From Halichondria panicea (taxonomy: Eukaryota; Porifera; Demospongiae; Suberitida; Halichondriidae), in assembly GCF_963675165.1 (NCBI RefSeq), contig NC_087393.1:5134202-5198201 (forward strand): 64,000 nucleotides of DNA. The letters run 5' to 3'. Below, in pieces: positions 1 to 64,000 of this stretch; the stretch's first letter is position 1; the number at the start of each line of letters is the position of its first letter. The position numbers were made by a program, and so were the translations under genes. The notes below the pieces were generated by a model, which made no database searches, had not been told where the DNA came from, and saw nothing but the letters and a program-made list of their open reading frames with translations.

Positions 1-1462
1 TGATGGAGATGTTCCCAGGCAACACAGTGGTCTGATGGTACCAGGTATTAGTGTCCACCACAACTGCAGGGAGAGACGGGAAGGATTCAACACACTGTAC
101 AGTCAGTAGATCTAGCTAGAGCACTGTAGCCTAGCTATAGTACATAGCTGGGAGGGCATAGCTGGGAGGACATAGCTGGGAGCAAACTGACTTTACTGTA
201 GCTGTGATAACAAATTCTTAGCTGTAATTATATAGTCGTACAATTATTATATAGGGTATAATGATCATAGCTCACTGATGTCTCCTTTGTTGACAGTGAT
301 GTTGAAGGCTTGACACACATGCTCACACTCTGGAGGAGGGGTCAGAGTCCAAACCTTGGTCCCTGACAGCTGTGCCTGCCACGAGGAGAGCTCCACCATG
401 TCCACCTGGAGACGAATAACTCAGCTAAAATATGTACACTGTACTAGCTTGTTAAGTAACAAAATCCAATACCAACATCTAAACAAATTTCAGACAGACA
501 GACAGCTTACATGGATGCTAGCTCCAGGTCCAGGGGCTCCCATGAAGATCCAGGCCAGGTCACCATTATTGAGGGTGGGGGGAATGAAGTAAGGGGAACG
601 AATATGTTTACGCATCTCCTCTCCAATGTTGGGCTCAGAGGAGCTCCTACGTATACATAGAAGAGAGGAATGGGGTTAGGTTGTGTTTTCAACATCTGGT
701 CCAGTGTTTGCTAAAGCTGTGCTCACAACATACGATCAACAGATGTCCAATAGATTCAGTTCATACAGTTCCTGAATCCACTTAGTAAGGATTGAGGAAC
801 AGAGTCCTAAATTCCTGACAGCTAAGAATCACTATAGTCTATACTGACACTCACCATCCAATGTACCACTTCTCTTTGCTCATGGAGGCCACCTCACTGG
901 GCAGGGCAAACAGGTCGGACAGGTCGTTGATACTGGAACTGTACGCAAAGAACTGTCCCTGTTCATTATCCCCCTCCAGTGCTGCAGGGCGACTCAGATA
1001 GAGATCCTTGAAATAATCGTATGAGAAGAGGTCAAGTGCAGGCCAATCACTAGCTGCACCTACTACCAAGATGGGCTTGGACTGGTAGGCATAGTTGCGT
1101 ATGAAATCCTCCTGTGATAGGTTTGAGAGACGCGGGGCATGTGTGACTCCCTTGCAGATCTTGCAGTCCACAAATGGTGTGACCGCTTCTGCAAGTGGAA
1201 ACACTTCAGATACTAGACATGGGGACCCAGTGAACGCCTTGAAGGTAGGGTAAGCAAGCAGAGACAACAGGAACAGGAGTGGATAGACCTTGAAGGTAAG
1301 GATATCCAGTATACGCCATGCCTTTTGCATGATCTGAGCTGGGCTGGGGAGCAGACCTTCCTTCTCCAGACACCCTTGAATCTCAGTCTCAGAGATACCG
1401 GCGCTCCTCGCATTCTCTAGGATGCCTTTGAGGTCAGTGTACAGTTGGCTATCAGTGGACAT
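1..1462 (-). CDS. JmjC/cupin-like domain membrane protein (3' end outside window)
   Basis: Exons (minus): 855-1462, 511-646, 276-405, 1-63 and beyond; all junctions are GT-AG and in phase. Residues about 50-75 form one hydrophobic segment after a helical N-terminus, so it is probably membrane-anchored. After that comes a cupin/JmjC-like fold: PILVVGAASDWPA matches the usual entry to the domain, the first two metal ligands are His-Val-Asp split exactly across the 511/405 junction, and WYHQT in the last visible exon carries the distal His. JmjC-type 2-oxoglutarate/Fe(II) enzymes hydroxylate or demethylate proteins. The intact HxD...H set suggests an active enzyme, but the substrate cannot be read from sequence. 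The start is the first ATG of the long exon. It may belong to the HSPBAP1/JMJD cupin_8 group; no specific symbol is justified. Confidence 0.75.
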
Positions 1463-1781
1463 CCTTTCAGCTAGCTTATAGCTCTGCTCTTTTGGAAATG
1501 TGTTCAGTTTCTGTTTTTCAGCTCTAGCTATAGTATCTCCTGGAAGTGGGTGGGGCTGATATGCAATGTATTGTCGCGGTCACACCTCGATACATAAGCT
1601 TACTTGAATGCGGTGTCACCTCGAGAAACAAGTATTGCTATCATAGTCGCGGTTTTACCTCGAGATATAATTATTATTGTTAACCTCGAGGTTACTTTTC
1701 CACAATTGCATGTATATACACAGGGAAGAAAAGATACAATTTATTATGTGGAGTTCTGAGAGAAAGTGAATAGAGATACTG
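1463..1781. promoter_or_regulatory. Upstream region of the JmjC gene and 3' flank of FBXW7, with repeated ACCTCGA motifs
   Basis: About 320 bp without coding sequence. Between 1570 and 1695 a motif resembling CGCGGT-n-ACCTCGA occurs three times (near 1575, 1605 and 1655), followed by the palindrome AACCTCGAGGTT near 1682. Similar ACCTCGA/TCGAGGTAA plus CGCGG blocks occur just upstream of the genes starting at 15540 and 21519. A promoter role is inference from position. Confidence 0.35.
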
Positions 1782-4700
1782 TTAATATAACATTGATTGA
1801 TAATCATCGAAATCGAGTACAAGCAGTTTCGTATCCTCGATGCCATTCCTGCTGCCCACAGCACACACAAGCTTGCGCTCAGAGCACTTGACACGCCAGA
1901 CCACTCCACCTACAAGAGAGGGGGGCAGTAACACTCGTACAGTTAAGAGGGGAGGGGGTAGTAACACTTGTACAGTTAAGAGAGGGGGGGGTACGGTATA
2001 CGTAAGTCTCAATCTCACCATTTCCACCACTGTCTAGTTGGACAAGGTTGCGAATGAATTCCCCTGTCTTGAGGTCCCACAGTTTAACTGTACCATCATC
2101 GCTGCTGGTCACCACAAAGTTGTCTGTGAACTGTAGGCTAGTGACGGCACTGAGGTGTTTGTGAGGGCCTTGCAGAGTGTGCAGACACTGTCCTGTAGTG
2201 ATGTCCCACACCTGCATGTTCAGTGTCCATTGGAAAGGTTATTTTAAGAGCTATTGAATGCATCAATTAGATTTGGTCTGAACACAAATTACGGGCTCTC
2301 AAAGATAGCTACCCAACAGGTTGAATTCTAGAAAAAATCGCAAGGCCTTTGCTTTGGTGAATTTCGACTAGTCACACAGAATTTGTATCAGGAGCAGACA
2401 ATGTGTTACCTTGACTGTTGAGTCAGCATTTCCTGACACAAGAATATTCTTCCGGAGCATCATACCGCTGGTGAGGGATTGGTGTCCTGTGAGGGAGGGA
2501 GGGGGGTTAGTGAGGGGAGGGCGGTTAGTAAGGGGGGGTTAGTGAGGGGGGGTTAGTGGAGGGGGGTTAGTGAGGGGGGTTAGTGAGGGGGGGTTAGTGA
2601 GGGAGGGGGGTTAGTGGGGGGGGTTAGTGAGGGAGGGGGGTTAGTGGGGGGGGTTAGTGAGGGGAGGGTTAGTGGGGGGGGTTAGTTAGTGGAATTAGTG
2701 TAGGAGCGGGGAGTTGGGAGTTGAGGGGGCTACTTGCTACTTTATATACGGTCTCTACCTTTGAGGGTATGGAGGCATTGTCCAGTATTCGCATTCCAGA
2801 CCCGTATGTGTGTGTCTAGTGACCCACTCACAATATGGACACCATCAAACTGTATCAGATAACACACAGAAGAGTAGTAAACACAGCCAAATATTAGCAG
2901 AGTGTGCCAACAACACACAACACTTATATGCTCTGAACAAGGCCGTCCCTTACTTGTAGAGAGTAGACCCTGTTAGTGTGCCCTGTGAGGGTGTGTAGAC
3001 ACGCCCCCTCCACTGGGTCCCACACCTTCACAAGGTAATCATACGCTCCACTCACTACACGATGTCCATCAAACTGAACACTACACACACACACACACAC
3101 ACACACACAGGGAGAGACTAATAGCACACTGTTAGTGTAGATAGTGTGTACTAACCATCTGACAGCTGCCACATGACCTAGCAATGTTTGAGTGCACTCT
3201 CCACTCTCAATGTTCCACACACGCAGTGTAGAATCTCTGGAACCACTCACAACTGAAGGGGGAGGAAAAAAATTATCATACAACATACGCCAGTAGAGCG
3301 AGACAGTCCTGTGTATTAGTAGCTACTGTGTTAACCCACTCACCAACATTGCCTTGCAGTGCTATACACCTCACAGTGGAAGTGTGCCCATGAAGAACGT
3401 GTTTACTTTCTCCACTTTCACTGTCCCAAACCTACATCATCAGGGAGAATTTATTTTAATAATACTGAAGTTTACATCGTGACATTACGTACCCTCAGTG
3501 TTCTGTCTGTAGAGCCACTGACAACTGTAGACCCATCAAACTGTGAGCACCATACTCCTCCAGTGTGCCCAGTCAGCTGACGAAGATGCTGTGAGGGTGT
3601 GTGAGGTGTGTGTGTGTGGGCGTGTGAGGTGTGTGTGTAGGGGCGTGTGTGGGCGTACCTTGCCAGTGATGGCGTGCCATACACTGAGAGTGTTATCATC
3701 GGAGCCACTCACAACCCTGTTCCCTGAGAACTGTAGACATGTCACCACGTGGTCATCGTGACTCTTGAGGGTCTTGAGGCGGTGGGGAGGATTGATCTCA
3801 AGACGTCGCCAGTTATGGTCCACACGATGCTTTGTCAGGTACATCTGAAGAGACAAAGAGTGTACCGTATAGCGGGTAATTTCCGGGGATCAAACATTCG
3901 TGGTAGAGCAATATTTAGTCAGTTTGTGGATACTATTTTGTGTGGTTGCTGCTTGCACTGCAGGTAAATGTGGTCATAATTCGAGGGTAAAATATTCGTG
4001 CTCTGGGTTTCAGCCACGAAACCCCTGAAAATTACCCACTATAAATATAGCAAATTCATAATTAAATAATGAAAGTAAATTCTTAAAACTGACATTTTGG
4101 GCAGAAAGAATAAACCATGTATCAGCCTTGGGAAAACAATAATCACAACATTAACACATTATAATGGAATGCTGGTGCCTTGAAATCAGAGCTAGATCAT
4201 TCACAATAGACTCTTCCCTAGTGTCAATCTTCCCTAGTATCAATAGTGTTCCCTTACTCAGAACGTGCACGAATCACTACAAACTCAGTGCATGCATGTC
4301 ATTGCGGTCATAACGCTCAGGCCAAATACACTAGCACTTGTAGTGATTGTGCACGCATGTCGAACCTCCTCTGTCCCTTACTTACCTGTTTCCAAGGGTT
4401 ACTGAGGATAGCCCTGGAGGCCCTCAGCCCTGACTCCCCCACACCACACTCTCGACACTTCTCACGCCACAGTCTGAGGGAGGAGAGAGGTCATTACTTA
4501 CAAAACTAGAGATAAGGTAAGAGGTTCCTGAGGCTAGATAACTCCTTAGAGAACTTACAGGCAGTCCTCACAGAGGGTGTGCCAAGTGCGGCAAGTCTGA
4601 GCAGCCACGAGGAGGTCTCTGGGGGCCAGGAATCGCAATACATGCAGAGCAAGCTATGGGGTGGGGGGAATAGGCCTCCTCGTACATACACAGTATGATA

Positions 4701-4883
4701 TATAAGACTATGTTGGTCACCTCTTTGGGTAGTATTGAAATGAAGTCTCTTTGAAACTGTGGTCTATATGTGTAAGAGAGATGGGAAGTGATGATATATA
4801 CAATGTGGTAACACTTGGAGCTCTTACTGTATTTGCTCCATGAGACACTTTAGTTGAACAGAATCACACCTGCGCACACACAG

Positions 4884-4914
<31 letters not shown>

Positions 4915-5455
4915 GATTACCATGGCAGCATCACAACACACACAACAGATTCATGCTAACAAAGAACAATTGCTGCTAACATGGGTTCAACACTCTTGTC
5001 AACCCCCCTCCCTCCCTCCGGCTACTCACAGTGGGATAATGGCGTCGAGGCCAGCTATCCTGTGCTCGTGTGTCCAAGAGGAGAACGTGGACAGCCAATC
5101 CTCTATAAACGAAGGAAGTGGTGGGGCAGGACTAACAGACGGGGGATCATCAAAACTGCCAAAGTTGGCCATCCTGGAGAGTGCCAACACTGCATCGCTA
5201 TGTCCGGTAGCAAACAGACTGCATACAATCGATTTATAAATATATTATATCAGCAAAATTGTTTTACCTTGATGATTGCATTCTTGCTCTCTTAGCTTCC
5301 CCAACATTTGTGTATCCAGGTTCATTCAAGTCATCACTCCCTCCTACACTTGGCCTCTTCTACACACACACACACACACACATGGGAGGTGGTGGTTAGA
5401 GGGATACGCACACACGCACACACGCACACACACACACCCACACACACCCACACAC

Positions 5456-5487
<32 letters not shown>

Positions 5488-5602
5488 GAGAGAGGGGGAC
5501 CTGACTTACCCTGCCTACAACGGAGGGGCTGGCTGGACTGCATGGAGAGAGCAGGCCATCAGGTTGGTCAAATATCAACGCTCCTTCAAAGGAACCATTC
5601 AT
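1782..5602 (-). CDS. FBXW7: F-box/WD40 protein FBXW7 (SCF ubiquitin ligase substrate receptor)
   Basis: Seventeen in-phase exons, 574 aa (minus): 5510-5602, 5268-5359, 5030-5218, 4828-4869, 4721-4763, 4559-4653, 4386-4473, 3659-3844, 3493-3588, 3344-3431, 3156-3252, 2954-3080, 2759-2849, 2410-2486, 2019-2211, 1782-1909 (the first exons carry the low-complexity N-terminus). Order: dimerisation region with [11 protein letters not shown]-box ([14 protein letters not shown] then [15 protein letters not shown]), then a WD40 propeller of eight blades. FBXW7 binds doubly phosphorylated degrons of cyclin E, Myc and Notch; the three arginines that contact phosphate in the human protein are present in [14 protein letters not shown] and [10 protein letters not shown]. 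The start is the ATG at 5602: a possible upstream exon ending at 6028 would bring a stop into frame, so it can only be 5'UTR. It lies head-to-head with ALG1. Confidence 0.95.
2487..2692. repeat. Minisatellite of GGTTAGTGAGGGG-type units at an FBXW7 intron acceptor
   Basis: About 15 imperfect units of 11-19 bp fill the intron immediately upstream (minus strand) of the exon starting at 2486. On the transcript strand it reads as pyrimidine-rich CCCCTCACTAACC, so every unit carries a CTCACTAAC branch-point-like string plus polypyrimidine. Confidence 0.8.
3863..4043. mobile_element. MITE family A copy (TACCGTATAGCGGGTAA termini)
   Basis: Left end TACCGTATAGCGGGTAAT and a decayed right end ATTACCCACTATA in inverted orientation, about 180 bp, AT-rich inside with repeated ATTCGT. 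It lies in an FBXW7 intron. The same termini recur at 6586, 23619, 36573 and 48136. Confidence 0.65.
4247..4371. mobile_element. MITE family B copy (AGAGGAGGT termini), degenerate
   Basis: The right part (AGTGATTGTGCACGCATG then ACCTCCTCTG) matches the copy at 18085-18218; the left part holds the inverted CGAATCACTACAA. It lies in an FBXW7 intron. Confidence 0.4.
5361..5488. repeat. (CA)n microsatellite cluster in FBXW7 intron
   Basis: Two (CA)n tracts (5361-5382 and about 5408-5488) flank a short unique stretch inside the intron between the first two coding exons. Open frames here are repeat artefacts. Confidence 0.9.
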
Positions 5603-6349
5603 CTGTCAGTATGTATGTGTGTGTGTGTGTGACCACCATTACTGGAAGTGCTTCCTATACACACAGACAACACAGAAACTGGGAGAGCTGTTATAGGGTT
5701 ATCCTGGTTAGCCAATACCTAACGAGGTTATCTTTATATGCCACGGCTATATATGTACATGCATGTACACGTCTGGATCAGTTTTCAAAGTATGGCCTGC
5801 GAGACTACCAACACACTACTGCAATGACTATACACAGAGCAGGCAGTACAGGTAGGAGCTATAGCAATATCCACGTACCTGTACACAACTAATTACTCAA
5901 CAAAACATAATAGTATTAAAGGGGGACTCATGGTATAAATTAACTGATTTACACTCACACACAGTGTAACTACTAGGCCCTATGTGTCAATGTGTGGTCT
6001 GTGTGTGGCTACAACACAAGCACTCACCTTCTGTCCACAGCCGCTCTTGAGGAGTATGTACAGGGAGCGTATTATAGCAAATAGTCACTACAACCAGAAC
6101 ATCGTCAAACATTAAAATACTCAGCCATACACTCTGGGTGGGCGTGACCCATCCTTTTGTTGGAAGATTGGTCACGCCCACCTAAAATGCTGACAGTGCA
6201 GATACGGTTTTGACCTATGACCCATCATGAGGAATTTCAGAATTTCTGGTGTGCTTTATTTAGAGAATTTGAGACCCACCTTTGCGTCGAGCTTCGCGTT
6301 TTTGTTTACATCTCAGTTTACATTCTACAAGCCGTTCAAGTTGAGCAAG
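5603..6349. promoter_or_regulatory. Divergent promoter interval between FBXW7 and ALG1
   Basis: The two start codons are about 750 bp apart. A good splice donor at 6028/6027 (minus) suggests a non-coding first FBXW7 exon, so the shared promoter is probably within 6100-6349. A short inverted repeat GGTGGGCGTGAC/GGTCACGCCCACC lies around 6136-6182. No TATA box was recognised. Confidence 0.45.
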
Positions 6350-8119
6350 ATGGTTGACATCCTGGGACTCTTGTTCGCCTGTCTCTTCCTGATGGCCACC
6401 TTTGGGCTGAGTGTCCTGCTACTAGCCACGGTGAGGTGGCGAGGACAGACTGGACAGGGCCTAGTGCAAGTAGTCGTATTGGGAGATGCCGGGAGATCAC
6501 CACGCATGCTCTACCACTGCCTCTCTCTAGTACAGCTCAGCTACACCATCGACCTCATCGGATATGGAGGTATATATTAAATGTGTATCGTATAGCGGGT
6601 AAGTTTCATTGGTGCAAATGTTCGTACCAATGACCCATTAAATATTCGTACAGCTCAGGATAGTGATGTTGAATCTATTACAGTAGAATAATTTCGTAGT
6701 TTTAATTTTCGTATGATGCTCTTCAATACGAAATCTACAAACATTTCCGCCATACGAAAATAACCCGCTATATGGTATATGTGTGGTGATGTCATCTCCG
6801 CCCCCCTATTCAGGTTCCCCCCTCATCCGTGAGCTACGAGAGAGTGGGCGTCTCACCCACACAGTGCTCTGGTCACCACCCGCACTACTGGACGGTGAGT
6901 GGCTGAGTACACTCTCTTGCTTTTCCATAACAGAGGATACTGTAATGTCTCCACCTGTACTAGGACCTTCACACACACACACACTGACAACACACACACA
7001 CACACACACACAGGTCTCCCCCGGATCCTCCGATATGCTCTGAAGGCACTCTATCAAACAATGAGCTTGCTCTGGGCTGTGCTTATTGCTACCAAGAAAC
7101 CAAGCCATGTCCTAGTACAGGTGGGCTGAGGACTATGGAATGTAATCAACCTTTGTGTGTGCGTGTACAATAACACTAATTCCATAGACACCCCTGCATG
7201 CATGTATAGTAACACCAATCCCCCCACACAGACGCCCTTGCGATGCATGTATAGTAACACCAATCCCCCCACATAGACACCCCTGCATGCATGTATAGTA
7301 ACACCAATCCCCCCACATAGACACCCCTGCATGCATGTATAGTAACACCAATCCCCCCACACAGGCACCCTTGCGATGCATGTATAGTAACACCAATCCC
7401 CCCACATAGACACCCCTGGGATGCATGTATAGTAACACCAATCCCCCCCAACACAGACACCCCCTGCAATCCCTACACTGGCTGTGATGGTGCTAGCGTG
7501 TGCTATCAGAGGCAGTAAACTGATTGTAGACTACCACAACTATGGCCACACCATTCTGGCCCTGAGTCTGGGCCGGAAACACACTCTCGTTTTACTAGCT
7601 AAATGGTGAGAGCTTGTAGTTCTAGCAACTATTGATCTGGACACTATTGTATACTATAGGTATGAGAAACTAACGGCTGGTTTCTCCTTTGCCAACCTGT
7701 GTGTGTCAGAGGCTATGAAGAAAGACATGCGACGCAGCCTCGGAGTTAGGTAGACCTAGTTGCTATTGAGCTGCACATTAATACTGTCTCACCTACTCTA
7801 TAGGTCTATAGTGTTGTATGACCGACCTCCAGCTAGGTTTCATCAGGCTACTGTAGAACAGAGGCATCAGGTATAAATACTGCTGTGTCAGCCTATGTGT
7901 TTATAATTATTGTAATTTGTCTCCAGTTGTTTCTACGTCTGTCTGAGAGTGAGGCGGTGTTCCGTGGGGAGGGAGGGGGTACAAGGTTCACTCGAGAGGT
8001 TAATGGGGGCGTGGCAGTCCTCCGAAGGGACCGTCCCTTCTTCCTTATCAGCTCCACCTCATGGACAGAGGATGAAGACTTTGGCATACTCTTACAGGCC
8101 TTGGAGAGTGAGTGTGTGC

Positions 8120-8170
<51 letters not shown>

Positions 8171-9149
8171 GGTGTGTGTGGGTGTTATTACACACTTTGT
8201 TGTTGTTACAGTATATGAGGGAAAATGCTCTCAAGTGCCAGACGGAAGTTTACCACACATCTTGTGTGTCATCACAGGTACGAGTTATATGATAGTCATT
8301 GATAGTACATGTCATGCGACCTCCACTCCCCTCCAGGCAAGGGGCCTCTGAGGGAGCATTACGAGCAATGCATTGCTAAGAAGAACTTTTCTCATGTCAC
8401 CATCAAGACCATCTGGCTCTCTGCAGAGGACTACCCACTTATGTTGGGTGAGAGGGGTACTGTACAGCATGTCCATGGATTAGGGGCATATGGTTATATT
8501 GAAGTTTGGCTGTGTGTTGTGTGCTACCCCCCCTCATCCCCCCCTCACCCCTCACCCCTCACCCCTCACCCCTCACCCCTCACCCCTCACCCACCCCCTC
8601 ACCCACCTCTAGGTTCTGCTGACCTTGGTGTCTGTCTGCACAAGTCCTCCTCTGGCCTTGACCTACCTATGAAGGTGGTGGACATGTTTGGTAGCGGCCT
8701 CCCCGTGTGTGCCATCAACTTCAACTGGTGAGCCCCTTTTCTCCTCTTACTATCTCACCACTACTCTCTTTCTCTCTCTGTGTGTACAGTCTTCATGAGC
8801 TACTGAGACATCATCACAATGGACTGGTGTTCAATGATCATCAGGAACTGGCTGAGCAATTACAGGTACAGGTTAGCTAGTGGTTTCAGTAATTCTTCAG
8901 ATAAAGCTTTGTATATTGAGCTCTTTGAAGATGATGTGTTTAGATCGATGATCGCTTTCTAGACTAGCTTTGTACTGTGTATAATAATTATTCTTGTCCT
9001 TCCTCCTCGTGCAGACTCTGAGTACAGGGTTCCCCGATCAATGCAATCAGTTGGTCCGTTACCGTGAGAACCTTTCATCCTTCCAGAGCCTTCGTTGGGA
9101 CCATTACTGGAAGCTCCATGTCCTCCCACTCATTGCACCCCAGTCTTGA
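6350..9149 (+). CDS. ALG1: ALG1 chitobiosyldiphosphodolichol beta-mannosyltransferase
   Basis: Twelve in-phase exons, 465 aa (human protein 464): 6350-6569, 6814-6894, 7014-7120, 7457-7605, 7660-7749, 7804-7870, 7927-8107, 8212-8277, 8337-8447, 8613-8727, 8790-8865, 9015-9149. It adds the first mannose from GDP-mannose to GlcNAc2-PP-dolichol on the cytosolic face of the ER. An N-terminal membrane helix (DILGLLFACLFLMATFGLSV) is followed by GT4-type glycosyltransferase halves: DYHNYGHT, CVSEAMKKDM, DRPPARFH, SSTSWTEDEDF, GPLREHY and SSSGLDLPMKVVDMFG, the last being the nucleotide-sugar region. A second copy of the last exon lies at 11199, after the first SRCR gene. Confidence 0.95.
6586..6778. 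mobile_element. MITE family A copy in ALG1 intron 1
   Basis: Ends TATCGTATAGCGGGTAAG and TAACCCGCTATATGGTA are inverted repeats about 17 bp long. The interior shares CAGCTCAGGATAGTGA and CGTATGATGCTCTTCAATA with the copies at 36573 and 48136. Confidence 0.8.
7183..7452. repeat. Minisatellite (about 45-bp unit) at ALG1 intron 3 acceptor
   Basis: Six units of ATGTATAGTAACACCAAT, then a C-run, then CACA(C/T)AGACACCCCTG. The end of every unit resembles the true acceptor CACAG plus ACACCCCCTGC at 7451-7467, so the array is a run of duplicated 3' splice-site-like sequences; units with CACACAG keep an AG, others have CACATAG. Confidence 0.85.
8108..8166. repeat. (TG)n microsatellite in ALG1 intron 7
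   Basis: The tract begins directly at the splice donor GTGAGTGTGTG. Confidence 0.9.
8523..8612. repeat. CACCCCT tandem repeat at ALG1 intron 9 acceptor
   Basis: Eight or more 7-bp CCCCTCA units form an extended polypyrimidine tract up to the acceptor CCTCTAG at 8612. Confidence 0.8.
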
Positions 9150-9472
9150 CCTCTGAACCCTCTAATGATATCTCCCTGAACTCAATCTATAATTCACAAC
9201 AATCTGTTGTACATTGTACATATAACGACGATTAGTATTTTTTGTTTGATGGCTTTATGCTAATTTCCATGGCTAATTAATTTGTTGTTCACTTAATGGC
9301 CGCGGCTACATCTTGAAAAATATAATTATGGCAAGTATTGACCACGCCCTATATCGCTCAGCTACAAGCCGCAGGTTTAGGTAGGGAAAGGTTAGTATTC
9401 ACTTGTGAATTGGATTATCTTTACCAAATTTGTATTATTTATAACATCATAAACAATCAAGATTCACATAGA
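9150..9472. other. Intergenic, ALG1 3' flank and SRCR gene 1 promoter
   Basis: AT-rich. It contains the palindrome GGCCGCGGCTA near 9300, similar to AGCCGCGGCTA near 15643. No gene was seen. Confidence 0.4.
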
Positions 9473-10059
9473 ATGAAGACACTATACACACTTTTGGTTC
9501 CAGTTATTGTCAGTGTCGCTGTAGCCATTGGTAAGTTAATACTGTGTTACATTCTTTTAGATTCTACACATTCCTTCCCTCTACAGATAATCCTCAGAAT
9601 GGAGACATCCGATTGTCTGGTGGATCGTCTCTGAAAGGCCGTCTGGAGGTGTACAACAGCACCACTGATGTGTGGGGTACAGTGTGTTATACTAATGATA
9701 TAGCGCAGCAGAACTGGGAGAAGGGAGCAGCCAGGGCAGCTTGTCGTCAACTAGGCTATCAGGATGTCATTAGCGTTGGATCAGTCACTCAACTAATGTA
9801 ATTAAATGCCTGAGTGGATTAAGGTTTAATAGCCCTCACCCCTCCCCCCCCACACGTACATACACACAGTGTTCCACCTGCCCCTGAGACCACACCTATT
9901 CTTCTGTACGAAATGAGCTGTGTGTACAACACGGATGCCTCGGACCTCAACAACGAGATGGAGCATATTCTGAGATGTGATTTCTCTGAGGAGGGGAGTT
10001 GCAACCACACCCAGGACATGGCCATCGAGTGCAGTGAGTGAATGCTATTCCTGCACCCT

Positions 10060-10109
<50 letters not shown>

Positions 10110-10940
10110 AATACGTCCAAGTATGCCAGCCCCTACAGTGCAGAGGTTCGGCTGGTGGGTGGGGACTATCGCTCACACGGAGTAGTGGAAGTGTACGTCA
10201 ATGATATCTGGGGTACAGTGTGTGCTGAGAATATGACTGTCAACAATGCTGACTCAGCATGTCGTCAGATGGGCTACACAGGAGCTAACTCATTCTCCCA
10301 GGCCAACCCACTGTAAGTCCTGAAAGTGTAGCTATATAGAAGCTTAGTGTGTGGTGGTTTGGTTAGTTGATGTCCATTCTTCACTGCAGCAAGGACACTC
10401 AGCCTGCAGTCAAGACGTTGACCTGTTCAACTGTTCCGCAACCATGTTTCAGTTTCTGCTATTCGTATCCCCTAGCAACAGACACGGTCACCTGCGACTC
10501 TAACAAGATAGCGGCCATCACATGCAGTGAGTGTGTGAGATGGTGTGGTATAGGACTGTGTTAGTTATGTCCTCCTTCTCAGCATTTGATTGGCAGGCTT
10601 GGCATGATATAAAATTTACTTCTGGCAACGAGGTCACCTGTGAAGTTAGTAAGTTACACACTTATTATATTATATCATTCTAGTATATATTATTGGAACA
10701 AACATTGCTATGCTCTCACGATTAAGTAACCCCTCAATCACCCATATATATAATTATTGTCCTTAAGCTTCGCCGAGTTACTGGATACGATTGGCTGAGA
10801 TAATTGGAGGGGCTGTGGGGGGTCTTACGTTAGTCTTCATCCTCCTGATCACGACTCTGTGTTGCTGTTGTTTCATCAATGGCTGCCCCCTGCACTCTTG
10901 GAGAGAGAGGAGATTGTTTGGCTACGATAGAATCAACTAA
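9473..10940 (+). CDS. Two-domain SRCR membrane receptor, copy 1
   Basis: Exons 9473-9530, 9587-9797, 9870-10033, 10108-10312, 10390-10526, 10583-10648, 10768-10940; 337 aa. Order: signal peptide (TLLVPVIVSVAVAIG), SRCR domain 1 (GRLEVYNSTTDVWGTVC, AACRQLGY, CNHTQDMAIEC), SRCR domain 2 (VRLVGGDYRSHGVVEVY, DIWGTVC, ACRQMGY, IAAITC), short linker, transmembrane helix followed by CCCC, then a tail of about 20 residues (HSWRERRLFGYDRIN). SRCR domains bind proteins, glycans or microbial surfaces. Each exon boundary inside the domains is mirrored in copy 2. The tail has no obvious signalling motif, so it may need a partner. Ligand unknown. Confidence 0.9.
10060..10106. repeat. (CA)n microsatellite forming the acceptor of SRCR1 exon 4
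   Basis: The tract runs directly into CACAG|GT, so the dinucleotide repeat supplies the acceptor context. The homologous intron of copy 2 has a shorter tract (12126-12154). Confidence 0.85.
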
Positions 10941-11019
10941 ACTTGAGTGTGTCTGGACATGTTATGTACATCATTTTATTGTGTGTTGATAATTAATTAT
11001 GGACTTTGAACTTTTGGAA

Positions 11020-11165
11020 TCTTTTTAATAATCATGGTTGATCATTTCCCGCACCTTTTCTGCCTCAGATTATTAAAATGACAATGAGTCTATTGTTGCA
11101 TGAAAATGTTCAATTGTACTATAGTGCCTCCACCGAGGCATCAGCACCCATGGTGCCTTCATTTA
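11020..11165. mobile_element. Dispersed repeat family D copy (GAGGCATCAGCACCC)
   Basis: It shares ATCATGGTTGATCATTTCCC at the left and CTCCACCGAGGCATCAGCAC plus GGTGCCTTCATTTA at the right with 28245-28420. It is located at the junction of the ALG1/SRCR duplication. The element type is unknown. Confidence 0.45.
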
Positions 11166-11198
11166 TTCCTGTCCTTCCTCCTCATGCTCCTCATGCAG

Positions 11199-11423
11199 AC
11201 TCTGAGTACAGGGTTCCCCGATCAGTGCAATCAGTTGGTCCTTTACCGTGAGAACCTGTCATCCTTCCAGAGCCTTCGTTGGGACCAATACTGGAAGCTC
11301 CATGTCCTCCCACTTATTGCACCCCAGTCAGTCTCGACCTCCGAACCTTCTAGCGATATCTCCCCTGAATTCACAATTCAAAACAAACTGTTGTATATAC
11401 ATGTACAGTGGATTAGGATTTAA
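11199..11423 (+). pseudogene. Orphan duplicate of the ALG1 last exon
   Basis: After the acceptor TCATGCAG it repeats ALG1 exon 12 almost exactly (STGFPDQCNQLV, ENLSSFQSLRWD, WKLHVLPLIAPQS). A 4-bp insertion (CAGTCAGTC against CAGTC) removes the stop and the frame runs on to 11423. The upstream ALG1 exons are absent. It could act as an alternative terminal exon if exon 11 spliced over SRCR1, but it is most simply a by-product of the SRCR tandem duplication. Confidence 0.8.
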
Positions 11424-11526
11424 TAGTGTTTTGATGGCTTTGTCAAGTGCTAATTATAAATATACACATGTACTATCTTTACCAACTTTGTACCTTTTTA
11501 ATTATTAGCATAGTCAAGAACATAGA

Positions 11527-12125
11527 ATGAAGACACTATACACACTTTTGGTTCCAGTTATTGTCAGTGTCGCTGTAGCCATTGGTAAGTTAATACTGTG
11601 TTACATTCTTAGATTCTACACATTCCTTCCCTCTGCAGATAATCCTCAGAATGGAGACATCCGATTGTCTGGCCTGGTGGATCGATCGTCTCTGAAAGGC
11701 CGCCTGGAGGTGTACAACAGCACCACTGATGTGTGGGGTACAGTGTGTTATACTAATGATATAGCGCAGCAGAACTGGGAGAAGGGAGCAGCCAGGGCAG
11801 CTTGTCGTCAACTAGGCTATCAGGATGTCATTAGCGTTGGATCAGTCACTCAGCTAAAGTAGTTAAATGCCTGAGTGGATTGAGGTTAATAGCCCTCAGC
11901 CCTCCCCCTCCCCCCCACACGTACATACACACAGTGTTCTACCTGCCCCTGAGACCACACCTATTCTTCTGTACGAAGTGAGCTGTGTGTACAATACGGA
12001 TGTCTCGAACCTTAACAACGAGATGGAGCATATTCTGAGATGTGATTTCTCTGAGGAGGGGAGTTGCAACCACACCCAGGACATGGCTATCGAGTGTAGT
12101 GAGTGAATGCTATTCCTGCACCCTC

Positions 12126-12156
<31 letters not shown>

Positions 12157-12707
12157 AATACGTCCAAGTATGCCAGCCCCTACAGTGCAGAGGTTCGGCT
12201 GGTGGGCGGGGACTATCGCTCTCACGGGGTGCTGGAGGTGTACGTCAACGATATCTGGGGTACGGTGTGTCCTGACAGTGTGACTGCCAGCAGTGCTCAG
12301 TCAGCATGTCGTCAGATGGGCTACACAGGAGCTAATTCATTCTCCCAGGCCGACCCACTGTAAGTCCTGGGAGTGTAGCTATTATATAGAAGCTTAGTGT
12401 GTGGTGATTAAACTCTGTTTGGTTAGTTGATTTTCGTTCATTCTTCACTGCAGCAAGGACACTCAACTTGTAATCCAGACATTGACTTGTTCTAGTTCTC
12501 GTCAATGTCTGGGTTTCTGCTTTTATTATCCTTCAGCAACAGACACGGTCACCTGCTTTTCTGACGCGATAGTAGCCATCACATGCAGTGAGTATAATTA
12601 CGAGATGGACTGTGTTAGTTATGTACTCCCCCTCCTCCTCAGCATTTGATTTGCAGAAAAAATATCTTACCCCTGGTAACGAGGACACCTGTGAGGCTAG
12701 TACATGT

Positions 12708-12764
<57 letters not shown>

Positions 12765-13058
12765 TAATCTCTCCTGTATTGTTAGACCATAATTATTGTT
12801 ATGCTCTCAACAGTAACCCTTCAATCACTTATAATTATAATTATAATGTATTTATCTCCTACAGCTCCTACAGTTCCTCCGCTCAACTGGATAGTACGAT
12901 TGGCTGAGACAATTGGAGGGGGTGTGGGGGGTCTGGCGTTGGTCCTTATCCTCATAATCACGACTCTGTGTTGCTGTTGTTTCACCAATGGCTGTCCCCT
13001 GCACTCTTGGAGAGAGAGGAGACTCTTTGGCGTTGACGGCTATGAGAAAATCAACTAA
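11527..13058 (+). CDS. Two-domain SRCR membrane receptor, copy 2
   Basis: Exons 11527-11584, 11639-11858, 11935-12098, 12155-12359, 12454-12587, 12643-12705, 12865-13058; 345 aa. The architecture is the same as copy 1: signal peptide, two SRCR domains, transmembrane helix, tail HSWRERRLFGVDGYEKIN. SRCR domain 1 is nearly identical to copy 1, while the distal part of domain 2 (QCLGFCFYYPSATDTVTC) and the stalk have diverged more. This pattern fits recent duplication or gene conversion in the 5' half with divergence of the membrane-proximal half. The 3' end faces the 3' end of the death-fold membrane protein gene, 245 bp away. Confidence 0.9.
12714..12761. repeat. (CA)n microsatellite in SRCR2 intron 6
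   Basis: An uninterrupted CA tract of about 24 units just after the donor at 12705. Confidence 0.9.
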
Positions 13059-13303
13059 ATCAATAACTCAAACTCATTGACTGTCTGTACATGATATATT
13101 TATTATACTATCAATTTTTATTGTGTGTGTGTTGATTTAATCATTACATGGACACAAAAATTATTAAGGAAATGTACGAATAAAAAAAACAGACAATAAT
13201 TGTTCAGTCAGCATTTAGAAATATTTGCATGGACACGGAATACAAAATGTACAATGTATAATTATTAAAACAAACAGTAGAGTACGGCATAATGTTGCAC
13301 AGT

Positions 13304-15540
13304 TTAATTGTTCAGTTTACATCGTTTATACAGCCTGTAGCAGACAATGCCCTCCAGCAACAATACACTACTGATAAGCACAGCTAGCACAACCAGCACA
13401 CACACACTCACAATCAGCCAATTCACATTGTATATAGAAAACGATGTGTCCACCTGTGTAAAGGCTTTCTTTTCACTCCACTCACTGTCAAGTGAGTCGA
13501 CCTTGTGTACGTTAGCGAGCAAGCACATCTCATCGTTCATGTGCCAGAATTCATGGTAGGAGCTCTCGTTCATGGTAAAGGTGCAGTGTTGCTGTCCTTC
13601 TTCACTATCAGTTAGCGTGCAACTGTGTACAACAGCTTTTGGAGACGGTAGTTCATACGATACATTCGTGATGGTCATATTGTAGTCATACTTCATATTG
13701 TAGAAAGCCGAAGGATTGTTGAGGGTGAAGCGAACACTGTAATATCCAGACTTAGTCACCTTGTAGACAAAAGATTGGGGTAAGCAAGATTTTGACTGAT
13801 CCTCGTGGCAAGCATCGAAATCTATCGAGTATATAGCATCGATCAACTCCTTAGAATCTTCTAAACTGTTCCACACGGCCCCCAAATTGTCAATCACATG
13901 TACCTCAACAATAACTCTCTCCTGGGAATAATTTGTAACAGCACGAATTGAATAGTCAATCACAGATCCTTGGAGCAAGTACATAGTGTTGTTCTCAATG
14001 CGTTGCTGTTCAACTAATTGCTTCTGTGGTTCTATTGTGGTTGTTTTGTTGAGAAGCTTAGACTCTGAGTCAATCAGATAGAGGTCGATATTATGAGGGT
14101 ATGCTTTTAAAAACTGAGTTAGGTCTACACTTGCTAAATAATAGGGATGGAGGTGGTCAGCTAGCAGAACAAGAGATTGCTCAAACAGGAACTGTTGTTG
14201 GTTGTCAGGCTGATAAGTTGCAGCGTGGATTGTTCCATAGGTAGAACCAGCTATCCCTACCATTACCAGGACAGCAAACACAAACAGGCTGACAACAAGG
14301 AGTCGCACACCTTTTCCAACACTCTGATCTGTATGCACATGCACGGTACATTTAATAGTGACATCTGAAATTTATTTGTCTACTCACCGATTCTAATCTG
14401 TGGTAGCAGTGGTAGGTGCTCACCAGATCTAGATTCTGTAAGCACTGCAAATAAACATTCTCAAGTTGAGTTAGGGTATATGTATGTCCTCACCTTCTGT
14501 TTCTGAAGCACCATCATATGCGGGGGAACTATCAAGGAATCTTTCCATCACAGGCGACAGAGGTGTTCGGTTCCCTTTGAGCATTTTCACTGGTGTTGGG
14601 CTGCCTTCTGGAGCTGTTTCTAAAATGGACAATAGGGTTTAAAAAAATCAATGAGACACACTGACTTACCATAAGCGGTGATGGAGACAGGTGTTCCCCT
14701 CCTGGATGAATCAGACTGAATAGAATGCTTGGAGGAGTAAGTATTGGAGCTTCCTGCTGACTTGTAGTCTGTAGAGATGGGAGGACATTACTAAAGCAGC
14801 CAATTGCAATCTAATGTAGGTACCTGGATTTATTTTATCTTGGTACTCTTTCACTGACAACTTGTTTCTCTTGCGATACTCAATCAAATACTTGATGCAC
14901 TTGTAGGCACCAATGCTGTTGAGGCCGTTAGCAAGCTCAAGTTGATCCTCCTCTGTTATTTTGCGCCTCTCAACAATCATAGACAACACAGCAAGTATTG
15001 TTTCCATAGACAGCGATTCTTTATTGATTCCCAGCACTCTAGCCCAGTAACATCGTATACGATACTCCTCATCGTCGGATAAATGACAAGCAATCTTTGC
15101 CAGACACTGGAACAGCTGAGCACCTCGAGTGTCCCATATTGGATTGTGATCAGGAGGTTTGGAAAATCCATATTTCTCAAGTTTCCTCACTGATTTACAG
15201 CCGAACCGCTGGTGACCCACGAGATTGAGAGTGTACACTAGCCGACTGAGAGCTGCAGTCTCGTTTCCATTGTAGAGATTTTTGATGAGATAAAACAGCT
15301 CCAGGAGACAGTCAGCTTTCTCTAGCTCTACCTTAGAGATCTCAGCTCGAAAACTGAACTTCATTAGCTCCAGCGTATTATGTGATAGATATTGAACATC
15401 CACATATTGCAGCCATCCATTGAGGCCAAGTGCAGAAGGTGACACCTTTAGAAGGTATGGAAGGTATCTATAACTCTAGAGTACGCCATGCATTGTAGCC
15501 TTACCTCCTGTATACCCAAAGCTTGCTTTATTGACGCCAT
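13304..15540 (-). CDS. Two-pass membrane protein with tandem death-effector-like domains
   Basis: Exons (minus) 15505-15540, 14824-15445, 14670-14768, 14494-14619, 14388-14435, 13304-14328; 651 aa. Residues about 20-110 (LELMKFSFRAEISK, ADCLLELFYLIKN, SRLVYTLNLVG) and 120-205 (LFQCLAKIACHLSDDEEY, MIVERRKITEEDQLELANG, IGAYKCIKYLIEY) have the helix pattern of death-effector domains. A Ser/Thr/Pro-rich linker follows, then TM1 (LLVVSLFVFAVLVMVGIAG), a luminal or extracellular domain of about 270 residues with several N-glycosylation sites (NKT, NNT, NYS, NMT, NVS, NES) and a few cysteines, TM2 (WLIVSVCVLVVLAVLIS) and a short basic tail. Both ends should face the cytosol. The death-fold call is pattern-based; the ectodomain is unrecognised. 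The start is the ATG of the 12-codon first exon. Confidence 0.6.
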
Positions 15541-15827
15541 GACTGCACTGCACTGATGTTTAATAGAGCAGCTAGCTAGCTAAAACCTTATATGCAGAAG
15601 TGGGCAGGGCTCATCAGCAGGTGATTGGCATTGCAAAATAGCCGCGGCTAAAAACGACCTTACCTCGAATCTAATGACTAGCCGCCCTCTAGGCCTATAA
15701 CATACATGTACAGTAGTAATAATAAGCGCAACAATCAATTCAATGCACAACAAGATACTGTAAAAAGAAGGGAAGGGGACTATAATAATAATATCAAAGT
15801 CTAAGCACACTAGCACACAGTCGTCAG
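15541..15827. promoter_or_regulatory. Promoter region of the death-fold gene and 3' flank of MFSD11
   Basis: AGCCGCGGCTA and TTACCTCGAAT lie about 100-130 bp upstream of the ATG at 15540. No coding sequence was seen. Confidence 0.35.
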
Positions 15828-18800
15828 TTAGTCTTTGTGCTGAGGTGGCTTGTAATGCTTCCACTCCACGAGGGCAAAGGTCAGAGTTCCCACGGCTCCT
15901 AGCACCACCTGTACGAGATCAATGCACTCGTGTGGTTAAAGGTCAATACGAATAGACCAACTCACGAGAGCTAGCAGCTGCCACTGTAGTGTGATGAGGG
16001 AGGAGGTGAGGAAACCAACCATTGCCGCCAGTGACTACAGGGGGGGTATCATCAATGTGGGAGGGGGCTTTAACTCTTTGGTATTATTATACATATGCTT
16101 TTTAGACCTCTCTGTTGTAATAGCTTACCTGGAAGAATTTAAAGAGAGCCATGGCAGGAGCACTGTTTTCATCCGAGGGGTACAGGGCACCAATGATGGA
16201 GTAGATCTGTGAGGGGGGTAGTGGTGGGGGGTAGTGATGAGGGTAGTGATGGGGGGTAGTAATGGAGGGGTAGTGATGGGGGGTAGTGATGGGGGGTAGT
16301 AATGGAGGGGTAGTGATGGGGGGTAGTGATGGGGGGGTAGTAATGGAGGGGTAGTCTAGGACGTTGGTCTCACCTGTGTGTTGAAGCAAGCATCTCCCAG
16401 TCCCAGCAGGAACGCACACACCATCACGACATAGATACTATATGAGGGAGAAGAGAGAGGCTGATACAACACACTACATGTACAACATCTGTAAGTCAAC
16501 CAGCTAATATAGCATTAACATAGACGGAATCACACAATCTAAGCAAAGAGAATCCACCGACACACACACACACACACAGCAGACCACTGGTCTGCTGTGT
16601 GTGTGTGTGTGTGTCGGTGGATGGCCATTGTCCTGTGAGCAGACCACGGCCATGACCGAGGAATGCAGCCACAAAGTTTGCTCTTAGCCCTAACGTCAAC
16701 AGAAAGTTGGGGAATAAGTACAAGTGCAGACCAACCCTACATATAAGAGAGGTGTAAGTCTGCAGTCCAGCCAGTTTGCAAGACCCACAGAGAGAAAGCT
16801 AGCCCATCAGCTATCAGTCAGTATGACCAAGGTGAGTGAGTACTATAGCATTGTGCTGACACAGGAGATTAAGCATGTTGCGTGAGTGGGTGGTATGTGC
16901 CTGGGGGCTTTCCACAATAAAAACAGATCCCATGCTGCACACGATCAAACAACTATTACTCTATATACTGCAGCTATAGGTTTTCATTTTCAGTTGCACA
17001 GAGAGATACTGAATACTACTCATTGTGTAGTAGTAATGCTGTGACTCTCACGTGCACTGGTGACCACTAATTATAGTCAGCAACAAATAAAGCGTTACAG
17101 TGGATGCAGCTAGCTACATGCATGTAGTGCAGGCATGATAACAGCTACATGCATGCTGACAGCTACCATGCCAGTGCTAACAGCTACATGCATGCTACAT
17201 GCATGCTACATGCATGCTGACAGCTACCATGCCAGTGCTAACAGCTACATGCATGCAACAGCTACATGTACATGCATGCTAACAGACGTTGTCGTCCCCA
17301 CAGGTTAGGAACTACTTGTACTGCTCAGCCTAGCTGCACTCCTATCATCAGCAGCAAGCAAGGGAGGCGCTTGCCATGAGGTATTAGAAGTATTAAAAGT
17401 ATTGTACAGTTTCTTTTGATTCGAAATTTGAACCTCAGTAAAAACACTTGAAGTACTTGTACACCCACTCACAAACAGCTGTTTATGCAACCTACAGGAA
17501 CATGCTGGTTTGGTGCTTCAAGACATTATCCATAATGCACTTGTAAGTTGATACTTTAAGCGAAATGCGAGCTAGTGCCAGTTTAAAGCAATGCAGCCTA
17601 TCAGGCACGAAAATGTGCCTTGCTGTACAATTATACATAGTCTATGAAAGGTCAGTCACACGCACACTCAGTATGATCATCATTACTTAGGGGCCACAAG
17701 GAGGTTGTCTAGAAGCTGACCAGGTCCAAGTAGCTGTGTATGGACAAGGAGACACAATGGAGGCCAGAGTACTAACACTGGACAACCATGGCCTGGAGTT
17801 CAGGAACATACAACACACAACTAAAGACAGTAAGTGCTAGAGGTTAACTTGTACAGTGTTGGTGGTTGAACAATAACAAAACAGTGTTATTTCAAGATAA
17901 GAAGCAGGTCAAGCTTGTAACCAATAATAACTATACAGAGCTGACCACTACATTAGGAGGGCCAGCAAAGTCAACCATTTTATCAGCTTTACAAGTTTCA
18001 ATGCTAGTGTCTAGGCCACTCAACCGTGACCCGCCCACACATAGCTACACAAAGCCTTGGTTATAGCACCTGTGATGGGCAACGCAGAGGAGGTACGACA
18101 TGCGTACACAAATCACTAAAGGTTCAGTGTATTGATCTGGAACGTTATCACGTGACCACAAATGACATCAATGCGCTGAACTTGTAGTGATCCGTGCATG
18201 CATGTCGGACCTCCTCTGGAGCGGCCACTCTCTCGTAAGTCCCTCGCACTAATCGGCCATAACCAACAGGTGACAAATCTATCACCTTGTGTATTTACTT
18301 TTTATAATAGGTCTCTTCTACCTAGTGAGCATGCCACCCACCCCCCTTGACCTTCGACCCTGGTTCCTAATATTCAGCTCAGACATGCAGTCAGTGCTAC
18401 AAGTGGACAGCGATGGAACAATCGCCATGAAGGTATGTAGTTACAGACAATACTACATTACCTCATTAAAATCACCTCATGCTAATTAAATTCATGAGGC
18501 ATTAAACGAATTTCAAGAAGTATTATAATAACAAAGCAATCAAATGCATGACCTTCTAACCGTATAGCGCGAAATGTTCGAGGTACTTAAATATAAATTG
18601 TGTCCCAGGTCACGCCTTAAATCTTTGTACTTGAAAAGAAACATTTTCTTGTGCATGCATGTAGAATTGCTAACCTAACGAAAGCAGTGAAAATTAAGCT
18701 TCTCTAAAATTTCGCGCTATACGGTATAAAATAAAAGCAATGTAATCATTTTAAATGTCCATTTTCCCTCACAGGCTGCTAGTGATATCTCACTCGCTTG

Positions 18801-21519
18801 TTGTGCTCTGGCTGACTACCAGTTCTCCTTGAGGGAGGGTATGGACCACGCTCAGTTGGTATCTAGCCAGGGGGTAGTCGGTGTGACCCCCCAGGGAGCT
18901 ATGAAAGTGGGCGGGGCCACCTCTCGCTATCATGTGAGAATAGTCACTACTGTGGAGAAATGCTATCCAGGAGGGGAGGAGGCAAAGAACGACACAAAGA
19001 CTAACGAGTAAAGAACTGACTAACTCTAAACTGCCAATCTTTAATTAAACAAATTGTGTACAATATTTAGTATTACACACACTCACTTTGATGGGTTGAA
19101 TAGCGCTCCAAATGAGTCCGGTACGGATATATTCTTTATACTGGAATTCTCGGGGAGGTTGTAAAAGACGAGTAGATACACAGCAAAGTGTACTAGCATG
19201 CCCAATAGTACCACCGGGTCCTTGCCCCAGCGATTAGTATAGCGACCAAATATACCAAACAAACCACCTCCTGTAATATCATAGATTACATGACATTAGT
19301 ATACAGTTACAGGGTGAATGCCAACCTACCGACTATCTCTCCAAGACCAATGAAGAGTCCAGCTAGTCCAATGTTGGCCCTGTTGAACACTCCAGTCCTA
19401 CCCACTACTGTACCGTACACTCCACTCCAGAAGTTGAGCTCGTACCCTACACGGAGAAGATATAGCTCCCTCCACACACCCACACAGCCTCCCACACACA
19501 CACACACACAGCCTCCCCCCACACACACACACATCCACCCACACACTCTACCTGTGTAGATGAAGGTGATGCTGAGCAGCATCATGTCCACACTAAACAT
19601 GAGCTTCACAGCACGTACTACAAGGAGAGAGGAGAGAGGGTAACACATGAGAGATCATTATTATATAGTATATGACAGTGAACACTAACCTAGTGACCTG
19701 CCAGCTACGATACAAGCAGCCTTTCCACTCAAGGGGGCAGTACTATAGTCAGTGGTACCCTTTGTAAGCAATCCCTTGTTCTCACTGTGTGGGGGGGGGG
19801 CAGTGTGGGTAAGTGTGTGAGGTGTGTGTGTGGTGTGTGCCTACCTCAGACCCTCGTTGACATTTACAGCTGTTGAATGGATGCTTTTAGGAGCTTTTTC
19901 TCTGAGGTTGACTAGCCACAGTATGACAAAAAACATCACCCCCAATAAACCAAGCACAGTGAACACTCCAAAGATGATGTAATTCTCCGAGTGTTCTGTG
20001 TGTGTGGGGTGGGGGTGGGGTGTGTGTGTGGAGTGTGTGTGAGGTCTTTCCTTACCTAAGCAAATGTTGTCTCCTTTCTGATAGGACAGGAAAATAAAGA
20101 AGAACAGGTTGCCATAGATCAAGCTGTGGGGGGTAATGATATTATCATCTCTGTGGGGGGTGGTGGTAACGTACCTTGACTGTAGCATAAGCCAGAATAT
20201 CCCGCTAGTGACAGGCATGCGACTCTTCGAGGAATTCTGGATTAGTATCTGCCCCTGTGCCGTCCAGAGAACTGTGTGAGGGGGGTGGGTGGTTAGCGGA
20301 GTGGGTGTGGTTACATGACTCACTTCCTCCGGCACTGCCCAATAGGAATGCTCCGATGAATATCATTGGAACGTAAGGTCGAACCAGAGCCCCTATATAC
20401 ACCCTGTCAGCCAAATAATAATAATAATCGTATGATGTGCTATTAGTGACTGGAGAGTGTACAGCAATTAATCCTGTATCACATCCGGTCCAGTAATTGC
20501 ACGCTGTCAATGATAACGTATTGTTTTTAGAATAACGACCGCAGTTGAAAATAAAACTGTAGAGAACTGTACCATAAACGATGAAGTTTGATAGTTCATA
20601 ACAAGCACTGGTAAAGTTAACAGCATTCGTACAATTAGAAGTCTTGCCATTGCTTGTTACTCGTATGTCATTCTTAGCCATACCATAATTATACAAATTC
20701 CTACCAGGAAGTAATTTAAATGCAGTGTCTAACTCACACGTATAAGGCTCCAGTGATGATGAGGGACAGACGTGATCCAAACACTGCCACCACGGGTACT
20801 GACAACCAGTTGCCAATGGCAACCATCAGGTAGATGAGACACAGGCTACAAACATTAATACCTGACGCAGCTGTTACTATGGTTACACACACCCACTCAC
20901 CTGTAGTAACCGAGCTCAGCTGTGTGTGTGTGTATGTTATATAAATCAGTGCATTCAAATAACAGATTAATACTTCACTTACAAACAAACTCCTCAGTGA
21001 TAGGGATGCCGCCCTACAGGGAGAGATGCATGCATGGGTGATTAACACATGGTTATGGAATGTACATGACATGTTACTGATTTATAGGTATGTGTGGGTG
21101 TGATTCTCACATCAATATAGGTGCCGCTGCCGTTAGTTGAGTTGCCTTGACATTTTGGGGATAGAAAGCTGTTGATTGTGATCGTCTGAAGCACAATAGA
21201 GTATTAGTACCATATTCATGTAAGGGACAACACATACCTGTACAAATGCTGACGTCTGGAAGGCAGTAAAGAGAAACATGAAGCCAAAGCCTAGAAGGAC
21301 AATGTTCAGCCAGTTCTTCTTGCTCATAGTTAGTAGCTGAACGGACTCCATCTTGTTTCTCTGGCCTCTGACTAATGGTTCCTCTGAATGGCTGGGTTCG
21401 GGGTGGGTCTCTGGGTCTAGTGTGGGTAATAGCGTCTCCTGGTCACTCTGCTCGGCCTCAGATACTCCTATAGAGAGCAGCTCTAAGCTTTCTGCATGGA
21501 CAGCTAGTTGACCTTCCAC
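15828..21519 (-). CDS. MFSD11: MFSD11/UNC93-like major facilitator protein
   Basis: Seventeen exons (minus): 21238-21519, 21111-21185, 20983-21013, 20901-20919, 20738-20845, 20324-20403, 20175-20271, 20056-20123, 19845-19995, 19690-19784, 19552-19617, 19330-19446, 19087-19270, 16374-16437, 16129-16206, 15966-16034, 15828-15908; 554 aa, all in phase. Family signatures: LGFGFMFLFTAFQTSAFVQ, LWTAQGQ, GIFWLMLQS, GNLFFFIFLSYQKG, LSITFIYTG, FWSGVYGTVVG, IGLAGLFIGLGEIVGG, FLLGLGDACFNTQ, SAPAMALFKFFQ. It is a 12-helix membrane protein of the UNC93 branch; the substrate of MFSD11 is not established. The N-terminal extension has an acidic dileucine DQETLLP, which suggests endolysosomal sorting. One exon is only 19 nt. 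Intron 16438-19086 holds another gene on the opposite strand. Confidence 0.93.
16207..16352. repeat. Minisatellite GGGGTAGTGATGG/GGGGTAGTAATGG at MFSD11 intron acceptor
   Basis: Ten or more 13-15 bp units end at the acceptor of the exon starting at 16206 (minus). On the transcript strand they read as CCATCACTACCCC, again pyrimidine-rich with branch-point-like ACTA. Confidence 0.8.
16552..16622. repeat. Perfect palindrome with 35-bp arms and a 1-bp centre
   Basis: Arms 16552-16586 and 16588-16622 are exact reverse complements around C16587. Each arm is ATCCACCGA, a (CA)n run, then CAGCAGACCA. It lies in the MFSD11 intron about 200 bp upstream of the nested gene start. Confidence 0.95.
16741..16822 (+). 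promoter_or_regulatory. Putative TATA-type core promoter of the nested secreted-protein gene
   Basis: CATATAAGAG at about 16740-16749 sits about 80 bp before the ATG at 16823, leaving room for a short 5'UTR. It is the only clear TATA-like element seen near a gene start here. The role is inferred from position. Confidence 0.4.
16823..19011 (+). CDS. Small secreted protein nested in an MFSD11 intron (opposite strand)
   Basis: Exons 16823-16831, 17309-17380, 17498-17542, 17691-17829, 18311-18432, 18775-19011; 207 aa. The first exon encodes only MTK; the second begins after GGTTAG and completes a strong signal peptide (ELLVLLSLAALLSSAASKG). The mature chain is soluble, with cysteines at GGACHE, GGCLEA, LACCALA and KCYPGG and alternating beta-like stretches (VQVAVYGQG, FLIFSSDMQSVLQVDSDG). 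It ends in a charged tail. No family was recognised. The whole gene fits inside the 2.65-kb intron 16438-19086 of the MFSD11 gene. Intron 5 carries two MITEs. Confidence 0.75.
17105..17285. repeat. ACAGCTACATGCATGCTG tandem repeat
   Basis: Imperfect 18-40 bp units made of ACAGCTACATGCATG and ACAGCTACCATGCCAGTGCT in intron 1 of the nested gene, close to the acceptor of exon 2. Confidence 0.75.
18085..18218. mobile_element. MITE family B copy with CAGAGGAGGT termini
   Basis: Left end CAGAGGAGGTACGACATGCG and right end CATGTCGGACCTCCTCTG are inverted repeats, with internal AATCACT/AGTGAT also inverted. About 134 bp. It is related to 4247-4371. Confidence 0.65.
18559..18727. mobile_element. MITE family A variant (ACCGTATAGCGCGAAAT termini)
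   Basis: Ends ACCGTATAGCGCGAAAT and ATTTCGCGCTATACGGT are perfect inverted repeats of 17 bp; GCGCGAAA replaces the GCGGGTAA of the main family. Confidence 0.8.
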
Positions 21520-21748
21520 TTTGCTTTAGAGGGTGTTGTTTAGTAGCCCCGCCCACTTCCAGTGGAAAAACCCTTTGCATACTAGCCCCAACTAGTCTCT
21601 AGGGGGAAGGTCATCTCTATAGATATTCAATTTGTATGTTCGAGGTAAGGACGAAAAGTTAGGGCCTACGTCGAGGTAAAGCCGCGACATGGAATAAATT
21701 GTATGGGGATTTTCCCGTTTCCATGGATAACCTATTAGCTCTAAAAGA
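21520..21748. promoter_or_regulatory. Divergent promoter between MFSD11 and CEP83
   Basis: Only 229 bp separate the two start codons. Two TCGAGGTAA-type blocks (near 21640 and 21681, the second followed by AGCCGCGAC) lie here and resemble those upstream of the genes at 1462 and 15540. No TATA box was seen. Confidence 0.55.
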
Positions 21749-22146
21749 ATGGAGAACGAAGGAGGAGGACTGAGCGGAGGGCTAGGGCTGGAGAGCGCGT
21801 TGCTGGATCAGCGGATGAGGGCTGAGAAACACAAGACCAACTTTGAGGCTCTCAAGGCACAGCACCTCATACTCCAAGATGTATGTACAATTCATGATTA
21901 AATATGTACCTGGGCCTATACCAATAGCCCCTATTAAAGCCAGCCCCTTCTGCAGGCCCACAGCCAGCAGGGAGATGAGTTGGCACTATTGGCTGGGAAC
22001 TACGATCGCCTGGTGTCCCGCTCCCAGGAGATCATCCAAACACTGCAATCAGAGAGAGACAGTAAGATCGTAGAGTGTGAGGAGCAGAGGGCACAGGTAC
22101 GTGTGTATGTGTGTGTGTAGTGTGTGATGTGTGTGTGTAGTGTGTG

Positions 22147-22182
<36 letters not shown>

Positions 22183-24071
22183 GTACTGACTCCAGTACGG
22201 TTGGAGCAGCTCAAGGATCAGCTATTGGAGGAGTGCAATCGGGACAACCAGAAGGTAGGTACAACAATCTCTGTGTGTGTACAGCCTCGTATATTATAGT
22301 TTGATTTGTTTACAGATGGTGGAGTCACTAGAAAGTCAGTTGGAGGCTCTGGGCAGGTGAGAGACTGAGTCCTATACCTGCCTGTAATGGTGTATGTGTC
22401 TGTGTAGGGAGTGCAGTGAACTGAGGTACAACTACTCATTCCTCAAGGCAGAGCATGGGAACGTAATGGTGGGTGGGCATAGTTATTGTAATTATGAAAT
22501 ATTCCTTGACACAGACAACTCATCAGACAGTACTGCAAGAGTTGCAGGCCAAGCACCAGACAGAGGTGGGTGTTTGATCATGTGTGTCTGTGACACTGAC
22601 AAAGTTCTGCTTTTTCTCTAGCTGAATGCCTACATTGAGGAGAGGAAGTCGTTTATAGCTCGTAATGAGAGGGACATTCCCACTGACGTACAGCGTATAA
22701 GACAGCTACAGAGGAAGAACAACGATGTGAGTATGTATGCATGTGTTACCAGTGGATCATGTGACTAACAATATCCCATAGCTTCAACAAAAGGCCAAAG
22801 GTCTCCTGGCCGAGAATGAAGACTTGAGGGGGGAGAGGGAGGTGATGGCAGCACTTACTGAGCAGGTACGTCGCTAAGTGGGTGTGGTCATGATGTCATA
22901 TCCTGTTGTGTAGAGTCAGCAAGGAGCGTGTCAGGAGGTGGCTGAGTTGAAGGCAACCGTCAAAACACTACAAGTAATTACTTCCCTAGATATTTATTAT
23001 AATCGTGTGTATTACAATTCTCTCATCAGTTTGAGTCCTCTGCTCAGAGTGAACAGATTGTCTGTTTGCAAGGAGAGCTGGGGAAGGCCAGACAAGAACT
23101 GGTCTCCCTCAATGAACAGCTAGCACTGGTACACACGCAACTGGACAACACCAAGAGGTAGGCCACTACTAGTCTTAACTGTGCTACGTAACTATTCATG
23201 TGTTTGCTGTTATAGGAGGCTGAGTGAAGCAGAGCATGAGCACTCTCTAGAGTTAAGCCAGCTCAAGATGAAGCACTTGGACGTTGTGAGGGAACTAGAG
23301 GAAGGACGAGAAGTGTGTGTGACTGAGTGTAAGGCACTAGAGGCACAACTGGAGGCTCAGGGGAGGAGTATAGAGGCCAGGGACTCTCTGCTTGCTGATA
23401 AGGTACCTATGGGATCACACTGTATTATTGTAGGTTGCCCCCCCCCCCCGACACACTCAGGAGCGTCAGTGTGAGAGTCGGGTGACAGCTGCCAGAGAGA
23501 GAGAGTGGGAGAAACAAGTGCTACTAGACAGAGAGAAAGTTGAACTAGAGGGAGCTGTGGCCAGTCTACAACAGTCAGTGCAATAATTATTGTTAGCATA
23601 ATTCGTGTACGTGTAATGTACCGTATAGCGGGTAATTATTTTTGTTGTCCAACTTTTCGTATTAACTACCTAAATATTCGTGCTCAGAATGGTGACGTAG
23701 AACCTAATGCGCTTTATTTCGAATGATGCTCTACAATACAAAAAGTTCCACATACAAAAACCCCCGCTGTACGGTATTGTAAATCGTACTGCATGAACAC
23801 TATAGTTGGTACTATACCAATACCTCCTCCCCTCCTACAGAGAGTTGTCCCAAAGCCGAGAAGGTGGTGATGCAAGAGTGGTGTCACTGGAGGACAAGGT
23901 CAGACAACTCTCCACTGCTAAGGTATGGTCAATTTAATTTATTGACTTAGTAACAGAATTATGGCTGTTCAAAAAATTCTGTAGAGTGGTCTGGAGTCAG
24001 AGTTGGAGCTGCTGAGAAGTCAGTTATCAGACAAGACGAATGAGCTACAGTCTGTGATGATGGTGAGTGTG

Positions 24072-24103
<32 letters not shown>

Positions 24104-25270
24104 TGTGTGTGCTATACATGTACAATCACTGTATGTACAAACCAGGAGATGAAGCAAATAGCAGGTGTGAGCAGAAAGTATCAATCCCTACTATCTGAGC
24201 ACAGAAAGTGAGTGATTACACCACAGTACCCCCACATATCCACCACCCCCCACAGATTGGAAAGTTTAGTGACTGAACTTAGAGAGTCTAAACTTTCCAC
24301 TGAAGATTCATTAAGAGAGGTCCAGACACGAGGCAGAGGGCAGGGGGAGACTTTTGAGCGAGTGAGAGACAAATTAACACAAGATCTCCACACAGAGAAG
24401 TGCGTCTGTGTGTGTGTGTGTCTGTGTGCGTGTGTGTGTGTGTGTGTCGTGTATAATTATTGACGGACTTCACACTTCAGGACTTTGTGGGAAAGGGAGA
24501 GAGATGGTTTACTGGGCAAGCTGAAAGATTGTGAGTCCAGCAAACAGTCACTGGAACAACAGTTAACAGCCTCAAAAGCCACCAACAAAAAGGTACTAGG
24601 GAAAAATGTATGATAGATTTTCTGAACCTTAGAAAGAGATGTTTCCATGCATATTTCGTCAGGCCCATAATAAACATTTCGGCCTTGAACCACCATGGGC
24701 TTTTGATAACACCATTTCTTTTCCCTAAGCTTTCATAAAGTCATAAAATTATTGATAATTTTATTGGATCCACAGGATTCAAGTTATCGTATCATTATGG
24801 CAGCATACATTCTAACCCCCGCCCTTTATACAGTTGCAGAAGCATTACAAGAAGCAGATTATAGAGCTGGAGTCCAGTGCTGAAGTATTGAGAGCACAAC
24901 AGGAGAGAGCAACCACTGAGAAACAGGCACTACAGTGAGTAGCCATTTCTCTCATGCAGTGGGTGTTATTCTGTACGTGTGTGTCTATAGGAGTTCACTG
25001 AAACTGGAAAATCAGAGGCTACAAAGAAAGCTGTCTAATGTGAGCATTTGCTATTGGCCTGTATTAATATCGTGTGTATATTTATGCTCATGCAGATACT
25101 GCGTTCACAGAAGGAGTTCCAGTTCTTGTTGCACAACCAACCACAGACACAGTACCTCTCTTTCCCTCAACACCTGGTACGGCCATTGTGTGTGTGCCTA
25201 TTACCTTCACTGTATAATCATGCAGGAATCAACTCAAGACACAGACAATTTAGATACATGTAGAGAATAA
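21749..25270 (+). CDS. CEP83: CEP83 (CCDC41), centriolar distal-appendage coiled-coil protein
   Basis: Twenty-one exons, 642 aa: 21749-21880, 21956-22096, 22183-22254, 22316-22356, 22408-22468, 22515-22565, 22622-22726, 22782-22865, 22914-22973, 23030-23157, 23216-23402, 23461-23573, 23841-23922, 23985-24062, 24146-24207, 24256-24399, 24481-24592, 24834-24934, 24991-25039, 25096-25176, 25226-25270. Almost continuous coiled coil. Family-specific stretches: LLDQRMRAEKHKTNFEALKA, VLTPVRLEQLKDQLLEE, ELRYNYSFLKAEH and a C-terminal RSQKEFQFLL. CEP83 docks the mother centriole to membrane and starts ciliogenesis. The human protein is about 700 aa. It shares a short divergent promoter with MFSD11. 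Confidence 0.9.
22102..22182. repeat. (TG)n microsatellite in CEP83 intron 2
   Basis: TG tracts with TAGTGTGTGATG interruptions fill almost the whole intron and end at the acceptor TGTAG. Confidence 0.85.
23619..23776. mobile_element. MITE family A copy in CEP83 intron 12
   Basis: TACCGTATAGCGGGTAAT at the left and CCCCCGCTGTACGGTA at the right, inverted; interior CGAATGATGCTCTACAATAC as in other copies. Confidence 0.8.
24598..24775. mobile_element. Repeat family C copy, partial
   Basis: Contains AAGCTTTCATAAAGTCATAA and GATAGATTTTCTGAACCTTAG, similar to the ends of elements at 39165 and 46690. Confidence 0.35.
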
Positions 25271-25439
25271 ATGATATGTAATTTTTTAAGTTTGTTATAA
25301 AGACGACCTTTCCCCTATTTTCAATGCAATATATAAAACAAGTCCTAGTCTTGAACAGCAGCTTGTTTAGGGCTGTGTTGTGATGTGGAGAGGAGTTAGA
25401 GGATTCTTACCTGCTAACAGCTTGATAGTGGTGCGAGGG

Positions 25440-26865
25440 ATGTCTTCAGGAGCTGTGAGGAGACTGGAGGGGAAGGTGGCAGTCGTGACTGCATCCACAG
25501 AGGGGTGAGAGTCTAACAGCTAGTGCATGCTGTTAGTGTAGCCACACACAAAAGCCTACCTGAAATACCATGTTATTAAATTATGCTCCATGGGTACACT
25601 TATTGCTGCTTGAATGTTTGAGACTATTTTTGCTCTCAGGATTGGCTACAGTATTGCGAAGAAGCTGGCCATGGACGGTGCAAAGGTCATGTTGAGCAGC
25701 CGTAGAATTGCTCACGTGGAGCGGGCGGTGAAGCAGTTACGTAGCGAGTGTGAGGGTGTGAGTGTGGAGGGGGTGGTGTGTCATGTGGGCAAGGACGACC
25801 ATCGCAAGAACCTCATCAAAGAAGTGAGTTCATGAATACATACCATACTAAGTATTTTGTTTCTCTAGACGGTGTCCAAGTTTGGCAAGCTTGACATAGT
25901 GGTCTCCAATGCTGCAGCTAATCCCACTATGGGCCTCACGTTGGAGGTATGTAGGAACTAGTAATCACTATTGTGTTCATGATTATAATCAATGGTGTTG
26001 TTCTCCTCATGCACAGACGTCTGATTCTGCTTGGGACAAGGTAGGATGATATATATAATTATCTTTATATGATAAATAATTATATCTATAATGTTTTAAC
26101 TGTGTGTACAGATATTTGAGGTGAATGTGAAGGCAGCTGCTCTGCTGGTCAAGGAGGCTCACCCTCACCTGGTAGCCAGCGGGTGAGATTAATGATTACC
26201 ATTTACGGTTTATGGTGTGAGACTTATTCTATTTGTTCCAGATTTGGAGCTGTTCTGTTTGTCTCTTCTCTTGGTGGATATGCTCCGTTTCCAGTGAGCA
26301 CTCATTTGCACACTTTCATATTTTTTATTGCTCTCTTAGATGCTTGGAGCCTACTCCGTGAGCAAGACAGCTTTACTTGGACTGACTAAAGCATTGGCTG
26401 AGGAACTAGCACCGGACAACATCAGAGTGAACTGCATAGCTCCTGGTTTGATCAAAACAAAGTTTAGCTCTTCAGTGAGTTTGATGTAAATAGTGAGAAT
26501 ATTGCAAGTAACAGCGTGTAGCCGTGATCGTCTAGAGGTTAGGACATTACGTTGTGGCCGTAATAACCCAGGTTCGAATCCTGGTCACGGCAGTTTTTTT
26601 CTTTAATTTTTATTGTTGGTGTGTATATTTTTTTCCTGCAGCTTTGGAAAAATCCTACTCTTCTTGAAGAATATAACAAAAGAAACCCTCTGGGAAGGCA
26701 AGTTCACAATAGGTTCAACTGCGTGCTTTGATTGTAATTATACTTTGCAGAATGGGAGAGCCTGATGAGTGTGCAGGTGCAGTGTCTTTCCTCTGCTCTA
26801 ATGAAGCCAGCTACATCACCGGGGAAACCATTGTCATTGCAGGTGGTGAGAGGGCTAGGCTGTGA
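25440..26865 (+). CDS. DHRS4-like short-chain dehydrogenase/reductase, copy 1
   Basis: Exons 25440-25504, 25640-25823, 25869-25946, 26017-26040, 26112-26182, 26242-26293, 26340-26474, 26642-26697, 26751-26865; 259 aa. Classical SDR: cofactor motif [19 protein letters not shown]-type basic residues after SSRR, SNAA motif, catalytic Ser in [12 protein letters not shown] (YxxxK), [11 protein letters not shown] near the end. The C-terminus ARL is a possible PTS1 variant; DHRS4 is a peroxisomal NADPH carbonyl/retinal reductase ending in SRL. The intron after 26697 starts with GC (GGAAG|GCAAGT), a GC-AG intron. A tRNA-His lies in the intron before exon 8. First of four tandem copies. Confidence 0.9.
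26521..26592 (+). tRNA. tRNA-His (anticodon GTG)
   Basis: A 72-nt cloverleaf: acceptor GCCGTGA/TCACGGC with A73, D arm with AGAGGTTAGGA, anticodon stem TTACG/CGTAA with loop TTGTGGC, T arm CCAGG-TTCGAAT-CCTGG. A T-run (GTTTTTTT) follows at once as Pol III terminator. It lies in sense orientation inside intron 7 of dehydrogenase copy 1. Confidence 0.95.
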
Positions 26866-27903
26866 GAACTGGTCTACTTTTTTTATAAAACAGTTTGATT
26901 CCTTTGTGTTTAGCACTCTGTTTTGTATGTCATGGTAATGTCATGGTAATGTCATGGTACCGGGCCCAGTAGGGACTGAAATTTTTTATCAGTTGTTGAT
27001 GTTAGTGCTAACCATAGACAGTGCTGTATTTAAATGGGGGTTGTCTGTAGAGGCACATAACTGATGTGTTCTCCCTGTTTGGTTAATTTGGTATGACTGT
27101 TGCCCAGTGGAGACTGTGTGTAGAAGTTTGGGTTTTATTTTCGATTACTGGTAGGTATACTAGGCCACTCCAAGTGATACTCTGGTTTCTGGTCCACCGC
27201 CCGCATCAGATTTTATTCTTGGATTTCTATCTCATTATTGGATTTCTATCTCATTATTTCTACTACGCATGCGCAGAATGGTCCATGTGGTACAAAATAA
27301 GTGTGATAATGATATTCATTTGCAAAATAATGAGATTCATAAGGTGAAATTGATAATGACATAATGAGAAAAGCCGCCTGCCCGCATGCAATTAGAAAAA
27401 CTTCAGGACCAGAAACCAGAGTGTCACTTGGAGTGGCTATCATGAGACCGTACGAGAAAGAGCGTCTTACTATGTGGATCACGTTTTGTAAGTGGTTATG
27501 ACAACGTTACCATATAGAGAGTGTGAAGTTGTACACTAGGTGGTTGAATCCCTACACGTGTTATATGCACTGCAGTCGCTTCCATAATAATTTGCAGTTT
27601 ATATGGGCTCCTTTGCAATTGAGTGAGAATAGCCTCTCTTTAATGTAGCAAAACTTTGTCATAGTTTATTCAATTTCAAAATGTCGTATACCATTGGATT
27701 CCTTGTTAAACAAGCATTTCTGTCTGTATGCCTTAGCGGTGATAAGCTCCAACCAGCTAAAAGTTAGTATTTTCCATGTACATGTACAAAGTCCCTGGCA
27801 TACCAGTTAACCATAATTATAAAGTGTAAATTGACCACAGAACTTCTAAGGTCATTCACAATGCAGATAGACTTTTAATTATAGAGCTGCAACTGTGTGG
27901 AAG
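26866..27903. other. Intergenic between dehydrogenase copies 1 and 2
   Basis: About 1 kb with no coding exon recognised. It holds the inverted-repeat element at 27164-27437 and a GTCATGGTAAT triplication near 26930-26955. The last 100 bp should cont the promoter of copy 2. Confidence 0.5.
27164..27437. mobile_element. MITE-like element with about 32-bp terminal inverted repeats
   Basis: Left end GCCACTCCAAGTGATACTCT and onward to TTTCTGGTCC; right end is its inverse (GGACCAGAAACCAGAGTGTC onward to GGAGTGGC) with one mismatch. About 274 bp; TA flanks the right end and lies one base outside the left end. The interior has CGCATGCG and direct GGATTTCTATCTCATTATT repeats. No transposase. Confidence 0.75.
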
Positions 27904-29337
27904 ATGTCCTTAGGAGCTGTAAGAAAACTGGAGGGGAAGGTGGCAGTGTTGACTGCATCCACAAGTGGGTATGTTGTTATGAGCCCCTCTCCCAAATCAT
28001 TGATTTTATCAGTTTCGGTTCGCTTTTAGCATTGGCTACAGCATGGCTAAGAAAATGGTCGTAGATGGTGCAAAGGTCATGTTGAGCAGCCGTAAAAGTG
28101 CTAACGTGGAGCGGGCGGTGGAGCAGTTACGTAGCGAGTGTGAGGGTGTGAGTGTGGAGGGGGTAGTGTGTCATGTGGGCAACGACGACCATCGCAAGAA
28201 CCTCATCAAAGAAGTGAGTTCATTATGACTTTTGGCATCCTTTTTAGCAATCATGGTCGATCATTTCCCACTCTTTTGATAACAAAAAATTAATGTTCAT
28301 CATGATATCAATCATAATTATGTGTATTAGCAATTAATAGCTATATAGTAGCTTTATGTTATGTACTTGGCACCTCCACTGAGGCATTAGCACCCGCGGT
28401 GCTTTCATTTAATACATAAACTATTTGGCCTTATTTCCTTTCCCTGTTCAGACTGTGTCTAAGTTTGGTAGACTTGATATACTGGTGTCCAACGCTGCAG
28501 TGAATCCAATGACAGAGGGAACTTTGATGGTACATTACCTCTCACACATTATACTCTTGATAACTGTACCATCTTTCCTTTAGACTTCTGAGTCTGCTTG
28601 GGATAAGGTTTGTGTCTATGTGTAGCTCGTTGTGTATTGGCTCATCTATTTTATATGGTGTGTACAGATATTTGAGGTGAATGTGAAGGCAGCTGCTCTG
28701 CTGGTCAAGGAGGCCCACCCTCACCTGGTAGCCAGCGGGTGAGATTAATGATTACCATTTACGGTTTGTGGTGTGAGATTTATTCCATTTGTCACAGATC
28801 TGGAGCTGTTCTGTTTGTCTCTTCTCTTGGTGGATATGCTCCTGTACCTGTAAGTATTAATTAATGATTTTAACCTAATAATAGTGTATTATGATTATCA
28901 GTCTATTGGAGCCTACTCCGTGAGCAAGACAGCTTTGCTTGGACTGACTAAGGCATTGGCTGAAGAGCTTGCCCCTGACAACATCAGAGTGAACTGTATA
29001 GCTCCTGCACTATTCAAGACAGACTTCGGTGCTGTGGTAAGTTTCAATATGTCTGTATGTCAGCCTCTATAATGCAATCTACAGCTTTGGAAGAAAAATT
29101 CCGTCTACAGTGATGCACAGAAAAAAAAGTTTCCTACCTGGAGGTAAACGCAAACACAACGTACAAGTCATGTACTTTACCCCACACCCCTCCACCCCAC
29201 ACCCACCCCACCACTACTACAGGCTAGGAGAGCCTGATGAGTGTGCAGGAGCAGTGGCCTTCCTCTGCTCTGATGAGGCCAGCTACATCACCGGGGAGAC
29301 CATCCCTCTCACTACTGTTGAAGGTGTTAGACTGTGA
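27904..29337 (+). CDS. DHRS4-like short-chain dehydrogenase/reductase, copy 2
   Basis: Exons 27904-27968, 28030-28213, 28452-28529, 28584-28607, 28668-28738, 28798-28849, 28902-29036, 29085-29143, 29223-29337; 260 aa. Intron positions and phases equal those of copy 1. [14 protein letters not shown] cofactor motif, SNAA, catalytic Ser (FVSSLGG), YSVSK, IAPALFKTDF. The end reads [13 protein letters not shown] instead of the usual IxxxGG loop, so the C-terminal lid differs from copy 1; copy 4 shares this change. A possible PTS1 variant VRL is weak. Repeat family D lies in intron 2. Confidence 0.88.
28245..28420. mobile_element. Dispersed repeat family D copy
   Basis: ATCATGGTCGATCATTTCCC at the left and CTCCACTGAGGCATTAGCAC with GGTGCTTTCATTTA at the right; same ends as 11020-11165 with a longer interior. 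Confidence 0.45.
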
Positions 29338-29871
29338 GACACACTAACTCAGCCAACACTTAGCTCAGAGAACATTCTTGTTTTCACTACATTTTTTTAT
29401 GGTGTGCATGTGGCTACGCTTGCTCTCTCCTTTAGGATTCACTTGTTTTGCTTGTATCAATACCTATAATAGTAGCTACAAAATACATGGGAGTGTACTA
29501 TCATTATTATCTATGTAATTAGCTCTTGTTGATCTTTACCACAAGTTCAGTTACTTGACCAGATATACCTAGCATTTCAGCATGGCTAAACATTTGCATG
29601 CACAGGTATATTATAAGGAAAGCTCAAGATGTGGAAATGATCGACCACTTTTGGCATCCTGTTCAGCATGTAAAAATGTAATATCTGTGTGTATTGACAG
29701 CACTTTCATTAAATCTAAGTATCAAGACAAACCAGCAAAAACACTGGCCAAACACAGAAAACAAACAAGACATTGTTGAATACTGTTCATATTTTCTTCA
29801 CCCTTTTGGCAGGTGGGATCATGTGCATCAGCTTATTTTTCTCAGTCACACGTTTCACTGCTTTCAATGCT
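29338..29871. other. Intergenic; contains a duplicated dehydrogenase promoter block
   Basis: The stretch TTGATCTTTACCACAAGTTC plus AGTTACTTG at about 29528-29557 repeats the block found just upstream of copies 3 and 4 (about 31239 and 32630), but here no dehydrogenase follows. No gene was seen. Confidence 0.5.
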
Positions 29872-31127
29872 TTAGCAATCCTCACAGAAGCAAGGTAATA
29901 CCGCTTCATTTTTTCTAATTTCCTCACTGACCTCGATATGATTAAGTACAGTTTTGACAGAAGCACCTCCACGATCAATGGTGAACTCAGGTACTTTTAT
30001 TAGCACAGCAGCAGATATAAAAATATAAAATGATGACAGCAATGGTTCCTTCCTCTCGTTTGTCCACACACACCAACGAACATTCTCAGTATTCTCAACA
30101 TTGCCAAACTCATGCTCCAGCTGTTCTTCATCACACCAATCATCACTATCACCCTTATAACTTTCCACTCTGTGTTGAAACGATGGTACAATGAAATCTA
30201 TGCAAGATTCCTCATCGTCCTCATCAGCAAGTCCTCTACATAACTGCACAGAGAGACCAAGTGATTTGGAAACACGGTAAATGATCATGTCTTCTCCTTT
30301 AAGGAAAGGGCATCTCCAAATTCGGTATTCCCACACCATCTACACTCATTGAACTCATTATATTGGTAGTGACAGAAGAATCCGAGCGTTCCACCCTCCC
30401 TCATGAAGTGAGGGGTCTTCAAAGCAGCCTGCAGCTCTTTGTGGAGAGGGCTGGTAGTAACGTCGAGTGATGCTGGATGGCAGGCAGGCAGAATGTGGTA
30501 CAGGTTGTAGGTGAGGGTGAAGCGATGGCCGCTGGTCACAGGGAGAACTTCGTGCTCCACATCGCTATAGAACGTAGTCCACTGAGTGGTTGTCGGGGAA
30601 GAGCTCCAATCAAACATTATTGTGTGTCCCTGGTGCTTGGTCACTAGAGCACCTCCTGTAAACTGGGAGGGGAGACTCACTACCAGGCTTCCAAACATCT
30701 CTGGAGATCAAGGTGTGTCTACATGAGCCTTGAAGTGACCACCAGTTGAGTAGACATTCAGTTTGTACAGTTCTGCTCAGATGGATGACCGAACAGCCAT
30801 GATGTTAGTAATGGAGCCAAGAATTGTTGTGTTGGCTAACACAAAATTGGCAGAGAAACAATCTGGATCTAGTTTGAGAGCATCTGTGATAGTTTGGCCA
30901 AAACTAGCAGTAGAGCAGGCCTCGAGGAACTCTGTAAGATTTTTGTCCTCCATCACATCCAATGGCAAGGTTAGTGCATTGTAGCCTCCAGTTTTTTGTG
31001 TGTAGTATATGGTCACATTGTCCACTTGAGGAAGGGAGCCTCCATAAGAAAATGTCTTCGCAACTTCACCGAGGTTTGAGATGACAGTCTTTTCAGCTGT
31101 GTCTTGGAGACTACTAGAGCTAGACAT
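29872..31127 (-). pseudogene. Broken intronless 2-oxoglutarate/Fe(II) oxygenase gene
   Basis: Read on the minus strand from the ATG at 31127, one frame runs to a TGA at 30777-30779, continues in the same frame through LNVYSTGGHFKAHVDTP (HxD metal ligands) to a second TGA at 30708-30710, then on through MFGSLVVSLP, GGALVTKHQG and SDVEHEVLPVTSGHRFTLTY. Near 30310 the frame shifts and homologous sequence resumes (LKGEDMIIYRVSKSLGL). Two in-frame TGA codons and a frameshift make it a pseudogene. Members of this prolyl-4-hydroxylase-like family hydroxylate protein side chains. It has no introns although all neighbours do, which suggests arrival by retroposition or transfer. It interrupts the dehydrogenase array. 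Confidence 0.75.
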
Positions 31128-31278
31128 CTTCAGGGGCAGTATAGAGATAACCAGAATTGTGCAATTAAAAGCACACGGCCATGCCAGAACTCTTGTGCGC
31201 ATGTGTACAAAACACCACCAATAATGCTCTTTATTTCTTATTGATCTTTACCACAAGTTCAGTAATTTAATGTGGAAG

Positions 31279-32555
31279 ATGTCCTTAGGAGCTGTAAGAA
31301 AACTGGAGGGGAAGGTGGCAGTGTTGACTGCATCCACAAGTGGGTATGTTGTTATGAGCCCCTCTCCCATATCATTGAGTTTTATTAGTTTTGTTTTGCT
31401 CTCAGCATTGGTTACAGCATGGCAAAGAAAATGGTCGTGGATGGTGCAAAGGTCATGTTGAGCAGCCGCAAAAGTGATAACGTGGAGCGGGCGGTGAAGC
31501 AGTTACGTAGCGAGTGTGAGGGTGTGAGTGTGGAGGGGGTGGTGTGTCATGTGGGCAACGACGACCATCGCAAGAATCTCATCAAAGAAGTGAGTTAATA
31601 AAAAATGCGTTGAACCAACTCAATCATGTCTCTTCTCTCTCCATGTACATGTACATGTATATATATTATATATATATATAGACACTGTCTAAGTTTGGTA
31701 AGCTAGACTATCTGGTCTCAAACGCAGCGGTAAACCCAGCCAAGTGTGGCATGCTAGAGGTGAGACTAGAAATGTATGTGGAAGTTCTTTATTTACCTAT
31801 CTCCTCTGTTTCGTACAGACTTCAGAATCTGCTTGGGATAAGGTATGTGTTAAAGAATGGACATGGTCTAACTTACTTGATGAAATGCACACAGATATTT
31901 GAAGTGAATGTGAAGGCAGCTGCTCTGCTGGTCAAGGAGGCTCACCCTCACCTGGTAGCCAGCGGGTGAGATTAATGATTATCATTGACACGTGTACTGT
32001 CCACATACCCAGATCTGGAGCTGTGGTGTTTGTGTCTTCAGCTGGTGGTTACTCACCAACCTCTGTAAGATTACTTTTAGAAAGAATATGGAATATCTAA
32101 TGTTAGAGTTTCATGTCAGTCGCTTGGAGCCTACTCTGTGAGCAAAACAGCTTTGTTTGGACTGACTAAGGCATTGGCTGAGGAACTAGCACCTGACAAC
32201 ATCAGAGTGAACTGTATAGCTCCCGGACTGTTCAAGACAGACTTCAGCTCTGTGGTGAGCCTATACTTGTAATGTAGGGCCTAGAACAACCATTAATTTT
32301 TGCCTAAAAATTTGGCAGGTTTGGAGCAATCCTGCATTCCTAGAATCAATGCAGTTCCATCCTTCCTGGAGGTAATTAATTTTTAATATAATATCCCCTC
32401 CCAACGCACCCACACCACATTGTCCTGCATTGTGCTACAGGCTGGGAGAGCCTGATGAGTGTGCAGGCGCAGTGGCGTTCCTCTGCTCTGATGAGGCCAG
32501 CTACATCACCGGGGAGACCATTGCTGTGTCTGGATTATGGGGAACTAGACTGTGA
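31279..32555 (+). CDS. DHRS4-like short-chain dehydrogenase/reductase, copy 3
   Basis: Exons 31279-31343, 31406-31589, 31682-31759, 31819-31842, 31895-31965, 32013-32064, 32120-32254, 32319-32371, 32441-32555; 258 aa. Cofactor motif [45 protein letters not shown]. It ends in [11 protein letters not shown], again unlike copies 1, 2 and 4. An in-frame ATG three codons upstream (31270) is an alternative start, but the start chosen matches the other copies. Exon 2 is almost identical in all four copies while exons 3, 6 and 8 differ. Confidence 0.9.
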
Positions 32556-32709
32556 AACAATATAACATAATTATTATACATGTAGTGTTTGTGTTGTGAA
32601 TTTTTTATTCAATTTGCCCTTTATTTCTTGTTGATCTTTACCACAAGTTCAGTTACTTGGTATACACAGTAGATAGTTATTTCATGTATACGTATGTAGA
32701 GCTGCAAAG

Positions 32710-33947
32710 ATGTCCTTAGGAGCTGTAAGAAAACTGGAGGGGAAGGTGGCAGTGTTGACTGCATCCACAAGTGGGTATGTTGTTATGAGCCCCTCCCCCA
32801 AATAAGTTTGTTGGCTATTTATCAGTTTTATTTTGCTCTCAGTATTGGCTACAGTATTGCAAAGAAGCTGGCCATGGACGGTGCAAAGGTCATGTTGAGC
32901 AGCCGTAAAAGTGATAACGTGGAGCGGGCGGTGAAGCAGTTACGTAGCGAGTGTGAGGGTGTGAGTGTGGAGGGGGTGGTGTGTCATGTGGGCAAGGACG
33001 ACCATCGCAAGAACCTCATCAAAGAAGTGAGTTCATTGAATAGAATACACAAAATTACAGTCCCTTATTTCCATCGCCTGTTCAGACTGTGTCCAAGTTT
33101 GGTAGACTTGATATACTGGTGTCCAACGCTGCAGTGAACCCAATGACAGAGGGAACTTTGATGGTACATTATCTCACTGCACACATTATATTCTTGATAA
33201 CTGTACCACCTTTCCTTTAGACTTCTGAGTCTGCTTGGGATAAGGTTTGTGTCTCTATGTGCAGCTAGTATCCTCATTGTGTATTGGCTCATCTATTTTA
33301 ACTGTGTGTACAGATATTTGAAGTGAATGTGAAGGCAGCTGCTCTGCTGGTCAAGGAGGCCCACCCTCACTTGGTAGCCAGCGGGTGAGATTAATGATTA
33401 CCAATGGTGACACGTGTACTGTCCACATGCCTAGATCTGGAGCTGTGGTGTTTGTGTCTTCAGCTGCCGGATACGTTCCCAATCCTGTAAGTATTAATTG
33501 GCAAAGATGTTTAGCTAATAATGCTGTGTGTATTCTATTACTAGTTTCTTGGAGCCTACTCAGCAAGCAAGTCAGCTTTGCTTGGACTGACTAAGGCATT
33601 GGCTGAAGAGCTTGCCCCTGACAATATCAGAGTGAACTGTATAGCTCCTGCACTATTCAGCAACATGTCTGTGTGTGTAGTACAGCCTTTATAATGTATT
33701 CATTATGTCTACAGATATGGAAAGACCCTCTAGTGCAGGAGATTCAAAAAAGAAGAAATCCTACCTGGAGGTAAAAAGAACTTACACACTGTACATCTAC
33801 TTTACCTCCCCCCCCCCCCCACATTGCTACAGGATAGGAGAGACTGATGAGTGTGCAGGAGCAGTGGCATTCCTCTGCTCTGATGAGGCCAGCTACATCA
33901 CCGGGGAGACCATCCCTCTCACTACGGTTGAAAGTGCTCGATTGTGA
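32710..33947 (+). CDS. DHRS4-like dehydrogenase copy 4, exon 7 damaged
   Basis: Exons 32710-32774, 32843-33026, 33086-33163, 33221-33244, 33314-33384, 33435-33486, 33545 to about 33669 (end uncertain), 33715-33770, 33833-33947. Active-site motifs remain ([22 protein letters not shown]). Compared with copy 2, about 30 bp covering the end of exon 7 and its donor (the KTDFGAVV|GTAAGT region) is missing after IAPALF, so the exon reads into [11 protein letters not shown] and a stop. A weak GTGTGT donor at 33670 could rescue the frame. It is either a young pseudogene or a copy with altered splicing. The last exon encodes [10 protein letters not shown], like copy 2. Confidence 0.75.
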
Positions 33948-34432
33948 GACACACAAATTCAAAACACTTAGCTCAGAGAACATTCTCTAACAATCTTTTG
34001 TGTGTGCAATGTGCCTACTCTTGCTCTCAGTACATTCAACTCCTTGTTTACGATTCACTTATTTTGTGAGCACCTTGTTTTATTGAATCTAATGCAGTGT
34101 CATCAACTATCAATACCCTCCTAATTGTTGCTAATAGCTACAGCACATATGTAGGTGTACAACCATTCTGGGAGGTATTGTTGTACTTGGCAGAGCTATA
34201 AATGAGAGAGTTTAGACCCTTGGCATCTCTGTGTTCATGCCCACTGTGTAGCCAGCCGTATATGTGGACATGGATGGCTGTAAGTTGTCATTTCTATTTA
34301 AGGCAGTAGCTGAGTGAAGATAAAAATAGTATCGTGTTTGTTATGAGCTAAAAGACTGTACGATTGTGTGTGATAGAGTTTCTCTCAAGCTAGCCTGTAG
34401 ATCAATTCAAGTACTGCTGCTTAGTGATAACC
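33948..34432. other. Intergenic between dehydrogenase array and membrane-protein gene
   Basis: No homologous coding sequence was recognised. An untranslated first exon of the next gene could end at about 34280 (GGATGGCT|GTAAGT); this is a weak suggestion. Confidence 0.35.
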
Positions 34433-34780
34433 ATGATTACCTTGACTGTGATATGCCTACTAACTTTGCAATCAAATTCTCCTCTGTGGAGTACAGGTTA
34501 GTTATATAATTATATAAATTGTGAATTGCAATGGCTTAAATTGTGTTCTGTGATAACAGAATTGCTGAATGTTTCAACCCCCTCCCCCTCCACAGATGCT
34601 GTGCTCAGTCCCCCTCCGCCCACACTCACACACACACACACTCTCACACAGTACTACGGCATCATCCCCATTATAGCGATCACAGTCATCCTTCTAGTGG
34701 CCTCGCTCAGTCTACTGTTCTGCTGCATTATATTCTGTTATGCCAGAAGGCAATACACTACATCGATGTCAATACAGTAG
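34433..34780 (+). CDS. Short type I membrane protein, tail truncated by a transposon
   Basis: Exons 34433-34496 and 34560-34780 give 94 aa: signal peptide (MITLTVICLLTLQSNS), a short Ser/Thr/Pro-rich ectodomain (VSTPSPSTDAVLSPPPP), a transmembrane helix (YYGIIPIIAITVILLVASLS) and YARRQYTTSMSIQ. The stop codon TAG at 34778-34780 belongs to the first bases of an inserted element. On the far side (35076-35327) an 83-codon frame continues in phase after one copy of the TA target site, giving an acidic and Ser/Thr-rich cytoplasmic tail (AYRDEASSEDDGRS). No family was recognised. Confidence 0.65.
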
Positions 34781-35073
34781 AACCTCGATTATCCGGACAC
34801 CTTGGTTCCAGAAGCAGGCCGGATAAGTGAATATGCCGGATAATCGAAGAGATAAACTACACCTTGATCCACCCACTTTATTGATAAACAGCGGTGCCAC
34901 ATGGTTGTATGCGCATGCGCAGAAGATAAGCAGGCATGTCTCCATGGTAACAGCTGCAACGCGCATGCGCGTTTGAGGGACACGCCCATTTTCTGATCTG
35001 ATAACAAGAAAACTGCTTAGCCGGATAATCGAGGTTCCGGATAATGGAGGGCCGGATAATCGAGGTTCTACTG
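34775..35073. mobile_element. pogo/Tigger-type MITE inserted in a coding exon
   Basis: Terminal inverted repeats CAGTAGAACCTCGATTATCC and its inverse ending in TCGAGGTTCTACTG, flanked on both sides by TA (34773-34774 and 35074-35075). CAGT-n-ACCTCGnTTATCCG ends are characteristic of pogo-family DNA transposons, which duplicate TA. 299 bp, non-autonomous, with an internal extra GGATAATCGAGGTT copy. Confidence 0.9.
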
Positions 35074-35075
35074 TA

Positions 35076-35327
35076 ATGAGACATTCCACTACAACTCAGC
35101 CTATCCTGCCGACCATAGTAGCGTACAGAGACGAGGCCAGTAGTGAGGACGATGGGAGGTCAGCTAGTGTGTGTTGTGTGTTGAGGGAAACTAACGCTTA
35201 CAGTGAACACTTGAAGAGATTCAGCATCGAACACGGACTGGATGATAATGCAACTCGGACCAGCGACTTATTTGAATTTCACGCCTACCCACACCGTCCA
35301 CACTACAACAGTACATCGGAACTTTAG
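35076..35327 (+). pseudogene. Severed cytoplasmic-tail coding part of the membrane-protein gene
   Basis: Open to TAG at 35325-35327 and in the same phase as the exon ending at 34774 once the element and one TA are ignored. No stop or frameshift has accumulated, so the insertion is recent or not fixed. Confidence 0.75.
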
Positions 35328-35598
35328 CTACTTATAATTATATAAACACAATGTCATTCATATATAATCATATTAAAAACAACTATGTCAGGTTTCAATA
35401 TAATATTATGTATATTTTCAGAGCATTTATTTGCCAAACAACAACAATAGTATGCGTACAAAGAGAATTAAAGAATCAATTGCACGTAATTACATGTAGG
35501 GTAAGATAATTGCAAGGTGTGTACTAGTGAGAAAACGGAACAACATCAGCAGTAACAAAATATGAAGAAAAAAGTTCAAGAGAGTTCGTCAGGTCAGT
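35328..35598. other. Convergent 3' flanks
   Basis: AT-rich, with AATAAA-like signals for both neighbours (ATTAAA near 35370 on plus). Nothing else was seen. Confidence 0.4.
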
Positions 35599-37037
35599 CT
35601 AATGAGACCCGGCAGAGTTTGACCGCCCCCTCCTCCTCGGGGAATGGGATTTAGAGCGGGAACGAGATTTCCTAGTAACGGGAGACCTGCTCCGCTTCGG
35701 AGAAAAGGAACGTTTGATAGGTGATCGGCTACGTCTCGGGGAACGTGACCGATTTCGTCTTGGGGAGCGTGATCTGCTTTTGCGTGGTGACCTACTACGA
35801 GAGCGTCTTCTTCTCAGTGGGGGGGATCTACGTCGGAAGGGGGAGCGTGACCTCCTGCGAACTCTAGGGGGGGTTCTCCGCCACTGCTGCCTGGGGGGTT
35901 CGCGTCGTCGTGGCGGCGATCTGAATCTGCGTCCGCGGGGAGGGGAGAAACGAGGGGGTCTTGGACGAGGGGTAGGATTCTTTATCTGAAGGACCATCTG
36001 TACGCTGACTTCTTGCCCATCCATCCAGCCACCATTCATGTATTTTAGAGCATTTTTAGCATCTTCAACTTCTTCAAAATCGATATAGGCATAGCCTCGA
36101 GGGAGAGAGTTTATTCTGTCCAGGGGGAAATCCACCGTCTTGATTTTGCCATAGTTTGAGAATATCTCGTCAATGTGATCTTTGTTCACGTTTCTGGTCA
36201 GCTTTGATATGCACACTTTAGACGATTCAGGACTTGGCGTTCGTACTTTTACTGGTTTGGGAGAGGTCGAAGTTCGTTTTGGTCGTACTGGAGATTTTGA
36301 CCTTGATCGTGACCTACTACTCCCACTTGACGACGCAGACCAACTTCTACTACGGCCACGTTTCCGAGGAGTCGTCTTCTTCTTTTTTGTTTTTGTTGCC
36401 TTCTTGCTATTGACAGAACTGGCACTACTTGAGCGACTTGACCCACTACTACTGTACGAGGAGCTCCCTGACGATGAACCTGACGAACCCGTTGAACTGG
36501 AACGAGAGCTTGAACTGCCACTAGAAGAGCTGTGAAATAGAAAAAATGGAGTCATACATGATACAATAGATATACCGTATAGCGGGTAATTTTCATTGGT
36601 GCAAATTTTTGTATGAACTACCATTCGTATTCAGACAGCTCAGGATAGTAACGTTGAACCTTTTCGTATGATACTCTTTAATACGAACATTTCTACTATA
36701 CGAAACTAACCCGCTATACGGTACCACACACCTTGCTCTTCCTTTCTTTGGTTTGCCTCTTGTGGAGTCTTTTTTGTCTCGTGCTCTGCCCCGAGGCGGT
36801 GTGCGGCTGCGTCGTGGAGCCCTCCTCCTGTCCCTGTCCCTGTCCCTGCTACGGCTCCTGCTTCGACTACGGGACCTCACACCCCTGTGCACAGATGTAT
36901 GAATATTGAACAAGCCAACACATTGTGTACAACATTAATTTTAAAATACTTTGAACAAGCAAACACACAAAAAGAAGGCACACAAAAAGAAGGCTTTTTG
37001 TTTAGCACTGATAGCAAATATAGCCACTGACTTACAT
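35599..37037 (-). CDS. RNPS1: RNPS1, exon-junction/ASAP splicing factor
   Basis: 361 aa. Two large coding exons (36732-36884 and 35599-36529) plus 2 nt in exon 1: the start codon is split, A-T at 37037-37036 and G at 36884, giving MGVRSRSRSRSRSRD. N-terminal RS/RD-rich and Ser-rich region, one RRM (KVCISKLTRNVNKDHIDEIF, YGKIKTVDF, GYAYIDFEEVEDAKNALKYM) and a long C-terminal Arg/Ser/Pro tail (RRRSRSPFRRRSPPLRRR). RNPS1 bridges the exon-junction complex and splicing. No other in-frame ATG precedes the RS region in exon 2, which supports the split start. A MITE of family A fills the intron at 36573. Confidence 0.93.
36573..36723. mobile_element. MITE family A copy, best preserved
   Basis: TACCGTATAGCGGGTAAT and TTAACCCGCTATACGGTA, perfect over about 17 bp, 151 bp in all. 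It is located in the RNPS1 intron. Full TA...TA ends. Confidence 0.85.
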
Positions 37038-37144
37038 TTAGAAGCTTGATGGAAGAAGATAGAACGTTTCTTTTACGGTATTCTCTGCAACTTGTGAAGT
37101 TCCCTACAGAAAAGGGGTTGGTTGGTGGGCGGGGCTACTGAGCT
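37038..37144. promoter_or_regulatory. Divergent promoter of RNPS1 and EEF2KMT
   Basis: Only 107 bp separate the two start codons, so both 5'UTRs and core promoters must lie here. GGTGGGCGGGGCTACT near 37122 contains a GC box. No TATA box. Confidence 0.6.
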
Positions 37145-40100
37145 ATGGAGAGACTGCTGGACCAGTACCTTGCTGCAGTTCCTTTGAGGGACTTCCAATG
37201 GACGAACGTGAGCTCCTGTATACCCACACACACACACACTAACCTAGCTGTGCAACCTGCAGGTGGAGGCACTTACTGAAGAGGTGCAGCAGAAAATGCT
37301 GGATGAGGTATAAAATCGATCTAATTAAATTCATGCAATGCATTTCATGATGTACAGGTTGTGAGGTCCCCCCTCGCTGTATCGCACTCCCCCTCACCTG
37401 CTTATCAGGCGGCCTTTCTCAAAAAACTCATGGCAAAGGTACATATGCGTACGATAGTGAACAATACTCATCTCTACAAACTGACACACATACTCAGAAC
37501 TACTACACACATACTCAGAATGCTCCACTACAAATAGGCCCTGTCTATAACGGACCGATAAGCAATTGATTGATTGAATATTGTCATTAGGTGGAGGCTT
37601 ATGAAGGCACAATAGTAGAGGGGATCTATGAGCTGTATGCACAGCTGCTATCAACCCCGACATCAGAGCAGCAGGGTTATTCCTGGAGGTCCTATCACTT
37701 GGTGAGACAGTATAATGCTGTCTTTACATGTACTGTCTGTTTGTCCAGCACAATGGTGATTATGTTAGTCTAATGGAGTCTCCCTACCTCATCTCCTATG
37801 GCACTACTGGCCTCACCACTTGGCAGGTATAGAGCTGGGGATGTGTATAAAGTGTAGGTTCTGTGTGTATGGATGACCCCCCCCCCCCTTGCTGCAGGCT
37901 GCCCTCAGGTTTGTGGAGTGGGTGTCTTCTCCACAAATATCAACGCTTTTCCATTCAAAGTAAGTGTACAATTAAGTACCGTGTATTGTACATACACTAC
38001 GTTAAGTTAAGGTATTATTGTGTACATGTACTAGTAGCACTTGTACTGTGTGTCTCACCCGCTCTACAGGAGGGTGCTGGAGTTGGGGTGTGGTCTGGGG
38101 CTGACTGGCCTGGCTCTGTGTAAGCTGTGTTCCCCCTCCTCCCTCTGTTTCTCTGACACTCATCCCAGGGTCCTCCACTGCCTCAGGGGAAACGTGGAGC
38201 ACAACTCACCAAGTAAGTACAGGGAGGATCATTGTCATCCATACCTAGGCTGTCAAAATGAGATATTCCTCTCCAGGCCAGTGTCGGCCCTAGAATTACA
38301 CACTGGATTTATTTATTTTTTACTTTGAGCATTTCTAAAATGGAGCTTTAATTGTTTGCTGCAATGTAGAAGTTACTATTAGCATGGAGTTCTAACTGTT
38401 CTTGTTCCTTCAGGCAGTAGTGGAGTGAGTACAGAGGTTGTCCAGTTGGACTGGGGCAGTCAGGAGGACATTAGCTCCTTCCTTACCTCTCACACACTGG
38501 ACTACATTATAGCCACAGGTAAAGTACCAATAGCCTGTTCTAGGAGGCCATGGTAGGTCATGGGTTCATTGTGCTAGCAGCATTGTGTATATTCCCAGTA
38601 TAATCTCTATACTAGGTAGCCGTGAATAATGTCAGTATTGAGCTTGAATTTTGAATACCATTACTTTGTATACTGTTCCTGGTATATTGGCTTTGAATAC
38701 CCACACCAGTGTTATTGTCTACTTAAACACTTTGATGCTACAGCACTGGGGCAGCCCCAGGGTATTCTAGGGGACAGGGAACTCCCATGTTGTGCTTGTG
38801 GTTCTGAGAATGCACTCCAGAATGATTGAGCAGTTTTTCCTCATAAAACCACTGTACAGTTGTACAGTTATTCAGTTCTGCTAGTTTTTCTGCCTTTTTC
38901 CTGGCAAGTTGCAAGTCTTAATTTAGCGGTGTTTGGTTAGTTTTTCTGGAGCTACTACTGACTGGACAGGATGAGTAGTTGGACGTTGCATATCAAGGAG
39001 TTGCAAGGATCCACAGTGGACATTTGTCTACCCAACCCCAGCGTGAGTGAACTAGCTAGCTAGTAGTTCCTGTAATAAATTAATAATGCTTGTAGTATCA
39101 TTTCTGTCTGCATTTTTCATTCCTACTTCACATGTAGTTTGCTGCGTTAAATAACTTTGAACGGCCATAAATTTAGTTCCGTTGGTCCAATAACATGATT
39201 TTCTGAAAGCTTATAGAGAGAAGCCTTTCAGATGATGTGTTAAAATTTTTGACAAAATATCATAGGCTATTATAATTATTTGGTTTTTTCTTGAAAATTG
39301 GAAATTAGGGCTTTATGACCTGTTCCAACTTGAGGGTTTGAGCATATTGTCTGAAAGAGCTCCTTCTAAGCTTTCAGAAAATCATAAAATCATTGAATTT
39401 GGACCATCAGAACTCTATAGTTATACAGAGCCGACTATAAACGCAGGGAACCCGGCGTTAATAAGTAGAGCAGCTCTTTGAACGGCCATTATATTAGTTT
39501 CGATTTCTTTGCTACTGCAGACTGCTTCAGTGTTGGATGTTAAGACAGCCTACCATCGCTGTGAGCACACGGTGCCCCCGTATCAACAGAGACTGGTGTT
39601 TGAGAGAACTGAACTGGACGATGACAAAATGCTCTCTAGCTATCCTCAGATTGAGAATGGAGCCTCCATTTTCCTCATTAGATTGATTCCATTCCAACTG
39701 TTTGTGAAGGGAATGGATGGCTCCAGCCACACCATCTCCATTCCAACAAAGACCCCCGAGGTGTGTGGGTGTGTGTGTGTGGGTGGGGGAAGGGTGTATG
39801 GATGTTGCGCCTTGTACCTAGGTGGCTGGAATATTAACTATATTCATGTGACTGTGCATGTAGCTATAAGGACAAGTTGTTGTAGTTGCTTCACCTCAAT
39901 TCAATAGTACAAGTTGTTCACATCCCTTTTTGATTCGATTCAATTACCTTCTTGTAGTTGAGGTTACTACAATACATGCATATACTCACAACCCCCTCCT
40001 CTCCCCCTCCTCTCCCCCTCCTCTCCCCTCATAGCATACATGCATATACTCACCCCGGCCTCCCCCTCCTCTCCCCTCATAGCATACATGCATATACTCA

Positions 40101-41688
40101 CCCCTCCCCCTCCTCTCCCCTCATAGCATACATGCATATACTCACCCCGGCCTCCCCCTCCTCTCCCCTCATAGCATACATGCATATACTCACCCCGGCC
40201 TCCCCCTCCTCTCCCCTCATAGCATACATGCATATACTCACCCCTCCCCCTCCTCTCCCCTCATAGCATACATGCATATACTCACAATCCCCTCCCCCTC
40301 CTCTCCCCCCATAGCGGTATCTGGTCTCCCGTCTCAAGAAGCTGATTGAAGAGAGGACCGGGGTCAGGCCCGAGGAACAGCGACTGCAGTACGGGGGGAA
40401 ACAGCTGGTCGATAGTAACACACTCGGAGATTACAATCTCACTAGTAATGCCACCCTTCATCTCGTAGCTCGTCTTCGTGGGGGGTCTGGATTCTACGAT
40501 AGTGCCGTTATAATGGGGTGTGGTCATTCTATGCGAAAATCAGCACTCTACAGCCACTGCATGAGTGCAGTCAGGAACAAGAAGAGTCTCGTATCTTGTC
40601 CATTTTGTTACTCTGAGTGGAGTATGCAATCGTTGAAATCCAAGAATCTCAGTACAGCTCAACTGAACGAGATAGAGGAGGGGCTAACGAAGAATTTCTG
40701 TCTGAGCATGCCCGGTGTCAAGTCATGTGATCTGTGTGGAAGTGTGTGGAGTGACGGTGTAGTGAGTGGGCGTGTGTGCCCCTCGTGTGTGAGCAAGACG
40801 CGTGATGATACACAAGCCACTCTCAAAGTTCTAGCAGAATGTGAGACTAAAACAATTGGTGAAGCTATAGCTTGTCCGGCCATTCGAGGATGCCCTAACT
40901 GTGGCAAGCTGATTCATCACACTCAGGATTGCAGGCGTGTGGATTGCAATAGTTGTAGGACAACCTTCTGCTTCAATTGTCTTATTATTCGACCCCCTAA
41001 CTACGGAGACTATTACAACTGCCGTACCAACTGCTCGACTGCTCGACGACAGACTGTACTGCCAAGAAAATAACTTTGGAAACTTTTAAAATTCTCTAGA
41101 CGAATGAATTGTAGCTATTGTATATAGTGTAAACATTTTGTGTTATTGTCCTCAATTCCATACGTTTACTACATTATCGACCTGTATTATTATTATTATT
41201 ATTGAGAATTGTTAATGCCGTATGTTAAACAGAGTCACTTACTTAAAAGCGTTTATATCTACCTGCAGATGTGGTGTATGATGTCCCAACTATAAACTCG
41301 TTTGTCAGTTGTCTGGTGCAACTATTAAGGTACATCTAGCTGCCACCACCTCATCACGTATCAGCCATAACACTCCTCTCAGGTGCAACCCTGGAGCGGT
41401 GGCCGTGGTGACCTCTACCATAAGGAACACTGACACCTACCAACACTTCATGCAGACCACACGTAAGCAACTCTTGATAGAGCAAGGTCCTACCTACATA
41501 ATAATTATCTGCAGATAAAAATAACTGTATCACCAAGTTTACCTCGTTATTCTCCCCCTCCCCCCCCCCCCCCTCATACAGATAAGGCTGGACTGGCATG
41601 CACTGTGGTGGATCTAAGCAACACTCGGAGGCACTTCTATTATGACCACTCACAAACCATTGAACTGTTAGAACTTAAGCTAACTTAA
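37145..41688 (+). CDS. EEF2KMT: EEF2KMT (FAM86), eEF2 lysine methyltransferase
   Basis: Eleven exons, 311 aa: 37145-37207, 37263-37307, 37358-37438, 37591-37701, 37749-37826, 37898-37959, 38070-38212, 38414-38518, 41269-41329, 41383-41462, 41582-41688. It trimethylates a lysine of elongation factor 2. N-terminal FAM86 region ([19 protein letters not shown]), [14 protein letters not shown] motif [22 protein letters not shown], then [13 protein letters not shown], the DxxY motif characteristic of this methyltransferase family, made by joining 38518 to 41269. The 2750-bp intron 8 encloses the entire ubiquitin-like/RBR gene. The downstream exons are unmistakable ([18 protein letters not shown]), so the gene is whole, not truncated. 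Confidence 0.9.
38971..41073 (+). CDS. Ubiquitin-like/RBR-like zinc protein nested in EEF2KMT intron 8
   Basis: Exons 38971-39042, 39521-39760, 40315-41073; 356 aa, own ATG and stop. First a degenerate ubiquitin-like domain (residues 1-80), then a clear one ([40 protein letters not shown]) that ends [10 protein letters not shown] as ubiquitin does, followed directly by a Cys/His-rich region of about 180 residues: CGHSM...CPFC, CDLCG...CPSC, and [19 protein letters not shown] plus [10 protein letters not shown], which resembles the RING2/Rcat part of RBR E3 ligases with a Cys at the usual catalytic place (QDC). Activity as an E3 and cleavage after LRGG are inference. Similar ubiquitin plus zinc-domain proteins exist in other invertebrates and fish. 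Confidence 0.85.
39165..39425. mobile_element. Repeat family C copy in intron 1 of the nested gene
   Basis: Left GTTGGTCCAATAACATGATT with TTTCTGAAAGCTTA; right TAAGCTTTCAGAAAATCATA with TTTGGACCATCAGAAC: imperfect inverted ends. Same family as 46690-46975, which lies in inverted orientation. Confidence 0.6.
39985..40312. repeat. Minisatellite (about 47-bp unit) at acceptor of nested-gene exon 3
   Basis: About six units of CATAGCATACATGCATATAC, TCACCCCGGCCTCC and CCCTCCTCTCCCCT. Each unit ends in a polypyrimidine tract plus CATAG, the same arrangement as the real acceptor CCCCCCATAG at 40305-40314. Confidence 0.9.
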
Positions 41689-41837
41689 GCTGACAGTATA
41701 GCTCTTAAGTTTACAAAAATCATTGTCAACTATTAATAATATTATTGATTAATTATAACTGTGAGATTTGAATACAAACATGATTATTTTTACAAAAATT
41801 GAATCGGAAATTTGAAGTGTAACATGTATGGCAATAG

Positions 41838-44290
41838 CTAATCATCGTTTCGTCCTTTTTTCCTGTCAACGAGTCGATCAGCCACCTGTGCAGACTGCTT
41901 CAGAGTTGCAAATACCTCCGCAAACAATTCCTTATATGGTCGACTCCCCGCTTCTGCTCCCTCGTTGACCACGCCCCCAAACACCACACCCCCTCCTCTA
42001 GACGATATCTTGTGATGCAGACTCGCTGAACAAGTACAACCTTGTACCAGAGTGTTGTAGTTTTGTCGCAGAGAGCTGATTTCAGTATCCAATTCGTTAA
42101 AAAGAGACAATCCACTGTCTTGTGATATCTCCTCCGTTGCTAGAGATGGTTGGAGGGTGTGGTCTTCTGGTATTGACGGCAATGTGAAGGATGTGTACTG
42201 TGTGGAGTGGGAGGACTTGGGAGTGGAGAGGGGGGTGCTCTGACCGTCCACAGCATCTTCAAACACGGTGACTCGGTGTCCAAGTTCTTCAATTTCCATT
42301 TCAGCTCTTTCGAGATTCTTAGCCAGCGATTCGTTCTCATTCAACACACTAGTCAGAGTTCGCTCGGCTTTCTCCTTCTGAAATGTCAGCTTCTGCACAC
42401 GTACCGTTAGTTCTGTCACAATACTCTCCGTTTCCATGGGATTGCTATAGCAACTCTTTGATCTTTCCCTAGCCTTAGTTTCGCCATTTGGAGGGTTTTC
42501 TTTCGCGTTGTTTTTCTCTGCTACTAGTTGAGCAGTTCTCTCTTCAAGACGCTCGTTTTGACGCCTCAATTCCAATACTTCATCTTCCAGTGATTCAACC
42601 TGCTGTGTCCTATGGTCCAGGGTGGAATGCTGAGTTAGTATTTGTCGCTGAAGGTGGGAATTGATTCGTTCAAGCTCCTCCACTTTTCCCTCGAGTTGAA
42701 CACATGACTTGTTGGAGAATTGCAGCGAATCACGTGATTCAGACAGCTGCCTCGTTAAGCTCTGCAGGGGGTAGATTAAACGAGTATTGAGAGATTGCAC
42801 TTACTTCATCACTTTATTATGTCATGATCTCCCAACATGTACTACGTATAATAAATATGGTACTTCTTTAAATGAACCCACAATTTATGCACTAACGCTG
42901 TTACAGGAAACAGGGGAAATTTCCGTATCTCTAGTGACAGTTTCAGTAGAGAACCTCTCACCTGGTTCATCACCAGTGTCTCCTCTGCAAACTCCTGGAG
43001 CTTCCTCAGCTTCGTGTCCAGCTCCGAGTTCTGCTCTAGAAGAGTCTTACCCAACAGAGCCGCCAATTGAAGTTCTGAAATGTGTGTGTGAGTCGAGGGG
43101 CATTGATTTAAACATACCATCTTGTAGCTCTATCAAAGAGCTACTAAATGCACATTTTAGTTTTGAAATCAGACAATCCTTACTCAAGTTATGAGCAGTC
43201 AAAGATAGTTCTCAAAACAGGCTAATTTCGGAGAAAACACGAATTATATACACTGACAGTCCGTAGCCATGCTTTTTCTTCAATCATTAATTGTTAAGTG
43301 TTGGCTAGTGTAGTTAGTGGTACTATAGTCTATGAGATGTTGTTTAGCTATTACCTCTCCAAATTAAAACAAACTTTATCAAATTCCACACAGCAAACAC
43401 ACACACTCGAGAGCCAAAGGCCAATAAATGGTAAACATAGAAGATGGATTCTGGCTTGTCGAAGATTTTGATGATCTAACATCACTACCATGCAAAACAC
43501 CCGGTGTAGTATGATGATCATTGATCATAATTATGCATATCCATTACAGTGAGACAAGGAATCTAGTTAGACTATTGTTACACTGGGAGCCTTAGAGAGA
43601 AGACAATGGCATCCGTTAATCATAACAGAAGCCACTGAGCTCGTCAACAGACACCAGGCAATCCTGTCACTGATGCTGTAATGTGGGGCCATCTCTCTAG
43701 GAACCTAGGGGCATGCTTATCTCTTGTTTACATCTCCACGAAAGCATTTCTGTTGATTCTACGCAGGAATGTAACTCATAGTACCCAAGGACAATACAAT
43801 ACAGCCGGGTCACAATAGATGTTAAAGGTGAAATACTTCAATGATAAGGTAATGACAATGCTCTGTGTCACACCCTGGCTAGCTAGTCACCAACACAGGG
43901 GGACAATCGAGGGAGACATTATCGACACTTGTACGCTAATGGATACTATCTCAAGCTGTCATCTATACACGCTAACCACAAGAATCTACCACCACACAAC
44001 ACAACAATGAGACAATTCGAGTAACAATTGGACACCTATAATATTCTACTCAGCCTATAGCTAATAGGATAATAATGCATATAGGTTTAAAATCAAAAGG
44101 ATCTAAAGTACAAGTACGTCTCCCAAACTCGGAGCTATTGTATGTACTAGCTGAAGATCAAAGAGGCAAGTGATTAGATTCACGACAGTAATAGGCTAAT
44201 GATTCTCTTACCGTCCATCGATGAGTTAGAGCAGATGAAGTCTCTTTGTCCCTCGTCCAGGTAGCCGTTCACAAGGTTCAGATCAGCCAT
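41838..44290 (-). CDS. CDR2: CDR2/CDR2L-like coiled-coil protein
   Basis: Exons (minus) 44212-44290, 42962-43074, 41838-42761; 371 aa. After a short N-terminus (MADLNLVNGYLDEGQRDF) comes ELQLAALLGKTLLEQNSELD, the signature of the cerebellar degeneration-related family, then coiled coil (about residues 70-230), a Ser/Thr/Pro stretch, a second conserved helix (GLSLFNELDTEISSLRQNY) and the conserved C-terminal YKELFAEVFATLKQSAQ. Vertebrate CDR2 proteins are cytoplasmic adaptors (human CDR2 454 aa) and the first helix resembles the CC1 box of dynein adaptors, so transport or adaptor work is plausible but not shown. Intron 1 (43075-44211) has no recognisable content. CDR2 versus CDR2L cannot be separated. 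Confidence 0.85.
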
Positions 44291-44587
44291 GACTTATTGA
44301 AAGAGAAGCTTTAGAGATTACAGCATGCGGAATTGGAAAGTAGGACGTACACGTATGCAGGAAGTAAACATCTTAATACCGGAAATGAATAATCAATGAA
44401 TCATTACTGGTAATTTGATTGTGATCCTCTAATCTATTTAGCTGCAAAGCAAGTAATTTTGAAGTCCACATGGACCTGAAAAAAGCTAGAAAGCCAAAGA
44501 GCTAGAATACCTGCTGAAAGCCTATACATGCTGTTAATGACCATACTGAAGGCTATATAGAGATTGCAAGACCTCCAACTCCAAGCC
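44291..44587. promoter_or_regulatory. Divergent promoter between CDR2 and AHCTF1
   Basis: 297 bp between start codons. ETS-like sites CAGGAAGTA (about 44358) and CCGGAAATG (about 44380) are visible. No TATA box was seen. Confidence 0.45.
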
Positions 44588-53767
<9,180 letters not shown>

Positions 53768-54178
53768 CTCGCAATTAAAATTCTTGGTCGTTCTAAATTG
53801 AGTTATGTCCAATCTAATAATTATAATGCATATCTTAATTGTTTGTGTAAAGCTACTAGACTATAAACTTGTACACTAATTAATTTTTGGCTATAAAATT
53901 ATGCGAGATATTTCAGTGTTATGTCTTCGATTGGTATGAATACGTGGAACTTTTAATGGCATGTAAAATGAGTGATGCATGTAGACAACACAAGACAACA
54001 CAAGTCGTGTTACTCTTACAACGCAATTAAGTGGCAATAAAAACTCAAGAAATAATGCATGCGTATATATGACTGGGGGGGGGGGTGTAATGTGTATATA
54101 TGATGGGGAGGTGTAATCATAAAAAATCAGCTTGTAATTAATGATAATACATCATAGACAGTGTACGTTGTTCATCAG
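53768..54178. other. Convergent 3' flanks of AHCTF1 and the VWA5-like gene
   Basis: AT-rich; AATAAAA near 54036 on plus. Two diverged copies of ATATATGA(C/T)(T)GGGG occur near 54065 and 54097. No gene was seen. Confidence 0.4.
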
Positions 54179-57100
54179 TTAGCGCCATCTGGCCACTAAG
54201 CTTCGTGATACTTGATAAACCTCTTGGGCACTCATGTCAGTCTCTTGGCACAGATTATCCTCGATCCATTGCTGTCCTTTCATTCCAACCACTTCCCATT
54301 CAGCTCTGAATTGAGGGAAATATTCCTCCAGACATGAAATGGCCAAAGCTGTAGTCCATATGTTAGATTTCTCACTCTCTTCTTCTGATCCTGTCACGGC
54401 TGATTTTTTCGTTTCTTTCTCGATTAGTTTTCGGACTTCGTCTAGAGGTACTCCGACAGCGTACGAGAATGGTCTCACCATAGGCCACGCCCCACTGTAC
54501 AGCTGCATCTGAATGAGTGGGCGGAGCTCTGAGGGTCGCCGGAGGTCATCCCAATCAGGGTCCATACTCGAGTTGCTGTCAGTGTCGGAAATAAAGTCTT
54601 CATCATCGCTTGAGCTCTCGGAGGAGGGGGTGGTCCGATGTCCATTAGAGTGAACATACGGGGTTTTAACTCCATTAGTTCCGTTAGTGACAGGCGTGCG
54701 ATAGAAGGAGGGGTAAACAAGCTTTCCCTTAGTATCGTCCCAGTGCAGCGTGGTCTTCTTCTGGCTGTGGTACTGAAGGTGGTCGTCTATCCGATGGCCG
54801 TTGTGGACCTCGATGGGGTCAGGGAGAACCAGGCCGATAGAGCTGGCCATTGTTTTGAGAGTGGTCCCAAGAGTGGTGAACGTATTGATGGCCATACTAC
54901 ACATCGTGGTAGGTTGAGCGGAGGTGGTGAGAGGTCCAACTTGTCTCTTGCGATTTCTACTCTGCATCTTTCGCAACTGGTCCAAACGTTTCTGACTATA
55001 CGAGGAGGTCTTCTTGGCAGTGAGGGTGTGTGAGGTGATTGTAGGCGGCTTGGGTGGGAGGAGTTGCTGTACTAGACCACACCCCCTGAAGCACGTTAGA
55101 CCACATGGAATACCAGATGATAGGCTCAATTCGATCAATTCATCACAAAGTTCAGAGTCAACCATTTTCCCATTAAGGGAGCTTCCGTTCAGTTTGATTC
55201 TCTTTGGTTCTGGTTCTTGTGTTTTGTCGTTGTCGTTTTGACTGTTTTTTCTCGAACTAGAGGTTAAGTTCATTTCCATCTCTTGTAGCTTTGACCAGGT
55301 AGCCACTCGATCCAGGATGGACGCTAACTCGTAGCTTTGTGTGGGTGTGAGGTTTGGGAGGGGGGCGGGTTCAACTTCCATGGTGACTCGATCTTCTCCT
55401 GATTGTCCCACAATGCTCACGGTGCTTTCCAACACACCAGCTAAACGGGGAGCCCCCTCTCGTTTGATTAGCGCAAATGCCGTGTGCGTGGAGCCACTGT
55501 AGACGGTGCCCAGCGATGTGGGTGTGGTTTCAAGAAGGGAAAATCCCTCAGGAGGGGACCATTGTAGGGAGGAGTCGGATACATAGGGCTCCAGACTGTC
55601 TCTCAGCACTTCCATTACCTGAAGGGAATTCATTAATAGTGCCGGATAGACCTCAAAGATCAAACATAATATACATCAAAGGCTGGAACCTAATGTAACT
55701 ATGGCACTGCAATGAATTCTACAACCTGTGGCAGCACTGTTACTACATACCATATATTATTATAATACCCAAGAGAAACCACTAAAGCGCATGGGATAGC
55801 TACTATATCTCACTTTTGTCTGCAATATCTCTGTGTTTCTGAGCAGTACACACCGACCACCAGAGGCAGCTGCGATGCCTGTCACCAGCTCTGTACACAC
55901 ATCAGGCCCTATACCAAATGTGTGACACCTGCATGTAGAGAACAACCACATCAAACAACTAGTATAACTCATTTATAGAATATCTATATAATTATACTCT
56001 CCGATTATGTAAGCAATACTTGTATGTGCTTGCAGAGGGCTCTCTATAGTGGTGTCTAATTTCCCACACTGTTTATAGTAGGCCTGAGGGTATTACTATG
56101 GCTGCCTCCTCACACACACACCAGCTAACATGTCTACACAGAGTAGCTATGGCTATGCCTGTAGCTCAACACCAAGTGTACAACCGTGCATGGATAAGCC
56201 CACTCTTAGTAACAGCAGATCAAAGCAGTTTAGGCCGAGGGCGCACCTTCCGTTTGCTGGTGGACATGATAATCCATGTTGCTACACAACTATGCAGGAG
56301 ACCCGACACTTTGAAGATCATTTGCAAATTAAATTTGGAGCACGTCAACTTGGTACGCTGCCAGACAACTGGCACTATTGAATCAGAACTGTAGCCTTAG
56401 GCTAACATGTGTTTAATTTCAACTGAACTTGACAGGTTCAAGTATGCAACCCTACCCAGTCACCTTGCAATACATCTATAGTGCTAACAATCAAATAACA
56501 ACTTCAGACAGACCATTATGTTAGTCAGCCAGTCACTGACAACAAAGGAGAGCATGAATGAGTTTGGAGATGGGTGGGACAGAGGGACAGACAAAAGCCA
56601 CTGCATTATAGGAGAGTATTCATGGCCTCTGAATACTCTCAGACAATGTTAGCAGACACACAGGTAGGCTAACTAGTCACTCTGGCAGACTCCACACCTG
56701 GGAACTAGCTGCTAACATAGACCAAACAATAGTGTCATTGTGTACTAGCTTGTCAGGGTGCATGGGCAGAAATAATGTACATTTTGCATCACAGGATGCA
56801 TGTACAGTACAAGTATAATATTATTATGAAGATTGTACACACACTTAAATGTAGCCTCAAAGACAGTGTACAAGAGAGTATATAGTTTAGACCAAACAAT
56901 CAAGTAGAAACCACTGACATTACAGGAGAACCCATTCACACTACACACACACAGTGACACACTGTAGCTCAATACACATATAAGCTTGTTTTGTCTGGCC
57001 TAATCAGAAGACATGCAGCTTGAATGCAAGCAGTGTTTACCCAACAAAAGATGCCTCTCTCATTCCAAGACACCAGGAAGTCAGAGCTTTGGAAGGCAGT

Positions 57101-60100
57101 TAACACTTGACACCATAATTTCAAAGGGCCAATGCAGTAAGATTGTGCAACTCTACAAATTAACCATCTCTCTCCCACTAACCAGTACATTGTGGTATGT
57201 CTAGACAGATCTCTAGTTAGCAAATTAGGTTATACACCTGGGGCAATTCTCAGGCCCACAGAGATCAGGTATTATAATATCACCATGGGCAACTAGCTAA
57301 CAGGGACTCTCCTCCATATTACACAACAATTTATCATGCATGAAACTTGATAGCTAAATCAACAATAATTATCTGTGTACATGTTATAACAAGCAAAATA
57401 CACAGTAGGTAAACAATAAAAGTTATCTGCTGCCTATAAGGATACAGCTAGCTGTGGACACAACATACTGAGCATTGTTACCACTCAAAATAATCATTTC
57501 AGACACAAGAATTCGCCCTAGGTGAAAATGAGGTGAAAATATGCTAATGGCCTTGCTAAAATGGGACTATTTGCATACAGTACATATCACAGTGGTTCTG
57601 CTACAAGCACAGCAGCTGACCACGTGTGTGTTTATATTAACAGCCTCCCCAATACAGACTCAGTATGTGGGCAGTTAGTTGACAACTCAGAGGGTATCAA
57701 GTTTCAAAAACCACTCGTGTAAATATGTCATGGGATGTCTGGGTATGATACATTTCTGTGTGTTGATACACTGAAGAATGCAACAGACAATGTGACTGAT
57801 ATACGGTCATTACACACCGCCTGCCAGCAATTAGGGAGGCCATTAGACCCTCTACAAGCAAATTAGTAGAAGCAAAAGGCAGTCTAAACTGTCTAACCAT
57901 GCTTGCACACATTTGACTGACTGTCTATTATAATTAGTCGTGCATGGACTGTATACAGAGCCAGGGTAAACAGATTGACCGTGTACCCAATACATGTCTA
58001 CCACTGCATTTAATCAAATACTCCTCCTGACACTCCTTGGCCTAAATTAGAGTTATGGCTTGGGCATTGAGCTAAACACAACCATTTGCATAGCTCCACT
58101 GCATGGGCTAATTGATGAGTTGTCTAGACCAAGCTGCCCCATGCTTCCCACTATATACTGCCGCTAGCCCTCCCCCACTCCCCCAGTTGCCTCCCTCTTG
58201 GTGCCTGGCTCAATTAAGATGAAGCAGACAGTTGCTAAGGCTTTCAATACAACCGCCAGACAGTTACCTAACCACAGGCTATGGCTATAGAAACCACTCA
58301 CTTAGGTATTCAATATGCAAGGCAAGACAAGACAGTTACATCACACCAGCCAGTACATCCCATTCTTCAGGGCATAACTATCACGCACATACACATACAC
58401 ATACGAGGTCTTATACTGATGAAAGCAGTTTAAAATTGTTATCTTTACGAGTAGAACTTTGTGCTGAACACAACCGCACACCATGCATGCATGGAACTGT
58501 CTTCTACAGTCAAGGGAAGAATGGCTTCTTAGAGCTATCAAATGTCTCTAATCAATGGTGGACATGGCTTCAACACAATGAACACACAGACATCAGATAT
58601 TGGAAGTAAGCACACAGTCTGTCTATGAGATTATGTGGTTGGATAAACTACTTACACAGCTACACAGGCAGTACACCCACTGGCAGTACTACCCATCAGT
58701 GCATGGCAGTACTCACTAGTGCATGGCAGTACAGAAAATGAATGCACACTCCCTCACACTGAAACAGAGAAGTCCTATCTAAGTATATCCCAAACAGAAA
58801 CCTAAAGCTACTTATCTCAAGGGAAAACACGCACACTGAAATAACTAACATACAATCTTCTCACCTAGCTTGATGTCTGTTCTTCCGGACTGTGTGCAGA
58901 ACATGTGCAGTGTTGTTCACTCCTCCGTCAGTCACGATGAAGATCTGTCTGGCCAGGCTCCCGCACTTCCCCTGCTTGAAGATCCATCGCAGCGGGTCCA
59001 GCAGCTCGGTCCCTCCAAGGGTGGCTTGAATCTCGTTAGCAAACTTAATAGCCTTCTCCACCGACCACTTTGTGTACTCTGAACTTGTGTGAAATAGGTG
59101 TCTGAAATTGGATCCGAATGCGATAACGTTGAAGTAGGACCCCGTTGGCAGACTCTTGATACACGTGATAAGAGTATCAGACGCTGATTGGATATTGCTG
59201 CCGCTCATACTGCCACTGCAGTCCACCACAAATATGAACTCTGATGGATGAAGTTTCTTGTCTTTCACAGAGGCTGGGAACACATTGGGGGTTAGACAAC
59301 TGTTCAGCATCATTAAACCATCGCATCTCAAGTTAAAATCAGGTTTTTTACAACCTCCCCTGGTCTTGGTAGCGTCTTGGGGGTAGGAAATAGAGCAGCA
59401 ACTTGATGGCGAGGGTGCTGTGGCCAACTGCACTTTTAACCCCGTAGCCTTGTCGGAGTATTGCTTGCATTCGTACAGGATCTCAACCACACAGGGGCCA
59501 GCGAGATAGTTCCATCGAAAATCGTCAGAATCGGAGGAGATGTGTAACGGTGTCACGTCTTCAATGGGTAGTGTGGCAGCTAAACTAACGTTGTAGCAGA
59601 GGTGGTGGGTGGGTAGTTTATTGGTGAAGACGTATTGTAGCGAATCCGGGGAACTGGGGAGGGTGAATTTAAGTACAAATTCTAATCGTATTTCCAGCAT
59701 TGTTCCAGCCTTGACTTCGCCCAAATGCAAAAGTAGATCCTCTGCAGAAATAGCTCCAGCGTGCAACGTGAGTGTGGATGCATGCAGTTCCTTTGTGAGG
59801 GCCAAGGTTGGTAGGGCCCCATCGCTGGTGGTCAGCTTCGAAACACTGAATGTTAGACAGTTCTGCTTTCCAGTCAATTCAGTCGACAACACTTGGCATT
59901 TAGTGACTCTGAGGTGTTGCCTGGTGCTGTCTCTGTGAGCTAGGAGTGAGGATACACAGAATACTAGACATTGTTCATCTTTGTCAATTGAGTATGAGCA
60001 GCTGGCCTTTCCACAGCCAACCTGAGCAATGGTTCTGATATTCAGATCGATTTTCTTAGCAATGATTGGATCTTGATTGACTCTTTCTTTCTTGTCCAAG

Positions 60101-60129
60101 GTAGACCGAAGTAGCAAGCTTGAGAGCAT
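54179..60129 (-). CDS. VIT/VWA-domain protein of the VWA5 family
   Basis: Three coding exons (minus) 58865-60129, 55814-55928, 54179-55618; 939 aa, in phase. The N-terminal third is a VIT-like beta domain (LHLGEVKAGTMLEIRLEFV), then a VWA domain with an intact metal-binding site FIFVVDCSGSMSG, TLGGTELLDPL and IFIVTDG, continued across the intron into CHTFGIGPDVCTELVTGIAAASGG. The C-terminal region has VLRDSLEP...LQWSPPEGF typical of VWA5A/5B, a low-complexity middle, and a conserved tail (AVTGSEEESEK, AISCLEEYFPQFRAEWEVV) like the vWA-MORN/PARP4-type C-terminal segment. Cytosolic, function in animals poorly defined. Human VWA5A is shorter (about 790 aa). Intron 55929-58864 is about 2.9 kb with nothing recognised. 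Confidence 0.85.
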
Positions 60130-60809
60130 CTTGATGTGCAGCTGATACTTCTGTTAGACTATTATTAACTGTACTGGTCGCTAGTGAAAACATTCCCAGC
60201 TCATAAAGCACCCACTACTTTATGGTCAGACAACTGAGACAACACAATCAATGAATATCTAATTACTATGTCTGGAATTGTGTGTTGATGTCTGGAGTGC
60301 AAATATCATCCACTCAGCACATGTGCCACTGTCTTGTGCATTACATAAGGTGGTGGTTTGTCATTTTACATTTGTTTACGTGATTACCAAATATCCTGTA
60401 CTTTGCATGTTGTGACAATAAAAAAAAACACTGTTCTTAGCGAAAAATGATGAAAAATGACCTATACTCCTAGTAACTTTTATGAAGCAACGTATTTTTA
60501 CAAGGTCTTTTACAGGAGATATGAAAGTCCAGCAGATAACATTGAGTGTGTGCAGTGTGCAGTGGTCAATTACATGATGTATAATGTTGTTTACAAAAGT
60601 CATGATTAGCCTCGATTCCAAGCCGCAAGGAAAAGGTCTTGAATCGAGGCTTATAGGCATAACATCATTTTCAAGAAGGAGGGGTTTGCGCATGCTCAGT
60701 TCATTCTGACCTTCTCAAAAAGTGGGTGAATCAGCCATTTTCAGTTTAGCTTCTTTACTATCTACCAAGCCTCAAGTCTCTCCTGTTGTACTTCACAAAA
60801 CCGACAAAA
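60130..60809. promoter_or_regulatory. Divergent interval between VWA5-like gene and ALYREF
   Basis: 680 bp. It contains a hairpin with 11-bp arms AGCCTCGATTC/GAATCGAGGCT (60608-60618 and 60641-60651), which may be the end of a dispersed element. Presumed promoters at either end; no TATA box was recognised. Confidence 0.4.
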
Positions 60810-62639
60810 ATGGATCAAAGCTTAGACGAGATTATTACTGCCAAGAGGAGAGGTCGCGGGCGTGGAAATAGGGGTGGAAGATTCAGAGGGGGTCGCGGGG
60901 GGCAAGGACTCAGTACCAACAACAGAGGCCGAAGTGGAGCTCCAGTGAGAAGGGGACGCGGCCGTGGAAGAGGAGGCTTCAACACAGTACGAGTTGTTCT
61001 ACAATGTTTCGATTTGAGATTTGGTGCATTTTAAAAAAAGGGCAGCCATTTTGTCACCATGTGTGGCTAGGCACTAAGTAGAAAATGCCCCACATCACAA
61101 ATAAAGTGATGGTAGTATAGGTTGATTGCACCCAATACGGGCCGTATGCCCCTTTCTATTCTGTGCTGTGATCGCTACATACCCATGGATCCATGGATTC
61201 ATCAAGTCTCTGTGTCTATCGTCTTTGTGCTTTCTCCACCATCGACAGCTTGGCAATGGATACTCTGGTGGCAAATGGCAACACGATATGTTCCAAGGAG
61301 CGCCTGGCGGTGGCGGTATAGGTATAAGAACAGGAACGGCTGGAGGGCAAGGTGCCAAACTACTCATCTCCAACTTGGACTTTGGAGTCTCTGACAGTGA
61401 CATCAAGGTGTGTGTGTGTGTGGTTAGCTTGTGGTGTAACACAGTAGGGGGGGGGGGGAGTTACTAAGGATGTTCTTACGTAGCGTAAGCAGATTCACCT
61501 TTGATATCAACTGAGCTGGTGCTAGGTGTATAGAATGTACTTTTTGTTGTGTTTCCAATAACTCGTTATCGTTGTGCTTTTGCCTGTACAGGAGTTGTTT
61601 GCTGAGCTGGGCACAGTGATCAAGGCCATGGTACATTACGACAAGAGTGGGAGATCACAAGGCACTGCCAATGTCATCTACTCTCGCAACACTGATGCTA
61701 TAAAGGCCATGAACAAGTACAACAATGTGCCACTGGATGGTGAGTCCGTTGCCACTAAGTAACACTTAGCCTAGGGCTTTTAGCAGCTTGCATTTGATAA
61801 TTTAAGGCATTACTTTCTGTAGCATTTTACAGCATTCTAATGCGAAACTTACTCTAGAACATTCATTAGCCATGTGTCTTAGTCTCCTCCTTTGTGGTTT
61901 TGATTGTGTGTACTGATTGTGATTGACCTTGCTTGCCTTGTGTGTAGGACGTCCCATGGATATTCAACTGGTAAGTGGTACCACTCCCGGAGGGGGGATG
62001 GGGGGCACTCCGCGGAGGGGGCAGGGTCAGAGGGGACGAGGAGGATTCAGACAACAACAGCAGCAACAATTCACTGGTGGTGCCGGTACTGGGTAAGTGT
62101 GCGAGGCTTATAATGTGTAGTCTGCCATTAGAAAGCCTCACTGTTTTTATCTCTTGAAGTGCATGTAATTTTCAAAAGCCTAATAGAAAGAGTACTGTTG
62201 TGCGTGTTTACGATACTGTGTAACCAATTTTGTTGGTTTTCCTCAGTGGTGGCTTAGGTGGTGGGCGTGGAAATAGGGGGCGTGGTGGGAGAGGACGTGG
62301 TAGAGGGAGAGGTGGCAGAGGGGCCAAGACTCCAGTACCCACGGCTGATGAACTAGACGCTGAATTAGATGCCTGGAAAGGAGGAGTAAGTACTCACTAT
62401 CTATTGCTGTGTTGTAGATCTCTGAGATAAGTGTATGGGATGCAAGTGTTCCAGTGACTTAGTTGTGAAATAATAGATAATAGAGAGAATCACAATCGTG
62501 CATTTATAATATTTAAGGAGCGTAGAGCTTTGTAGTACCTTCATTTGATTGTTAGTATTGTTATATAATAAACTCATGATGCATGAGGTTATAATCATGT
62601 GATTGTCTCTCTATGCAGGCTGAAGCAATGGAGTCTTAG
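60810..62639 (+). CDS. ALYREF: ALYREF/REF mRNA export adaptor
   Basis: Exons 60810-60986, 61249-61407, 61592-61739, 61948-62092, 62247-62385, 62619-62639; 262 aa. It has every part of the family: N-terminal UAP56-binding motif MDQSLDEII, Arg/Gly-rich segment, one RRM ([53 protein letters not shown]), second RG-rich segment and C-terminal UAP56-binding motif [12 protein letters not shown]. It couples splicing/TREX to NXF1-dependent export. The last exon holds only seven codons (AEAMES and stop). Confidence 0.95.
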
Positions 62640-62868
62640 GAGATCGTTTCTGGCTGATTGTAATAGCACTAGACTCTTTTGTTAGTATCTTTAATACTCT
62701 CCACATATGACATTGCTACCTCGTTTTTTGGTTTAATGGTTTTGTACTGTTTAGCACTCGTCTTGAAAGAAAAATTACACTCAGTGATTATATGATAAAA
62801 TTTCTCTCGTAACAATTTTTAAGAACTGATTATGTTAAATAATAAAAACAAGTTCCATTTGGTAGAGT

Positions 62869-63201
62869 TCAGAATTTGGTAGTGTTCATGTTGTACAGAT
62901 CCAGTCTCATTTTGACGGGTCCAAATCCATGAGTAACCGTTCCGTTATAGACAGTGTAGCTCATATCAGCACAGGGAGTGTTGTCCTGAGCTTTGGTCAG
63001 GTTGTGCTCAAACAGTTTGTACTCCCAGTAGTGCTTTGGGTCCATACAAGCCTCTCCACATTTCTTATGCTCCTCATTCACACTGAAGTACTTGTACAGG
63101 TCCTGGCTGTTGTCACACTTGAGGCAGCAAGGGTCATCCTTGAGGGCAGTGGTCCACACACAGTAGGACACCAGCAGGAGGCTTCCCAACACCTTAAACA
63201 T
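62869..63201 (-). CDS. Small cysteine-rich secreted protein, single exon
   Basis: 110 aa without introns. Signal peptide (MFKVLGSLLLVSYCVWTTAL) then a compact domain with eight cysteines in the mature part (DPCCLKCD, KKCGEACMDP, TPCADMSY), N-glycosylation sites NLT, NGT and NTT, and the conserved-looking end YTVYNGTVTHGFGPVKMRLD. I recall similar small secreted proteins in protists and invertebrates without assigned function. It is convergent with ALYREF (230 bp) and divergent from MRPL12 (182 bp). Confidence 0.75.
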   Translation of the reverse strand: MFKVLGSLLLVSYCVWTTALKDDPCCLKCDNSQDLYKYFSVNEEHKKCGEACMDPKHYWEYKLFEHNLTKAQDNTPCADMSYTVYNGTVTHGFGPVKMRLDLYNMNTTKF

Positions 63202-63383
63202 ATCTCAGTAGCAGACTTCAATGTAAAAAGAGTCTAGAGTGTTTTTTCCAGTGATTCTGCAGACTTTTGTAGGGGGCGTGGCTCATAATATTCTGCAGCC
63301 GTCAGCATGTTTTGGAAGGGGCGTAGCTTAGTGTGCTCAACCACGTGTATGATGTGTATCAATTAGAACTACTAAATTCTACA
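63202..63383. promoter_or_regulatory. Divergent promoter, secreted protein and MRPL12
   Basis: 182 bp between start codons; GGGGGCGTGGCTCA (about 63273) and AAGGGGCGTAGCT (about 63316) are GC-box-like. No TATA box. Confidence 0.4.
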
Positions 63384-64000
63384 ATGGCTGGAAGAATTCT
63401 CTGCTCCTACTGCCACAGACAAGGCTTTAAGCAACTGAGAAGGTGACTAGTAGATGTTTATAACTCAGTAACACACATTTAGTTCTATCTGGAATTCTAC
63501 AGACTTGCAGTTCGCTCCAGATGGCTGTCAGCTACTGCTGAGGAGACAGTCCCCTCTCCCGTGGGCAGCAGTAACTATCCTCCAAAGATAGAGCAGATAG
63601 TGAATGACATATCACAACTCACTCTACTAGAGACATCACAACTCAACGAGCTATTGAAGGTCATAGCTGTATACTAAATACAGACGTATTTCCTTCTGTT
63701 TGTCTATCGTCTGTAGCTAGCTATTTATATATACAATTGATATTTGGTTTATTTCCTACAGGCTACTTTGAACATTCCTGATGCACCAATGATGGCAATG
63801 GGGCCGATGCCCTTAGCTTCCTCAGAGGTAATAATGTTAAGAGTTATTCAGTCATTATACTATTGTTTCTGCTCTCAGGATGAAGTAAGTCCAAAGAAGG
63901 AAGAACAGAGTGAGTTCACAGTGCGACTGGTCAAGTATGAGGAGAGCTCCAAGATCAAGCTAATCAAGGAGATCAAAGTATTAATGGATGGAATGAACTT
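63384..64000 (+). CDS. MRPL12: MRPL12 (bL12m), mitochondrial ribosomal protein, 5' part
   Basis: Exons 63384-63442, 63503-63659, 63762-63827 and 63879 to the window end. N-terminal mitochondrial presequence-like region, then the L7/L12 dimerisation segment (KIEQIVNDISQLTLLETSQL NELLK), hinge, and the start of the C-terminal domain FTVRLVKYEESSKIKLIKEI. bL12m forms the stalk that recruits translation factors on the mitoribosome and also contacts POLRMT. The end of the gene is outside the window. Confidence 0.93.

Follow-up and report, generated by a model that had tools for sequence, protein, structure and literature searches.

A putative membrane protein with divergent tandem death effector domains and an APD1-4-like ectodomain in the sponge Halichondria panicea

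Results

A six-exon gene with a predicted DED-TM architecture

The window analysed here was a stretch of 64,000 nucleotides from the sponge Halichondria panicea (assembly GCF_963675165.1, contig NC_087393.1, positions 5,134,202 to 5,198,201). On its minus strand, at 13304-15540, we found a gene of six exons that, in the reverse-strand reading, formed one frame of 651 residues with no stop codon between the joined parts. Its product was predicted to combine two death effector domains (DED) with two transmembrane (TM) helices, and the gene is referred to below as the DED-TM gene. The five introns were 50-59 bp long and all had GT-AG borders, with phases 0,1,1,1,1. Both large exons lay within open frames (254 and 355 codons). 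For the 12-codon first exon and the three linker exons, all short, the calls rested on visual inspection and on reading frame. As no methionine preceded the domain in the frame of the DED exon, a start exon further upstream was required. The gene had the following features, given in window coordinates:

15505-15540, minus strand: exon 1, start codon and residues 1-12 (MASIKQALGIQE); ATG, donor GTAAGG, phase 0; the least certain exon
14824-15445, minus strand: exon 2, encoding residues 13-219 with both DED-like domains; GT-AG borders around an open frame, and paralogous exons in L043, L045 and L063
15167-15418, minus strand: putative DED1, about residues 22-105; Pfam DED and FADD profile match, coordinates verified by translation
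14864-15121, minus strand: putative DED2, about residues 121-206; profile comparison and FADD match, coordinates verified by translation
14670-14768, minus strand: exon 3, linker, 99 bases; symmetric phase 1-1
14494-14619, minus strand: exon 4, portion of the S/T/P-rich linker, 126 bases; symmetric phase 1-1
14388-14435, minus strand: exon 5, linker residues 295-310, 48 bases; symmetric phase 1-1
14404-14421, minus strand: EHLPLL, residues 300-305, acidic dileucine sorting-type motif, 14 residues before TM1
13304-14328, minus strand: exon 6, TM1, ectodomain, TM2, tail and stop; paralogous exons exist
14246-14302, minus strand: predicted TM1, best 19-mer, residues 320-338; hydropathy 2.86 and flanking charges
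13418-14245, minus strand: predicted ectodomain, residues 339-614 (276 residues); six N-X-S/T sequons, five Cys
13907-14080, minus strand: APD1-4_N-like stretch, residues 394-451, containing a YLL-x-GS motif; Pfam E 0.054, below cut-off
13568-13771, minus strand: APD1-4_M-like stretch, residues 497-564; Pfam E 0.083 in the whole protein and 0.59 in the exon alone, below cut-off
13361-13417, minus strand: predicted TM2, best 19-mer, residues 615-633, then a short basic tail; hydropathy 3.12, four K/R on the C-terminal flank

The initial annotation had proposed two DED-like domains, a Ser/Thr/Pro linker, a TM helix, an ectodomain of about 270 residues with N-glycosylation potential, and a second helix. 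The sequence supported this order of parts, the length and sequon content of the ectodomain agreed with it, and the same architecture was repeated in three paralogues.

A small family of diverged paralogues

We searched the whole genome (131 Mb, 39 contigs) and found paralogues on C11, C10 and C12, in each of which a TM-ectodomain-TM exon lay about 1-1.5 kb downstream of a tandem-DED exon and had the same orientation. In the C11 copy (L043), the DED exon and the ectodomain exon of the window gene found separate matches with 37% and 30% identity (E 1.2e-22 and 1.8e-18), located 1.0 kb apart on one strand. The C10 copy (L045) had a DED match of 22% identity (E 0.005) and a TM-ectodomain-TM frame 1.2 kb downstream. 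The C11 ectodomain weakly matched the C12 member (L063), with E 0.077 and, in the reciprocal search, 0.13. This match directly followed a DED that Pfam had listed independently, and L063 was assigned to the family by these weak ectodomain matches and by its layout.

Since the same order of parts recurred in three paralogues that had diverged to 15-36% identity, the exon joining in the DED-TM gene was unlikely to be accidental. The calling of four short exons by eye and frame would suit a model in which an adjacent DED gene and a TM-ectodomain-TM gene had been wrongly joined, but the pairing, order and strand were the same in all three paralogues, the introns of the window gene were very short with no stop between the joined parts, and the phase-1 border after DED2, which was computed for the window gene, was also seen by eye in two of the three paralogues (C10 and C12). 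A false join was therefore very improbable, and we rejected it.

In the C11 copy, the frame was broken by a single base close to where DED2 ends (L043:4935-4975, minus strand), so this was either a decaying copy, an assembly error or a case of unrecognised splicing; its DED sequence was used only up to the stop. The C12 ectodomain had three further relatives on the same contig (E 1.9e-20, 2.6e-18 and 4.7e-9, at C12:4495647, 4247840 and 4483291, plus strand), and a DED frame was not seen in the 1.1 kb upstream of one of them (L064). Another ectodomain match at C5:3800605 (E 0.007) contained an internal stop and had no DED-TM gene around it by eye, and it was dropped. No relatives were found in viral contigs (A1, A2) or in prokaryote genomes (A1 only). 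The genome search gave 21 DED places, of which eight (L001-L008, with L046) were examined for TM frames, some of them on one strand, and L063 in full.

The neighbourhood of the gene was also partly repeated. Two very similar SRCR receptor genes, identified by eye and with Pfam SRCR matches, were located in tandem at window positions 9535-10940 and 11509-13058 on the plus strand, and this pair stood tail to tail with the DED-TM gene. The C11 paralogue was likewise adjoined tail to tail by an exon resembling an SRCR-type last exon (L043:2574-2897, 42% identity over 71 residues). Because both copies had an SRCR-type tail exon alongside, an SRCR gene and a DED-TM gene were probably duplicated as a two-gene block. 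On the other side, at window positions 15845-16437 and 19200-21500 (minus strand), there were frames that looked like multi-pass membrane proteins of the UNC-93 type; the frame at 16102-16437 had no Pfam match.

Divergent tandem DEDs

The Pfam DED family (PF01335) matched the window DED exon with E 3.2e-5, best over exon residues 20-55, and its 24.5 bits were below the curated cut-off of 35.9 bits. The C11 exon also stayed below it (26.3 bits, E 8.9e-6), and the C10 exon had no Pfam match at a limit of E 10. DED2 of the C12 member reached 37.0 bits in the six-frame Pfam search and 35.3 bits alone. Pfam DED matches at E 1 or better were present in three of the four family members, and in a genome-wide DED search at E 0.001 the window DEDs were absent. 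For the window exon, DED was the sole family among the Pfam matches listed up to E 10, where the HMMER filters hide most weak matches; at the same limit, CARD, Death and PYD were listed for none of the window, C11 and C10 DED exons.

Profile comparison gave a stronger signal. Using hhalign, we compared a three-member profile (window, C11 and C10) with four tandem-DED units taken from this genome, namely two from caspase-type genes and two obtained by splitting a tetra-DED protein, with the single-DED loci L006-L008 left out. The result was 94.1% over 165 columns across both domains, and 95.5% when the C12 member was added. Single members scored lower in such a comparison (77% for the window exon, 5.4% for the C10 exon). 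When the three-member profile was split by domain and compared with seven of the eight own-genome domains, DED1 reached 73.9% and DED2 94.2%. The score of the three-member profile (53.4), on which all 400 shuffles were made, was reached by none of 200 column shuffles (best 22.6) and none of 200 shuffles of 11-residue blocks (best 31.5), and the reversed profile gave 0.2%. These controls, together with the lack of listed CARD, Death or PYD matches, ruled out generic helical similarity as the source of the signal.

When the four-member profile was run against 177635 PDB sequences, all nine matches at E 1 or better were FADD (best 4.5e-4). Four of the nine had their best stretch at DED1 and the other five at DED2, and FADD residues 5-55 aligned at DED1 and residues 36-83 at DED2. 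With the three-member profile, the FADD match (E 0.38) ranked below an unrelated chain (E 0.15) and was not significant, and the window DED exon alone had no PDB matches. Thus, the FADD-only result leaned on the fourth member. Within the genome, the best match of the window DED exon outside its own family was a tandem-DED caspase, a weak match at E 0.34 with four candidates scored. Taken together, these comparisons supported the view that the window domains were divergent but real tandem DEDs, which would be expected to take the six-helix death fold.

The canonical motif of DEDs is the E/D-RxDL charge triad. RxDL was absent from both window domains (GHQRFG in DED1 and GAYKCI in DED2), and the window protein may therefore have lost the contact surface that DEDs normally use. 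In DED2 of the C12 member, the motif was present as IGRSEL.

An ectodomain with a probable distant kinship to the APD1-4 module

The ectodomain had initially been described as matching nothing recognisable, and this description had to be revised. A Pfam scan of the whole protein listed APD1-4_N (PF16040) followed by APD1-4_M (PF16041), which is the expected order, at 13.6 and 13.5 bits against curated cut-offs of 27 and 25, and so the resemblance was weak and sub-threshold. The C12 ectodomain matched the same part of APD1-4_N (E 0.33, below cut-off), and the C11 and C10 ectodomain exons had no APD match at a Pfam limit of E 10.

Elsewhere in the genome there were 12 other APD1-4_M matches, all above cut-off, of which ten were clustered on C8 and two were on C17. 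The corresponding genes, L047-L055 (C8:5.48-5.61 Mb) and L056/L057 (C17:1.9 Mb), included some that were broken over two frames; those on C17 had a PPPY tail and stood beside frames resembling ankyrin repeats. In the frames viewed (L053 and L054 in part), the layout was a short cytosolic start, a TM helix, an ectodomain, a second TM helix and a short tail. The two genes that were scanned with Pfam had neither DED nor RING.

A profile of the four DED-TM ectodomains was compared with five of the 12 APD genes and reached 91.6% with the TM helices included and 56.6% (E 1.1e-4) without them. The score of the TM-less profile (37.2) was above all of 100 block shuffles (best 28.0), and the reversed profile gave 0.1%. 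Each ectodomain alone, compared with the five genes after TM removal, gave 0.3-15.8%. A distant kinship between the DED-TM ectodomain and the APD1-4 module is likely, with a signal from the pooled profile and not from the single ectodomains. PDB searches with the ectodomain profiles returned one unconvincing match each (E 1 and 1.6), and a search with one APD gene matched mainly on its Gly-rich stretch, mostly to antibody linkers. Across the four ectodomains, a Y-L-x-x-G motif, one further tyrosine and two cysteines were invariant, and four Cys columns were common to at least three members.

The APD1-4 resemblance bears on a function outside cell death. The protein could be an APD-like component of endomembrane trafficking or of the ubiquitin pathway, to which tandem DEDs were added to serve as a general scaffold; PEA-15, for example, uses a DED for kinases. 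This interpretation would fit the divergent DED surfaces and the six S/T-P sites of the linker (see below), as well as the observation that a genome-wide Pfam DED search listed no DED match beside any of the 12 other APD1-4_M matches. Nevertheless, FADD provided the closest DED matches by database search and the weak best match within the genome was to a tandem-DED caspase, and we consider a non-death role improbable.

Predicted topology and a linker motif

On the predicted cytosolic flanks of TM1 and TM2 there were three and four K/R per 15 residues, and none on either of the opposite flanks. An N-in/C-in topology was predicted because of these basic residues, in line with the initial placement of the DEDs on the cytosolic side. 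Hydropathy maxima, basic flanks and the six ectodomain sequons agreed in predicting cytosolic N and C termini with an extracytosolic middle part. Two further sequons, at residues 73 and 269, were in the predicted cytosolic part and would go unused there. The linker (residues 220-310) contained 36% S/T/P and six S/T-P sites, which are possible phosphorylation sites.

All four family members had in their cytosolic linker a short motif (EHLPLL, ENTPLL, EESKLI and ERKKLL) of the acidic dileucine sorting type. Such a motif occurred by chance in 6-18% of shuffled segments for the three members tested, the motif of the fourth member sat well away from TM1 on a preceding linker exon, and the pattern was picked out post hoc; for these reasons, endolysosomal residence of the family was only a lead.

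The motif would also suit a membrane-bound decoy or brake, in which the tandem DEDs hold FADD-like or caspase proteins without activating them and the ectodomain sets only location or turnover. Inhibitors of the cFLIP and BAR type hold DED partners without activation in this manner. The Pfam matches of the 651 residues included no protease or other effector domain, and DEDs that had lost RxDL might cap assemblies rather than extend them. On the other hand, a large sequon-bearing ectodomain, with a layout kept in four diverged members, suggested binding of a ligand or partner over a mere anchor. A purely inhibitory role was thus judged unlikely.

Candidate partners in the same genome

Judging by domain matches, candidate genes of the caspase-8-like and FADD-like types coexist with the DED-TM gene in one genome. 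At L046:2813-5937, a caspase frame (Peptidase_C14 1.1e-52) with QACRG lay 0.7 kb downstream of a tandem-DED frame (DED 1.7e-28), and caspase-8 was the closest solved relative of these DEDs. In a second tandem-DED gene (L001), the next frame was caspase-like by eye, and near it a 439-codon frame (L003/L004, C10:2.93 Mb) apparently contained four DEDs, three of which were matched by Pfam. A candidate FADD-like gene at C7:1623085-1623814 (plus strand) had a DED match and then a Death match 445 bp apart. Genome-wide, Pfam gave at least 148 Death-domain matches and one TNFR_c6 match.

Discussion

A possible membrane seed for DED assembly

We propose that the DED-TM protein may be a clustering, receptor-like membrane protein that seeds DED assembly with FADD-like or caspase-8-like partners, a reading to which we give an even chance. 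In the cytosol, tandem DEDs related to FADD and to prodomains of the caspase-8 type would be joined through a flexible linker to a membrane module of two helices, and this module would expose a glycosylatable APD1-4-like ectodomain either extracellularly or to the lumen of endolysosomes. Ligand, damage or crowding might cluster the ectodomains, and the clustered DEDs could then serve as a membrane seed. Through DED-DED contact this seed would recruit FADD-like proteins, tandem-DED caspases or both, and their proximity would activate them; the output would be death or another DED-driven response. The DED fold, cell location, ligand, partner and output are all inferred from sequence, and the direct coupling of a sensor to death-fold assembly, as suggested in the initial annotation, is likewise our inference. 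The braking and the non-death readings each keep some probability because the canonical DED motif was lost and no effector domain was present.

In vertebrates, extrinsic death starts at a Death-domain receptor, which signals to DED caspases by way of FADD. If a receptor carried its own DEDs, such a chain would be cut to one step, which would hint at how sensing may have become connected with caspase activation in early animals. An APD1-4-like ectodomain would then also have a possible role in an animal. The genome offers candidate partners in the tandem-DED caspase, the second tandem-DED gene (caspase-like by eye) and the FADD-like gene. In another sponge, Amphimedon, the adaptor FADD was reported to be supersaturable and the receptor and effector were not (PMC13012725), and a receptor acting as a seed would therefore have a physical basis.

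A more specific hypothesis can be formulated as well. The protein might be a one-component death receptor in which an APD-like sensor and its own tandem DEDs directly seed caspase-8-like filaments, with neither a Death-domain receptor nor FADD. The putative evolutionary event would be the placement of a tandem-DED exon, via the symmetric phase-1 linker exons, before a TM-ectodomain-TM module of the kind joined to a RING ligase in plants, followed by diversification into a small family. We regard this full scenario as rather doubtful.

Comparison with known systems

FADD, caspase-8 and cFLIP are soluble adaptors or proteases. The DED-TM protein shares with them DED homology, and with caspase-8 and cFLIP the tandem arrangement. 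In contrast to them, it was predicted to be membrane-anchored, it lacked RxDL and it had no caspase or Death match; Pfam listed no caspase or caspase-like domain after the tandem DED in the 651 residues. Death receptors such as Fas and TNFR1 combine Cys-rich TNFR repeats with a Death domain, and FADD links them to DEDs. The likeness to them would be the coupling of an ectodomain to a death fold, if the proposed mechanism is right, and neither Death nor TNFR_c6 was among the four Pfam families listed for the 651 residues. BAP31 and BAR/BFAR are also membrane proteins with a DED-like segment, but theirs is single and weak, and they are without an ectodomain of the DED-TM kind. The plant APD1-4 proteins are transmembrane ubiquitin ligases with a TM-ectodomain-TM layout and a C-terminal RING. 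The DED-TM protein resembled them in this layout and in weak N- and M-domain similarity below the Pfam cut-offs, but had predicted cytosolic tandem DEDs in place of the RING, which was not among the same four families (limit E 10).

By homology, then, the protein is a member of the DED superfamily as judged from profile comparison, though below the Pfam cut-off; by predicted architecture, it is no death receptor, caspase, cFLIP or APD ligase. In the open literature searched, which had most subscription papers outside its reach, no protein combining tandem DEDs, TM helices and an APD module was found. The available parts of four reports described DEDs, or NLRs with TM segments, but no protein of the DED-TM type (PMC6321704, PMC5094078, PMC11797021, PMC12909245). 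Membrane-anchored DED proteins as such are not unprecedented, although the architecture had at first seemed unfamiliar. One study described about 50 proteins of the oyster Crassostrea virginica with a Cys-rich ectodomain, a TM helix, a DED and TRADD-N (PMC8195603). They form a lineage-specific family and, similar to the DED-TM protein, carry an ectodomain together with a DED on the cytosolic side of the membrane. The oyster proteins have, in the same source, one TM helix, one DED located C-terminal to it, TRADD-N and variable C-terminal domains, whereas the DED-TM protein was predicted to have an N-terminal tandem DED and two TM helices (PMC8195603). The oyster expansion of ectodomain-TM-DED-TRADD-N proteins is the closest published parallel that we found and a precedent for an ectodomain, a TM helix and a DED in one protein (PMC8195603).
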